Source: Powellomyces hirtus (lineage: Eukaryota > Chytridiomycota > Chytridiomycetes > Spizellomycetales > Powellomycetaceae). Taken from it: a stretch of 64,000 nt of DNA. Below, in pieces: positions 1 to 64,000 of this stretch (positions are counted from its first letter, which is position 1; each line of letters begins with the position of its first letter). The stretch covers positions 744,001 through 808,000 of the forward strand of contig JAHLKG010000003.1 in NCBI GenBank assembly GCA_025526995.1, given 5' to 3'. Under the pieces are notes generated by a model, which searched no databases, was not told the origin of the DNA, and worked only from the letters and a program-made list of their open reading frames with translations. The position numbers and the translations under genes were made by a program.

Positions 1-934
1 TTCATTCTATTCACAGGCGTACGAACTGTCTACGCTGACGGGAACGCAAGTGCTGCTGCTAGTGGCGTCTGAGACTGGGCACGTTTACACTTTTGCAACG
101 CCAAAGCTTCAACCTCTCATCACAAAGCCGGAAGGAAAGAATCTAATCCAAGCCTGTTTGAATGCGCCTGATCCGAATGCGCCAAACACTGTCGTATACG
201 CGAATGGCTATGCGCAGCATGCATTTCAAGGCAACTCGCCTCCCACGTTGGGACAGCAACCATCACAGCCGCATGCATATCCGGAAAGCCAGCAAGCGGG
301 CGATGCGTCTGAGGCAGCGGCAGCGGCGACCGCTGCAATTTACCAGGCAGAAAAGGTTAGTCAAACGTACATGCTGCCGATTATTATCGGTCCTTATTAG
401 ATGTTCTTCACTCTTTAGCAGCACCATGCGTCGCAGCACGCAGCTACAATGCAGCAATACGCGATGCAGAATGTCGGTGCTATGCCAGGATACGCGGCCG
501 CCTATCCCGCGCCAGCAATCACTGCTGCCCAAGTGGCGGCGGCGGCGAATGTAGGTAACATTGCCCCGTACATGTACCCGTACCAAGTGGCTGCTCAGAA
601 TCAATATGGTGGATTGGTTGGCACGCAACAGCAACAGCAACAGCAGGAGGCACAAACTCAAGCCCATGGTGCGGTGCAACCTCAGTCGCAAACGCAAACA
701 CAGGATCAACAGCAGGCGCAGCAAACACAGCATCAGCATCAGGCACAACACTCTTCTCCTCATCATCAGCAAATACGGCCCCAATCGCCGACAGCCCAGA
801 TCGCCGGACTGAAGTCGCTTCCAACATCTCAAACGACTTCGCATCAACCACCGATCAACTATGCGGCCCCTCCTCCGCCTCACGAATCGCAAGGAAGCTC
901 GCAAGTCACGACCAACCATTCTCAGGACAAATAA
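1..934 (+). CDS. SRF/MCM1-type MADS-box transcription factor, 3' part
   Basis: Partial gene entering from the left edge. An intron ends at 16; exons are 17-355 and 419-934, with a 63 nt intron (GTTAGT...TTTAG) between them and a stop at 932-934. The first exon opens with AYELSTLTGTQVLLLVASET and continues to KLQPLITKPEGKNLIQACLN. That is the second half of the SRF/MCM1 MADS box plus the SAM dimerisation extension; the DNA-contacting helix lies upstream of the window. The remaining residues are low-complexity: Ala-rich, then Gln/His-rich, as in fungal activation regions. The family binds CArG-box promoters as a dimer with partner factors in the nucleus. Family assignment is firm. Target genes cannot be judged from the sequence. 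Confidence 0.9.
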
Positions 935-2067
935 ACTAGAACCGCGAAGAAGATTGCCGTCTTTCATATATATCAGGTGCGCGACGATGGAGCAATTTTA
1001 TGTACAGAAAGCCCGTCGAGCGCACATGTTGCATCTGTCTTGTGTCATTTTCAATGCATATATTATCAAAACTACCTCAGGCTGTCGACAAACTTCTGTA
1101 AAATTTGAGACGGCGGAAATCACGAAACAAGGGTATAGTGCCGGATATCTGGCGACTACACCTCCAATCGCCAGAACAGCGACTCGTGACACAGAGAAGC
1201 TACCCGTTGCAGCGGTGAGCGCTTAGAAATCCGGTGATGCAGAGTACCCTCTCGAGCATCAGGATGAGTGCTGGTATTTGTTTTGTGACTTTAGATGTAT
1301 TACGGGCTTCGAAACCACGTAGAGATGTCAAAATGGCGAAATGGCGAGATCTTGAAGATGGCATGCGACATTTCTACACTCTTTATTACTACTAGTGTTC
1401 ACACTTCCTACTATACATCTATTACCCACTATTATGCATCTATTAGCATCCATCATGCAAAAATGCCACATGCCATCTTCAAGATCTCTCAATTTCGCCA
1501 TTTCGCGCGGATGCGACGGGTGGCTTTGATATATAGCATCGCTTAGAGTAATAAATAACATGCAGCATCGCAGTAAAGTAGCCTGACGTGCGTTGCTGAG
1601 GCCTAGTCACTACCAAGAACCGAGTCGCCAAACTGTGTTCTTGTCGCCAACTCCCGTGCGGCTACAGCCAAATCGCAGCGCCATTGGTTCCGCGTTTTTC
1701 AGGCGTGGCATGGACCTGGGCTGTAGATGTTTGTGTTGACCGCACATTGTGCGAGGTGATTTGGGATTTTGACCGAAATGCGCGCCTGACTTGTATCACC
1801 TTGAGTGTGAAAAGTCGAGCGCGACTGCGCGTTTTGTCTCGTGGCGCAGCCAGCCTTTTTGAACACCTTCCTTTGCGCGACCATGATCTGTGGGCGTTCA
1901 TTCCCCTTCACGTATAAAATTTAAGGAACGTTGCGTTCAGAATCCCCTGCCATGTGCAGTGGTCCCGGCAACAGCGACAAAGTTTGTCAGTGGGGAATCT
2001 GCGTGAGGCAAAAACTGTCTAAGATACCCTTTGGAAAGCCGTCATTCTCCACGCTCTCCGTCCCGCC
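935..2067. other. Intergenic region without a supported gene
   Basis: Open frames here are short, overlapping and without recognisable motifs. The stretch contains one imperfect inverted repeat (1333-1507, listed separately). The rest shows no RNA gene, repeat or clear promoter, although the last few hundred bases must carry the promoter of the gene starting at 2068. Confidence 0.5.
1333..1507. repeat. Imperfect inverted repeat with ~45 nt arms
   Basis: The left arm (about 1333-1373) and right arm (about 1459-1507) are reverse complements. They include a perfect 17 bp match (agatcttgaagatggca at 1347-1363 against 1471-1487) and few mismatches over the full arms. The ~85 nt spacer holds short repeated motifs of the type atctattac/atctattag. 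The element could fold into a long hairpin transcript or be a MITE-like relic. No target-site duplication was established. Confidence 0.7.
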
Positions 2068-3519
2068 ATGCACATTGCCACGTTCAAGCTGCAGCGGCAT
2101 GCCCTTTCGCATGCCACGTTCAAGACGACCAAGATCGATGCCAATTTCGCCCCGACCAGTCTCGCCAAATACGTCGACCTCCTCAACGAGAAGTCGGGGC
2201 GGAAAGTCGCGCCGAGCATTGTGACCGTAGGACCTACCTTGTTCATATTTGCCATTTGTGTCATTGTGGCCTTTGTGGGTGCGGGCCTGTTTACGACGTG
2301 TTCTGCCGCGGGTGAGGTGGATGAGAGAGGCGGGACGAGCCAACCGCCGAGCTGGACCCGGGGGGTCGGGGATTGGCCCAGGACGGTGGAGGGTGTCCCG
2401 TCGGCGACGAGAGCAGTGGGTGCGCAGACGGTTGCAGCTGCTGCTACCCCGACCCCAACTGCGAATTCGGGGGTGGCTCCGGTTGAGAAGCGGCCTGCTC
2501 CAGCTGCAGCACCGGCACCAGCCGCAGCACCGGCGACCGTTCCCATGCCGGTAGTAGAGCCGCCTGCCACCAATCCTAACATAATTAACAACGGCAATAC
2601 CGCCAACACCAACGCCAACAATAACAATAACAATAACGTCAACCAGAACAACAACCAGAACAACAACAACGGAAACACCGACACCAACAACAACAACAAT
2701 AACAATAACAATAACGCCAACCAGAACAACAACCAGAACAACAACAACGGGAACACCGACACCAACAACAATAACAATAACAACAGGGACACCTGGTTTG
2801 AAAGGGTTCAGGCTGGTAACCGTGCTTGCCGGGAAGCTTCGAATGCCGCGGATGCAAAATGTCCAAAACAGGGGGAGGATGGCTGGTTTGAATGCCATAA
2901 GAAGAACAGCAACGATCAACAGACGTGCATGGATGATGTCAGCAAAAACAACCCACTGAGGATTCGTCGACGGGAGGAGTACGTGGATGACCGAGGACGA
3001 ATGTGCGAGAAAAAGTGAGTCTTCCAGCAATATCCAACCTTGGCCTGTTCGTCTCCTCTTCAACATACTCATTCATCATCTTCGATCAGCTCTTCCAAAA
3101 GCATCTTCATCCGCTTCGCCATCACGGCCGTCGTCACCGCTATCGTGAGCATAATAGGTCATTCCGTGCGCCAGAGCCACCTCAAGGCCGCGCGCGTGGC
3201 AGCCGAGGCAACCGTGACTGAACTCAACGAGCGGCCAGATGTGCGCGGGATGGAGTGGATTTATGGCGAGGACGTGCTGACGACCACTACGTATCGCGGC
3301 AATACTCGGACTGGGAAGACGGTAGAGAAGTTTCCGGTAAGTGATGATAAAGAAAAAACAGAAATGAGAATGGTGTTTGAAAGCATGCATGACATTTGTC
3401 CTAATTCTCTGGCTCTTTAGGTTGTTATGTTACTGTTGATCAAGGACCGTGATTACATAGCGGACGACGTTCTCCCGGGGGATATGCCTCCCTCCTACGC
3501 CTACACAGATTTGGCGTAA
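2068..3519 (+). CDS. Unrecognised two-TM membrane protein with Asn-rich region
   Basis: Proposed exons are 2068-3014, 3090-3336 and 3421-3519; introns are 75 and 84 nt (GTGAGT...CAG, GTAAGT...TAG) and the frame is kept throughout (about 430 residues). Residues ~52-73 (PTLFIFAICVIVAFVGAGLF) form a first membrane segment. A Pro/Ala stretch follows, then ~70 residues of nearly pure Asn with scattered Gln, Thr, Asp and Gly. Next comes a small Cys-containing region with four to five Cys. The second exon supplies another hydrophobic segment (IFIRFAITAVVTAIVSIIG). I do not recognise the family. The two-segment layout suggests a membrane protein exposing the Asn-rich part. Joining exon 1 to exon 2 across the stop at 3016-3018 is inferred from splice motifs. 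Confidence 0.55.
2641..2790 (+). repeat. 78 bp direct duplication encoding Asn-rich sequence
   Basis: The segment starting at 2641 is repeated from 2719 with few differences (period 78 bp). Each copy encodes NQNNNQNNNNGNTDTNNNN. The codons are AAC and AAT mixed, so the nucleotide repeat itself, not only the amino-acid bias, is conserved. It lies inside the CDS at 2068-3519. Confidence 0.8.
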
Positions 3520-4615
3520 AGGCTGTTCATAGGGTTTATTGTTCAACACAATAATGGCGTGAAACTGCTGGTAGACACATTAGTAGATCCGCATGTAGAG
3601 AGGCCCCTAGATTAGAACTTCTGGCGCTTTGTGCCTAAAATCAGACTGTTGCTCGAAAACACACAATGATCAGCTCCGACTTCACCACATCATTCTGCAC
3701 TACTGTATCTTCGATAATCATGTGGACGGCGACTGCGCATCGAATCGTGGGGAATGGCTGGATTGATGGGATTGACGATTGACGAGAGAGCCACGCGGTC
3801 CAGTCAGAGAGTCACGTGTTTCTTTTCTGCCGGCTGCGCCACCGGCCTTTCCCAACGGTATAAAAAAGCGTCGCATCTCGCCCTTCCCTCAACTCCCAAC
3901 TTTCTCTCTCGCACATCTTGCCTGCAAGAACAGGCAAGCAATCCTCCCTCTCTCATCCCTCCCTCTCGTTCGCCGTTGCACATAATAGGTTCACACAACC
4001 ATTTCTCTTGGCGCATTTGTTCTGTTGGTGGATTGTTGCTTGTGGTGTGTAGTGTCCCTTTTGGGTTCATCATGCTCTACGTAGTGGAACAATGCCCCTA
4101 AGACAATGGCTGGTGGGTCTATTACGTCCAAAGGTGCTTGGGCTTTGGGAGGTCGCTTGGCATCATGCAGTTGCAGTTGGAGAGAGTCATGTCAATTTCC
4201 CCAGCCCTATCGAAGCTCTGTGGAACCAGTTTACCGTGTTCCTCTGAGTCAAAATGTGGCTAAGATCCATTTTACGAAAGGAATCCTTTATGGTCGTTGG
4301 TTTACTCAAAACCGAAAACATGTCGTCTATCAACATTACCCAAGGAAACCACATTCCATATTTTCATGTCCATGCATGCAGACAAAAACAAAAAAAGCTC
4401 GGTTGGAAACTCCTCTGTGATATCCATCGGTCCCTGCGTCACTCTGCTGGTTTCAAACCTGTCAGAATGTGCGTGGGAACAGGACGTTTTGTCATGCCAT
4501 TGCCTGTCAGACGGGCATGCATTCGGGCTTTTTTTGGCCATAAAAATTGCGCTGAGCGACGTGTGCTCATGTTGGCAGGTCGATGGCGAATGATGCTGCG
4601 ATTGCGACGCTGCCT
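3520..4615. other. Intergenic region with a TATA box and a doubtful small ORF
   Basis: About 1.1 kb lies between the two-TM gene and the 3' end of the minus-strand SCAR/WAVE gene. TATAAAAAA at 3859-3867 is followed by a pyrimidine-rich stretch (3880-3970) typical of fungal start-site regions. The first ATG gives an 8-codon ORF and the next good-context ATG (4106) a 104-codon ORF ending at 4420. The latter has no recognisable motif. A transcript is plausible, but its coding status is unknown. Confidence 0.4.
3859..3867 (+). promoter_or_regulatory. TATA box upstream of an unassigned transcript
   Basis: The sequence TATAAAAAA is preceded by a GC-rich segment and followed by a CT-rich stretch. 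No convincing long ORF follows, so it marks a possible non-coding or short-peptide transcript on the plus strand. Confidence 0.4.
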
Positions 4616-6514
4616 TCAATCCCATTCGTCATCTTCCCCGGAATCCTCTACCAACAGAAACGGATGGCATGAGAACGAGCGACACGTGTGAAGGTAAAGC
4701 GTGGGAACACGTACCGTTCTCACTGTCACTCATCTCGATCACAGCGCGGCGCATGAGAATGGCAGCAACGTCGCTGCCCTCGACTCGCTTGTTACGCCGC
4801 TGAGCGTCCGTCAGCACTGGTCTTTCCACCTTCCGCAAGGTAAACTATATCGGATTGCGCGGCGGCAAGGAGAGACGCTTGATATCAGCAAGAGAAAAAC
4901 AACGTTGAGAGGGGTTGCTGGTTTTGCATTACCTGTCCTCCCTTGATATCGCTCAGGAAGCTCTCTCCCTTTGCTAGCGGTTCCTTTGCATTCTGCTCCA
5001 CATTCTTCAACTGCGCTAGTGGCCTATTGCTGATCTGCGCCATCAACGCCGCATTCGCAGTCGGCGCACCACCACCAGGTCCTACGCCCGCTCCTCCCGC
5101 CATCGGGGGTGGTGGTGGTGGAGGCGGGGGCGGGGGCGGGGCCGGAGCCGCGGGCGCATTCACAGTCGCACCCCGTATTAATCCACCTCTTGATGCCCGC
5201 CCCTGTTCCAGCGGCACGGGTCCCCTTGACGCTCGTCCGTATTGCTGCATCAACCCATCGTTCATGTCGTTGTAACCGGCGCGGGCATTGGTGGCGTCCC
5301 ACGGCCGCACAGCGACAGAGATGGGGCGGAAACGAGGTTCTTGGGGTGAGTCGGGCGCGGCGCCGTCTTTGATGAGCTCGCCTTGCGAGTTGTAGCGTTT
5401 GATTTGGAGTTCTTGGACTTGGACTTTGTTGCTGAAGGTTGCGGGGCGCGCGAGCTGACGTGTGGGGAGAAGCGAGGGCAAGTGGGAATTGTGAGCAGGC
5501 AGGCACGGGTGTTTCGACATAGTGGGGTGGGGAGTTTTGGGGGTGGTGTGAGGTTTGAGACCTGTTTATACCTTGGCTTTCTTTTTGAGTTCACGTCGTT
5601 CCCGCTTTCGCTTCTTTTCCTCGTCAATTTCCTTCTGCATGAGGATTTTCCATTCCTCCGCAAAGAACTCGGGGTATGAATATAGCTGGTGACCAACACA
5701 TAACAATAGAAAAGACGAATACCGCAAATCAGTACTCGACCATCAGCTCGGCATGTCCCTCCCGCCCCTCCCCCCCTTCCTCCTTTGCACATTCCGCCCT
5801 AAATTCTTTGCTCCATCTCAGGGGCCTGAAATTCCATACCTTCATACACGTCTGTCCATCCATTCGGTACCCATCCATGAGACTCAAATTCGGGGCATCA
5901 TTGCACGCCTCGTACGCGGCGAGAAGGGATGGGTCTTCGGTTTCTTTTGTGAACAGGTTGCTCGATAGTGTTGGTCGTGATTTCCAGTCAAACTCTAAAA
6001 AATAAAAGTGAACCAGTTCTTGTCCAGTCAGTCCCGAATGAGCGTATGGGACTTGTGGACTTTTTTTTTTCCCACTCTTTCTTACTCTCATGCCCCATGG
6101 AATCCGCCAACCGCACGTCCAACAACCGATCTTCCAACACGGGCGCATTCTCTTTCACGCCCTGCACACGGGCCGTAATATCCGCAATCCGCTGTGTCGT
6201 CCCGACCGACGACTGCACGAGGCCAGACATGATTTCGTGAGCGTAGAGCGACATGGTGCTGAGTTGTTCGAGCATGCGGGTTAGCTGCATGATGGATGTC
6301 TTTTTTAAAAAAGAAAAAAAAAGGCGAAAGAGCGGGGTTGTTAGCGAGGGGGCAGAGGAGGAAGTGTTTTTTATACTTCATATTTTTTTGTTTTTGTTAC
6401 CTGCCGCACAATCCCATCCGCGGGACTTGTGGCTTTGATCACTTCATCGAACCGCAGGTTGGGGCGGGACGGCACGGCGCTTGGTGCGTTCAGCACCCGT
6501 TTTGGAAGTGTCAT
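4616..6514 (-). CDS. SCAR: SCAR/WAVE actin nucleation-promoting factor
   Basis: Seven exons on the minus strand: 6514-6401, 6284-6086, 5994-5840, 5685-5572, 5454-4933, 4844-4715 and 4647-4616 (421 residues). The start MTLPKRVLNA resembles the WAVE N-terminus. Residues ~1-190 match the SCAR homology domain, including the LTRMLEQLSTMSLYAHEI helix and YPEFFAEEWK followed by a basic segment. A poly-Pro run lies near 296-311. Two WH2 actin-binding motifs follow: NAALMAQISNRPLAQLKNV (~330-348) and GESFLSDIKGGQFTLRKV, the latter split by the exon 5-6 junction. The protein ends with a central-acidic Arp2/3-binding tail (SDVAAILMRR, then SGEDDEWD). All landmarks of a functional WAVE are present. The family works downstream of Rac in the WAVE regulatory complex to build branched actin. 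It is absent from most Dikarya. Confidence 0.93.
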
Positions 6515-6965
6515 CGGATTCAAGATTTGAAAGATATATAAACCTTCAGCGGAAAAACTGTGATAGATGTGGTGTCCGTGTCCGTAGCCGGTGGAGCTTG
6601 TTTGGGTGTTTTTTTTTTCGAAGTAGTGACAGGGTTTTGAACATGCACGCGCGAAATGTGGCAAAAATCGTGGCTCGGAGTTGCTGACGCAACGCGCGGA
6701 ATTCCCAAGCCACGTCCTATATTCTGGGAAGCTAATGAAAACGCAGTTCCTCCAAAAGGTCATGCACGGGTGTGCTGAAGGATGCAATTGGGTTGCTTAG
6801 GATTGAGTGATGTGTCAATAAAGCTGGAGCACAGCAACGTTTTCCAAAATTCTGCTCCGCAAAACGATCCAAAATGTGGTTTCTCTTTGTACAAATATGT
6901 AAAGTAACAGGAAAAAATAGGAAAATGCGAGGTGAAAGCAGTGCAGTTGCCGGGCCACTGCCCAC

Positions 6966-8493
6966 CTATGCGATCTGCACAAACAGCTCCGGGGCAGGTC
7001 GGTCTTCCAAAAACTCCAGACCCGTGGCGCGAGGGGTAAGCCCCTGGGCCTCTATATACGAGTCACTCCAGAACTTTGTCAAATGTCGTGTGCCATGGTC
7101 GCAGATCATGGTGACGATAGTATGACCCTAGGGGGAAAATGATTTTTGCATAAACATATAAGTTGGAGATTGATTGAATGTTTTGCGTGCATGGGCTACT
7201 CACCGGTCCCAACTGTCTCGCGACTCTAACCGCCGCAACACAGTTGACCGCAGACGAACTCCCCACAAACAGGCCGTCCTTTCTAACCAGGTATCTACTC
7301 ATTTCCACGGCCTCTCTATCATTTACATGCACCGCTTCATCCACATACCCGCCCGCCACAATCTTTTCAAAATTCTTCGTCAATCGATTAATCCCCACAC
7401 CTTCAACAACCGTATCCACCTGGTGGCGTTTACGTTTGCCTTCCTGTTCCGTGGGCGCATACATAATGCCGTGTTTGATCTTGTGGTACAGCCCGGACCC
7501 TGTTGGGTCAGCCAGCACAACGAGAAGTTTGCGGATTCGGGGTTTGAGGTAGCGGGTGAGGCCCGCGAGCGTGCCCCCCGTGCCGGCCCCGAGGACGAGA
7601 GCGTCGATTTGACCATTGGTTTGGGAGTAAAGTTCGGGTGCGGTGGTGGCGTAGTGTGTATTAAAGTTGGCGAGGTTTTCGAACTGGTCACAGAAGTATC
7701 CTCGTGGCGCCTTCTTGGTTGATGTCTCGGGCGTGGTTGTGCCAGACACCGATGGCGAGACACTACCTGACGCCGCTTCAGCCTCCGCATCCAAACGATC
7801 AGCTTCGCGGTTCATATCAGCCGCTCGTCGTCTAGCGAGATTGACAAAGTGGTTTCGGTCGACAATGGACACCGGTCGGACCTTTTCCACAGTCGCGCCC
7901 AGCTTTTCGAGGAGATCATACTTTTCCTGGGCTTGATCGTCTGGCATGACAATGTGGCAGAGGTAGCCACGAGCCCGGGCAATGACGGCGAGGGAGATGC
8001 CGGTGCTGCCGACGGTGCCCTCAAAGATGGTGTCGCCCCGGTGAGGTACTATGTGGCCGTGAGCTTCGGCCTGCGGAGAGGGCGGCGTGAGAACGACAGT
8101 TGTTGCTAGCAGCATCCTCCTGTGATCTCCATACGCCTCGCGCGCATCCAAAAGCCTACATACCTCGTCAATAATCCCCAACGCCACTCTATCTTTCGTA
8201 CTCCCTCCCACATTCATAAATTCCGCTTTAGCCAAGATCTCACATCCCGTCGCCTCCGACAACGAACTAATCCGAAACAGCGGTGTATCTCCAATCAGAC
8301 CCGCAACACCATCCCGGATATCGTCCGTCTTGATATTGAGATTGAATGTCGACTGCCGGAATGACTTTGGACGAGGGAGCCGGGCGCGTGGTCGGGGGCG
8401 ATGCGTTGTGGACAGGAGGAAGAGGACACAGGATGCGGCAGATATGGAGGCTCCGACGAGGAGACCGAGAGCGAGTGAGGTTCGGTCTAGCAT
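6966..8493 (-). CDS. MCY1: Mcy1/Cys2-type cysteine synthase homologue (PLP)
   Basis: Three exons on the minus strand: 8493-8164, 8070-7204 and 7127-6966 (452 residues). The N-terminus (MLDRTSLALGLLVGASISAA) is a membrane anchor, as in the mitochondrial outer-membrane proteins of this family. The fold type II PLP pattern is present: NVGGSTKDRVALG with the Schiff-base lysine near K100, GTVGSTGIS, the phosphate-binding loop GAGTGGTLAG and the C-terminal GSSSAVN serine. A low-complexity insert (~275-310) is usual in the fungal group. Intron 1 (93 nt) has no in-frame stop, so retention would add 31 residues between GIIDE and AEAHGH. The start at 8493 was chosen because it places the anchor at the N-terminus; an in-frame start exists further upstream. 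The exact substrate is not established by sequence. Confidence 0.9.
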
Positions 8494-8729
8494 TTTGAGC
8501 GATAATGTCTGGGAGGAATGGGAAATTTCGTTTGGGAGGAGACATTTCGTAGTTTTGGCTGATAATGTTATGTGGCTTGGGTCAGTGGCTTGCATGGCGC
8601 AAGGTGCTTCGTGGATTGCGTCCAACAGCGAACGCCGCATCCTTTCCAACTGCAAAACACTCTATATAGCAATGTATTTATAAAGTTACATATATATACA
8701 TAACATAAGGCATGACACAAGCTGGTTTT

Positions 8730-9796
8730 CTACAAAGCATCAGAGTGAAACTCCACTACAAAAAACACCGTATCGGAGTTTCTCGCTTTCGCGACAAAGC
8801 GGAGTGGTTGCCCGTTGAGATACCGATTCGCGTCAATCGCAAGACCGGGGAGACAGATGCGGGCAGTGGCAGGGTCAAAGTAACGGTTGTAGAAATCGAA
8901 TGTGTAGGTGTTTGATGCGGAGAATGTAAAGTTTTGGCGGTTGCTTTGGTTAAGGAAATGGGTCTGGAGGACAAGACAGTGAGTAAGATTGTTTGGTCGG
9001 ATGAATGGTCTTCATGACTTTAGGCTTTCAATGTAGTCGGAAACTCACCCTTCGGTCACCAGCCGACATGTCTTTGCCTTTGACCATCATGAGATTTCGT
9101 TCTTCTACCAGTCCTCCACTGGAGTCGAGGTCGACGGCCGAGTCGCGGCTCAGTCTTGTTTTGTTAAAGTATGAAGGTGGAGACAAGGTCTGCCGCGCAT
9201 GATCTTCCGCTGGAGTGGCTATTGATGTTGGGGTTGGTGTCGACGGTGGGGTATTCTCAACAATGTTCAACACGTTCATGGCTGAGAAGAGAAAGAAAAC
9301 GAAGGTATCATACTGTCAATATCCAGCATTCACGCAACCGCAACGTTTAAAGCTGCAACAACAAGTAAATCAGCATACGCGCATACTTACAACACAACAT
9401 GGGACTAAAGGCACTCGGCTTGGCTCCTCTCAGATGCACACTCAACCCGGGATCGATGACCTTTGCCACCTTGATCGCCAGATCCGATCCCCACGGCAAC
9501 GCCACCTCCCTCTCCAACGCAATCCCAAACACCAGATCATCCCCACACCAGTCTTGTGCGAATTTGCCGCTGAGCTGTACGCTGAAGAGGCGGCGCGAGT
9601 TGGCGAAATACGGATCGGGTGGTGCTGCGGGTGAGGAGGTGGGGGTGGACTTTGTGCGCACGGTGAGAGTGCCGCTGAAGTGGGGCGAGGTGATGGGGAA
9701 TACGTGCGGTTGGGTTGGGAGTGTTCTTGAGGGAGCGGTTGTTAGGGATGTTGGTGACAGTCCCGCGTGAACGGAGAAGGAGGAGATGGCTGGCAT
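8730..9796 (-). CDS. DUF1769 family protein
   Basis: Three exons on the minus strand: 9796-9391, 9281-9049 and 8963-8730 (290 residues), with introns of 109 and 85 nt. The first exon matches the fungal DUF1769 family pattern (HFSGTLTVRTK, then PYFANSRRLFSVQLSGKF, ending near LRGAKPSAFSPM). The last exon carries the family C-terminus, with NTYTFDFYNRYFDPATARI followed by LAIDANRYLNGQPLRFVAKA. The middle exon is a low-complexity Ser/Thr/Pro linker. No signal peptide or membrane segment is seen. Biochemical function is unknown for the family. The gene lies head-to-tail with the cysteine synthase homologue, whose start is 237 bp downstream of this stop. Confidence 0.85.
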
Positions 9797-10330
9797 TGGA
9801 GGTTTCTGTGAGAAGCGCAGTGACGAAGCCCTGGTTGGAAAGTTTCTAACGTCTCTTTAGGAAGCTATACGTTTTGCAGGAGGTAGAAGCCTGAAGTTCC
9901 AAGTGTGTCTAGTTCACCAGCAACGGGATGGATGCACATTGTTGTCTTCTCTCTTTAGGCCTTGGAAAGATGTATTGAGAATCTTGGGGGAGTGACAGTG
10001 GCTGTGCAGAACCCTTTCCACACATAGCCTCCTCAAACTCTAATTGATCGCCCATCCGATCACCCTAATTGCGTGCGGCCAAGCGGAGCCAAATTTCAAT
10101 TTCATAAAACTTGCAGCGCGTCTCAAATACGTAAGCGGTCGATTGTTCCATCAATCCTGAATGTGGCCTTTGGCATGTGACTCAGCAATCAGAGATATGG
10201 AAGCTCATCATTGATTGCACAGTAACAAACAAGGACAAGACGAGAACAGGAGTTGAAAGGAAGGGAAAGGAAAGGAAAGAAATACAATGATATCCTAAAT
10301 GTAACCGCTCTATGACTGCACCTAGTCCTA
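9797..10330. other. Intergenic, nothing supported
   Basis: About 530 bp lies between the DUF1769 start and the end of the acyl-CoA dehydrogenase gene. Apart from a short ggaaa-type purine repeat (about 10255-10280) I see no gene, RNA or motif. Confidence 0.5.
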
Positions 10331-12058
10331 CTACAATCTGGTATTGGGCATGTTTTTCTAATAAAAAATAAAGAGACAAAGTGAGACGGCGCTACATTCT
10401 AAGTATCAGAAGCTAGACTCAGGTTCAACGTACCATAGCTTGTCGGATTCCAAGGTCAGCCATGATCTCCTCACTTCCACCAAGGATGGCACCAAACTTG
10501 TTGGTCCTTTGGAAGCTCTCGATAACGCGTCCCATGCCAGTGCGGGTAATGGCACGTCCGCCGAAAATCTGAACAGCCTGGTCCGATACGCGCTGAGTCA
10601 TCCTCGTGCTGGCGTACTTGAGGAGTGCAAGCGGGCCGGCAAGATGAGTCGACTGTTCGGCATACGACATCTTGGTCATCTGGTAGGTGATGGTCTCGAG
10701 CCATCCTTGCAGAGACTCGACACCTGCCAGCATGTCGGCCAGTTTGTAGCGGATGACAGGCTGTTCAATCAACTTCTTGCCAAACACCATTCGTTGGTTG
10801 GCCCATTTAAAGCACTCTTCGGTGACCAGACGCGCCGCGCGTGTACCGCCGACAACCATGGACCAGCGTTCGTGGTTGAAGTTGGCCATGATGACCTGGA
10901 AGCCCTTGTTCTCCTTGCCGATGAGATTTTCAACAGGAACTTTAACATTCTCAAAGGTCACCAATGAGGTTCCAGCCGAAGTGGTTCCGCTGGTCTTGAT
11001 AGTTTTGGTGCTGACGCCCTCGCATCGCGGAATGAGCAGCATCGAGATACCACCCATTCCGTCCTTTCCTGTGCGGACAGCAGTGGTGAAGTAGTCGGCC
11101 CACATTCCGTTGGTGATCCATTTCTTGTGACCATTGACAATGTAGTGCTTGCCATCCTCGGTCTTCGTCGCCGTAGTAATGAGACCTGCGACGTCACTTC
11201 CGTACCCAGCCTCGCTGATCGCCAGGCAGATTCGCTTGTTTCCGAGGAGGACCTGGGGAACAATTTGCTCCTTCATCCACTTGGGACCGAAAACGAGCAG
11301 CGGAGGCAGGCCAATGACCATACCAGACGCAAGCCCTTCAGCGTAGCCGTATATGCCCAAGCGGGTTGTTTCTTCGTGAGCAATCATTTCGTGGAAATAG
11401 TCGAACTCTTCGGGCTTGATGCCAGCGGGCAATGACGGGACCATCTTCAGATGAGGACCAGGGCCCAATCGACAGGCCAAGATTCCGAACTGTCCCATTT
11501 TCTGGTATGTCTCGAGGTCTGGGGCTTCTCCCATTGCATCCATGGTGTGTGCATCGGGCATCAGCTCGCGGTCATAGAACTTGCGACATTCCTCTCGGAA
11601 ACGAATGTGCGACTCACTACGTAGAACAGAAGGCGGTCCGTCACTATCATAGCGCTAGTAGCCGCCCCTCACACCAACACCCGGGCGAGTGCGTAGTAGG
11701 AGACTTACTTGTAGAATGGCGACGGTCGTCCCTGCCAGTACGGGGACTCGGCATAGGGCACTTTGCTGAATTGCCCTTCCTCCTGGAGTTGCAACTTTGG
11801 CGCCTCGCCCGCGATCCGTCCAATGATGTACCGAGGTCCGAACTTGACCATGACCTCATGTCTGTGCAATCCGTAGAATTGCTCCGTGGCATCCTTGCCT
11901 GCTACGTTGAGAATGATGGATTCACCTCCGGGATGCAAACCGAGGAAGTTGGTGACATCATACACATTGCTGTCGATGATAATCCAGCAAGAGTCGGCGG
12001 TGTTGTGAGAGGCAACATCAGAGCGAGATAGCTCTTTCATTTCCTTTTTTGCAGGCAT
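10331..12058 (-). CDS. Cytochrome b5-acyl-CoA dehydrogenase fusion
   Basis: Three exons on the minus strand: 12058-11709, 11616-10434 and 10357-10331 (519 residues). Residues ~5-85 form a cytochrome b5 heme-binding domain with axial-ligand contexts LGLHPGGES and FYGLHRHEV. The rest is an acyl-CoA dehydrogenase. It has AISEAGYGSDVAG and the GHKKWITNG flavin/substrate loop, RLVTEECFKWANQR, and the C-terminal block FQRTNKFGAILGGSEEIMADL. The last exon (nine codons including the stop, KNMPNTRL) restores the usual family C-terminus; without splicing the protein would end two codons after the donor. The fusion is a known fungal architecture for FAD-dependent acyl-CoA oxidation or desaturation. Whether it is mitochondrial or peroxisomal is unclear, and there is no obvious PTS1. 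Confidence 0.92.
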
Positions 12059-14045
12059 TTTGGACGATGGCAATTTGTTTGTTGTGGAATGCAGGGGAAG
12101 CGGGGAAAAATAGTACGCAGATAAGATGAGTCTCCCAGCGAGAGTCACGCGCGCGCCGCTTCGGCAAAGCAAAATGGCCGCGCGTGTTTCCCCCACAAGA
12201 GAGCGACGACCCCACCACGCGATGATCTTCTGTCTAGCACAAGAGTGTACATTTAACATTTTTAACAATACAATACTGACACGAGCCTACGGTGACACGA
12301 AGCTAGTAGCTGAGAGTATACGGTAGACAGGGGGACATGCATGATGCATAATGTTGCACTTTGGGCTGGATCGACCGAGAAATAGGTTTTGTGCGCAGCT
12401 CATGCAGGTTGGCAACCACAACAAACCATGACCGGCATGACGACAATCATATAGCGATGGGGAGGACTGTCGGTAGCGGCGTTTGTAGAACCGCCACTCC
12501 CTGGGAAAAACGGAAAGGAGCGGCATGCACAGAAAGGCCGCGAGCGGAGACTCGTTGAACATCTGTCGCCGCAAACGCAAGAAAAAGCAAAGAATCAAGT
12601 GGCTGTAGATTTGACGTATGAGGCTGTTGTGGCAGCAGCGCATGAAAGTGGTCATAACAGCAGTGGCAGTACGGGGAAGAAGCGATGGAAGAAGAAATTG
12701 AAGGAAGTCGGGACGACGGAAAGTATCAACATATCGGGTTGACGAAGCTCTGGCATAGCGGATGTGTTTTATTGTTGTGTGTTTCCGCGTATGTGTGTGT
12801 GGATTCCTGATGTCCACGGGCCGTCATGACGATGAACCATTGACATTTATACTACCGTACTCCCATCCATTTGCAAACAATTGGGATATACTATTAGCTA
12901 TTAGCTATATGGGGCAGCTCTCCAAGTTGCGTGACTTGAATTGTTTATAGATATCGATAGCATTCTCCTCATGGCGTCAGGTTTATTCTACATATGGATA
13001 TTGATGAAAATGCGTCAAGGCAAGGTAAGGTCACGGGACCGTTGCTGCGCCACGTGTCGCTATAAAAAAAGTTGAGGCCCCGCATCTCTGCTTGTTTTTC
13101 TCAAGTTATTCACCCTGCTATTATCTGGACTTGGCTCGAGGAACGTGCAAACGTTTTCGCAAACAGCCTTTTCCTAAACATGCTGGGGAGATGGAACGGA
13201 GCATTTCCTTTGGGGGTGCTTCGATGCGCGACCAGCAGACCTCACCCTGCACTGAATTCAACCGACTGCATGAAGGACGCTGTGAATGGCCCTTGACTTC
13301 CTTGAATAAAGGCGGAACCGGGTTGTTTGCGGCGGAGAGCATGTGGTCGCTGGTGGGCTTGCGGGCAGTTGGGGATTGGGGTTTGGGTCGTGCGCATATT
13401 TCATTTCCTGTCTTATTACCGCTATGGCATCGTCGTCTTTGTATTATTATTGGAAAGGCATTTGACTTGCCGAATCCTCCTCCCTCAGGCGATTTCACCT
13501 GTCGTTTATTTGATGTGGATCCATTGCTGTACATGGGTTTCTCATTGATCAGATACCCAGCGACACCATTCAGTTTGGCCGTACACTCGTTTACGTTTCC
13601 GCAGTACATATTATTGTTTTGTGCGAGAGAAATAGAACCCTCGCTGTGGCACTTGCAACCCACCTGGATGTAGGCTCTCATGACGCACTGACTACGACTT
13701 TTCACGAGACGCGTCTGGGATGGAAGATGGATTTCGAATGCAAAAAGAAAATGTCAGGGGTGGTGATGAGTGACAGGACGATGATGGTGATATGATGCAG
13801 TGTAGCAGTTGGCGAATCCATGGTCAAGGAAACATTCGTACAAAATAGAAAACGGTATATATATGATGATCATTATGACACTCCACTCCGTATTGGTGGG
13901 GGTTCGCGAGTGTGGGGGAAAAATGACAGTGACATCACCAAATTCGGGCTTCTAAGGGCAAGGGGTTGTGGTGAGATGTGACCAAATGTGACCAAATGTG
14001 ACAACAACACACAATGGGCGGCCTAATGTTGCCGCACAGTCTGGC
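12059..14045. other. Long intergenic region with unresolved transcripts
   Basis: Nearly 2 kb lies between two divergently transcribed metabolic genes. Two TATA-like elements face each other (plus strand 13061-13070, minus strand around 13856-13866). ORFs on both strands between them reach about 190 codons (13092-13673 plus, 13705-13121 minus), but none matches a family I know. The minus-strand one contains a Cys-rich piece (VGCKCHSEGSISL, then MYCGNVNECTAK) that could belong to a small secreted protein. I could not build a gapless gene model on either strand. Confidence 0.4.
13061..13070 (+). promoter_or_regulatory. TATA box of an unassigned transcript
   Basis: TATAAAAAAA follows a CACGTG E-box-like hexamer at 13051-13056. 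ATGs at 13072 and 13191 open frames of unknown product, so the downstream transcript is undefined. Confidence 0.4.
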
Positions 14046-14053
14046 TATAAAAG
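14046..14053 (+). promoter_or_regulatory. TATA box of the alcohol/formaldehyde dehydrogenase gene
   Basis: TATAAAAG lies 128 bp upstream of the ATG at 14174. Just upstream (about 13975-14003) the 10-mer tgaccaaatg recurs in tandem, a candidate upstream activating element. Confidence 0.65.
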
Positions 14054-14173
14054 AAACGTCTCCTGCTCGCCACTCACCCGCTGTTCCCCAAAACCCACTT
14101 GTATACCATCTTCTGCGACTTTCCTCGCAACTCCAACACACCACCCACTTATAAAAATCCCATCTATTTCACA

Positions 14174-15552
14174 ATGGCAGCCAACGCAGCAGCCAATCTC
14201 GCTCAGGAATACTTGGGCGATGCCCCAATCTCCACCACCAACAAGCCCGCTGTCATCCCCGATTCCGAAATGAAGGCCCTCGCCTGGTTCGGCAAGGAGG
14301 ACCTCCGATTGATCACTACCGCGATCCCAAAGGTGACGCACCCAAAAGACGCCCTCATCAGAGTGACTGGCACAACAGTCTGCGGAAGCGACTTGCACTT
14401 GCTCCACGGCGATATTATGCAGCTTAAGAAGGGCGATATCCTTGGCCACGAGTACATGGGTATCGTTGAGGACGTCGGATCGGAAGTGACCAAGATCAAG
14501 AAGGGAGACCGCGTCGTTGCCGCGTTCAACATTGGATGCGGTGAATGCGAGTACTGCAAGAAGAAGCTCTTCACCGAGTGCGACACTACAAACAACTCGT
14601 CCTTCATGGAGACACTTTACGGCCATAAACTCGGTGGTATCATGGGTTACGGCCACTTTGGAGGGTAAGCACGAGTGCGCATGTCATATCATATCGTCAT
14701 CCGAGTTATTCATCCATCTCCCTTTTGATTAACAGAGGTTTCGCTGGTGGCCAAGCCGAGTGGGTCCGTCAACCCTGCGCCGACGTCAACCTGCTCCCAG
14801 TCGGTGACCTTCCGGCCGAAAAGGCTCTTTACTTGTCCGACATCGTCGGCACCTCCTACCACGCTGTCGAGCGAAGCGGCGCCCAGGCGGGTGAAACCGT
14901 CGGTATCTGGGGTCTCGGCCCCATCGGCCTGCACGTTGCGCAGTGGCTCCGCATCAAGGGCGTCAAGCGCATTATTGCCGTTGACAACGTCCCCGAGCGC
15001 TTGAAGATGGCTCAGGAAAAGTGGGGTGTCGAGACAATCAACTTTGACGAACACACGGATGTCGTTGCCCGCGTTGCCGAACTCGTCCCCGGCGGGTTGG
15101 ACCGCTCTATTGATTGCGCTGCGTTCCGCTACGCCAAGTCTATGCTGCACAAGGTCCAGCGTGCCGTGGGATTGGAGACGGACACGAGCGAGATTGTCAA
15201 TGAGCAGATCCGATCCGTCAAAAAGTTTGGAACTGTTGCCTTGATCGCCGATTACGCCGCCACCTGCAACGGATTCCTCATTGGCGCCGTCATGGAGATG
15301 GGCATTAGCTTGATCGGATGTGGCCAGGCCCCCGTCCAGAAATACTGGGAGCAGTTGCTCGAGGACATCCGCTCGGGCAAGTTTGACCCAACCACCATTG
15401 TGACACACCGATTCGCGTTCGAGCAGATCGTGGATGTATACAAGCGATTCGACAAGAAGGAGGCTGGCATCCTCAAGGTGTTCTTGCAGACCAAGTACTC
15501 CGAGCCCCCTGCTCCTGGCACGCCTCCTCTCATGGACGTCCACGCCGTTTAA
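14174..15552 (+). CDS. Zinc-dependent alcohol/formaldehyde dehydrogenase (MDR family)
   Basis: Two exons, 14174-14664 and 14736-15552 (435 residues), with a 71 nt intron. The catalytic zinc site is seen in VCGSDLHLLHG (Cys near residue 70) and GHEYMG. The structural zinc lobe is GCGECEYCKKKLFTEC. The Rossmann motif is GIWGLGPIGLH. Overall architecture matches the glutathione-independent formaldehyde dehydrogenase-like clade of medium-chain dehydrogenases: a long C-terminal domain with GFAGGQAEWVRQP and an insertion after the Rossmann fold. Substrate cannot be fixed from sequence; formaldehyde or a related short aldehyde is plausible. The protein is probably cytosolic because no targeting peptide is visible. 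A TATA box and a tandem upstream 10-mer point to an inducible promoter. Confidence 0.9.
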
Positions 15553-15919
15553 ATGCTTCATCGATCGAGCCAGGCGTCTTTTTGTGGAAATTAGTTGATC
15601 CACACATAGCATCACCCACCACCAATTCTGTATCATATCTTTCTTGGCTTTGCGCTCAATAACAACTAGTTTATATCTTATCGTACCAATTGCAATCGCA
15701 GATGGTTGGGCCCAGAAGTAGTTACCGCTCTGACGTACAAGCACATCTCTGGCATGTTCCTATGCGGGGGACCCTTGCATAGACTGCCGTAGAAGTTTCC
15801 TGGAATCCGCCGCCATCTGAGACATTTCGACATCTGAGACATTCGTTGATAGATAAATAAATATATTTCATGGCAGATAATAATGACTGAATATGTTTGG
15901 CGGTGATGGGAGAACCGTT
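15553..15919. other. Convergent 3' intergenic spacer
   Basis: 367 bp lies between the stop of the dehydrogenase (+) and the stop of RRP41 (-). It presumably contains both 3' UTRs. No further feature was recognised. Confidence 0.5.
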
Positions 15920-16955
15920 TCAATTGAGGACGGTCTTGGCAAGCTTCCTTGTTGACGTTCGAATCGCTTCATCCAGCGTGTCTTTCATCTGCATGCATCC
16001 GTCGGCCGCAAGTGTGATGACCGGCTCCAATTTGTCAACGTGCAATCTAGACTCGAGCTATGAGAAAGGGATCCGAGGCATGGGTCAGGATCTAGAAACG
16101 GGACGTTTGCGTAACCACAGTCGTTCACATACCCCAAGCATGGTGATCTTCCCACTTTTCGGCAGTAATGCCACAGTCAGGGTGGGAACATCGGCAGACT
16201 CTTCCAGATAGTTCAAATCTATAACAGGAGTGAGCGGTCAGATCAACTGGTATGCACCGACACGCATTGTAGAGCACACTTCATACCCAATAATGGTTGA
16301 TCATTGACAAAGCCCGCGGAGCACGCGCAAACGTAGTCCGTCATTGGGATTCCAGCATCAATGAGGGCCAAGGTCGCAACATTGATTGCTGCGTGAACAG
16401 CACCGCCATCGATTTGCAGGATTTGGAGGTAAATGTCGATTTCGGAGCGAGGAAAGGTGGTGGTGATGATGACAGTTTCGAACGTTTGTTTGATCATGGA
16501 GCTGATTTCCAGCAGGCGTCGATCCCGTCGTAGCTTCTGCTTACGCTCCCCGGAACTGAAACTGGCAACGTTGTACTCGACATTGATGTTGGCTCGGTCG
16601 TGCAAGACCCCGGCCCGCTTCACTGGCTGTTCAACAGGGGAGCAACTGCAAATTGAGCTTTGTTCCGGACATAGATTGCGCCGGAAGAAGTCCAAGAATG
16701 GCCTTCATACCTCTCGGGGTCCATATACGGCAGCCAAGCATTTTGTATTTCCCTGCTCAATGTATGCTGATCCGTCTGCTTGAGACAATACACCGGTGCG
16801 TGTGAGCACTCGTCGCAATTCCAAAGGTCGCCGTCCATCCACTCGCAGGCCTGTCAGAAAGTAAAACCATGCATCAATGAGCGAAGATTGCAAGATTTAA
16901 AGGGCTGTGTCAAGACGCACGTACCTTCCGGGGTTATGATCTCTACTCGGGACAT
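15920..16955 (-). CDS. RRP41: Exosome core subunit RRP41/SKI6
   Basis: Five exons on the minus strand: 16955-16925, 16850-16711, 16626-16287, 16218-16133 and 16057-15920 (244 residues, the usual length). The protein begins [10 protein letters not shown] and continues [15 protein letters not shown], then [11 protein letters not shown] and AAVYGPRE, the RNase PH-fold signature of RRP41. Later blocks are [32 protein letters not shown] and the C-terminal [16 protein letters not shown]. It is one of six ring subunits of the RNA exosome in nucleus and cytoplasm and is catalytically inert in most eukaryotes. The acceptor of exon 3 (after 16627) was chosen because it is the one that maintains the frame. 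The start is 240 bp from the divergent deubiquitinase start. Confidence 0.93.
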
Positions 16956-17195
16956 GTTGCAACGGGAGGTCTGAATGTGCCAAGCTTTAACTGACCCTGC
17001 GGGAAGAGAACCGACGCGGTGATGACTTGCCCCTTCACCAACTCGCAGGACATCAATTTTGACAAGCAAAACATTCCACTTTTTCCCAGACCCCTGTGCC
17101 CACTCAATGTCAGCGGCCAGGCCACCAACCTCCACAAAGCAATTGGCACAGAAGGCAGCCGTCACCGATAACCCAAACACACATTCTGTGCAGAT
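16956..17195. promoter_or_regulatory. Divergent promoter, RRP41 / rhodanese-USP
   Basis: 240 bp separates the two ATGs (16955 minus, 17196 plus). No TATA box is evident. The short spacing implies a bidirectional promoter for two housekeeping-type genes. Confidence 0.6.
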
Positions 17196-20100
17196 ATGGG
17201 CGAAAAGTGCCTTAAGTCTCTTCGAGAAGGTGAGAAGCCGACTCTGGTAGCTTCTCCGGCCGCCCCGTCACTAATGGCGTTGCTGTTGATATATGACAGG
17301 GAGAGCAGGAGAGGCAAGCTGGGGATCTAGAGGGAGCATACATACATCTCTTTCGAGCCATTAGGTTCGTTCGCGTATGATTGGGGAGCTGTGATGTCAC
17401 AAGGGTGTTTATATATGGCGTCGTTCATGCAGCATAGTAGGAGAAGTTATCCCGGCCACGAATGAATGGCAGAAGATCAAACGGCATCGTGAGGACACGG
17501 GCTTTCTGGCTGCAAAGAGGAAAGTTCCTATATACCTGCCGCTCATGGAGGAGTTGAAAGCAGAGTTGAAGAAGCGCTTCGAAACTTGGCAAGCAGAGCA
17601 GAGCAGCCCAGGGATTGTACCCAATGGTCAGAGTCAGATTCGAAGAGGATCAAGCACGAGTTCCATAGCAAGCAACAACACAGCTCGGGAGCCAAGGACC
17701 TCTATTTCGCCTCAAGAACTGCTTGGTTTGTTCCAACAGCAGATAAAGACGATTCTGGTCCTGGACGTGCGGCCAATGGAACAGTTCATACATGGCCACA
17801 TAAAGTGGAGAATTGCTCCAGGACCTCTGGCCGGAGGTGTGGTGAATCTTGAACCAGAGTGGTTGGACAACCCAAGGTAGCGGAACATTGTCCTTTGATC
17901 CAATGAAAGGACTTGGCTGATCCCTTTCCAATTGTCCGTCCTTGTAAAGTCGGACGATCGACGACATCGAATCCTATCTCACCTCATTCGGTCAAAGCTC
18001 AGCGATTGCAAAAACGTTATTCGACGCTAGAAATAAGTTCGACATGATCATCTTCCTTGACGATCACAGCACCAATCCAGATTCGTCGCCGCTTCTCCGC
18101 ACTCTGATGAGGGTTCTGTACCAATCACAGTCAAAATCTCCGAGACTTCGCCCACTGTTATTGGCTGGTGGACACGGGGCCTGGGAATCCTATATCAACA
18201 GCATTGGCGAGTTCTTGGGAGACTGGGTGGAAATCGGGGAGGGCTGTGGGAGACATATTGGTGGTGGACAAAACCTCCCAACTTCATATGACAGCAAAGT
18301 CTCCAACGGCTCCAACGGTTCTGGAATCGCAAGGAGTGCTTACGACTTTGTTAGTACTGCTCATTAGAAAAGTTTTGGACTTTATCTACATCACCGTTAA
18401 CACCGCTTTTAACAGGTAGCATCCAGGTCACAGCCATCACACACTTCCGGTTACATACAAAAGCCACTTCCGACACAGCAGCCTGATCAGCTACTTCGTC
18501 GGCCGGACTATGAACCACATAACCCATTCAGCAACATCACCAACATGCCCCTTTCAACATCATCGCCACCCCTTGTCCCTGTCCCACAGCGTCCACAATA
18601 TTACCAAGCACCGTCGTTTGGCCAGGCTGAATCAAGGTTCAGCGATCCTTTCTTTGCTTCATCACCTAGCTATGTCCCGTCGGTCCCAACCGATATCAGC
18701 ACCAAGCGGATGGCAGTGCACGGCAATGTATTCGCCCCTGGTAGTGGACTACGCAACGTCACACCATCATACCCAGTGCTAAATCAGACTCGGCCGAACC
18801 CTACCCCGACTTCTTCGTCAATGTACCCGAGACCTCTTCCGTCGCCTCCCATCCAGTCTCAACCTGCATCGCAACCCTACCCGCCTTCACTTCCGCAAAA
18901 TACGGGGTACATGAATCAGAACCATACCAACCAGCTGGTGCCATCCAATTCATATGCACCTCCAATGCCTGTCAAGAGCAGCTCTCCGGTTCTTTCCCGG
19001 CGACCACCATTAGAGCTGGATATGGCTCCACCTGCCATCATTCGTCGCTCTTCGTCCCCATCCGGCTCGCCAAGTACCGCGCGCTTCTATGGAATGCCCC
19101 CGCCGTTACCGGCCAAACCTCCATCACGCAGGGATGATAGCATGCCCGGTAATAATCTTTACAGTCACGGCACTAGTGGAGATTTTATCTCCAACAGCCA
19201 ATGGAGTGGATCTTTGATGGGAATGGCGGGCATCAAGAATTTGGGAAACACTTGTTTCATGGCGTCGATCATTCAATGTCTAATCGGAACAGTACCTCTG
19301 GCGAGATACTTCCTCGGTATGTACATCAATGATAGCCGGCGCTGTTGCTCCACTTGGCTATATGTATCTGACCTTGATCAATTCTTATTTTCTCAGATGG
19401 CAGTTATCGGAGGCACATAAACAGACGCAATCCTTTAGGAACCAAAGGGGAGGTCGCGGACTCGTTTGCAGAGCTTGCAAAGACGATGTGGACTGGACAG
19501 GACAGCAATGTGATAACGCCGACAAAGTTCAAGCAAGTCATTGGCGCGCATCACCCTTCATTCCGCGGCAATGAACAGCAGGACTCGCAAGAGTTTCTCG
19601 CTTTCCTGCTGGACTCGTTACACGAAGATTTGAATGTAGCTAGAACGCCGGCAGCGGTGGCGGATAAAACGGTCGAAAAGGAAATCGATGAAGAAGGCAT
19701 CCCAGACGAGATCTTGCTGGAGAAGACTTGGCTCAAGTACCGGAAGCTCAACTGGAGTATTATTGTCGATCTGTTCCAGGGGAGTCTGAAATCTCGCCTG
19801 GAGTGCATGACTTGTGGAAAGGTATTTCGAACGAAAATCGTCCCTGTGATGCTTCGAATCTTGTGATCTGATAATAGAGTCATTTTCAAACAGACCTCTA
19901 CCACGTTCAACCCTTTCATGTACCTTACGCTCCCGATTCCAACACACAATCAAATGGGCAAAAAGGGTGGACCGGTATATATCCAGGAATGTCTAGACAA
20001 GTTTGTCGAGGAAGAAATTCTCGACGGGGACGACGCATGGCGATGCCCTCGCTGCAAAGTCCCTCGCCGAACCACCAAGCGACTCACCATAGCGCGACTT

Positions 20101-20675
20101 CCTGTCATCCTCCTTGTCCATCTAAAACGGTTCTACTTTTCTGGCCCGTTCCGCGATCGCGTGGATACGTATGTCGAGTTTCCTCTGCTGTGAGTTGATA
20201 CAAGTGATCGTGCTTCTTTCTCGACAATGTTCTGATGGTGTTGTTCAAAGGCAATTGGATTTGACAAAATATGTACCTCGGAGTCAGGAACCGTTCATGT
20301 ACGATCTATATGCCGTTTCGGTAAGCTGGCCCACTGCTTTGTGTGAGTTTTGAAGGAGACATGCTGAGAATTTTGGTCTACTTCTCTTTTCTAGAATCAT
20401 TTCGGGGGACTGAATGGAGGGCACTATACCGCTCAGGTCCGGAATTCGTACAAGGGAAACCAGTGGTTCAACTTTGACGACTCTCGGATAAGTCCCAATG
20501 ATGATAAGGCGGTCAAGGTATGTTGGATTTAAGCGCAAGCGTCTTATTTCGCAGCAACATCATTTATCTTCATACGACAACATAGTCGTCTGCGGCCTAC
20601 ATTCTTTTCTACATGCGGCAAATGAACGGAAGCCGAACCAAAGACAATTGGTGGGGAAACGGCGCACGGATTTGA
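17196..20675 (+). CDS. Doa4/USP8-like ubiquitin hydrolase with rhodanese domain
   Basis: Ten exons: 17196-17229, 17304-17364, 17433-17876, 17950-18349, 18416-19316, 19397-19821, 19894-20189, 20251-20320, 20395-20517 and 20586-20675 (947 residues, frame kept throughout). Residues 1-100 look like the USP8 dimerisation/MIT-like region. Residues ~120-250 form a rhodanese domain (LGLFQQQIKTILVLDVRP) without an obvious active-site Cys, as in Doa4. A Pro/Ser-rich linker with motifs of the type RPLPSPP follows. The USP domain begins near 580 with GIKNLGNTCFMASIIQCL (Cys near 593), has a CxxC pair (WRCPRCK), the His box NHFGGLNGGHYTA (His near 887) and ends with SSAAYILFYMR. The family recycles ubiquitin at endosomes via ESCRT-III. 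The acceptor of exon 2 is the least certain junction. Confidence 0.92.
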
Positions 20676-21611
20676 TTGCGGGCGGGAGTCCGCCCTCCAT
20701 CCAGTCGGTCGGGAGTCACGGCCATGGTCTCGTCACTGCCAAGACCGCTGCCGCCCTTGTCACCACTCACCATTGTCATGGGTCACGCAATTGGCACCCC
20801 GAAATGTTCGCGGCGAGCACGACTTTGGTGTGATTCTGCAGCAGCTTGGACAGTCCTGAATTCACAAGCTACTGTGACGTATGACATCCGCTGAAAATGC
20901 TCTGCTCGCCTCCTTTTGCCTCTTTTTTTTTTTTTGGAAGCTCCCCAGCCATTTCCCACCAACTGGATTCAGTGGCAGAACTCTTTCCCCCTCGCCCCTT
21001 TGCCCATGTTGTGGCCCATGTTGTGGGTGTGGTTGTACTTCAGTCTGATACTGATAGACAGCGTAAACGTAGAGTGCTGTTCTAGTATTCCGATATCCAA
21101 TTGTACATATCTCTTTTCACAGTCTGAACAAATTATGTCACCCCGCGTTTGCTTCTGCAACGGCGAATGCCCTAAATAGATATACCTTCTTTTACCGGCA
21201 AAAGCATTTTTTACCAAAAGCGGATCCAGCCTCACGATCGTACCCGAGTCATCACCACGTGCAAGGAAAAGGGCGTTGGATTTCTATTCTGAGAAGTGCT
21301 TGGCCTCTTAGTTACGGTTATTCACTATCTTCTACTGTTTGGGGCGCCGCGCTCCGTTTGCACAGATAGTCTAGTCCCGAGGTCTTCCTCTTTCTTTGCA
21401 GCGCCGAAGCGCCGAGGAGCAAGCCACGAGTCGTTTATTATGGTCGCTAATTTTAGCCACAATCAGATGCCCTTGTAAACAAGAGACCGACAAAAATAGC
21501 GACAGACTTGACATAAACAAAGGTAATTAGCAACAAGAATCAACAATACGAAAGAGAAGCCGATTGGAGCTTAGACAATATAAACATCCCGGCCGGAAGA
21601 GAAGAGTCTTA
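20676..21611. other. Intergenic region, nothing supported
   Basis: About 0.9 kb holds a T-homopolymer near 20925-20936 but no recognisable gene. It must include the 3' UTR of the deubiquitinase and the upstream region of the small secreted protein gene. Confidence 0.45.
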
Positions 21612-21619
21612 TATATAAA
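21612..21619 (+). promoter_or_regulatory. TATA box of small secreted protein gene
   Basis: TATATAAA lies 85-92 bp upstream of the ATG at 21704. It is a strong TATA match for a short single-exon secreted-protein gene. Confidence 0.65.
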
Positions 21620-21703
21620 GAATGTGTCGAGCGTCTCTGCCCTCATCAAATCACCACAACACTGAGAAAAGACCCTCACATCAATCACAGCTCATCGCAC
21701 ACG

Positions 21704-22045
21704 ATGACCAAGATCACCCGCAACCAATCGCTTGCCCTCTTTCTCGCCACACTCATGCTGCCCAGCGTCTCCGCCGCGCCGATCTTACCCACCAGCTCCA
21801 GCAGCAGTCTCAACAACCTCCTCACCAACAACCTCCCCGCCAACCCGCCATTCCCGGCCAATATTGACCCAGCGACCCTGTATGGATACCAAAAGTTCAA
21901 CAAGCGGGTTGCGCAAGAAAGCGAGGAGCCCGGTGTACCCATCGTAGTCGGGGGTGCCGTGCCCGGTGGGAATCGCATATTTGTGGACTCGATGGAAGCG
22001 CCCGTGCCAGTCGAAAACGGAGTAATGGCCGGGAGCCTCCGATAA
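21704..22045 (+). CDS. Small secreted protein, unknown function
   Basis: Single-exon ORF of 113 residues. The N-terminus has a clear signal peptide (MTKITRNQSLALFLATLMLP) with probable cleavage after SVSAA. The mature chain has no cysteines. It is Asn/Pro/Ser-rich at first (NNLLTNNLPANPPFPANIDP) and ends with a Val/Gly-rich part (VPIVVGGAVPGGNRIF). A KR dibasic site at about residue 68 (FNKRVAQE) could be processed by a Kex2-like protease. A TATA box sits at 21612. I do not recognise a family. The signal peptide and promoter make a real gene likely. Confidence 0.7.
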   Translation: MTKITRNQSLALFLATLMLPSVSAAPILPTSSSSSLNNLLTNNLPANPPFPANIDPATLYGYQKFNKRVAQESEEPGVPIVVGGAVPGGNRIFVDSMEAPVPVENGVMAGSLR

Positions 22046-23302
22046 AAAGGACTTTACATCCAGACACCTACCTACCTACCCACACACCAGTTAATCACCC
22101 ATTTTATTTAGCGCCCGCCACCCTTATTTTGATTTAGTAATCCTTTTTTATATTCCCGATTAATATCATTCCCTCGCCAACCCCGCATTTTGGTCTTTTG
22201 TTTGACTCTTTGCGCCCGTTTGCGCCCGTACAATGACCCTTTGCTTAGGGTTAGGCTTGTGAGCTGAAAAGTTGCTGGACATTTACGGTAGAGCGGAGTT
22301 TTGGACATGAGGCGCAGCATGTCGCGCCGAACGCAGGTAGTGTTGAGATGCAGCCAATCGACAGACTGACAATCCCTCAGTTTCCAGCTATGAGGTAAAG
22401 ATCTCTGAGACACAGAACTCTTCCACGGACGATCACGGTTGGATCACTATCAGTGACTTGTATCTGGCTTGATGGAGGTGATTGGTGTCAAGCCGCCAAG
22501 TACCGATGCTCGTTTGCCTCTCTTCCAGCTCTTTCAAATTGTATTCTTCGCCTCTCTTGGCTGTCGGGGAAGGCGTCTCAACATCTCAACATGACCTCCA
22601 AACACCTTCGCCACCTGCTCCCAAGCGCCAAAGACAAGGGTTACCTGGCCCAAACTTTCAAGGATCGGTTGCAATTTCTTGCAGTGAATAATAGTCACCT
22701 CTACAGCATAAGGCCACGCACGGATGTCTGGTTTGTAACCATTGCCAAGATTCAAGCAAGCCATTACGGGACATTCTTTTTAGCAATTTGGCACCCTCTG
22801 AGACTGTGTACGAAGACTTCATTAAAATATTACATTAACGTCAAACGTTCTATCTCACAACCTCTGAAATGCAACCTGTTCGTAAATTGGAAAACAAACT
22901 TCCAATTTCGCAAACAATTGCTGGACACTGTGACTGTCAACTTACTTCTGATGCTCCTACAGACTTTGGCCCGTAGTCTAGGTAAAAAACCCGAACTGCA
23001 CGGGAGGTCCCTCCCTAGGCTTCAGTTCCGTGGCGCATCACTTCTTTTCTCTGTTACCCCAGATCCCATATGTCCCCATGCCAAACTCCTACAAAGTAGA
23101 CATGAAACAAGTTGCGTAAAAGCAGGAGTATCTTCCGGCAGGTAAACATACGCAAAACCCCAAACCCTTGCTCGGGAGGACAAAGTCCTTTGCCACAAGT
23201 ACGGCGGTATGGTTTGTAACGATGCTATGAGAACGCGACATGAGATGGCTGGCTACGCCGGCTGTGGCGCTCTGTTTGTTCGATTTACCCACGTTCTCCA
23301 AA
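22046..23302. other. Intergenic region with one long doubtful ORF
   Basis: 1.26 kb. The longest open frame is 22453-23145 (+, 230 codons), with no domain, signal peptide or promoter motif that I recognise. A minus-strand frame at 22764-22534 is equally undecided. A telomere-like 11-mer at 22245-22255 is too short to mean much. Confidence 0.35.
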
Positions 23303-24739
23303 ATGGATCCACATAGTACCGATCTATCTAAACTCTGGCCTGATGTTTCGTCATATATACTTAATCGCGACCAGAATATCCGCTCGCTGCCAGTCACAGC
23401 GCCCCTGGCTGCAATATCGGCCGAACTGCCCACCAAGAGCGCGGGTCCCGACGCAGCATTTCAGCTGTTCAAAACCTCCATTGCGCCGCATGTGAATGCA
23501 GCCTGTGGCCCACGGTACTTCGGATTTATCACTGGAGGCGTCACTCCAGCAGCTCATATTGGGGACGTGCTGGCGACGAGTTTCGATCAGAATGTGATGA
23601 CGGCGAGTGAGAGTGCTGGGTCCGCAGCTGCTGACGTTGAAGAGGCCGTCGTGGTGATGTTGAGGGATTTGCTGCACCTGCCTGCCGAATATGAAGGTAT
23701 TATCACTGCGGGAGGAACGTCTTCTAACACACTAGCCCTGGCTGTGGCGCGACAATGGGTCGGGAGAAAGAACGGCGTTGATATTGGCGAAGATGGACTC
23801 CAAGCACTTGGGGGCAAGGCCATCCGAGTGTTTGGCACTATGGCGCACCAAAGCATATCGAAAGCAATGAGCACACTCGGGCTTGGGCGCAAAGTTGTTC
23901 AGGTCCCCCCGTTGCCTGGAACTGTTACCCAAATGGATCCCGAAGCATTAGACAAAGCGCTCTCCCTGGAGACGAATAATGGCGGAACGGCGGGATGCAT
24001 TGTCGTGGTGCAGAGCGGAGAAGTTAACACCAGCAATTGCGACTCACTCGCTCAGATCAGCGCCGTCTGCAAGCGGCACAATGCGTGGTTGCATGTTGAT
24101 GGCGCGGCCAACCTCCTTGCACGAGCGTCTCCTACGCATGCGCAGAGCCTCGAAGGACTGGAGCTGGCGGACAGCATAACGGGGGACTGTCACAAATGGT
24201 TCAATGTGCCATATGACTCTGGATTAATGCTCACGCGCCATCCGGCTGTCCATTCTGCTGCAATCACAGCTACGGCAGCGTACCTTGCCGCCACAACGAC
24301 ACCAGCGTACGCACCAATCAATCTGTCGCTTGACAACTCACGCCGCTTTAGAGCGTTGCCGCTCTGGATGGCATTGCAAGCTTACGGGCGTGAAGGGTTC
24401 GCTGAGATTGTGGATCGAACATGTGATTTTGCAGCGCAGCTCGGCGCATGGATCCGCCAGAGCCAACAATATGAGCTGCTGCAGTCGCCGTGTCTCAACA
24501 CTGTTCTTTTCCGAGTCGTTGAAGTGAATGGTGAGGAGGTTGACCCCGAGATGGCAAAACGTGTATTACAACACGTGAATGCAACACGGAAGGTTTTCTT
24601 CTCTGGGACTGTTTGGCAAGGGAAACCCGCTATTCGCGCGGCCATTGCGAATTGGCGGACGAATGTCGAGGACGATCTGCAGATTGTTGCACAGAGTTTG
24701 ACAGAAGGGTACGCTGCGGCTTTCGTAGATACCAATTGA
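23303..24739 (+). CDS. PLP-dependent group II amino-acid decarboxylase family
   Basis: Single uninterrupted ORF of 478 residues from the ATG at 23303 (an in-frame ATG at 23240 would add 21 residues). It belongs to the aromatic-L-amino-acid/glutamate decarboxylase superfamily. Visible features are GPRYFGFITGGVTPAAHIGD near the N-terminus, ITAGGTSSNTLAL, HQSISKAM, LHVDGAANLL and the PLP-lysine motif DCHKWFNVPYDSG (Lys near 298). The C-terminal small domain ends with NWRTNVEDDLQIV. Substrate specificity is not deducible; several fungal relatives act on tyrosine or other amino acids or have lost decarboxylation. No targeting signal is evident. The absence of introns contrasts with most long conserved genes nearby. 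Confidence 0.88.
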   Translation: MDPHSTDLSKLWPDVSSYILNRDQNIRSLPVTAPLAAISAELPTKSAGPDAAFQLFKTSIAPHVNAACGPRYFGFITGGVTPAAHIGDVLATSFDQNVMTASESAGSAAADVEEAVVVMLRDLLHLPAEYEGIITAGGTSSNTLALAVARQWVGRKNGVDIGEDGLQALGGKAIRVFGTMAHQSISKAMSTLGLGRKVVQVPPLPGTVTQMDPEALDKALSLETNNGGTAGCIVVVQSGEVNTSNCDSLAQISAVCKRHNAWLHVDGAANLLARASPTHAQSLEGLELADSITGDCHKWFNVPYDSGLMLTRHPAVHSAAITATAAYLAATTTPAYAPINLSLDNSRRFRALPLWMALQAYGREGFAEIVDRTCDFAAQLGAWIRQSQQYELLQSPCLNTVLFRVVEVNGEEVDPEMAKRVLQHVNATRKVFFSGTVWQGKPAIRAAIANWRTNVEDDLQIVAQSLTEGYAAAFVDTN

Positions 24740-24888
24740 ATTTCCTGCATGATGCCATGCTTGATGGACGTCAGATGTATGTAGTTGTTGCGACTAGCGA
24801 TTTACTGACGAGTGATTGACTTGATCCATTTAAATTTAATTGAATGCTGTCACGGACGAGAAACAGAGCGCATGGTGTACGTTTTACG

Positions 24889-26016
24889 CTACGAGCTGGC
24901 AGCCTCCCGCTCTTTCTCTTCAGCGGCGCGTCTACTGTGCAACAGCTTGGTGAGAGCTGGATAACGCTTTTCATTGGCAGGATGCCCAAGTTGCTCTGCC
25001 GGCGGTAACAGCGGATCCAGCTTTTCCAGGGAGATGATGATGTCGTCAAGGGCGGAAGCAGTTCGGTCGGCTTGCTTCTTTATTGCTGTCACTGGGATGG
25101 ACTTAATGAGATACACCACCGGAGAATCCGGTGAGCCGCGGGATACTCACAGGCAGACATCTTCTCCCCCTGAACTTTGGCTTCGTAGCACCGGTTTACT
25201 ACCGTGTTGGCGAGCTTGGTACAATACTCTTCCATATTAGACATGCTCATCTCCAGAAGTTTCTGCGGCACAAGCGTGTAAGCATTTGTGTACTTTCAAA
25301 TGACAACAGTCAAACCCGTACCTGATCTCTCGCGATGTCTGATGAACACCGCTCAATATGTGCTCGAGATTTCTCCCACAGCGCGATACCCGGAGCCGGA
25401 TCTATCATATCTGCAAATCATAAAAGGCGGCGTGTCAGCGTCAAGACTCTGCGCGGGACCCGCCCTAATTTGATCTTTCTGATCGTCTTACATGGCATTT
25501 CATCTGCCTTAGGTGTGGAAGGCTGTGATCCAAACATCCCTCCCCATGAAAATCCGGCGGGAGATAAGGACGACTCTAGCAGTGGTTTGAACTGTGCTGT
25601 TCAGAAAAAGGAAGAAGCTGTCAGGGACATGTAAGAAGAAGGAAAGACGAAAGGGGTGTCTTCCACTCGGACACTCCCTCAGCTTTCGGAAACTTATGGC
25701 GAGGAGAAACGTCCTGCCCGCTCCATTCTTCCTTGCGTACCTGCGGTATCCGTCTCAAAGCTTCCATTTCACTGTCGACAGTCCTATCTGGCCTTCCCTT
25801 AGAGACCTGGATAACGCCTGAGTCTCTCGTCGAGAATGCGGACGAGGCTTGGACCGGTCCTTCCTGCTCATGACCATTTTGCGTCGCCGTCAACGGTTGT
25901 GACAGGTCTCCTGCTGCTTCCTCTTCCGTTGAGCTTTTCCGGGAGCTGAAGAATGGAAATGGGTCGGAAGCTGCTGCGGCCAGGGCCGCTGTAATCGAGG
26001 ACGTCGATCGCTTCAT
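24889..26016 (-). CDS. BORC subunit 5 (BORCS5/myrlysin)-like protein
   Basis: Five exons on the minus strand: 26016-25741, 25591-25492, 25410-25322, 25262-25151 and 25085-24889 (257 residues). The first exon is low-complexity. The rest resembles BORCS5: FKPLLESSLSP, then LWEKSRAHIERCSSDIARDQ, then the helical KLLEMSMSNMEEYCTKLANT, and a final helix DDIIISLEKLDPLLPPAEQL. Family members belong to the BORC complex, which links lysosomes or vacuoles to Arl8 and kinesin. Unlike the animal protein it has no N-terminal Gly for myristoylation (it starts MKRSTSS). The match rests on spacing of weak motifs, so another small coiled-coil trafficking subunit (BLOC-1 type) is possible. The exon structure is well supported by phase. 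Confidence 0.6.
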
Positions 26017-26238
26017 TTTGCGTTGCTTTTCCGTCGGTCAATGGTGGTTGGTCTCGTCATTTGTGATCTCCGAACGTGTCGGAGCAAGAGTCGCGTCTGT
26101 TTTGTCACTCCCATTTGACATTGCGACCTTGCAATTTCACTTCAACAACCAGCTTACCGGCCACGTCCATACACCTTGCAGCACTCACACATAAGTCCTC
26201 TCAGCAGCTTGGGGTTTGCCAAACAGGGTTGCCACATT
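26017..26238. promoter_or_regulatory. Divergent promoter, BORCS5-like / PCI protein
   Basis: 222 bp separates the two start codons, which are read in opposite directions. No TATA box was found. Confidence 0.55.
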
Positions 26239-28405
26239 ATGAGCAGCCCGCTTAACACATATCTATCACAAATCTCGCAAGCGATCTATACAGAGAACGG
26301 AGCGACACTTGCAGCGTTGACCAACCCGCAGTTCCCACAAGACTGGCTCGCTCAAGTCCAACCAGAACTCCAGAAGCTGAGTCATCTGCAGGCGAATGGG
26401 CAAGATGACCCGTTTCCGGAACTTGTGGCCCGTGCGGGAATAAACGATCCTTACACCGAGTTTGTGATAGCTTTTTTGAAGTATCTCGATGTGAGGGATC
26501 AACGAGATCTGTATGATAACGCTGGAGCTGTGTTTGCGTAAGTACCTATCCCAGGAGTGCGGGATTTTGGACGAACAGTGGATACTGCTGAGTGCGGATA
26601 TGTGGGATTAGTGGCCAGTCATTCGACGAGGGACGTCGATTCCGACGCCCTTGGATATGTGACGCCGAGCCCGGAGAACAGTGGAGATTGGGATGAACCG
26701 GAAAATCGCACCTTCATAAGTCAGTTGGGAATACAGTCAGATGGTGTGATTCGATTCGCAGAAAGCGCACACTTCATGCGCGTCGAGAAAGAGTGCGGAG
26801 CAGGGCAAGCGATGTACTTGAGCGCTGGTCTGCAGGGTTCTCAGTTCGTAGTTGTAAACTATCTGCCAGTACAGTGGACTCATTCGACCTTCACCCCTAG
26901 CGCGTTTACCAGAAGTTCTTTCCCTTACCGGCAATGGCATGCCCCAATTCTCAAAACGTTATGCGAGGGACTCATTCGTCTCGCGCTTGACCGCGATGCC
27001 TTCTTGTCAAAAAAACTCGGCAACCGCAAAACCACAGCCTTCAATCTCCAGAACAGGTTCTCGGTCCTGATGAGTCACATTCTTGCAGACAAGTAAGAAA
27101 TCAATTCATTTCTCATTACGCCCGTCCCCACCCTATTTCCTAACTACTAGATCTCATTCCTATCATGTTGCAAAGACAGGGTGTCGATGAAAGGAAATCT
27201 GCTGCACTTCTCGTTACCAACATCGCGCTTCGCTTTTATGTCCGCATCGATGAATGGCAGCTGTGCAACAAGTTGCATGGTCAGATCGAAAGAGGCCGGC
27301 TTGACCTCACTCAGTATCCAAAAAGCCAGCGGGTTACATATCACTTTATGATTGGGCGGCTGAAGCTATTCTACCATGCATTCAAAGCGGTATGTCTCCT
27401 CTCTTTCTATAATGCAATGCAAAGTTCTTACGAGTCGAATGTAGGCCGAGAAGCATTTTGCGTTCGCATTACAACACTGTCATAAGGATGCAATCGCAAA
27501 TCGCCAGTATGTTGCCATGCAATTCTTCCCCTTCCGTATTCGAGTTGCCAAATGGAGAACTCATTCCTACAATTGGCATTAATAGGCGCATCTTCCCACT
27601 CATGATCGCAACCCGCCTCGTGCGCGGGATGCTCCCCAGCGACCACCTCCTACAAAAGTATAACCTCACTGCACAATTTGCGCCTCTCATTTACGCGTTC
27701 CGGAAAGGCCACTTTGCTCAATATCACGCCGCGGTCGAAGCGCATGCATCGTATTTCGCAAGTCTCAACGTGCTATACATATTACAGTACCGTACGACGG
27801 CCCTTTTATATCGAAATCTCTTTAGAACTGTGTATGTGCCACCCAATTAACTCTCCCGGGCTGCCTCTGCGATCAATGTTGACTAACCCACAGCTGTCTC
27901 TGTCTGCAGGTACCTCATTTCAGACCAATCTGGTGGAGCCAAACCTTTAGAATACGATGCCCTCCTTCGTGCAGCACGCTTTGTAGGCGCACCCGACATT
28001 GATATGAATGGAATCGAAAGCGTTATCACGCTGCTGATTGCGCATGGGTATCTCAAGGGTTATACCCTCCCAGGACGCGGCAAAGTGTAAGAGATCTTCT
28101 CTCGAGGTACAGCCCATAGTTATGTGTCTGACGCGTTAACCTTCCTTCCTGGGGTGTCAAATACCAGTGTTCTGTCCAAGACGAATCCGTTCCCACATCC
28201 CTACGAAGCCGCACAGGCACGCGCGTCTGGTTCAGCCGCTGCTGCAGCTGTGAAGGCGCGGCCAAAACCTATGCGGCGAACTTCCGCCCTTCCTAGTCCT
28301 GCCGCTAATATGATGTCTTTTGGCAACACTGCTATTGGCCACCATCCAGTCGGCACGCCCCATCATTTCCTACCGGTCGCCCGACGCCCATCGAGACGCA
28401 TATAG
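26239..28405 (+). CDS. PCI-domain protein, PCID2/Thp1 (TREX-2) or CSN12 type
   Basis: Seven exons: 26239-26537, 26901-27092, 27176-27389, 27445-27506, 27586-27831, 27910-28086 and 28168-28405 (475 residues). The start, NTYLSQISQAIYTENGATLA, resembles PCID2. The middle has LALDRD, then LVTNIALRFYVRIDEWQLC, then YPKSQRVTYHFMIGRLKLFY. The winged-helix PCI part has LPSDHLLQKYNL, TALLYRNLF and GYLKGYTLPGRGKVVLSK followed by NPFP. The last ~75 residues are a Ser/Ala/Pro-rich tail. TREX-2 couples transcription to mRNA export; CSN12 is a close paralogue, so the exact orthologue is uncertain. Intron 1 is 363 nt, much longer than any other here, and I placed its acceptor (…CCCCTAG at 26900) by protein similarity. 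Confidence 0.85.
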
Positions 28406-28641
28406 CTTTTCCTGCATCACACATTTGCACCGCCACATTCGGTTCTTTGCGAAGATTGTGTTTGGGCCATGTCCCATAGCTTTTATCTTTCTGTAAATAA
28501 TATTCGAATGAAAGGATAGGAAGTTCCATGTCTAGCTAAATAAAGGAGCGCTCTCACGCGCGTCGGAGTGTGCCTTAGCAGGACCGTTCTTCGCCCCTTT
28601 TACGTTTCCCCCACAAACAAGTTTTCTCCGACATCTACATC

Positions 28642-30035
28642 ATGTCTCTTCTCAAAGTCGTATCGTACCCCAACCGAGGCCGCAGCTTTGTGCTGACACA
28701 AGCCGTTAGTTCCGGCTCTACGGTCCTGCGCACACGCCCATACGTCGCCATTCCAGGTACATCACGACTGAACACGCACGCACCACCCCTCATCTGTTCC
28801 TTAGCGCCATCTGTTGTCCAAAAACTACACTAGATTGCGGATCGAGAACGCAAGTCTGTGCGCGATGCCTTTTATGGAGCGACGGTAGCGAAGATAACCT
28901 CTGTGGGAAGCAAATGAAAGCGCCGTTGGTTATCAGCTGCCAAGAGTGCCAGAAAATACATTACTGCTCAAAGGAGTGTCAGACAGCTGATCTCGAGCAA
29001 TACCACAAGACCGAATGCTCTTTCTTGAAGCACCTGTTTACTGAGAATGCCGTATCATTGTCAGCAGACCCAAACAGTAACGAGGGGAAGATTTCCTCCG
29101 AAGACTCGGACAAGTTATCTCCGTATGAGATGGATTACACGTGGCTTCTCGCGCGAGTTCTCATTAAACGGGCGAGAGAACAGAGACGCGCCATAGAGGT
29201 CGGGATAAACTCGGAATTGGAAGACAAGTCGAACATGGAAGTTGGCGGAACGATCGGAACGAGCTTTGCGGATGTCTGGGCTTTGTGTTCCAATGCGACT
29301 GCTTTTTCACCACGAGCTATCAGGAAGTTCATGCAGATCACCGCCATCTTGGCCGGGTTTACTCGAAATCACATATTCCCGTCGGTCGGGCTTCCGTCCT
29401 CAGCAGAGCAAGATTTCCTCCCACCCGCGTCCCCGGCCGACCAACTACCGCCGGCGAAGCACCTTGTGCAACTCGAAATGTCCATTCTTGCTCTTATATG
29501 CAAAGAAGAATGCAATTCGTTCGGACTTTACACTTTCTCCTATCTGGGTAACAAGGAGCCTCGACAGGGTTATGGGCTCGCTCTCTATCCCGAGGCTGTG
29601 TTTTTTAATCACTCATGTGTGCCCAACGTGGGTCATGTCACGCGCGCCATTCCGGACCCCCGACGCTCGGAAGAAGCGGCTGGAGCGGAGCTTGTATTCT
29701 ATGCAACAAGAGATCTGAAAGAGGGAGATGAGGCAGTGATCTCGTATGTTGCATTAGACGACAACCGAGCCAAGAGTGCGCGGCAAAAGGATCTGGAGAA
29801 GACATTCTTCTTCAACTGTGACTGCATACGTTGCGTCGCGGAACAACAAGGCGACAAGCAACCTGAGCTGACCAAGGACCTGGATCGGTTGATGTGCCGG
29901 AAAGATGGATGCTGTGGCTGGTTCGTACCATCACAATTATCTCGACGCGGCGACGACGCTCGGAATGACAGTGGAACGGACTTGGACTCTTCGAAACGCT
30001 GGTGCTGTGAAGCATGTGGTAGACGAAGAGAATAA
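28642..30035 (+). CDS. SET and MYND domain protein (SMYD/Set5-6 type)
   Basis: Two exons, 28642-28756 and 28834-30035 (438 residues). The split SET domain starts with SYPNRGRSFVLTQAVSSG. A MYND zinc finger interrupts it, with the Cys series VCARCLLWSDGSEDNLC, then CQECQKIHYCSKECQ and YHKTEC. The catalytic SET core is FFNHSCVPNVGHV, followed by LKEGDEAVISY. The post-SET region FFFNCDCIRCVAE is intact. The C-terminus has two further Cys clusters (CRKDGCCGWF and WCCEACG). Family members methylate histone or non-histone lysines. All SAM-binding and zinc-binding residues that I can identify are present. Substrate is unknown. Confidence 0.9.
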
Positions 30036-30239
30036 TACATGTAGATCTTCAAATAATCAACATTATGTCTGATAATGGGGTGTCAACCTTTTTTGTGATT
30101 TTCTGATTTTCTGAGGCACTACAACCCTAATTTACATTGTGCCTATCAAGAGTAATTTACAAAAACCGCTTGCTTGGTAAAACGAGCGCTATATACACAT
30201 ATGCATCAGCATACAATCGCAAGTTCAACTCCGAGATCC

Positions 30240-30831
30240 CTAATTTTCAGGAGCTTTAACCGCGCTCATGTCCTTGCCAGCGCCCCCACCAGCGTTCCTG
30301 CCGCCCTTGCCCTTCTTCTTGGGAGGTTCCCACTTTTCTCCATTCACAGCCGCACGAAGGAAGGTGAGAGTTGCAAAGATGAGACACAGGCCGCCAGTGA
30401 TTGTCGGCGCTTGGAGAATTGTTGGAAAGATGGCTGCGGCATGGCCTACTGCTCGAATCCACATGTTGGACGATACGGGGCCTAGCATTGTGAACGGCAC
30501 AATTGGCCAGTTCCACGCCATAAGCAGAAGACCGACGATACTGTTTGTGGAAAACTAAAATTTAGCTTATCGAGTCTCGTTACACTCAAAAATGCTCTAC
30601 ATAGCAAGACTTACACATTGATAACTGCAAAGCCCACGTTCGGGTAAAACATGGCAATCACTCCTCCGGTGAGAATGACTAGTAAGGCGAGTAGTAAAGA
30701 AATTGGTTAGCAACATTGTCTAGCTTCTGCAGTGGCCAAACACTCCAAGAAATGGATGATCACATACAGAATCCGGAACCGATGCCCTGATAGCGCGCCC
30801 AGGGATACCAGTCGAATTTTCCCAGAGACAT
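30240..30831 (-). CDS. p22phox-like NADPH oxidase subunit (NoxD type)
   Basis: Three exons on the minus strand: 30831-30768, 30678-30617 and 30554-30240 (146 residues). The order of features follows cytochrome b-245 light chain. The N-terminus (MSLGKFDWYPWARYQGIGSG) leads into hydrophobic segments ILTGGVIAMFYPNVGFAV and TNSIVGLLLMAWNWPIVPFT. Then come NMWIRAVGHAAAIFPTILQ, TITGGLCLIFATLTFLRAAV and the short signature NGEKWEPPKK. The tail is Lys/Gly-rich and lacks the long proline-rich part of the animal protein. The family stabilises NOX enzymes in membranes. The intron 2 donor GTGTAA is less canonical and was chosen to keep the frame. No NOX catalytic subunit lies in the window. Confidence 0.75.
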
Positions 30832-31842
30832 TGTGAGCGAGTGTGGGCAACAAGGGAAATGTGAGGACGGGAAGCACTGGTCTGCAGATGTTCGAATGTT
30901 CTGCAATGGACCAAGGTTTCGTATTGGAAATTGCTGCGAGTTTGGAGACGACAATAACAAGAAGAACAACAGGTCTAGGGTGCCGCACGTTTCCCCGCGT
31001 TTCAAGTCTGATGTCTGGTTTGATTACGACATTCATTGGTGGTGCTGACTCAGCAATGCATTCTTGTGCCGCAAGGGAAGACAAGCGGGCAAGGTGTGAC
31101 AGATTTTTGTGTAGAAACAGAACACTGATGTTTCTGAGCAGAAAATTCAACATGAAGCAGCGCTGCCACCTGCGGCGTGTACCCATAGAGCTGTCGACCA
31201 CCTCCCAGGGTCCTTTGTTTATTATCCTTGTGTCTCCCAGGATGATCTGACGACCAACCCAATGACACTGTTTCCTCCAACGAGTTATTAACTTTTGTGC
31301 GTCATCGAATTATCTACCAAATCACATTGTTTTTTGACTGGAATGACAATAGACGCTGTTTCTTCAACGAACAAGAAACGTATCGGGTGACAACAACCGC
31401 TGCCTTTGCCTTATGACTTGTCCATTTTTGCCAATGACCCACGGGTCACAGGGCTTCACAAGCGTCTATTCCACTTTGCTCACCAAAGCAAACGGTTTAA
31501 CATGCAATAGCCTAATGTCACACGGTAATAAGAGTAATCCTATTGCAATATGACACGGAGGGATGCGACCAAAGCGTTTCACACCAGTTTGAGGTGTGGC
31601 TGGGCATGTGGCTGGGGATGAAACGCGCTTCGGCCGTCACTCCACTCCACTCCATAGAAGTAATTTCACACCCAATAACCTGTGGGTTTGTTCGGAGCGC
31701 TTTTCCCGCTGCACGACTGACTAGGAAGGTTCGTAGGTCCCCTGCGTCTTCTCGAGTCCTTGTGCATATAATCCGACCGGGGTACCTTTTCCCCGTCCCG
31801 ATCCAGCAAAACCGCCCGAACAAGTCCAACCTCTCCATAACC
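30832..31842. other. Divergent intergenic region, nothing else supported
   Basis: About 1 kb lies between the p22phox-like start (-) and the large secreted repeat protein (+). Open frames reach about 165 codons on the minus strand (31201-30707) but overlap the p22phox exons and show no motifs. Confidence 0.4.
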
Positions 31843-34389
31843 ATGAAGCCCGCGCTCGTCCTCGCTCTCGTCTCGACCCTGGCATGCGGGGCCGCCGCGG
31901 CAACCTGCAAACCCACGCAGGCTCTCGATCAACGATGGCAGCAACCAGCAGCACCCGTGATTCCCCCGAAGGCAGCCGCCTTCAGCAGCGTACAGATGCC
32001 GACCTCCCAACTGGCCGGCAAAGAACCAGCACCCAAAGCTGAGCCTACCCCGCAGAGGGCTGCGGACCCAATGCCCAAGAAGCAAGCCCAACCAAAGGCC
32101 ATGCCACCCGCGCAGAAAGCCGACCCGATGCCGATGCCCAAGAAGGAAGAGCCAAAAGCCATGCCGCCGAAGCCCGCCGAGCCCAAAGCCATGCCACCAA
32201 AGGCCGAGCCCAAAGCCATGCCACCAAAGGCTGAGCCCAAAGCCATGCCACCAAAGGCTGAGCCCAAAGCCATGCCACCAAAGGCTGAGCCCAAAGCCAT
32301 GCCTCCCAAGGCCGAACCCAAAGCCATGCCTCCCAAGGCCGAACCCAAGGCAATGCCTCCCAAAGCCGAACCCAAAGCCATGCCACCAAAGGCCATGCCC
32401 AAAGCCATGCCTCCCAAGGCCGAACCCAAAGCCATGCCTCCCAAGGCCGAGCCTAAGGCAATGCCACCAAAGGCCGAGCCCAAAACAATCCCCCCCAGAG
32501 CCGAGCCCAAGGCCATGCCTCCCAAGGCTGAACCCAAGGCAATGCCCCCCAAAGCCGAGCCCAAGGCCATGCCTCCCAAGGCTGAACCCAAGGCCATGCC
32601 ACCCGCGCAGAAAGCCGACCCGATGCCCCCCAAAGCCGAGCCCAAGGCCATGCCTCCCAAGGCTGAACCCAAGGCCATGCCACCCGCGCAGAAAGCCGAC
32701 CCGATGCCCCCCAAAGCCGAGCCCAAGGCCATGCCTCCCAAGGCTGAACCCAAAGCCATGCCCCCACAGATGACCGCCGAACCTGCCCGAGAAACCACAT
32801 CGGCCGTCACCGAGGTAGCGTCGGCTACTGCAACTTCGACTTCCGCTGAGGCCAAGCCTACCAAAGCAGCATCCCCCATGCCACACCCTCCAATGCCCGC
32901 CCCGCAGAAAGAAATGCCCAAGGCCGAGCCTAAGCGGAACGAGATGCCCAAGGCCGCTCCCAAGCAGAAGGAAATGCCCAAGGCCGAGCCTAAGCGGGAC
33001 GAGATGCCCAAAGCCAAGCAGCAAGAGAAGCCCAAGGCCATGCCCGCACCCAAGCAGAAGGAAATGCCCAAGGCCGAGCCTAAGCGGAACGAGATGCCCA
33101 AAGCCAAGCAGCAAGAGAAGCCCAAGGCCATGCCCGCACCCAAGCAGAAGGAAATGCCCAAGGCCGAGCCTAAGCGGGACGAGATGCCCAAAGCCAAGCA
33201 GCAAGAGAAGCCCAAGGCCATGCCCGCACCCAAGCAGAAGGAAGCACATCCAATGCCAGCCCCGCAAAAGCAAGCTCCGAAAGCCACACCTACACCGACG
33301 GCAACGCCTGCTGTAATAGCGACCTCAAACGCAGTTCCGAAGCGAGGTGGAGCCAAGAAGCAACAGCCCGCCCAGAAGCAGAAGCAGCAGCAGCCCGCCC
33401 AGAAGCAGAAGCAGCAGCAGCCCGCTCAGAAGCAGAAGCAGCAGCAGCCCGCTCAGAAGCAGAAGCAGCAGCAGCCCGCCCAGAAGCAGAAGCAGCAGCA
33501 GCCCGCCCAGAAGCAGAAGCAGCAGCAGCCTGCCCAGAAGCAGAAGCAGCAGCAGCCTGCCCAGAAGCAGAAGCAGCAGCAGCCCGCCCAGAAGCAAGGC
33601 GGAAACCAGCAGGGAGGCGCTCAGAACGGAGGAGCCCAGAAGCAGGGTGGAAATCAGCAGGGAGGCAACCGGAACGGAGGTGCCCAGAAGCAGGCTGGAA
33701 ACCAGCAGGGAGGCAACCAGAACGGAGGTGCCCAGAAGCAAGGCGGAAACCAACAAGGCGGCAACCAGAACGGAGGAGCAGCCAAAGCGCCCCCAGCGGC
33801 ACCCGTCAGTGGTCGTGAGACCAAGGTCCCCATTACTCAGTTCGCCTCCGCTCCCTTCTGCACCAACTCCAACATGGTCCAGTCCGACGGCACGCAAATT
33901 CGAGACGGCTCCTGTAGTTCCACTGCCCTGGGCGCGATTCCATCCGTGGATAACATGGTCTCGACCATCATCACCACCCCTAAGAGCGGCGCCAATGTGC
34001 AAGCCGGCCAGGACAATGTCATTGCGGTCGACATGATCAACCTCGACACGGGTTTCTTCGCAGACCCGCAGATCAATTACAACAAGCAACCGCAAACTCT
34101 CAACGGCGGCGGGAAGATCGAAGGTCACCAGCACATCACCATCCAGAAGCTCGATTCAACGACTGCCGCTCCCGATGCCACCAAGTTTGTGTTCTTCAAG
34201 GGATTGAACGACCAGAGCGCCAACGGCCGCACTCTCAGCGTGACCGTGCCTGCGGGTACTTTCAAGGCAAACGGTCTTCACCGTATCTGCTCGATGAGTG
34301 GAACAAACGCTCACCAGCCTCCCCTCATGCCCGTTGCCCAACGTGGCGCCCAAGACGACTGTATTCGAGTCAATGTAGTTGGAGCATAA
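31843..34389 (+). CDS. Large secreted tandem-repeat protein with conserved C-terminal domain
   Basis: Single exon, 848 residues from ATG 31843; the reading frame is open upstream to 31543, but this ATG gives a clean signal peptide (MKPALVLALVSTLACGAAAA). Residues ~70-310 are dominated by the nonapeptide KAEPKAMPP. Residues ~373-463 hold three 30-residue repeats rich in Lys, Glu and Met, ~507-585 about nine QQPAQKQKQ units, and ~585-647 Gly/Asn/Gln-rich units. The last ~190 residues form a non-repetitive domain: APFCTNSNMVQSDGTQIRDG, EGHQHITIQKL, LHRICSMSGTNAHQPPLMP and AQRGAQDDCIRVNV. It resembles a domain common in secreted fungal proteins of unknown role. Lys/Pro-rich repeats suggest a cell-wall or extracellular adhesive protein. 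No GPI signal is visible. Confidence 0.85.
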   Translation: MKPALVLALVSTLACGAAAATCKPTQALDQRWQQPAAPVIPPKAAAFSSVQMPTSQLAGKEPAPKAEPTPQRAADPMPKKQAQPKAMPPAQKADPMPMPKKEEPKAMPPKPAEPKAMPPKAEPKAMPPKAEPKAMPPKAEPKAMPPKAEPKAMPPKAEPKAMPPKAEPKAMPPKAEPKAMPPKAMPKAMPPKAEPKAMPPKAEPKAMPPKAEPKTIPPRAEPKAMPPKAEPKAMPPKAEPKAMPPKAEPKAMPPAQKADPMPPKAEPKAMPPKAEPKAMPPAQKADPMPPKAEPKAMPPKAEPKAMPPQMTAEPARETTSAVTEVASATATSTSAEAKPTKAASPMPHPPMPAPQKEMPKAEPKRNEMPKAAPKQKEMPKAEPKRDEMPKAKQQEKPKAMPAPKQKEMPKAEPKRNEMPKAKQQEKPKAMPAPKQKEMPKAEPKRDEMPKAKQQEKPKAMPAPKQKEAHPMPAPQKQAPKATPTPTATPAVIATSNAVPKRGGAKKQQPAQKQKQQQPAQKQKQQQPAQKQKQQQPAQKQKQQQPAQKQKQQQPAQKQKQQQPAQKQKQQQPAQKQKQQQPAQKQGGNQQGGAQNGGAQKQGGNQQGGNRNGGAQKQAGNQQGGNQNGGAQKQGGNQQGGNQNGGAAKAPPAAPVSGRETKVPITQFASAPFCTNSNMVQSDGTQIRDGSCSSTALGAIPSVDNMVSTIITTPKSGANVQAGQDNVIAVDMINLDTGFFADPQINYNKQPQTLNGGGKIEGHQHITIQKLDSTTAAPDATKFVFFKGLNDQSANGRTLSVTVPAGTFKANGLHRICSMSGTNAHQPPLMPVAQRGAQDDCIRVNVVGA
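32150..32770 (+). repeat. 27 bp repeat array (KAEPKAMPP)
   Basis: An in-frame minisatellite of 27 nt units encodes KAEPKAMPP. About 20 copies are present, with occasional PAQKADPMP interruptions recurring in longer higher-order units. Copies differ mainly at synonymous positions (ccaaag/cccaag/cccaaa). Confidence 0.85.
32961..33230 (+). repeat. Three 90 bp tandem repeats
   Basis: A 90 nt unit starting caagcagaaggaaatgccca begins at 32961, 33051 and 33141. The copies are almost identical; a gggac/ggaac difference changes Asp to Asn in one copy. The repeat lies in frame within the secreted protein. Confidence 0.85.
33361..33790 (+). repeat. 27 bp PAQKQKQQQ array followed by Gly/Asn/Gln repeats
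   Basis: Roughly nine copies of a 27 nt unit encoding PAQKQKQQQ are followed by longer units (GGNQQGGNQNGGAQKQ, 48 nt) to about 33780. Units are near-identical at the nucleotide level, which implies recent expansion. Confidence 0.8.
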
Positions 34390-34666
34390 AGAAAGACCTC
34401 GTTGACGAGTTCTGGAGTATACATGTAGATTTGACCCATTGTATATATAGCCCGTGGCTTTCCGCACGCGGCACCTGTAAATTCACAGAGAGTGTAAATT
34501 CAAAAGAATCATTACCCATAAACCCTTGCCTTTGAATGACTTTTATTTTGTGAAGAAGATTTCATACAGCTAGTTACACCGCATGCTGCGGACGTTAATA
34601 GGAGACGATCTGTCTTAGCTAAAGAGCGCAAACCCAAAAACGAAAATGTGCTACATGAGCATCCGC
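34390..34666. other. Convergent 3' spacer
   Basis: 277 bp lies between the secreted protein stop (+) and the stop of the next gene (-). No other feature was recognised. Confidence 0.5.
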
Positions 34667-35544
34667 TCATGTGAATGTTATTGCCTGCCAGGCGTTCGCT
34701 CGCGTAGTCCTGGATTGCCTGCTTTGTTGTGCAAACTGCACACACCATCGCTCATCACATTTTTCTAAGTTTAGAGCAGCCACAAGCCATGCTATGAGCT
34801 GTGCTCCTCCAGCTGTTCGATCAAGACCCAGACCTTTTTGCTGCGGTGGGGTAGTATCGGTTTTTTGAGACCAAACGGCGGCCACGTATTCGACGGTCCG
34901 ATTGATGTCGCCCAACGCCCTCCAATTCGCAAGTTCTTCTGTGTCCAAGTCCGAGGGTTGCTCACAAAGAAGGTTCTGTAGAGGCCGCTTCGAGTTGAGG
35001 GCGGGTGTTGCCAGAAACTTAATCCCTGCTTTCGATGCGCTGGCTTCGATACCGTTCGTTTCCTGGGAAAGTGTTACATTTCCGGTTTCTTGAGCATTAC
35101 CACCGCGGTCTTCGGAGTGTCTGTCGGTGACGATCCAAAGACCTTTGAACTCTTTCTCTTGACAGTATTTGATGATCATGTCCCGGCTCTCGAATGCATT
35201 TGAGATGCTTGCGGGAGACCAGACCTGGAATGGGGCGGGGCGCTGCGAACTGGCGACGACCGTTCGCCCAAGTCGCCATGCGAATCGAGAGAGTACGGGT
35301 ATGGTGCTCACTTTTGGGCTAACGTAGTTGTGTTCAGTACAAAGCAGATGATCGATTGCTCCCGTCCTGTGGCCTATGGGTGTTAGCATCTTGGGAGAAA
35401 CAGTATGACATAGCCTCCTCAGTTGGAAGTTTCTTACGCCCATCTTTCGACATCCGGAGATAGCGACCAGCTAAACCCCGCATCCAGCTTTCCACTGTGG
35501 GGCGGTGCGAGTGCGGAATTCTTCTCTCTGTTGTCAAGATTCAT
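34667..35544 (-). CDS. Unrecognised protein, two exons
   Basis: Exons on the minus strand are 35544-35438 and 35366-34667 (268 residues), with a 71 nt intron (GTAAGA...CCACAG). The start is MNLDNREKNSALAPPHSG. I do not recognise the family. Visible parts include WSLSPDVERWATGAIDHLLC across the splice, NYVSPKVSTIPVLSRFAWRL, IIKYCQEKEFKGLWIVTDRH and a C-terminal TAGGAQLIAWLVAALNLEKC. There is no signal peptide or clear membrane span. The length of the second open frame and the regular splice signals argue that it is real. The stop at 34667 could be followed by further splicing that I did not detect. Confidence 0.6.
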
Positions 35545-37499
35545 CGGCTCCTTGTACTTATACAATGGTGTTCTTCAACAGGCGCGCGGGCCTGTGCGAA
35601 CGCGTTCCTTGACGCTTGCTCTCTTCAGCCAAGCCAGCGATTATCATCAATGATTTCCGTTTAGGGAATTGGCATCGAAATACCGTACTTACTACGGCAT
35701 TGCTTTTCAAAGACGAAAATATGAAAGCTGCGTAAGTCAGGACATGTGCGGGTCATCTTGCGACATTGCCAACTGGGTGCCGACCAGAGGGGTGTCCTCA
35801 CTCAGCAAATCAAGAGACCTACAAAGTAACCTTGAATGGCAACGAGATGCCTCGAATCGCAGGAGATGTGTGGGAAAGGGAGGAGGCAATGGAGGCGATG
35901 GAGCTCAGGGGGTCGGAGCAGTGAAAGTGAGGGTGGGTGGATGGAGAGAACGGGGAAAAAGACGGGCAGACATCCTCCTTTTATAGCTGAAGACACAAAC
36001 TGCGGGATTGCCAATGCCAATGGGGAGCAACAGCTGTGTCTGTCAGACAACGGCAATCAAGCGGTTTCGGCATGTTTCTGGTTTTTCATCATTCTGTTTG
36101 CAAATGCTCTATGACCAGCGCCCAGCTGCGTGTCAGGTCCGTGTCAGATCTTTCCATTTGCCAGCTGGGGCCGTCGCCTCGTCTGGTCAAGAGTCGCCGC
36201 TCATGTCCGTTGTCGCCATATTATACACTCAGTGACGGCAATATGGGACACCGCTTCATAGTTTGAGAACTGCAGTAAAAGCGCTTCGTCCTGAGACCCA
36301 AGCCGACGGTCTGTGACTGCCGGCCAAGTCAGGTGGTTGTGACGTGCGGGGCATTCGCCCGCGTCGGACGATATTAACGTGATGTCTCATTTTGGAACAT
36401 TCTTTGAAGATATACCGTCGATGTGGTCAAGTGGGCCCGGAACGCGGCATCTAGAAGTCCAACTCTCCTCGTCGGTGTCAAACGTCCGGGAACCTATTTG
36501 CGGACTCTCCGGGCCAAGGCTTGTCAGCCAAGTAACTCGTGGCGGATTGGCGGCTACTAGTGTCCCCACTGGTGTACTCGGGCTACCCTAAACCCTTGGT
36601 GATCTCTGCGGGCCTTCGGCGTCGGAATGTCATTCTCATCCAAGAAATTCTATTTCTTGTAGGTTTACCTTACTTCCATAGAATCGGTGAGACCTTTCCT
36701 GAATGATATAGGTTGTCGGCAATCTGGAAACTTCATATGCATATAACTAAATAGCATGATTAATCTATTGCCAAACCCTTCTATACTCTCGTGAATGTCT
36801 TATCTTGCCATAGCAATTCCAACTCCTTTGAGATGCTCATCGACGCCACGCCACGCCACGCCAAGCCACAGACGCGCCGCGCGCCCGATGAAGATTTTTA
36901 AGACATGCTGATGTCCTCCTCGATAGTCTGTGTGAAGAAACCCGATGACGACGACTTCTGAGAGTTTACCTCGGAATCGACGTACCTGTGGCTCGCTTGC
37001 TTTCTTGAAATTGACTGCAAATGCATGGCTGACCTAGGTCTCTTCCGATGCGGTGCTGTTCACAATCTGTTCACTTGATACTGCTCAATAGAAAGCTCTC
37101 AAGATCGTATGCTTTCCTTGCGTTATCAAACCATCATGAGTGTTCTTTGTCAGAGCAGCCACCCTCTTCAAACTTTGTTTCCTTCTTTTCTCTTTTCTTT
37201 ATTTAGTTCCATTTGCCGTTGATTCGACAGTCAAATAGATGGGTCATGAATTCAAATCTTTTCTTTTCCAGTTTTGCGGTTGTCTTATTATTGTCTTATT
37301 AAGCAAAAATGCACGTGTACTGAATAGACGCTTATACATTAATAAAACTTATTCAAAAGTTTAGGGCCCTGAGGTTACGGAAGGTGGAAATGAGGAAGAG
37401 GCACTACCACTTCAGGGTATTCATTTCACGATGGCACAGATTGCTACCCCGACGTAATATTTTAACTTTTCGTCAAGGCCTTCAGGAATGTTAAACCGT
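35545..37499. other. Gene-poor stretch, partly AT-rich
   Basis: About 2 kb without a convincing gene. Open frames are short and motif-free. The part from about 36600 onward is AT-rich compared with its neighbours. A short GCCAC direct repeat occurs near 36845-36862. It borders the decayed kinase gene. Confidence 0.45.
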
Positions 37500-38240
37500 C
37501 TTTCTTTGTCTTTAGCAGCCAGGACTCCAGCGCTCAGGAATAGCCTTATGGATGGCAACCCTAAGTGTTAGTGAGCAAAGATTCTTCATCCTCCAGGGGG
37601 AGAATTGTGTCTTCCGCTTGTTTCCCGAAAGATCTTGAGCACACCAGGTAATATCATTCCGAATCAAACGCAGGACATCATGCACACGCCATGCCCCTGA
37701 CGATCACTCGGATCATCCGACAGCATCTGGCCTGGCGTAACAGTTCTAATAGCGAATCCAGCTTTCATTCATGGGCTTTCGTTTACGTAGAAAATGGAGT
37801 GCTCTATCCTTGGCTCGTGAGTAGTGTGCCTTTTTTATGTAAACGTCAAAGATATCGTTCGGGTGTCACTCCAGTGATTACGCAGAGAATTTCGCAAAGT
37901 ACAGCACCCAGAGAAAACACTTCGCCGCTCGGGTGCAGCGTTGCTGCCGTGACATCTCGGGTGCCATGTACTCTCCCGTTCCGACGTATGTCGTCTGCAC
38001 GCTTTCGCCACACCGAAATCGATGAAATTAGGTTCCCTAGTGCTTGTTAGACATATGTTTTCGGATCTGATATCTCGATTTAGCGCCGGCGATTGTAGAG
38101 GGTGTGAAGTTCGTGCAATGAAGCTGTCAGACACAACTAAAAACGCAGGACTGGACACCTTCGGGAATAGTACAAGTACAAGTTTTGACCGTCATCGACT
38201 GCTCCAAGAAACTTTGTCGTATGTCATTTGCCAGAGACTC
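37500..38240 (-). pseudogene. Decayed protein kinase gene
   Basis: Minus-strand kinase C-lobe motifs are readable only by changing frame. One frame gives NRDIRSENICLTSTREPNFI followed by DFGVAK (HRD-like loop and DFG). A second gives YVGTGEYMAPEM (activation segment and APE motif). A third gives GEVFSLGAVLCEILCVITG followed by a stop. A possible hinge remnant (DDGQNLYLYYSR) lies upstream near 38200 and a tail-like piece (MKNLCSLTLR, then PERWSP) downstream near 37550. The HRD His is already Asn. At least two frameshifts and several stops make a functional product unlikely. It could be a relic of a lineage-specific kinase expansion. Confidence 0.7.
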
Positions 38241-38657
38241 TTTTCGTCTCTGCTGGTTCAAGAGCGATGGGCCCGAGTCCGCCTGAAGGATCGTCGGTCG
38301 CGGATTTTGACAACTGCGGAAGAATATATTCACGAGCTATCTCTGCGCGAAGCGTTGACAACATACTCGACCTCTCGATGAGATCCCTTTTTTGATGGTT
38401 CACGCTGTGCTTTGCAGTGAGGAACTCGGTAGTGGACTTCAAGATCGACGTCTTTCACTTGAAGAATCTTGTCGGGTGTTAAAGTCTTATGATCTAACGT
38501 TGATCGCGCCCGCTTTTTGCTCGTCAACATTATTGTGCTGGTTCCTTAGGCTAAGGAAAGATTTGTAGAATTGTGGTATCGTTCTCATAAACCCCGTGTT
38601 TTCGTCTCAATAAATAAGATTACTTTAACTGTAATATATTGAAAAGTCAACCAAGAT

Positions 38658-39083
38658 TCATGAGTATCCGGCAAACAATGTCACGACAAACACTGCGGCG
38701 ACGGTGGCAGCAGCAGGTCCAATCGCTCCCGAGTTGGATCGGCTGCCGGACGTCGGCATGGCTTTGGTACTTTTAACGCACGCGCGTGGAATGGCGTCTG
38801 AGTCGGGAAGAGTTGTTGGTCCTCAATGCACTTCGAATAGGCCGCTGCTTTCGAAGCTGGGTCGGGGCAGCTGGCTGCAGCGCTTGAGTTGGCGGGAGCG
38901 CTGGTGAAGGGCCAGTAAGGTGCAACGCCCCTAACACATCGCTCAATCTCTTGACCAGCGACACCGCAATAACAAGGCGCCATCCACCCCCCAGTTGTTT
39001 GGACAGCTGCAACTTGTTGCCGCCTGTGCTGTTGCGAGCAGAGTAGCGAAGAAAACCTCAAGGAGAACGAGCTTGTGGCTTAA
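38658..39083 (-). pseudogene. Broken GPI-anchored Cys-rich secreted protein gene
   Basis: Three minus-strand frames together read as one small secreted protein: a signal-like VFFATLLATAQAATSCSCP, a Cys-rich middle APCYCGVAGQEIERCVRG with SKCIEDQQ, and a tail DAIPRACVKSTKAMPTSG ending AAATVAAVFVVTLFAGYS, a typical GPI-attachment hydrophobic end. The first frame change coincides with a run of six G (around 38987). The second lies near 38800-38815. No in-frame ATG precedes the signal-like part. Real decay or homopolymer sequencing errors could both explain it. CxC spacing recalls CFEM-like small proteins, but I cannot assign the family. Confidence 0.6.
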
Positions 39084-39565
39084 ACGACCGCCAGCAAACT
39101 ATGCTCATAAAATGATTCTATTTATTTGCGAATGACTATCGAGAGTGGACGGCGGATAAGAAACCGCAGCTAAGAACCGAAGCGGACCCTTGCCTCTTAT
39201 GCAAACTTGCCAAGAGAATTGCGGATGAATGAACCACAAAGAAACGAACGGGCGAATCGCGGCCAGCCTCGTCGACGTGCACAGCACGCACGTCGATATG
39301 TTCAGGTTCAAGGACCAGACGTTCAATGGAAAAGAGTCTTGCGCATGATGCAACGTCTTTGTGATAAGCAATTACATCCTGTACTTGGCAACTACCTTAT
39401 GTCAGGACAAATCAACAAGATGCACGAGTCCGAGTTGCACCACAAACTCCAATGACGCGAAGCGGTCATTAATTGTTGTCCCTAAGGAATTGGGGGAATT
39501 CCCAAATTCTAAACCTCATACTTCCACTCCTTGTTTCCCAAAGCCCTCATAATCGGCAAGAGCAC
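39084..39565. other. Intergenic, nothing supported
   Basis: About 480 bp lies upstream of the gene starting at 39566. It contains only short overlapping frames. It may hold a 5' exon of the next gene that I could not identify. Confidence 0.4.
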
Positions 39566-41916
39566 ATGCAGAAGGTACTGAGTGTATTAGGAAGATTGAA
39601 GAAATGGGTACCGGGACCTGGAAATCCCCCGCCGCCCCTGATTCCCCGCTACAAACCGCCAAAAAGCAAGCCGATTGTAACACCACGCCTGGAAGGATTG
39701 GATGTGGATCTACCACCGCCATCCAAAACTGAAGTAGAACGGCTCCCGGCAGAACGCTTATCCGCCGTTGAAGAATATCCACAGCTAGTCTACAAGTGGA
39801 GAAATGTGAAGCATATCAGAGAAAGGGGCAGGAGAAAGGCTGCTTTTGTATGGGGAAAATTGACGGGTGAACCTGGAGCGCTGGTCGTATTGGGCGGTAC
39901 TGTGACCGCCGTTTACGGATTGGCTATATGGGAAGCGTTCTTGAATGTTCGGACAGGCGTGAGCATGATGGAAATATGGCAATTTGTCTTTAGGTAAGTT
40001 CTGGTCTGAAGCCAAACAGCCACTTGTAGACTTCACGATGGTAAACGCTCGGCGTTAAGGATATCAATGGCAATTATACATATTGATGTTGGATTCGTTA
40101 TCCAAATCCCAAAGGTTTGCCAATGCCAATACATTCTGCGCGATTACCAATACCAGCGTAGCACCAGAAACCATCGTAGCATCCCTTCACCTCTCTCCCA
40201 GTCTCTTCCATTTCGTTCCCTTGAACACATCTCCTGAAACTCTGTTTCTCGATCCAGCCCAGGCCGAGAGCCGCTTACTTGCAACGTATTTGCGAGCGGG
40301 CCGAGGAATGATTGCGGGATACATGGGTGTGGCATCTCTCCTGCGGCTTTTCAATTGGACGTTTGTAGCAGGCAACGTATTTAGAGAACGCGTATTGGCT
40401 GGCCGTGAAGCGCCTTTCCTCGGCGTACAAGGCCGCACGTTCCGTCTATGTGGACGTAAATCAGACACATTGACGATGAGTCTCACAAAGGACAAAGAAG
40501 TGTGTTGTGTGATCTTTTGTGCTACTCTTCATGGGTTGAATTTGGCCGCCAGCTGATCAACGACGAGTCATTACTTTCTGTGTATTAGCACGTTCTGCCG
40601 ATCATCGAAGACCCTGCAGTCATGAGACAGTTGCTTACAAAGCATACGGAAAACGGAACGGTGCCCATTGCATGGACTGTACGGGAATCGGACTACGGAT
40701 CGCCAAGTGCATGGGAAGGCCTAGTGATCGACGAGCCCGCATTGCTCAAGACAAAGAATGGTGAGCGATTGCTCTACATTGAGGTGCGCTTCCTTTGTCA
40801 TTCTCCTGTAACTCATATCGTTTGTCATGTTCTAAAATCGCACATTGTATGAAGGCCGATGGGACAAACAGTGAAGACGCCCTTCGTCTCGGCACAGCAA
40901 GTGCAGACCTGTCCCTGGAGGACGCGAGCGCAGCTTTCCGTATGATTGAAGATACCGCTCTGGTTCGTGGGAATCTCCCCGACTTTCAGTGTGTGCGCGT
41001 TTTCCTTGGCGACGTTCTTCAGAAAAACACGACTGGAGGTGGAAACGAGTATACGCTGCGACAGCGCGTTCGTTTTCGGCACGAGGTACGTGATAGACGT
41101 TTGAATGGAACTATTTGCGTGACGACCTAAACCACCGCGCTTTCTGCCCAGGTTGACATCTTAGTGGACTCCAAGCTGCCGATTCTTACCAAGATCATCG
41201 AATGGTCGGACAAAGTCGCAGCGCCTGGTTGGCAGAAGCGGAAAGTTGTGTTCGAAACAGACTCGCAGGAATACTACCACAATCTATCGACGCTTCTCAA
41301 GACATATGGCTTCACTGTTTTAGACATCTCTGAAGTGACCGCAAAAGAAGCCGACCAGCTGCCCAGGCTTATCTACTATCGCCGGACTGCGGTATGTATA
41401 TTCCGAGCAGAATGACATGTGTCTCGTTTCCCATCTCATATCGTGTGTACACAGGGCACCGTCAACGCTCTGCGTGCAACACTCGACACCACCGACAACC
41501 CACCACCACTTTGTGCCGTGATCGACACCAAGGAGGGACTAGATACCCTGTACCACCTCCGCCACGCCCCGCTCCCTCCCACCACATCCGTCATATGTTC
41601 CTCTGAAATCTACGATGCGACCTTGAGACAGATTCGGACATGGTGCCGCATGGGTTACAGCACCCAGGAGATTCAGCGAGAGCTCGATGCGCGCTCCGCC
41701 TACATATCTCGCATCGCGTCCGCCATTGCTGACATGGCCGACGAGCTGAAACGCGAAGGTGCCCTGAAAAAGGACGAACAAGCGGTGGAGGAGGATAAAC
41801 ACGAGGTCGACAAGCAGAAGAGTGAGAACAAGGATGATGCGGACGTCGCTGCTGTCAAAGACGCCACTCATAGGCAAGACGCCAATGACAATCACAAATC
41901 GGATGCGGACAAATAG
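39566..41916 (+). CDS. Unrecognised six-exon protein with membrane segments
   Basis: Exons 39566-39993, 40115-40499, 40589-40783, 40855-41085, 41152-41391 and 41455-41916 keep one frame (646 residues). The start (MQKVLSVLGRLKKWVPGPGN) is basic and amphipathic, compatible with mitochondrial targeting. Residues ~108-125 (GALVVLGGTVTAVYGLAIWE) form a first membrane segment, and GRGMIAGYMGVASLLRLFNW a second candidate. The large remaining part is soluble-looking, with YYHNLSTLLKTYGFTVLDIS and PPLCAVIDTKEGLDTLYHLR. The last ~60 residues are charged (Lys/Asp/Glu) and probably coiled or disordered. I do not recognise the family; a mitochondrial membrane protein is a guess. The exon 2 start has an alternative acceptor nearby. 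Confidence 0.75.
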
Positions 41917-42989
41917 AGTGGTTCCTGGATACCTTAGATTTGGAAGAATGCGTCAAAACCTCAGTATATGTAGTGGCACTTGGCCGCGACTAGGGGCACT
42001 TCAACTATCACTCCCACCAAAGAGGGCGCCAGATTAGGAAAATATATAAGATACTTTTGTACATAGGAGTAGACTACCTGCTGGTCTAAATTGTGTGGGC
42101 CTACGGCAAACAAACAGTGTTCTCCCTCTCGGCATGGCTTTCAATCTGCGCCGGACCTCAGAAGCCCTTGATCTCGCAGAAAGGTGCTTGCCGGCTGAAA
42201 AATTCAACGTGGTAACCAGCTTTACGCCATCAAAAGTGCTGTACTAACCTTTTGCTAAAGTTCCTGACGGCGAAAACAATATCAACATTTTACATTATCC
42301 TTCGCTGGAGACGCGAGGCTTGGGGTGGCGCAAGCCTCGCTTACGGTATAAGCATGGATCAAGGGTTCGGCAAGTGTGAAAAGGGGGAACAATACCAGGT
42401 TCCGGCACCTCGGAGTGTGACACGCTTACGCTGCGTTTGAGCCGCCGCCTCTCCATTCGTATTGCCTTTTGCCTCAGAAGCGACAGAGGCGACAGAGGTG
42501 AGAACAACAACAACCTTGCGCTTATTTAGGTGCTCCGTAGGAGAGAAACACAGAAACAGACGAACGGAGCGCAACGCAACACACGCTCACCCCGTCTTTG
42601 CGCCCAGTGAGAAAGCCAGTCAGGCGTCCCGTCCGTTCCTGCTTTTACTCCGTCTGCTTGTCCTGTGCGCGGGGTCGCTGCTGCAACACAACCTGAACGC
42701 CAAAAGCAACACCAACAACACCACAAACGCTTCCGCCTTGCCGCAGCCTTTTGGAAGTTTTGGTGCTTGATACACGAGCGAGCAACACACACAACGCATT
42801 TCACTACGTCCGCATTCGCCCGCGCGGTCTTCCACCACCAACGCTATCGCTAGCTGGTCTAGTGCAGCATTCCAGTACCATCGTCGCTCACTCTGATAAT
42901 ATACCGCTCTCAGCTATTAGCTGCTGATAGCCGAACGATCGTCTCTTCTGCGGCTCCGACCCATTCTCTCTTTCGAATAGTCCACGAGA
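41917..42989. other. Intergenic region upstream of CDC25
   Basis: About 1.07 kb. Several overlapping frames of 60-100 codons exist without motifs. It likely contains a long 5' UTR and promoter for the RasGEF gene. No TATA box was identified. Confidence 0.45.
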
Positions 42990-45900
42990 ATGTCCAAACG
43001 TGTAGTCCGTGCCCTCTATGATTATGCTGGCTCGTCGGAAGACGCTAGTCTTGCGTTCCGCAAGGGAGACGTCATTCAGGTCCTCACTCAGCTCGAGACA
43101 GGCTGGTGGGACGGACTCTGGAACGGCCAGCGAGGATGGTTCCCTTCAAATTACGTTGGTGAAGTCGAGGTCGTGCGCGACGCTCCGACTTCCGAGCAAG
43201 AAAAGGTAAGGAGTTTGAAGATGACTATGGAGAGTCGGAGATCTCCTCAAGTGAATGTGGCTTTACAATGAACTCAGTGATGTTGGCATGCGTTTCATGG
43301 AACCTAACCTGGCTTCCGTTCTCTCCTTTTTCCAAGACCGGACTTTGGGTGAGACAAATTGGTGATCTTGGAACTGTCTACTATTTCAACCGCAAAACGG
43401 GAACGACGACTACGGAAACCCCGCAGATGTTTGCTCCTGAACCATCGGAAATCTCTGGAGAAGGCCGGAACTCGGGTAACTACAATAACACAGCAAAGCT
43501 CCTTGATCTGCCAGACGGGTGGATAGTATTCGAAGCCGAAACTGGTGGACCCGTGTACTATAACAGCTACACTCGCGAAACCCGATGGACTCGCCCGAAC
43601 AACGGTCAGCAACTCGACAACGAATCCGTGTCAACCATCTCGCCCGCCTCGTCCGCACCTATTTCAGCTGGACCACTTTCCGCTTCTTCGTCGAATGGCA
43701 GCTTTTCTCGCGAGTCGATGCGATCCAGGACAGAGTCAGAGTCTCACCCCCGGAATAGCCACCACCAGTTGGAGGGCATGCCGCCGAACTGGGGCCGGAA
43801 GCTTACCGGGGATGGACGACCCTATTACTACAACATGCTCACAGATGAAACAACTTGGACTCTGGATGATGTAGACCCCGAAACTGGCGCATTGTTGGCG
43901 AAAATACATCGGCGCAAGGCTAGCGACAGCTCGGCCGTCTCGGAGCGTTCCTCGACCGGAAGTCAGTCCTCAAACTCCGCCCCTGTGTCGCCCGCTGTCC
44001 CGGACATTGATGTCAGTGGACAAGGAATCACGTGGAGCAAACTCACGGCCGACATCGGCCAGGCCGTGTACCAGCTGAACTACTCTGCGAAGTTTGGACA
44101 GAAAGAAAAGTTCATCCCGCAGTCCTCGTCCATTGTCGAATCGATTCGCATCATGCTCTACGCTTCTGGAACGGCACGCAAGGATGCCCCTCTGGTCGCT
44201 TCGCATAAGATGCTAAAAATGCATCACCGACACATAATGAGCTCACTGTCTAAGCTGGTCCTTTTCGCAAAGCTCGCCTCAGGCGTTTGGCCACCACCAG
44301 ACGCCGTGTACAAGATGCAGCAAGCCGCGAACGAAGTCCTCTTGGCCGTGCGTCACTTTGTCGCAGCCGCACAAGAAGCCGGTGTGCCGGTTCGCGCGGC
44401 CGATGTCATCGATGGAGTTGAAAATGCCGTTGCTGCCGCCGAAGCTATGCTCGCCCAATCGCACGATTCAGCAGTGTCTTCTCTGGACGGAAATGATGAC
44501 TCTCGCCACAATAGCTTGTCATCGGATGGCAGTCTGCAGGCTACTGACCAGCAGCTGTCGGTGCAGCAAACTAACTCGGAACTGATTGCGCAGCTGGAAA
44601 AGTTCACGCGCTCAATTGCGAAGATGTTGTCGGACATGGTGACAGCGGTGCGGTCCGATCAGATGGAGTCATCTACCCTTATCACGCAGGTGAAGGTCAC
44701 CGTCATGGAGGTTGGCCAGTTTCTTGCCCTCGTTGAGGAGATTCCTCTTGATTACCTGAGTGACGATCTTACCGTTGATTTCAAAGTCAACCGTCTGAGC
44801 CTTTACAATTCTGTTACCGGCCTGGTTAACGCTATATCCACCGCTACTAAGCCTCTGCCACCAAGCAATGCCTCCGAACTAGTGGTCCTGTCCACGGGTC
44901 TCCTGGAGAAATCCGTCAAAGATCTCCTTATTTCCACAAAGTTCTTGATTGAAGAGAAGGAAAGCGTTGAGCAGGTCACACTTCAGAACTACATTGAGCA
45001 ATACGGACAGCAGAGGAGATCAAGCGAGGGCGGGCTCGTACGCCCCAGACGCGCGGCAAGCTTGTCCATTTTGGGTCCCGGATCTTTGGGTGCCTTGCCC
45101 GAGAACGGGGAGGGAGACCGAAACTCCGGCGGATATACCCTGCCATCTTACAGTGAAGAAGAAGATGGCCGCCCGCTTTTCTCCAGGTCCATGTCGTCCG
45201 CCGCATCGATCCCGAGTGTGACTTCAACCAGGGACGCTTCGAGCGACAGTCCCGAACCTGGACGTAGGCCGTCAAAGAATGGAAGCAAGATTCAGCAAAT
45301 CTTGGGCGACGAAGCACCAGAGTCCCCGACCGTTCAATCGCACCCAGCACAGTTGGTTGCTAAACCTCGCTTCCTGGACTATGATTATGCACCGGAAGAT
45401 CTCATCTTCAATATGGAAGGCAAGGTCAAGGGTGGAACGCTTGAGGCTCTGGTAGAGCGTCTTACGCTCCACGACACGCTCGATGCGGACTTCCTACTTG
45501 CCTTCCTCCTTACTTACCGTTCCTTCACAAACTCGATTGAGCTGATCTCCCTCCTCACTCGGCGATACTCAATCCAGCCTCCTGCGGATCTTCCCGTTGA
45601 AGACCGCGAGCAGTGGGCCGAGAAAAAGCAGACTCCTATTCGTCTCCGCGTGTTCAACGTCCTCAAGAACTGGATTGAGACGTATGCCATGGATGACGAT
45701 GCAACTGATCGGATCGCTCTTGCTACCGTTAAGCGATTCGCCCAGGAGACAGTTGCTCAATCGATGCCCGGGCCGTCCGCTCAGCTCATCCGTCTGGTGG
45801 AGAAACGGGAGTCGGGAAGTGGGTCCGCTCGCAAGATGGTCCTCAACTCAAACAGGGAGTTCCCAACCCCAGTTGTCCCTCGCAACCTCAACAAGATCAA

Positions 45901-46881
45901 GTTTCTCGACCTCGACACGACGGAAGTTGCCAGACAGCTCACCATCATGGAATCGAAACAGTACAACAAGATCATGCCCGGAGAGTTCCTCAAGAAAGCT
46001 TGGTCCGAGAAAGACGGCAATGCCGCCGTTAACGTCAAAGCAATGATCACAATGTCCAACCAGGTATACACGAGCCTCAACACTTCCTGGTGTTTGTCCT
46101 TATTTGCTGACCTTGGTGCCCAAATTCAGATCACTGGCTGGGTAGCTGCCTCGATTCTCAATGAAAGAGATCCCAAGAAGCGGGCGCAGATCATGAAGCA
46201 TTTCATTTACATCGCAGACGTAAGACTCCACGACAAAGTAACATGTTCTGGTCGACACTGGCTTACCTTTCTGCTTTTTTCATAGCGCTGTCGAGCTTTG
46301 AACAACTTCAACACCCTCATGTCCGTTCTCGCCGGACTCAACTCTGCGCCAATTCATCGACTGAAACGCACATGGGAAGTGATTTCGCAACGCAGTCACA
46401 GCATGTTGGAGGCGCTGCGAAATACGATGACGCCAACGCGCAACTTTTCGGCCTATCGCGACGCACTTCACTCTGCCAACCCGCCTTGTGTGCCTTTCCT
46501 CGGCTTTTACCTCACCGATCTTACGTTTGTTGAAGATGGAAACCCAGACATGGTCAAGGGATCCCCGCATCTGGTCAACTTTGCCAAGAGACTTAAGACT
46601 GCAGAAGTCCTTCGAGAAATCCAGCAGTACCAGAACGTTCCGTACGTTCTCATGCCAGTCCCCGAAATCCAGGGTTGGCTCAAGATGGGTCTCAGCAACC
46701 CCGTAGAGGACAATGATTTGTACAACACCAGTCTGGAGTTGGAACCCAGGGAAAGGTTTGTTCCTCCTTTCACCGCCTCAGTTTTGTACACCAAATGCTC
46801 GACGTGATGCTAATTCTTGTTTCTGTCTGCAGGGAAGACGAGAAGATTGCTCGACTCCTTCAAGAATCCGGATTCTTGTAA
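42990..46881 (+). CDS. CDC25: CDC25-type Ras guanine-nucleotide exchange factor
   Basis: Five exons: 42990-43205, 43337-46063, 46130-46219, 46286-46755 and 46833-46881 (1183 residues). Residues ~5-60 are an SH3 domain (VVRALYDYAGSSEDASLAF, then GWFPSNYVG). Three WW-like units follow, around LWVRQIGDLGTVYYFNRKTG, LPDGWIVFEAETGGPVYYN and MPPNWGRKLTGDGRPYYYN. A long Ser-rich region leads to the RasGEF N-terminal motif (GTLEALVERLTLHDTLDADF, near 770) and the catalytic Cdc25 homology domain (~915 to the end). That domain includes NQITGWVAASILNERDPKKR and PCVPFLGFYLTDLTFVEDGN. Intron 2 (66 nt, inside the catalytic core at NQ|ITGW) has no stop and is a multiple of three. The protein activates Ras, in fungi typically feeding cAMP/PKA or polarity pathways. 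Confidence 0.95.
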
Positions 46882-47796
46882 AATTTTACCCAACACACAT
46901 TGACCGCAGTGAAGAAAGCGGATTGAATCTCGAGGATTCACAACTGATGCCCGCGAATACGACCACCATTCACATTCAACTTTCTGCCACAACACGCACC
47001 CTCAAGTCCGTGAATTCTCACACACCCCACAACACATTGTACAGTCCCTCGATTCCATCATGGACCTGTCCGTTAATTGGCGGACCGGCCAGATGGGGTC
47101 TAGTACCTAGAGGGGCCATTCCCACTGGCCCAAGGCACGATAGACAGCCCGATTTTCTTTAGTTTCTTCCTTTCTTTTTGCGGAGTGATAGAAGGAGTTT
47201 TTTTTTTGTTTCGTTGGACTCCTCCTTTTTTGCCCATAGCTAGACGTACGTTCATTTTCGATGTACACCACCATTTTTTTCTCAATTTTCTGCGTAAAAT
47301 GGATCAGAGGTTTCACTTGACTATTTCATATCACTATTGGTGTTGTGCCCGCCAGATGACGAGAACGTCGCGTCTGCGTCCTGAATGGAAATGCTCTGTC
47401 GGAAGAGACACTTGCGGCCGACAGTAGAATAACATGCTCTGGTCATGTAGAAGGCTTCGACGTCTACAAGATTGTTCTGTTTAGGGTCTCATTGCCGGGT
47501 TGGAAGTTTGGGTAGAAGGATCACAGAGGGTCCCCCACGCGACGTGTCTGGAAGTGGCGAAGCACAACGCGCTTCTGGCGGGCTGGCTTTTCTGAAGATC
47601 TTCGGTCGCTGCTCAGATTCTCCGAATTCCTCCTCCGCCTTTTCTATGATGAGTTCAAGCTCAGTGTGGGCAATTGCTCCTTACATTGGCGAGATGTCTA
47701 CAAGCGGTCATGGCCTCTTTGCCCCCGCTCCGAACATCGACCTACTTCAGACACATTGCTTGACTTGATTCGTTGGGATACGAGAGTTTTCAAACA
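46882..47796. other. Intergenic, nothing supported
   Basis: About 0.9 kb. It includes the CDC25 3' UTR and a T-run near 47200-47208. Open frames such as 47472-47768 carry no recognisable motif. Confidence 0.4.
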
Positions 47797-48581
47797 ATGC
47801 GTCTATCAATACATAATCACCGCGCTTATCGGCATTGCCGCCTGCACATCAGCCGGTCGTCCCAAGCGGGTTCCGCAGACTGAAGTTCAATGCATGTCCG
47901 CCTTCTCGAACAACGACTCTGTCATCGATCTTTTCAACCTAAAGTGAGTGTTTCGCAATCATGACTATTTCGTTACAATTTCCTCACCACCATTGGGATT
48001 TTCAGGAATCAAGGAAGTGCGGCTGGTTGAGCACTAGGCCGAATGAATCTCAAGACACTGCCATCACTTGATCGTCAGAAGATGGCGATGACTTTGATTC
48101 TCCTTGAGCCATGTGGTATGTCTATTTTACGAACAATTGTATATTCCCCGCATCGTATTCTTACCTTTCGATAGGCATCAACCTCCCGCACACGCACCCG
48201 AGGGCGTCTGAAGGACTTTATGTTGTCAGCGGCGACAAGGTCCTCCTGGGAGTCGTTGAAGAGAACGGAAGCAAAGTGATATTAAACAATCTCCACAAGG
48301 GCGAAACCACCGCCGTCCCGCAAGGCGCGATTCACTTCGAGCAGAATCTCCAATGCGAGCCGGCAGTATTGATTGCTGCAAACAACAATGATGATCCAGG
48401 AACGCTCACCATTGGATCAGAATTCTGGATGCTTCCCTATGGCACCCTCGAAGCCAGCATGGGTATCAGCGAAGATGAAATTCGCAAAATCCGTGGAGAC
48501 ATCCCGATGGGCCCTGCACCAGGCGCTTCAGAATGCCGGAGAAAATGTGGACTTGAGCAGAAAGAGTATCTACACAAGTAA
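47797..48581 (+). pseudogene. Germin/cupin-family secreted protein, frameshifted
   Basis: The 3' half reads cleanly as a fungal germin-like cupin: GINLPHTHPRASEGLYVVSG (metal-binding His pair), VPQGAIHFEQN, then a C-terminal GASECRRKCGL. The 5' half is broken. A signal-like ITALIGIAACTSAGRPKR segment is out of frame with the only nearby ATG (47797). After the splice following DSVIDLFNLK, three frames are needed in succession to read KEVRLVEH, RPNESQDTAIT and MTLILLEPC. At least three lesions in about 250 bp indicate a pseudogene, although sequencing error cannot be excluded. The intact family comprises secreted, metal-binding or stress-related proteins. Confidence 0.7.
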
Positions 48582-48879
48582 AGCAAACCTCGTGATCGAG
48601 GGTTGAATGACCATTTGATAACAGCTTGGCTTTTTTGTTGTGAATAAATTATTTGAAATGCAAACAGCGGGTGACAGTATTTGTTCATGGCTTCTATCGG
48701 GATTGGACGATTTTTGTGATAATCATATCTTGAAAAGACGCAAAGAAACTATCCTTTAACAACGCTCACCCCGAAATCGCAAAAGCAAGCTCTGTGGCTT
48801 GGACAACGCCACAGCGCGCCACACTGGTCATCAAAACACACACGGAAGCTCGACAGAACTTGCCCCACAGCGTGACAAA
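48582..48879. other. Short spacer before INTS3
   Basis: 298 bp lies between the cupin remnant and the first INTS3 codon. No feature was recognised. It presumably contains the INTS3 promoter. Confidence 0.4.
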
Positions 48880-51564
48880 ATGCCTCGTCATGTGCTCTTC
48901 GACTTGAATGAACAGGTGGACCGTCAAGATCCTCGCGATAAGGTACCTAGCGGTTAGAATGCACGGTCTGATGGAACGCAAGACCATTGCATGGTACCGT
49001 TGTGCACGTCTTTCTGCTTGAATGGCAGAGACCGACTGAGTTTAATTCAAAGGAACTGGCCGCAGACCTTAACTACATCTTGGAGCTGGGAAGAGACCAA
49101 AGCGAGAGTGGGTTTCTGCGTGTGCTCAGTGAACAGGTTGGTCTTTGTGAGCGTACGAAGGCGTCATGCACACGGAATTAATTTTGGACCAGGCCGAGAC
49201 AAACCCCAGCCGGGTGTTCGGGGGACTACTATGTGCTATCCTCACAGATCCAAAATCACAAGTAATGTCATACGAATTCAGATCTGGTCGTTCTACTCCC
49301 TGCTGATGACTTCTGTAGTTTTATACTAGATTGCTCGAGATCACTGTCAATGACAACTACGACTGTGTCGTTGCAAAGCTCCGTGAACTTATCGATGACG
49401 CCGACCTGCTCTCGTATCGGCCCTTCCGATGTTTGAGGCCTTACTGTCGCGCAAAGGTGGAATGAGCAGCTTATCGTCCAGGGTGTACTTTTCTTTGATT
49501 AACCTCGGTTGCCATCCTTCGAATCAAGGTCGTGGAACTGCTGGAACGTCTCGCAGACAGCAACATAGAAAAAGTCCAGCCCCTGCTTGTCATCCTGACG
49601 CGGCAAATCAGAAGTAAGAACTGATTATTGTGATCATTTCTAAAACTGTAATGCTTAAAAAAGGCTCGACAGGTGGGGATCTTAGCACAGAAAATACATC
49701 GCTTGCACGCGGAATTGTTGGCATACTTCGGAAGCATCGGTAACCGCAAACCCCCGAACTCTGCGACAAATGGTCTCCCTTCTTGAAAGTCTCACTCGCT
49801 TACTCGTGGATGCAGATCAGCCTTCAAAACTGGCGCGGAAATTGTTCCTGCAACAGTGTACTCTTTCCTACGATTGATCGCCGATCACGAGGATGAGCTC
49901 AGGTTGCGGGAGCAGGAGCTTGATTATGTATGCTATATGCTTCGAAATCGAGTAAGCCCATTAACGGAAAGAACCCTCATGATTGGAACGACCTCTGACC
50001 GCGAGACAGTTTCGAGAATGCGTTCGGATAGGAAGAGATTTGTATCGCGTTCTTATGTGCAGCAGCGAACTACCACCTATCAAAGATATCTTACGCGATA
50101 TGCACAAGGAGCCCAGAAAGCTTGACCCTACATTTGATGGTATGCATTAGGAAACCTCGCGGTTGGTCAGTGCATGACGTGCTTACGTCTCCTACCAGTT
50201 TCCAAGCTATTGGCAACGCCTTCCGAACCCTGGATAATAAGTCAAAGAATTACACGCGAAATGGATGTGAAAATGCGGTTCATTTTGGACAAGGTAAGCA
50301 TGCGTTTTCTTTTGTTTTCGGTCTCTTCCAATTACATTGACCAACTTTGATCGCGGTCCGTCAGACCGAGACCAATCTCAAGAAACACCCAATAGAGAAC
50401 TACCGGATTTTGCATCTTATTCACGACGGAAATGAATCAGCTTTCGTGGATGTCATACGATTTATATGCACAGCGGTGCACCCCCCAAATGAAATCCTGA
50501 GATCCAACACTGCTCAACGGTGGGAAGTCATCATGAAGTTGCTTTCTTCAATAGAGGTTCGCTGCATTGATGCACATATAGCGAGGCTCGCCCTGCTAAT
50601 TAGCAATTCATCAGAGCCTTTCGGTGAGCCAGGATGCCAAGCTCGCTCTTCTATTTGATTGGATTTGCTGGAATCCTGATCGGGACAACATCATGTGTAT
50701 TGGTATGCTTCTGAGAGTATCACTGAGTTGTATTTGGTCCGCTGTTCTCTGATGGATGTCGTTTGTAGAACCGGCAATGTTACTGATTGAGAAGGGCGGG
50801 GTTCAAGAAGAAATGACAGAGTACTTCGACTTTATTATCAAGAGTTTGATGCCTGAGATGAAAAGTCATCTGACAAGGAACGTGAACAAAGCAATGCATA
50901 GTCTGGTAAAATTTGGCGTTACTCGGAACGTTCTACCAATGGAAGCGATCAAAAATGAGGAGAAGAGAAAATCTCTTCCGGAGGCTGTGGGGGAGATCCT
51001 TTCGGACATGGACTTCGACACGGTGAGTATGCTTCCCGAAGCCACTAGAGTGGTGAAGTGCCAATGGCTGAACTAAGCTCTAAGTGCGCGACCATGTGCG
51101 AGTCTTTGTGTCTACGGAGATCTCAGCTTTTCGGAAATGGGGACCTACAAGAAGTTCTTGGTATGCTAATGGACATCCTATGTTCCGCACGTGTCCAAGA
51201 CTAAGCAATATCCATCTCTAGCGTTCTCGTTAGAAAACTGGGACGAGATCACCATGATGTTTCTGTGGAAGCTGATAGTCGCTGAAAAGGGCGGCGATCC
51301 ATCAACTGTTGAGAAGATACTCATGATTGTTAACTCAATGGGAGCATCGAGTAAGTCCAAACTGATTGCAACTGCGCCTCGTGATGGCACCTGGTGTTGA
51401 CATGTAATCCGTGCATTGCAGAATCGGCTGCCTTCCGTGATGGTGTCAATCAACTCCTTTGCTCCGCGCGCCCAACTCCCACCGTCATTACGACAATTGC
51501 CAATTCCCCTCACTGGAGCTCGACATATGTCATCTTCCGGTGGTCGCAAATGTTTCAAATATAA
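48880..51564 (+). CDS. INTS3: Integrator complex subunit 3 (INTS3/SOSS-A) homologue
   Basis: Fifteen small exons joined in one frame: 48880-48942, 49029-49136, 49193-49261, 49319-49456, 49529-49613, 49673-49739, 49816-49951, 50010-50139, 50199-50293, 50365-50556, 50615-50702, 50769-51022, 51127-51160, 51222-51350 and 51422-51564 (576 residues). INTS3 landmarks occur in order: LLVILTRQIRSGDLSTENTS, TVYSFLRLIADHEDE, FRECVRIGRDLYRVLMCSSE, LLATPSEP, FVDVIRFICTAVHPPNEIL, DAKLALLFDWICWNPDRDNI and EPAMLLIEKGG. The end (SLENWDEITMMFLWKLIVAE) matches a later INTS3 block, so an intervening segment is shortened relative to animals. Exon 13 has an alternative acceptor (51085). INTS3 acts in snRNA processing and, with ssDNA-binding partners, in DNA repair. 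Each exon alone looks like noise; only the splice chain reveals the gene. Confidence 0.85.
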
Positions 51565-51602
51565 GGGGTCCTGTTTATGTAGTGGAACCTAGCGCACAAG
51601 CG

Positions 51603-52479
51603 TCAGACCAAGCCGTCGTAAAGATTCAGTGCCTGTACAATGGTTGGGTCCTTGTGTGACCCTTCCCGGAACTCCTCCATATCTAGTTTACCATCCTGAT
51701 TCTACAGCAACAGCAAACAAAAGGCTTCAGATACGAGCTCTGCAATATGCTCAGATTTTGCCACAGTTCCGCACTTACCACATCCATCAAGGTAAAGATC
51801 TTCTCAACCCGCTTCTCGGGTGTGTCCTCATCCTCAGGCAGCTTGACCATATTCCCCACCATCTTGTATATCGCTTCGACAATTTGATACATCTCCTCTC
51901 GCGTCACGTAACCGTCATTATTTATATCATACAGTTGAAATGACCCTGAACACGGCCATCAAGGAGAAGCATCAGAGGAGTGATCGATGTCCAAAGACTA
52001 AATGAAAGCTGATACTTACAGACAAGTTTTTCGTCCAGCCTCCCCCGGGATGTGACAGATAACGCCGATATGAACTCTTTGAAATCGATGAGCCCGTTCT
52101 TGTTCTCATCGAACACGTTAAACACAAAGTCGGCGAATAACGACGGGTCGCCGAATGGGAAAAATTGCTTATATATTTTCTGAAACTCTGTCCGGTCGAG
52201 AGATCCAGTGGGACAGTCTTTCATGAACCCTTTGTACCTGTGAATTTGAGGTTGAGAATTCATTCAGGAATAACACAAACGGGTTTACATTGAAAATGGG
52301 ACATACCATTGCTGCAGTTCCTTCTTATCAACTTCACCGTGGCCAATAAGAGAGTGTGAGTTTCTTTACTCAAGGCGCTATGCCGGCGCAAATTCCGGAT
52401 AAACAGCGTACTCACAGTTGGTACACCGTTGCAGCTCCTGCAGCTGTTCGCCGCTTAATTTGCTGTTTGCTTTTCCCAT
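51603..52479 (-). CDS. NCS1: Neuronal calcium sensor NCS-1/frequenin
   Basis: Five exons on the minus strand: 52479-52416, 52331-52307, 52237-52020, 51945-51779 and 51701-51603, giving exactly 190 residues, the NCS-1 length. [13 protein letters not shown] starts with the Gly-2 context for N-myristoylation. EF-hand 1 is degenerate, as usual ([11 protein letters not shown]). EF-hands 2-4 are intact: [26 protein letters not shown] and [13 protein letters not shown]. The C-terminus, [11 protein letters not shown], is canonical. NCS-1 activates phosphatidylinositol 4-kinase at membranes in a calcium-dependent way. Exon 2 is only 25 nt. The stop lies 38 bp from the INTS3 stop, so the two 3' UTRs must overlap or be extremely short. 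Confidence 0.96.
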
Positions 52480-53558
52480 GTGCAATGACCGTTGACCACT
52501 TGGAAAGGAAACCGTTTATAATGAGCTCGAAACACTAGGGACGAGACAGATTCAGGCACGAGCAATGTGACAGGTAGTGGAATGAGGTGACAGGTAGATA
52601 GGTTACGAAGAGAACGAACTATGTGAATGACAGGTTGACGGGATTCGCGGTTTGACATCACACGGGACCGCGGCGCGCGCCTTGATAGACTGAGCCACTT
52701 GACCAGTGGCAATGGGCGTTTGAAAGGAGGAACATCATACCATTAACGTTGCCCACTCACGCCCGGAAGGCCGGCAATGCGACTTGTGCAACGAGGACAA
52801 ATTCCCGGGCCATTTGTGGGACATTTAGTATCATCTATGAGAGTTTTTTCACAAGGGGACGGGCAAACAGCCAGGACGTTTGCGTGCTTTGCCCACAGAA
52901 TGGCCTCTTCGCCTTCAGAGCTCTTCTGAATGCAATGCAGAACGTCGCGAATATGGGATGATTCCGAGGAGCACGGGTCACATGTAATAGGCGAGCTCGA
53001 AGTTGCTCAGGCCGTTTTTTCGCTTCTGTAGTGCGGATCACGTATGTATCTCTGCGCGCGCCATAATGGAACAGCCTCATGGGGGGCTTGCATTTATTCT
53101 GTTCGATGCCTTGTTGCCTTCAAGGTGTTATCTATCGGATCTGGGACACATTAACTGACAAAACTAATTCTACAGAGTTTGAGATGCAGCATGAACAGAC
53201 ATGAGTCGTCGGGGCGGGAAGGAAAATGTCGATTTATGCCCAACGGAACTTCTCCTTCATTCGAGGAGTAAGGAAGTGCGACGAAAAGGCCAAAGCGCGC
53301 GGGTGGCAAAGTCACGCGAGGTCAAAACTAACAAACGCGAACGGGGGCCGGGCGCTGGGCTGGTGCCCTTTTGAGGGACTTTTATTGGAGACCCAGTTAG
53401 TGTTTCATATAGGAGAGGAGAATAAAATACCTGCTGGGTCTTGGCCAGGAAATCTTTTTTAGTTTTTACAGATAAACTGCTCATGGGAATCAATAAACGA
53501 TTCTGGTGTTGCCGCCTATTTTCAATCACCTTGTACACTCCTCGTCAGAGGAACAAAC
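52480..53558. other. Intergenic, nothing supported
   Basis: About 1.1 kb lies between NCS1 (-) and the membrane protein gene (+). Short overlapping frames only. No repeat, RNA gene or clear promoter motif was identified. Confidence 0.4.
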
Positions 53559-54512
53559 ATGGCCGTCAGGTCGCGGCGAAAGCATACCCTATGCGTCTCC
53601 CTGTTCATCATGCTGTGCACTACAGTAGCCAGAGCTACGCCAATTCCCACACCAGGTGCCCACAGAAGTGAGATGCAGGCGGTCTTAATTAACATGCACA
53701 CAAGGGCAGAGAATCAACCTCCACGGGCGGTAGGGGAATCGCATCTTTTCCCCACCGTTCGAGCTAAAAACGACAACCGACCACAAATCCGACAACGGCA
53801 AGCACCGCAACCTTCCATCAAGAATTCCTCTCCTCCATCCCAATCCGCACCTCAATGGATCGAGCCCTTCGATTCAGTAGAGGTCAAGGCAGTGGGCGAC
53901 GACGGAGCGACTCGAGTGTCAGACAAGGCTGTGGCTGATCCCAAACTGTCCGGTGATGGATACCTGGTGGGTCAGGGTGCTGACGCAGATAATACTGGAG
54001 TGATCCTTGCTGCCGTACCCACGTTTGCTGTAATTGCATTGTTTGCGCTCATATACTGGTGGTACAAGCGATGTCACAGCCGAATACAAGACGATGTCAA
54101 AGCCGGCGTTCCAAGGGAAGACTGGACCGGTACCCCCTTGCGACAATACGGTGCGGACAGCCTCGGGAACAAATTCGCGGCCGATAAACTGGAACTTGCT
54201 TTCTTTGGAATGCGAAAGACTCCCAGCAGACAAGAACAGTTGAAGCTCGCGTTCGGCTCTGCGACAGACATCTCTTTTCCCCAGCAAGCTGCGACGAAAG
54301 AGATGACAAGATATGGCATGCGGCCGGAATCTGCTCAGGACCTTGCCATTTCAGAGTTTATCCTCCCTGAACCTAGACCGCTGAGCGACATAGCGTCCAT
54401 CCGTTCGCCCGCAGTATCCCTATCACGAAATCCTCAAGAAGCTCTCTCAGGAAAGAGATGTAGAGATAATTCCTTTCTTTTGCTTTCAAAGACTTGGACG
54501 TCTCCCGCATGA
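53559..54512 (+). CDS. Single-pass type I membrane protein, unknown function
   Basis: ORF of 317 residues with a signal peptide (RKHTLCVSLFIMLCTTVARA), an extracellular Pro/Gln-rich part (~25-140) and one transmembrane segment (ILAAVPTFAVIALFALIYWW, ~149-168). A basic stop-transfer (YKRCHSR) and a ~140-residue cytoplasmic tail follow. The layout recalls fungal cell-surface sensors, but the family is not recognised. Near 54400 the coding character switches: from a stop-bounded second frame one reads QYPYHEILKKLSQERDVEII, then RLPHEPDDRSKLEQIFAGKR and a stop at 54613-54615. The true C-terminus therefore probably lies in that frame, through an undetected intron or a frameshift, and the annotated end at 54512 may be wrong. 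Confidence 0.65.
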   Translation: MAVRSRRKHTLCVSLFIMLCTTVARATPIPTPGAHRSEMQAVLINMHTRAENQPPRAVGESHLFPTVRAKNDNRPQIRQRQAPQPSIKNSSPPSQSAPQWIEPFDSVEVKAVGDDGATRVSDKAVADPKLSGDGYLVGQGADADNTGVILAAVPTFAVIALFALIYWWYKRCHSRIQDDVKAGVPREDWTGTPLRQYGADSLGNKFAADKLELAFFGMRKTPSRQEQLKLAFGSATDISFPQQAATKEMTRYGMRPESAQDLAISEFILPEPRPLSDIASIRSPAVSLSRNPQEALSGKRCRDNSFLLLSKTWTSPA

Positions 54513-54615
54513 GCCGGATGACCGATCCAAGCTTGAGCAGATATTTGCGGGGAAGCGCACGATGGGTCTGAAGAATGACCCTCTTACTCTTGAGTTAATC
54601 ACTCAGCTACAGTAG

Positions 54616-55027
54616 ATTACAAAGAGCCTAGATGTAGGAACGCCAGGCACATGACTTCATTTTGAACTGATCTGGACAGTAGAGCATCACCGCAAATTCT
54701 TCACAAACGAACGTGCTGCTCGAAACACAATGCTATCGCATTCTATCCACGCCCACCCATAAATTCTTCCTTTTGCATTTCGAGTGAAAGGGCTGTGAAG
54801 ATCTTGGGTCCGCAGATATTCCTTGAACGATCGATTTGTGGGCCTACAAAGCACAGCATCAACTAGATATTCCTTGAACGATCGAATTGTGGGCCTGCAA
54901 AGCACAGCATCAACTATTATACTTGCATTCGGGCATTTGTTAGTGCACGGACACGATTCAATAAACGTTTATTACTCAAGTTTGGCTTCCACAAGTAGTA
55001 ATCGCATATTGAGCACCGTCGCAGGTC
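54616..55027. other. Intergenic region containing a 51 bp tandem duplication
   Basis: About 410 bp lies between the membrane protein gene and HSF1. The only structure seen is the duplication listed at 54814-54915. It may be part of the HSF1 promoter or 5' UTR. Confidence 0.5.
54814..54915. repeat. 51 bp tandem duplication (two copies)
   Basis: The unit at 54814-54864 is repeated at 54865-54915, beginning agatattccttgaacgatcg, with two mismatches. Each unit contains the motif TTCCTTGAA, which resembles part of a heat-shock element (inverted TTC/GAA pairs). It lies 113-214 bp upstream of the HSF1-like start codon. Confidence 0.85.
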
Positions 55028-57153
55028 ATGACGAGCAACAGGGTTGACGTTGGTCTGGGTGCTGTGAACAGTCGTAAACGACCGGCGCCTACGCAAGAGC
55101 AGGAGGACCTACCGACTGCGCTTCTCCAGCGCATGCCTTCTATCGAAGACCCAAGTCGAACGTCCAGTACTCCTTCCTCGGCTCTTCAGCGCATAATAAA
55201 AACGAACAATAGCAAGAGGAACCACATCCCAAGTGGATCAGATGGCGCGGTTCAAACAGGCATGCCGAGGAACGTAATGAGTGCTTCGATGGCGAGAAAT
55301 GTCCCTGCGTTTCTCAACAAGCTTTATAAGTAAGTGAACACAATCGAGATGAACCTGGATATGATAGAAGTGGCGTAACATGAACTGATTTTGTTTTTAA
55401 ATTCTCTGCATCCAGCATGGTCACAGACCCTTCGACGGATGGACTGATACAATGGGGACCAGATGGGACAACCTTTATAGGTGAATACAGCCGCATGATA
55501 CACCCTGGTTGTCCACAAGATTACCGGCTGGCGATGACTAACATAGTATCGGTTCTTTTAGTGCAGCGACATGAAGACTTTGCCCGGGATGTATTACCCC
55601 GCTTCTTCAAACACAACAACTTTGCAAGTTTTGTTCGGCAGCTGAACATGTACGGGTTCCACAAGATTCCGCATTTGCAACAAGGCGTGTTGCATTCCGA
55701 TGGCGAGCCGGAAATGTGGGAGTTCAGCAATCCCAACTTTCAGAGGAACCAGCCTGATCTACTCTGTCTCGTTTCCCGCAAAAAGGGGCGAGATGGCGGA
55801 GAAGATAAAGACAACAATAACCAACAGCACCAGAATCAAGCGACAATGGACGTGAATTACATCATACAGGAGATTGCAGCAATCAAGCGTCATCAACTGA
55901 CGATCAGCTCAGATCTGAAAAGCATACAGCGAGAAAACCAGGTGCTGTGGAGTGAATCGGTCGCGGTCCGAGATCGATATCAAAGACAACAGGAGACCAT
56001 AGATAAGATTCTACGCTTCCTTGCTTCCATCTTCTCGAATAAAAAGCCTCTGATGAGCAAGAAACGAAGGCTCTTACTGGATCGCGTCCCTGGTGCACCG
56101 GCAATCAATGATGATGATGGAGAAGAAGATGTGGGTGAAGATGATGATGATGATGATGCACTGGACAGTGGCAATATTTCACAACGGATACAGGATCTCA
56201 TACAGAGTCCTCCGCTAAACATCTCATCCCCGGAGGCCGGATCATTGTCCTCAATGTTTCCAAATACCCAAAAACTGCTTGCTCCGTCAATCCTCTCGGC
56301 ATCTTCTCCACCGCCGAATGCAACCGATTATGGAGAAACTAGCCAAGCCGCTGTTCCCCTTCCTTACTACGAGCAGCCGCTTCTCACAGATGATCCGAAC
56401 TATCAAGTGGCGGTACAAGCTACGAATAATGTAGCTGACGATATTGATCTCCTCCAAGATCATCTCCACGACATCTCTCAGCTTGTTGGTCTGGACCCAT
56501 CATCCTTAGACGATTTGGGGGCCTACGACATGGGAGATTTACTGGGTCCGCAAAATGAACATTCTTCTTCATCCTCGTCCACTGCTCCTGCCCTAGACGG
56601 CTCGGAAGAAGATCGGCGAACGTTGATCGCGTTGATGAAACAGTTTCCATCGGTCTTCCATCCACCGCCCGAACAGCAAGAGCAGTACAGTGGATATCAG
56701 GATTCACCCTTATCTTCGGCAAACAACAATAGCAACAGCAACGACAGCATTCTCAGATCAAATGCGGGCCAGTATCAATCTGTGCCATTGCAGTCACAAT
56801 CCAGCACGCCATCCGATCTGACCGACATGACACGCATTCCGCAATTTCTTTCCAATCAAAACGTCCCATCAGCTTCATCCGCATTGTCAGCACCGGCCCG
56901 TGTCCGTCGCACCAGCAACAATCCTCAATCTGGCTCAGGGCAAAACATCATCAACACAGGCAATAATATCAACTTCCAGCAACAACAACTGCAACAGCAG
57001 CCGCAGAGGCAGCAGCAGTTGCCACAAGTGAACATCGATGATCTTCAAAACCAACTCTTGACCACGGAGAACTATGACGATCTCGCCAACATCGTCATCC
57101 CAGACAACATGGATCCAAGCGATTTTGACTTTCTGGATGATCCTCCATCGTAA
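55028..57153 (+). CDS. HSF1: Heat-shock transcription factor (HSF1 type)
   Basis: Three exons: 55028-55329, 55416-55480 and 55562-57153 (652 residues). The HSF DNA-binding domain spans exons 1-3 (about 90-190): NVPAFLNKLYNMVTDPSTDG, IQWGPDGTTFIV, then RHEDFARDVLPRFFKHNNFA and SFVRQLNMYGFHKIPHLQQG. A heptad-type oligomerisation region follows (IIQEIAAIKRHQLTISSDLK to QQETIDKILRF, ~220-275). The C-terminal half is Asp/Ser/Gln-rich with acidic patches and a final NIVIPDNMDPSDFDFLDDPP, an activation-domain-like end. Intron 2 (81 nt, 55481-55561) sits within the DNA-binding domain, is stop-free and in frame. Canonical splicing restores the family sequence. Nuclear stress-response regulator. Confidence 0.95.
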
Positions 57154-57651
57154 CCTCGCACAATATACCACGCCGACTTTCTGGAGCAGTCACTACAACC
57201 GCCTGTCTAACTTCGATGGCGATGTATATTATATGCATTGTATCCACAGCCCTTCATTCCTGGCTTTTACTTTTCTGTATATAATGGCGTTCAGCACATC
57301 TTTTTCGCAGTGTTTTTTCCAGGGAAGGCTCTGAAATTGTGGTAGAAGCCTTGTAATCACCCTCCGCGCGTCGGCGTGGCGCATGGAGATCGCCGCTTGC
57401 AGAGCTGCTGGTTTTCCCGCACCAGGCTTGCTCGCTTAGAAAAAGTTAGCAGACAGACAATTAGCTGATGAGTTCTAGGCAGGAAGCCCATCCAGCGCCC
57501 CGCGCCATAAGTCGTATCTGTTTTAGTTGCTCGATCACCACTGGCTGATAGTCCAGTCCTTCAACGTACAGCGGAGAAGCTCACTCGATCAGACGCTGGA
57601 GATCGCATCATATTATTGTACAAAACGGCGTGATTGTCGATAGTTTCAGTC
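57154..57651. other. Intergenic, nothing supported
   Basis: About 500 bp lies between HSF1 and the J-domain gene, read in the same direction. No features were recognised. Confidence 0.45.
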
Positions 57652-58188
57652 ATGCCGGGCTTCTCACGCATTCTCAATCGGAAGCTCTTGGCGCAACGGC
57701 CGCGGACGCCGCGCGAGGTTTTCAATCTGCGGCCGGGTTCTGTCCCGACCCCTCACGAGCTGAAAACGCAATATTTCAGTCTTCTGAAACAGTACCACCC
57801 GGATCGCACGCTACATCTGTCACCGGAAGAGCGTGCCGATTGTCGAATATTTTACGAGGAGGTGCGCTCTGCGTATGCGGCGTTGTTGTTGGATATTCGC
57901 GCGGTCAGCCGAAGTGGTTCTTCTTCGACACACCAACACCGTCCATCGCCACATTGGACGGCCGAGTCATCAGTAGACCCTAACGTTGAGCCCATTGGAT
58001 CTATTGTCAACCCTGCTGTAGCCTACATTTTTATTGGATTCATCACCATCGGCCTCGGTGCCAGTTGGTACAGCTCGCAGGCTGAGAAACGAGAGGTTCA
58101 GAGTGCATGGGACGATTATATGGCTGCTCGCGAGAGAGAGGGGCTGGGGGAGGCACTCGGCTACTCTCGGACTCGGCCGCGGAGATAA
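57652..58188 (+). CDS. J-domain protein with C-terminal membrane segment
   Basis: Single-exon ORF of 178 residues from ATG 57652. The J domain occupies ~20-85: TPREVFNLRPGSVPTPHELK, then YFSLLKQYHPDRT with the HPD motif intact, and FYEEVRSAYAALL. A Ser/His linker precedes a hydrophobic segment (IVNPAVAYIFIGFITIGLGA, ~130-150) and a charged tail (WDDYMAAREREGLGEALGYS). The N-terminus (MPGFSRILNRKLLAQRP) is Arg-rich and could direct mitochondrial import. A role as Hsp70 co-chaperone at an organelle membrane follows from the HPD motif; the client is unknown. Confidence 0.85.
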   Translation: MPGFSRILNRKLLAQRPRTPREVFNLRPGSVPTPHELKTQYFSLLKQYHPDRTLHLSPEERADCRIFYEEVRSAYAALLLDIRAVSRSGSSSTHQHRPSPHWTAESSVDPNVEPIGSIVNPAVAYIFIGFITIGLGASWYSSQAEKREVQSAWDDYMAAREREGLGEALGYSRTRPRR

Positions 58189-58515
58189 AGTACCGCACAG
58201 TACGCCCCGTTATCTTAGCGCTCATGCAAGCCTCCCTCGTGGGCTGACCGCTGGCGGTAGTTGCGGAGTAGTGAAGAAATTTGAAGAGCAGTCGAAGTCT
58301 TGATAGCGATGTAGTGATGTTCCCCTGATTGAGTCTGTTGGCAGCAACCAGGGTCAGCAACATATTGTATTAAACTCTTGCCTATCATCGGGATGTCAAG
58401 AGTGCGAAGATTTTCTGGCAAAATCGTATTTGAAATACGTTCCAAGAATAAAATGACTATCTACATGAAATGATGGCAGACTTCCCAAGCTACTTTCCCA
58501 AGCTACTTTCCCAAG
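58189..58515. other. Convergent 3' spacer with short tandem repeat at its end
   Basis: 327 bp lies between the J-domain stop (+) and the RED/IK stop (-). The repeat at 58484-58522 lies at its right end. Nothing else was recognised. Confidence 0.5.
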
Positions 58516-58522
58516 CTACTTT
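58484..58522. repeat. 13 bp tandem repeat (three copies) across the RED/IK stop codon
   Basis: The unit cccaagctacttt occurs at 58484-58496, 58497-58509 and 58510-58522. The last copy contains the minus-strand stop codon of RED/IK (58518-58516), so the end of the CDS has been duplicated into the 3' UTR. Confidence 0.85.
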
Positions 58523-60315
58523 CCCCGCTTTTGCTGCTTCCCCTTCTTGGCCCCGCCTTTGCCGGTCGTACCCGACAGCTCAGATCCGTACTTGTCGCTA
58601 TATACCTTATTGAGCTGCTGGAACTCTTTGTTCAACTTCGCGTTATAATTCTTTTTGCCCCCATCACCACCTCGCTTGCCCCCGGATTTTTGTCGTCCAT
58701 CACTAGCCTTGACTCCAAACTGGAATGCAGCTTTGGGAAGATGCACCTGCTCTTCCTTGTACTTGAACCAGTCCTCTTCGTTTTCGAAATCGAAACGCTG
58801 CAGCTGACGACGCTTGTTCTGCTTGACACCCATGTCCATTTGTGTCAGGTCGACCTCACCGTCACTACCAGAATCATCCAAATCAGCCAAATCATCCGCA
58901 TGTGACGGGATGACGTGGGAATGGATGTTGTCTGACGTGGCAGCAGAATCAGCCAACTTGTCCACTCGTCGACGTTTTCGCGCTACATAACTGCTCGAGA
59001 GTTCAGCTGCTACCGACGTTGTCAGATCGCCTGGTCCAATTTCCAGCGTGGATTCGGTGTCTAGTTTTCCGACAATCTTCTGAACAGCTTCGGATCCTTC
59101 GAGTGCGCTGAGCATTCCCACGCTTTGAGCGACGAGTTTTGTGATGGAATCATCGCCCTGATCAGCTTTCACTATGCCCTCCATTGCATCCGTGACTGGT
59201 TCTTTATCGTTGTCGTCATCCTCCGCACTGTCATCATGTCGAAAGTATGGCGTTGTCGCTGGGGTGGGCCTATTAAGCCCAATCTTCTCCCGATCCTTTA
59301 CTTCCAAAATGTAATCACGCCCTGCATCCGCAAAGATATCCTCTTCGTCTTCCCCGTCGTCTACCAGATCTTGTGCAGCTGCGCGTTTTGCATCCGCTTC
59401 CTTCTTCTTTTCGGCTTCGGCAATGGCCTTCTCCTTGTCTTTCCGCTTGATGCGCCTCTTTTCGGTTCCTGTCGTACTACCTCCTCGGGCCCCCGTTCTT
59501 GTAGAAGACATGATTGAGATGACCTTTTCCATCACAAGGTCGTTGCTAGTGACTGTGAAGTGTTTCTCGTAGTCCTTTAAATCCGCCTTGCTTCTTATCA
59601 TCGTTGTTGGCACATCTGAGGTTGGCACATAATCGCCCATGTCATCCACTTCACCAAGCTCCCATGAAAACGCCATTCTCCCTGAGATGAACATTTCATT
59701 GCGAAGGGGCGGCTGAACCTTTGCTTTCCTGACCGCAACGTCGAATATGTTCGCTGCAAATGTGGAATTGAACGACGTCTGGCCATTTCCGTGGATCTGC
59801 TCAACGTAGTCTCGAGCTTGCTTCTCTTCCAGCTCGTCTTGTTGCTTCAAGTCAATCTGCATTTTCTCAAGAAGCGCATAGTCCAATCCTTTGACCATAT
59901 GAGTGTGCTTCGCATCTCCGCCGAGATACTTGCTTTGTTCGTAAGAGACGCCGGGCGTCGCAGGGGGTGCGACATCGTCGGTTGGAGCAACACCACTCTG
60001 AGACTCCTCGCTGGCTTTCAAGACGGCCAGCATTTGCTCCGTCTCCACATAGTCCGGATTGATGCCTTGCCGGCGCTCTTTCGCACGATCTCGATATGTC
60101 GTCCCGCTGCTTTCGGCGTCCTCTTCGCCTTTATTTGCAGGTTTCCATTGCTTCTTTTTCGGCTTCACTGGCTCGGGCTTGAGGAATCCGTCAGCGTCTC
60201 TTTTGCCCTTGTTGGCAACGGCACGAGGAGTTTGCGCTACACGTGGAGTTTGCTGTGATACTGCTCGTGGTGTAGCTAGCAGCTTCCGGAAATCGTCTTG
60301 ACCCAAACCTGACAT
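58516..60315 (-). CDS. IK: RED/IK spliceosomal factor
   Basis: Single-exon minus-strand ORF of 599 residues. The RED-like N-terminal domain is clear: DDFRKLLATPR, TTYRDRAKERRQGINPDYVE, then SKYLGGDAKHTHMVKGLDYA followed by LLEKMQ. These are the hallmark of RED/IK, the Smu1 partner in the spliceosomal B complex. Downstream are a Lys/Glu/Ala-rich stretch (RRIKRKDKEKAIAEAEKKKE), acidic patches (DDGEDEEDIFADAG) and a C-terminal RED-type block (RFDFENEEDWFKYKEEQVHL, then FQFGVKASDGR). The very end is basic, Gly/Lys-rich. The animal RE/RD dipeptide repeat is lacking. A nuclear splicing role is established for the family. Confidence 0.93.
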   Translation of the reverse strand: MSGLGQDDFRKLLATPRAVSQQTPRVAQTPRAVANKGKRDADGFLKPEPVKPKKKQWKPANKGEEDAESSGTTYRDRAKERRQGINPDYVETEQMLAVLKASEESQSGVAPTDDVAPPATPGVSYEQSKYLGGDAKHTHMVKGLDYALLEKMQIDLKQQDELEEKQARDYVEQIHGNGQTSFNSTFAANIFDVAVRKAKVQPPLRNEMFISGRMAFSWELGEVDDMGDYVPTSDVPTTMIRSKADLKDYEKHFTVTSNDLVMEKVISIMSSTRTGARGGSTTGTEKRRIKRKDKEKAIAEAEKKKEADAKRAAAQDLVDDGEDEEDIFADAGRDYILEVKDREKIGLNRPTPATTPYFRHDDSAEDDDNDKEPVTDAMEGIVKADQGDDSITKLVAQSVGMLSALEGSEAVQKIVGKLDTESTLEIGPGDLTTSVAAELSSSYVARKRRRVDKLADSAATSDNIHSHVIPSHADDLADLDDSGSDGEVDLTQMDMGVKQNKRRQLQRFDFENEEDWFKYKEEQVHLPKAAFQFGVKASDGRQKSGGKRGGDGGKKNYNAKLNKEFQQLNKVYSDKYGSELSGTTGKGGAKKGKQQKRGK

Positions 60316-60532
60316 TGTGTGCTCTCGGTATCAATTTCCAAGCCAGAGGGGCAAGTTGAGCGAAGTCGACATTCGCGCGTCGCAAACCCTGAACGAACAT
60401 TTGCAAGGTGATGAACGTTTGCAGCAGTTTTTTTCTTGCCACGTAAGAATATTTCAATATCTATATCTATCAGTGTGTACAGGAGAAGACAACAACTTCC
60501 AAAGACGGTAGTGCAGAGGAGCAGATAGCTCG
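60316..60532. other. Spacer between RED/IK start and the methyltransferase 3' end
   Basis: 217 bp with both genes on the minus strand. It must contain the RED/IK promoter and the methyltransferase 3' UTR. No motif was identified. Confidence 0.45.
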
Positions 60533-62610
60533 TCAACCCACGCATGGTAGTGCGCTTTCAAGCCCTCTTCGAAGCTCCAGTTCATCCGACAGGTCCACAT
60601 ATGGGTTATCTGAAAAAGCGGATGCCGCCGCCAAGGCAGCATGTACTGTTGGCTCGTTGTTCGATTGATGGTGACTTTGCATGGTAAAGTGCATATCACT
60701 TAGTAATGGCAAACCGTACGACATGGTCGAGTGGTGCACACCGAGATTCAAACTCAGGCTTGAGGTAGTGGCAACAGTGGACACGGCAGCAGGTATGGTG
60801 CTTGACTGACTACTGGTCCCGCTGCTGCTGCTACTGCTGCCGCCGAGCTGTTGAGTTAGTGCAAAATTCTGCAAAAAGCCGTGAAACTGCGCAGAGTTGA
60901 GCACCGCCGGGGGCGAATCATCCGAGGACATTTGCAGATCACCCGATGACGGAGGGCCGAACGCCATGATGGGAGTTGTAATTGGAGTGCATGGTGCACT
61001 GGCAGTCGGTTGCGGAAGGACATCAGCGAATAGGTCACGATGCATCGCATCTTTCTGTATCTGGAAAGACCATGAGTTCCATCCGGGAATGCTCCCCATT
61101 CGTGCAAATTCGGAGCAGAATGTTTCAACATTGGGACCCCTGAGAATGACATGTTTGTGGTTAGAATATGGAATTCGCCGATTGTATGGAAGGGCTGGCT
61201 AAGGAACCCACATGTAGACCAAAACGTGACTTTCGTCCTGCATGCACTTCTCCCTACCCGTTGGCGTAGAGAAAGAAAGCTTGCTGCTGAAGAAGCAATG
61301 CGGATAATTCTGCACCCTGCGGAACCATGATGTTCCGAAGTCCACTTTCAGCAAGACCATTACGGAGGAGATTTCACCCATGCGGAACTTTTCTTCGGCA
61401 GTGCAAAACCATCGGGATTGCTGACTGGTTCCGTCGGCTTCCTGACCGAGGGGAGGAGAGAGCCATACGTCGCCGTGCCATGGTTGATTAATACCATCGA
61501 CGCTCTCGTCGTAAAACTGTGTAGCGACTCGAGAATCGTGGATTTTATCATTGGCATACTCGCAAGACGCAGGGTCGAGGTCAAAGGTCGACTTGTCAAT
61601 GACTTGCTTGCCAGCAGAAATGATGCTTTTCGGAGTGTAGAGCTCATTATTGAGGTTGGAGAATGATATCCCAGTCTCTACACAGAGTTCAAATAAAGTG
61701 AGACTTTCGTTTGTACAAACCATGAGAATGTGCTGAACCCACCATGCTTTACAGTCATTGCCACAACGTGTTCTTCAGTAATTGTTTGTCCAGACTCACA
61801 TACTTGTTTCCATATAAAGCGTCGTACGTCAGCTGGAAACTTGTGTAGGGAACGGATATGAGATATATTCACTGGAACTGGCAGCGTTGCATCTTCCACC
61901 AAGGATTCATACACGCTCCTGTACATCACGATATCAGTCATGAAATTCTATCGTCGTCGATGAAGCGGAGAGGTACTCACGCAGAACACAGGTACGTGTT
62001 GGTGGTTCTTCGGCTGAAGGAGAACCGTTCCTTCGCATAGGTGTATATAGATTTCGCCGGGACTGCAATGGGAAGGAGGCTATTTGTGAATAAAAGTCTG
62101 TGAAGAAAGATCATAACAGGGGTGCTTACTATATAGCTTCTCTTCATCAATTTCACGCAGCGCGGCGGCTACAGTTTTGCGGGGTAAATAAGTTAGATTA
62201 TAATGCAGAGTACCAATAAACGTCACTCTTTACTCACCAACCAAGAAGAACTTGCCCGTTCCGAGATGTTCTCTGATGACCGCCTCCAAATCCCTCAGCT
62301 TTCTCACGGCAGCTTCCATCTCATCGTCGCTCGCAGCCCCTTGTCTCTTTCGCTTGTAAATGGCTGTGGGCCGGCGACCCCTTCGGGCGGCTGCAGTATT
62401 TCGTATAGGTCCATGGCTTTCATGCTCGTCGACCCCACCCGTCTCAGCCTGCTTGTAGGAATGGAACTTGTGATGAATCTCAGCAGCCGGTGCAGCGTCC
62501 AAACCACATCGTTGGCTGTCTTGTTGGTCTTGATGATGCTGAGGACTCGCAGTCGAGTACAAAAGCGGATCGCTGTCGTAGTCGAACAGAGGCGATACAG
62601 ATGAAATCAT
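60533..62610 (-). CDS. Phage/bacterial-type DNA N6-adenine methyltransferase (Dam-like) with N-terminal module
   Basis: Six exons on the minus strand: 62610-62238, 62168-62130, 62062-61981, 61918-61743, 61677-61212 and 61139-60533 (580 residues). Residues ~115-230 resemble a module attached to prokaryotic and phage adenine methylases: AAALREIDEEKLY, YTYAKERFSFSRRTTNTYL, then HIRSLHKFPADVRRFIWKQV and GQTITEEHVVAMTVKH. The catalytic part follows: NELYTPKSIISAGKQVID, STFDLDPASCEYANDKI, NQPWHGDVWLSPPLG, and VLVYMGPNVETFCSEFARMG. This is the PF05869-like Dam architecture. The usual NPPY-type motif is SPPL here, so activity is uncertain. The last ~180 residues are Ser/Thr/His-rich. Introns of 62-72 nt with consensus ends show a spliced nuclear gene, not contamination. 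Function is inferred, perhaps 6mA writing or a domesticated mobile-element enzyme. Confidence 0.8.
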
Positions 62611-63945
62611 GGCTGAGAATGATGTTCTAACGTCAGTTCCCGGGAGAGGCGTAGAAAGATTCTTGGATAGCAATTAGAAAGGAGGCTTCCGGAGGGATGC
62701 TCAAACTGCTCTTCCGAGGCACTGACGGGCTTGAACAAAAATGAATGGTATGGTCCAAATCCGAAATATAGACACAATCCGGGGCAAAGGTATAAACAAA
62801 ATGGAACGTATGTCGCTATGTGGAAGTCTGTGGAGAACAAGGACAAAATCTCAATGAGCCCGAGTGGACAGGTGGGAACTGCTTGAGCCACGAGATACAC
62901 GCAAGTAGGCCCTTGCCGTGCGTCCTTTCAGAGTCGACACCCGTACCTTTTACAATTTTAATGCCAGGAGATGTGGGGGTTACGGTTCCTTCACAAGCTG
63001 CCGCGGACGGGACAAACCAAAGCGGATGAAAGAGGAACAAGCAAAGAAAGCTGGGATCGCTGGAATGATCTCGTTTTCGGTCAGGTTGTCTGTATCCTAG
63101 GGAACCCGCTGTCGACGAAATGCTGGGGGACGCCAATTGGCGATTGGCGGAGTTGGATGAAGTAAGCCTTGTTTGGACGCGTTGTCCATCGCATCAGCCA
63201 TTCTAGGCAGACACGTGACCGGCAAACAGCGTTGATGACTCATGCACCGGCTCGGGTCCTGGTGCTAAACGCACGTCTATGGATGCCCCAACTGCGTTAA
63301 GCTTGCTTATCCATGAAGCCACGTCATTCTGGAGAGACTCCCGTCAGTCTAATCGTACATGGTAGATTGTACCGGTTATGTCGAATAACAACTGCTGCCT
63401 GTATGGGGAGCGCTCATTCCCAGCTGATGGGACGGCTCGACCCTCTATGAATCCCGATGAAATGTATCTACGTTTGTTTTCAGCCTTGTTCAGCATACCA
63501 GCCCTATTATTAAGACATGTACAGTAGACACATCCCCCGCGCGAGAAGTCGTGACGTCAGATCGATGCGACGCGTCGAAAGTTCAAAACGTCAGGTCTCC
63601 CACAGTCCTACCAAGCAGGGAAGGAGGAGACATTTTGCCATCAGAAATGAGAAGTCCGCTCTAGTAACATCTAGTCACACAGTCAGTTGTAGGTAGTCCT
63701 GATGATGGATGGGATGAATGGCCTGGGGCCCTTTGGCCGAATGTACCCGTTATGTCAGATACAGTTGGCGCCTGCGGACGAGCGGTGGGTCGCACGTTCC
63801 GCCCATGCGTCATCGGCCGTCACACCTTTGTGCTATCTGTATTATTGCGATGTGATATAAGAGCCTCCCCCCAAAATATCCTGCTCTCAATACATTAAAT
63901 ACCTAACCCTATAGGCACATCTTCTCTTCCTCACACTTTTCAAAA
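62611..63945. other. Divergent intergenic region, nothing else supported
   Basis: About 1.3 kb lies between the methyltransferase start (-) and the gene starting at 63946 (+). Open frames are short. A TATA-like element for the rightmost gene lies at 63856-63861. Confidence 0.45.
63856..63861 (+). promoter_or_regulatory. TATA-like element upstream of the rightmost gene
   Basis: TATAAG lies 85-90 bp before the ATG at 63946. It is followed by a C/T-rich segment (cttctcttcctcacac) just before the start codon, as expected for a fungal promoter. Confidence 0.55.
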
Positions 63946-64000
63946 ATGGCTCCTGTAGCTGCAAATCCCGACGAAGACCACCCTGGTATGGTCCCCCCAG
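63946..64000 (+). CDS. 5' end of a gene cut by the window edge
   Basis: ATG in good context (caaaaATGGC) preceded by a TATA-like element and a pyrimidine-rich leader. The 18 visible codons read MAPVAANPDEDHPGMVPP. They are too few to identify a product. The frame is open to the window end. Confidence 0.6.
   Translation, partial: MAPVAANPDEDHPGMVPP

Follow-up and report, generated by a model that had tools for sequence, protein, structure and literature searches.

A chytrid protein joining a ParB-like module to a phage-type Dam-like domain with an altered motif IV: a probable DNA-binding regulator of ancient foreign origin

A spliced gene of Powellomyces hirtus, a spizellomycetalean chytrid according to a taxonomy look-up, encodes a protein that resembles the Dam adenine methylases of phages, raising the question of whether this fungus has kept a working, horizontally acquired methylation enzyme or a protein that now serves another purpose. 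In the window, i.e., the whole stretch of 64,000 nucleotides that was analyzed, the gene occupies positions 62610 to 60533 of the minus strand (on which all features given below for this gene lie) and comprises six exons separated by five GT...AG introns of 62 to 72 bases. Exon 1 (62238..62610; start codon at 62610) encodes residues 1 to 124, which include a disordered basic tail and the start of a ParB-like module. It is followed by exon 2 (62130..62168), exon 3 (61981..62062), exon 4 (61743..61918), exon 5 (61212..61677), which holds the bulk of a Dam-like methyltransferase fold, and exon 6 (60533..61139), which holds the end of that fold (from residue 380), a low-complexity C-terminal tail, and a stop codon ending at 60533. 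Translation of the spliced chain gives 580 residues, identical in every letter to the deposited P. hirtus protein DFJ77DRAFT_225565 (P0001); the six-exon gene put forward in the preliminary description is thus borne out, and the peptides cited there are present in the protein. Support for the predicted splice model comes from conservation and from this identity with the deposited gene model. The protein core is 45 to 86% identical to 22 other matches in a protein database search. Searched against the genome assembly (29.26 Mb in 60 contigs, the window being on contig C3), the core produced five matching pieces at its own locus plus a single short match, to a paralog (family B, below), at another site.

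We compared the protein with profile libraries. The Pfam Dam profile (PF05869), proposed earlier as a check, matched with an E value of 8e-6, but the score of 26.1 bits lies below the curated cut-off of 28.1; in the wider family, 8 of 23 members matched it at E ≤ 0.5, the best at 4.3e-6. The suggested phage-type Dam origin found firmer ground in PHROG 111, annotated "DNA methyltransferase" (E = 1.2e-15), and in tblastn matches to Vibrio phage methylases, with E values down to 6e-16. An NCBIfam search gave no match, and a search of solved-structure sequences returned nothing of use. Judged from these profile and sequence matches, the Dam resemblance is genuine yet remote. With the phage Dam N6-adenine methyltransferases (PF05869, PHROG 111, TIGR01712), the protein shares a homologous methyltransferase fold with the DxDPA motif (DLDPAS at 61565..61582; residues 256 to 261) and, more broadly, the YTP, DxDPAS, W-G-W-x-PP, and C-terminal YxGxN...F motifs. 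The Pfam scan of the window protein yielded, besides Dam, one weak unrelated family; it recovered neither MT-A70 (PF05063) nor a reverse transcriptase or recombinase domain. The last point bears on the DIRS retrotransposons, in which, according to the excerpted text of the source (PMC3783388), a eukaryotic PF05869-type domain forms part of a retroelement polyprotein, whereas the window gene is spliced and its protein is devoid of such domains. From the domains of the protein and its downstream neighbor, a RED-family gene, we rejected a retroelement Dam as the identity of this gene. A contrasting case in the same genome is the Dam-like domain at C1:1836417-1836728 (L001), which adjoins a frame resembling gag and bearing a CCHC zinc knuckle and looks to be of the retroelement type.

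The module ahead of the Dam-like domain spans residues 95 to 225 (61673..62328, interrupted by introns 1 to 4) and is preceded by a KRKR basic stretch (62344..62355) that may act as a nuclear localization signal. Searched alone, it matches cyanobacterial plasmid proteins, P0024 and P0025 among them, with a best E value of 1e-5. Its predicted structure has a helix-turn-helix fold resembling the DNA-binding domains of ParB and Spo0J, a fold held in common with the ParB/Spo0J/Noc/KorB proteins. It differs from them in that the Pfam scan of the window protein found no ParB sequence match and no N-terminal ParB/Srx CTPase domain, the region ahead of the module being of low confidence in the structure model. 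The claim that a prokaryotic module stands in front of the methylase held up, as the same fusion already exists in phages. A profile search recovered both modules, homologous and in the same order, outside fungi in P0034, a metagenome protein (95% query coverage), and in P0045 (89%), which is encoded on a 39.5-kb IMG/VR contig (3300037466_002458) beside replication-initiation and helicase-loader genes. A further such fusion, L027 (IMG/VR contig 3300031197_000017), is preceded by terminase and portal genes and followed by a head gene. Since the fusion occurs outside fungi, it is most simply older than the fungal gene. These three proteins differ from their fungal counterparts in carrying the tetrad NPPY, in being short (313 to 340 residues), and in being without long tails. 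Other phage relatives have the same Dam domain behind different N-terminal parts. Elsewhere, the metagenome protein P0105 joins the same ParB-like module to a PF01555-type methyltransferase.

The window protein and its close fungal relatives (family A) have named members in many chytrid genera and in the blastocladiomycete Paraphysoderma (protein searches). Taxonomy was verified for four species, and the remaining carriers are chytrids by name. None of the matches listed in these searches, in one case the best 120 of 128, came from fungi or other eukaryotes outside the chytrids and Blastocladiomycota. In a careful tree that included other chytrid matches, as had been suggested, the 30 fungal rows formed one clade against 46 phage and bacterial rows (support 100/99, with the bootstrap not fully settled). 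In two quick trees, the phage or bacterial neighbors of family A were not the same, and their support was weak. The single fungal clade, the splicing, and the spread over two fungal phyla uphold the proposal of horizontal acquisition followed by domestication. These observations also bear on contamination, a pseudogene, or a present-day mobile-element gene as explanations of the locus. Such an account would be in keeping with a Pfam match under the curated cut-off but is contradicted by the five spliceosomal introns, by the occurrence of the family in many chytrid genera and two phyla, by matches confined to its own locus except for the short paralog B match, and by the downstream neighbor, a RED-family gene at 58516-60330; we consider it highly improbable.

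The fate of the methylase half can be read from motif IV, whose D/N/S and aromatic residues serve catalysis. In the window protein, this tetrad is SPPL (61448..61459; residues 297 to 300), where most phage relatives have NPPY. All 30 family A members examined have [S/F/H/A]PPx in place of NPPY, and they further differ from phage Dam in being eukaryotic and spliced and in having long tails. SPPL is the commonest form (10 members), followed by SPPV (3) and by SPPQ, SPPS, SPPG, and SPPH (2 each), with SPPY, SPPA, SPPI, SPPT, FPPF, FPPT, HPPN, HPPC, and APPE once each. These counts leave out P0021, a second, shorter model from B. salamandrivorans, and the short chytrid-like metagenome pieces P0035, P0037, P0040, P0043, and P0046. 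None of the 30 retains [DN]PP[YFW]; the lone SPPY protein still fits [D/N/S]PP[Y/F/W]. For comparison, published work on Phytophthora regards DPPY and DPPF as functional forms and mentions a paralog with EPPH (PMC6211444, as far as the excerpt goes).

In phages and bacteria, an initial parse found NPPY in 49 of 51 loci (41 of 43 without identical stretches). The nine loci missed by the motif pattern proved to be two NPPY, four NHPF, one FPPT, one TPPY, and one cut off at a contig end. Consequently, the 59 readable loci of the 60 fetched, in which L035 and L036 are one contig counted twice, comprise 51 with NPPY, 4 with NHPF, and 1 each with NPPS, NPPG, FPPT, and TPPY, i.e., 8 of 59 altered. 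The occurrence of altered tetrads in phages as well implies that the transferred gene may already have been decaying in its donor. The 46-row phage and bacterial control includes no NHPF, FPPT, or TPPY locus, so its figure of N in 46 of 46 rows is overly clean. Against this control, D258 and P259 are retained in 30/30 fungal and 46/46 phage and bacterial rows, and the fungal and phage sets alike show no variation at these two residues or at W290, P298, and P299. Position 300, the aromatic site, shows the greatest gain in variability relative to phages among 152 columns and ranks fifth in variability within the fungal set. R356, present in 46/46 phage rows, is K in 18 and R in 8 of 29 fungal proteins, mostly a mild change. 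Taken from the alignment, the methylase active site of family A looks lost. Separately, the altered phage and bacterial relatives (L040, L044, L045, L046, L061, L062, L063, and L065, near 4001-4550) are possible inactive or changed methylases.

Constraint is unevenly spread along the family A proteins, with a mean pairwise identity of 0.753 in the ParB-like module and 0.573 in the methyltransferase half; the tails give 0.36 and 0.23, values drawn from 6 and 9 pairs only. Fifteen of the 19 members examined carry a KRK-like basic triplet N-terminal to the module. This pattern fits a DNA-binding protein that would have kept its scaffold and lost catalysis. Because the active site looks lost, the protein probably binds DNA for another purpose, and the reading that we favor as the probable one is that of a DNA-binding regulator, acquired long ago and vertically kept, whose methylase half is dead. 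Loss of catalysis, DNA binding, a nuclear regulatory role, and pairing of families A and B are what we infer under this reading. A phage-type gene combining the ParB-like helix-turn-helix and Dam would have passed by ancient horizontal transfer to early chytrid fungi and would then have acquired introns and disordered tails. The ParB-like module may recognize DNA sites; the methyltransferase half, now without its catalytic tetrad, may serve as a scaffold or as a cofactor- or DNA-binding domain, stabilizing DNA binding or oligomerization, perhaps together with family B; and the low-complexity tails may recruit further nuclear proteins.

Family B is represented in P. hirtus by DFJ77DRAFT_76301 (C13:514724-516196; L079, L080), whose 491 residues, as searched, form a single intronless open frame. 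Its ParB-like module is strongly conserved, and its Dam half is without PP or DxDPA. The tetrad site is NLxx or DLxx in all 31 members examined (31 of 44 search matches were used), none of which has [DN]PP[YFW]. The 44 proteins recovered include named ones that are all chytrids by name; in this one protein search, in which the 7990 candidates sharing the most words were scored, none was named from beyond the chytrids. An alignment of the two family profiles extends over 270 columns, with a probability of 99.7. In a tree of the N-terminal module, each family forms one group, and the tree gives no firm relation between the two groups. Both families occur under the same species name in P. hirtus, Spizellomyces punctatus (SPPG_01607 for family A and SPPG_05986 for family B), Thoreauomyces humboldtii, Fimicolochytrium jonesii, and Borealophlyctis nickersoniae, among others.

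One suggestion of the preliminary description, a working second adenine methylation system, did not survive as the main reading: we rejected it on the altered tetrad, found in all 30 fungal members, and the genome has its own MT-A70 genes (seven exon-level matches). We retained it as a rival in the form of a methyltransferase that is still active but has altered its chemistry or acts on another target (for instance, N4-cytosine, adenine by a different route, RNA, or protein), perhaps as part of an A-B heterodimer whose B subunit is inactive, as in MT-A70 pairs. In its favor, SPP is kept in 25 of the 30 members along with the DxDPA motif, PP, and the fold; A and B share species names in several chytrids; active/inactive subunit pairs exist in fungi (Mta1/Mta9; PMC13297926, in the excerpt available); and some family A carriers are high in 6mA. 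P. hirtus, F. jonesii, and Triparticalcar arcticum are given as exceptions, with high 6mA (>1%), among chytrids that are otherwise generally lower (excerpted text of PMC11258239), and S. punctatus was picked for its high 6mA among the species studied for AMT1 (PMC12695648, likewise in excerpt). Family A carriers include P. hirtus, F. jonesii, and S. punctatus but also chytrids of other orders. Against it, five of the 30 members have F, H, or A at the first tetrad position, and the aromatic site takes 14 residue types; moreover, in the excerpted text of PMC12695648, PMC11258239, and PMC13297926, 6mA in early fungi is credited to MT-A70 (AMT1/Mta1) and MetB. These too are fungal adenine-methylase families, and MetB is likewise described as bacterial type and horizontally acquired; they belong, however, to other Pfam families (PF05063 and PF02384, respectively) and are tied in those papers to 6mA, to which nothing as yet connects the window gene. 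An exon-by-exon search of the P. hirtus genome gave no match to MetB-type PF02384. Overall, we regard an active family A enzyme as unlikely.

A third set of relatives (family C) lies elsewhere in the P. hirtus genome. A single open frame on contig C30 encodes three domains: a ParB-like module, a Dam-like one whose tetrad is SPPE, and a C5-cytosine methyltransferase that matches PF00145 at E = 3e-36 and in which PCQ and ENV were discerned by eye; the match was initially a candidate retroelement, a reading rejected in favor of this three-domain fusion. Around it, at about 115 to 135 kb (L082, L086), are genes for a Prim-Pol, an rve integrase with a chromodomain, and a Pox_A32-type ATPase, as well as a weak capsid match below the cut-off, and the group fits an integrated Polinton- or virophage-like element. 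Two further copies (C13:797799-799934 and C50:20464-22599; L088, L089) hardly differ from one another and share about 65% identity with the C30 gene; their motif IV is NAPG, and diverged pieces on C10 and C8 have NPPS. On the earlier suggestion of a mobile-element origin, the observations point both ways: the window gene itself adjoins a RED-family gene, but distant relatives reside among virus-like genes elsewhere in this genome.

Such elements might have delivered the gene to chytrids, or exchanged it with them, in place of a direct transfer from phage, which would be compatible with the regulatory function favored above. Besides the neighbors and additional copies of the family C gene, this route draws on the alignment of family C, at an hhalign probability of 97.1 and over 280 columns, to a profile built from 30 family A and 7 prokaryotic or phage proteins, and on the IPGxN signature (IPGWNSW in the window protein; 61070..61090, residues 396 to 402). 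The latter is found in 19/30 family A (the rest being truncated or variant), 31/31 family B, and 2/2 family C proteins and in 0 of the 57 phage and bacterial proteins examined, a control that omits eight of the nine loci missed by the motif IV pattern. The route is opposed by a quick tree that separates family C from A by a long branch leading to C, and by the discordant, weakly supported placements of A beside phage and bacterial sequences noted above. Viral-contig scans recovered no relatives of the family C protein or its neighboring primase. The gene may have passed from viruses to the fungi or the other way. We view this route as doubtful.

Extending the regulator reading, we tentatively propose, as a possibility short of a probability, that chytrid families A and B, each with a phage- or virus-derived ParB-like module and a dead Dam domain, are joint sequence-specific regulators, with virus-like elements still carrying a relative equipped with a cytosine methyltransferase. 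They would be a second case after the fungal SBF/APSES proteins, which provide a precedent for a viral DNA-binding domain (KilA-N) becoming a fungal regulator (excerpted text of PMC4862756); that domain belongs to another family, and regulation is established there and inferred for family A. The excerpted literature that was searched (on 6mA, DIRS, and SBF/APSES and the horizontal-transfer surveys PMC11291939 and PMC5005798) gave no description of a chytrid ParB-like and Dam-like family, although a 2016 review of eukaryotic adenine methylation may mention it. If correct, the favored reading would establish a class of eukaryotic DNA-binding proteins, spread across the chytrids, that derives from a phage methylase with catalysis lost, and it would caution against counting genes of this kind among the 6mA writers of early fungi. 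Family C, for its part, gives a hint that such modules may enter fungal genomes by way of viruses. Both families being carried by S. punctatus, the proposal is testable there now, and genetic transformation of this species has reportedly been published.

Two observations concern annotation. From the family A alignment, the deposited chytrid models P0005, P0008, P0011, P0021, and P0023 seem to skip or mis-splice exons. A Calothrix plasmid protein (L084:1742-3562) joins a KilA-N-like part, recognized by eye, to a Dam domain with NPPY and has no visible C5 domain, so its annotation as a C-5 cytosine methylase looks wrong.
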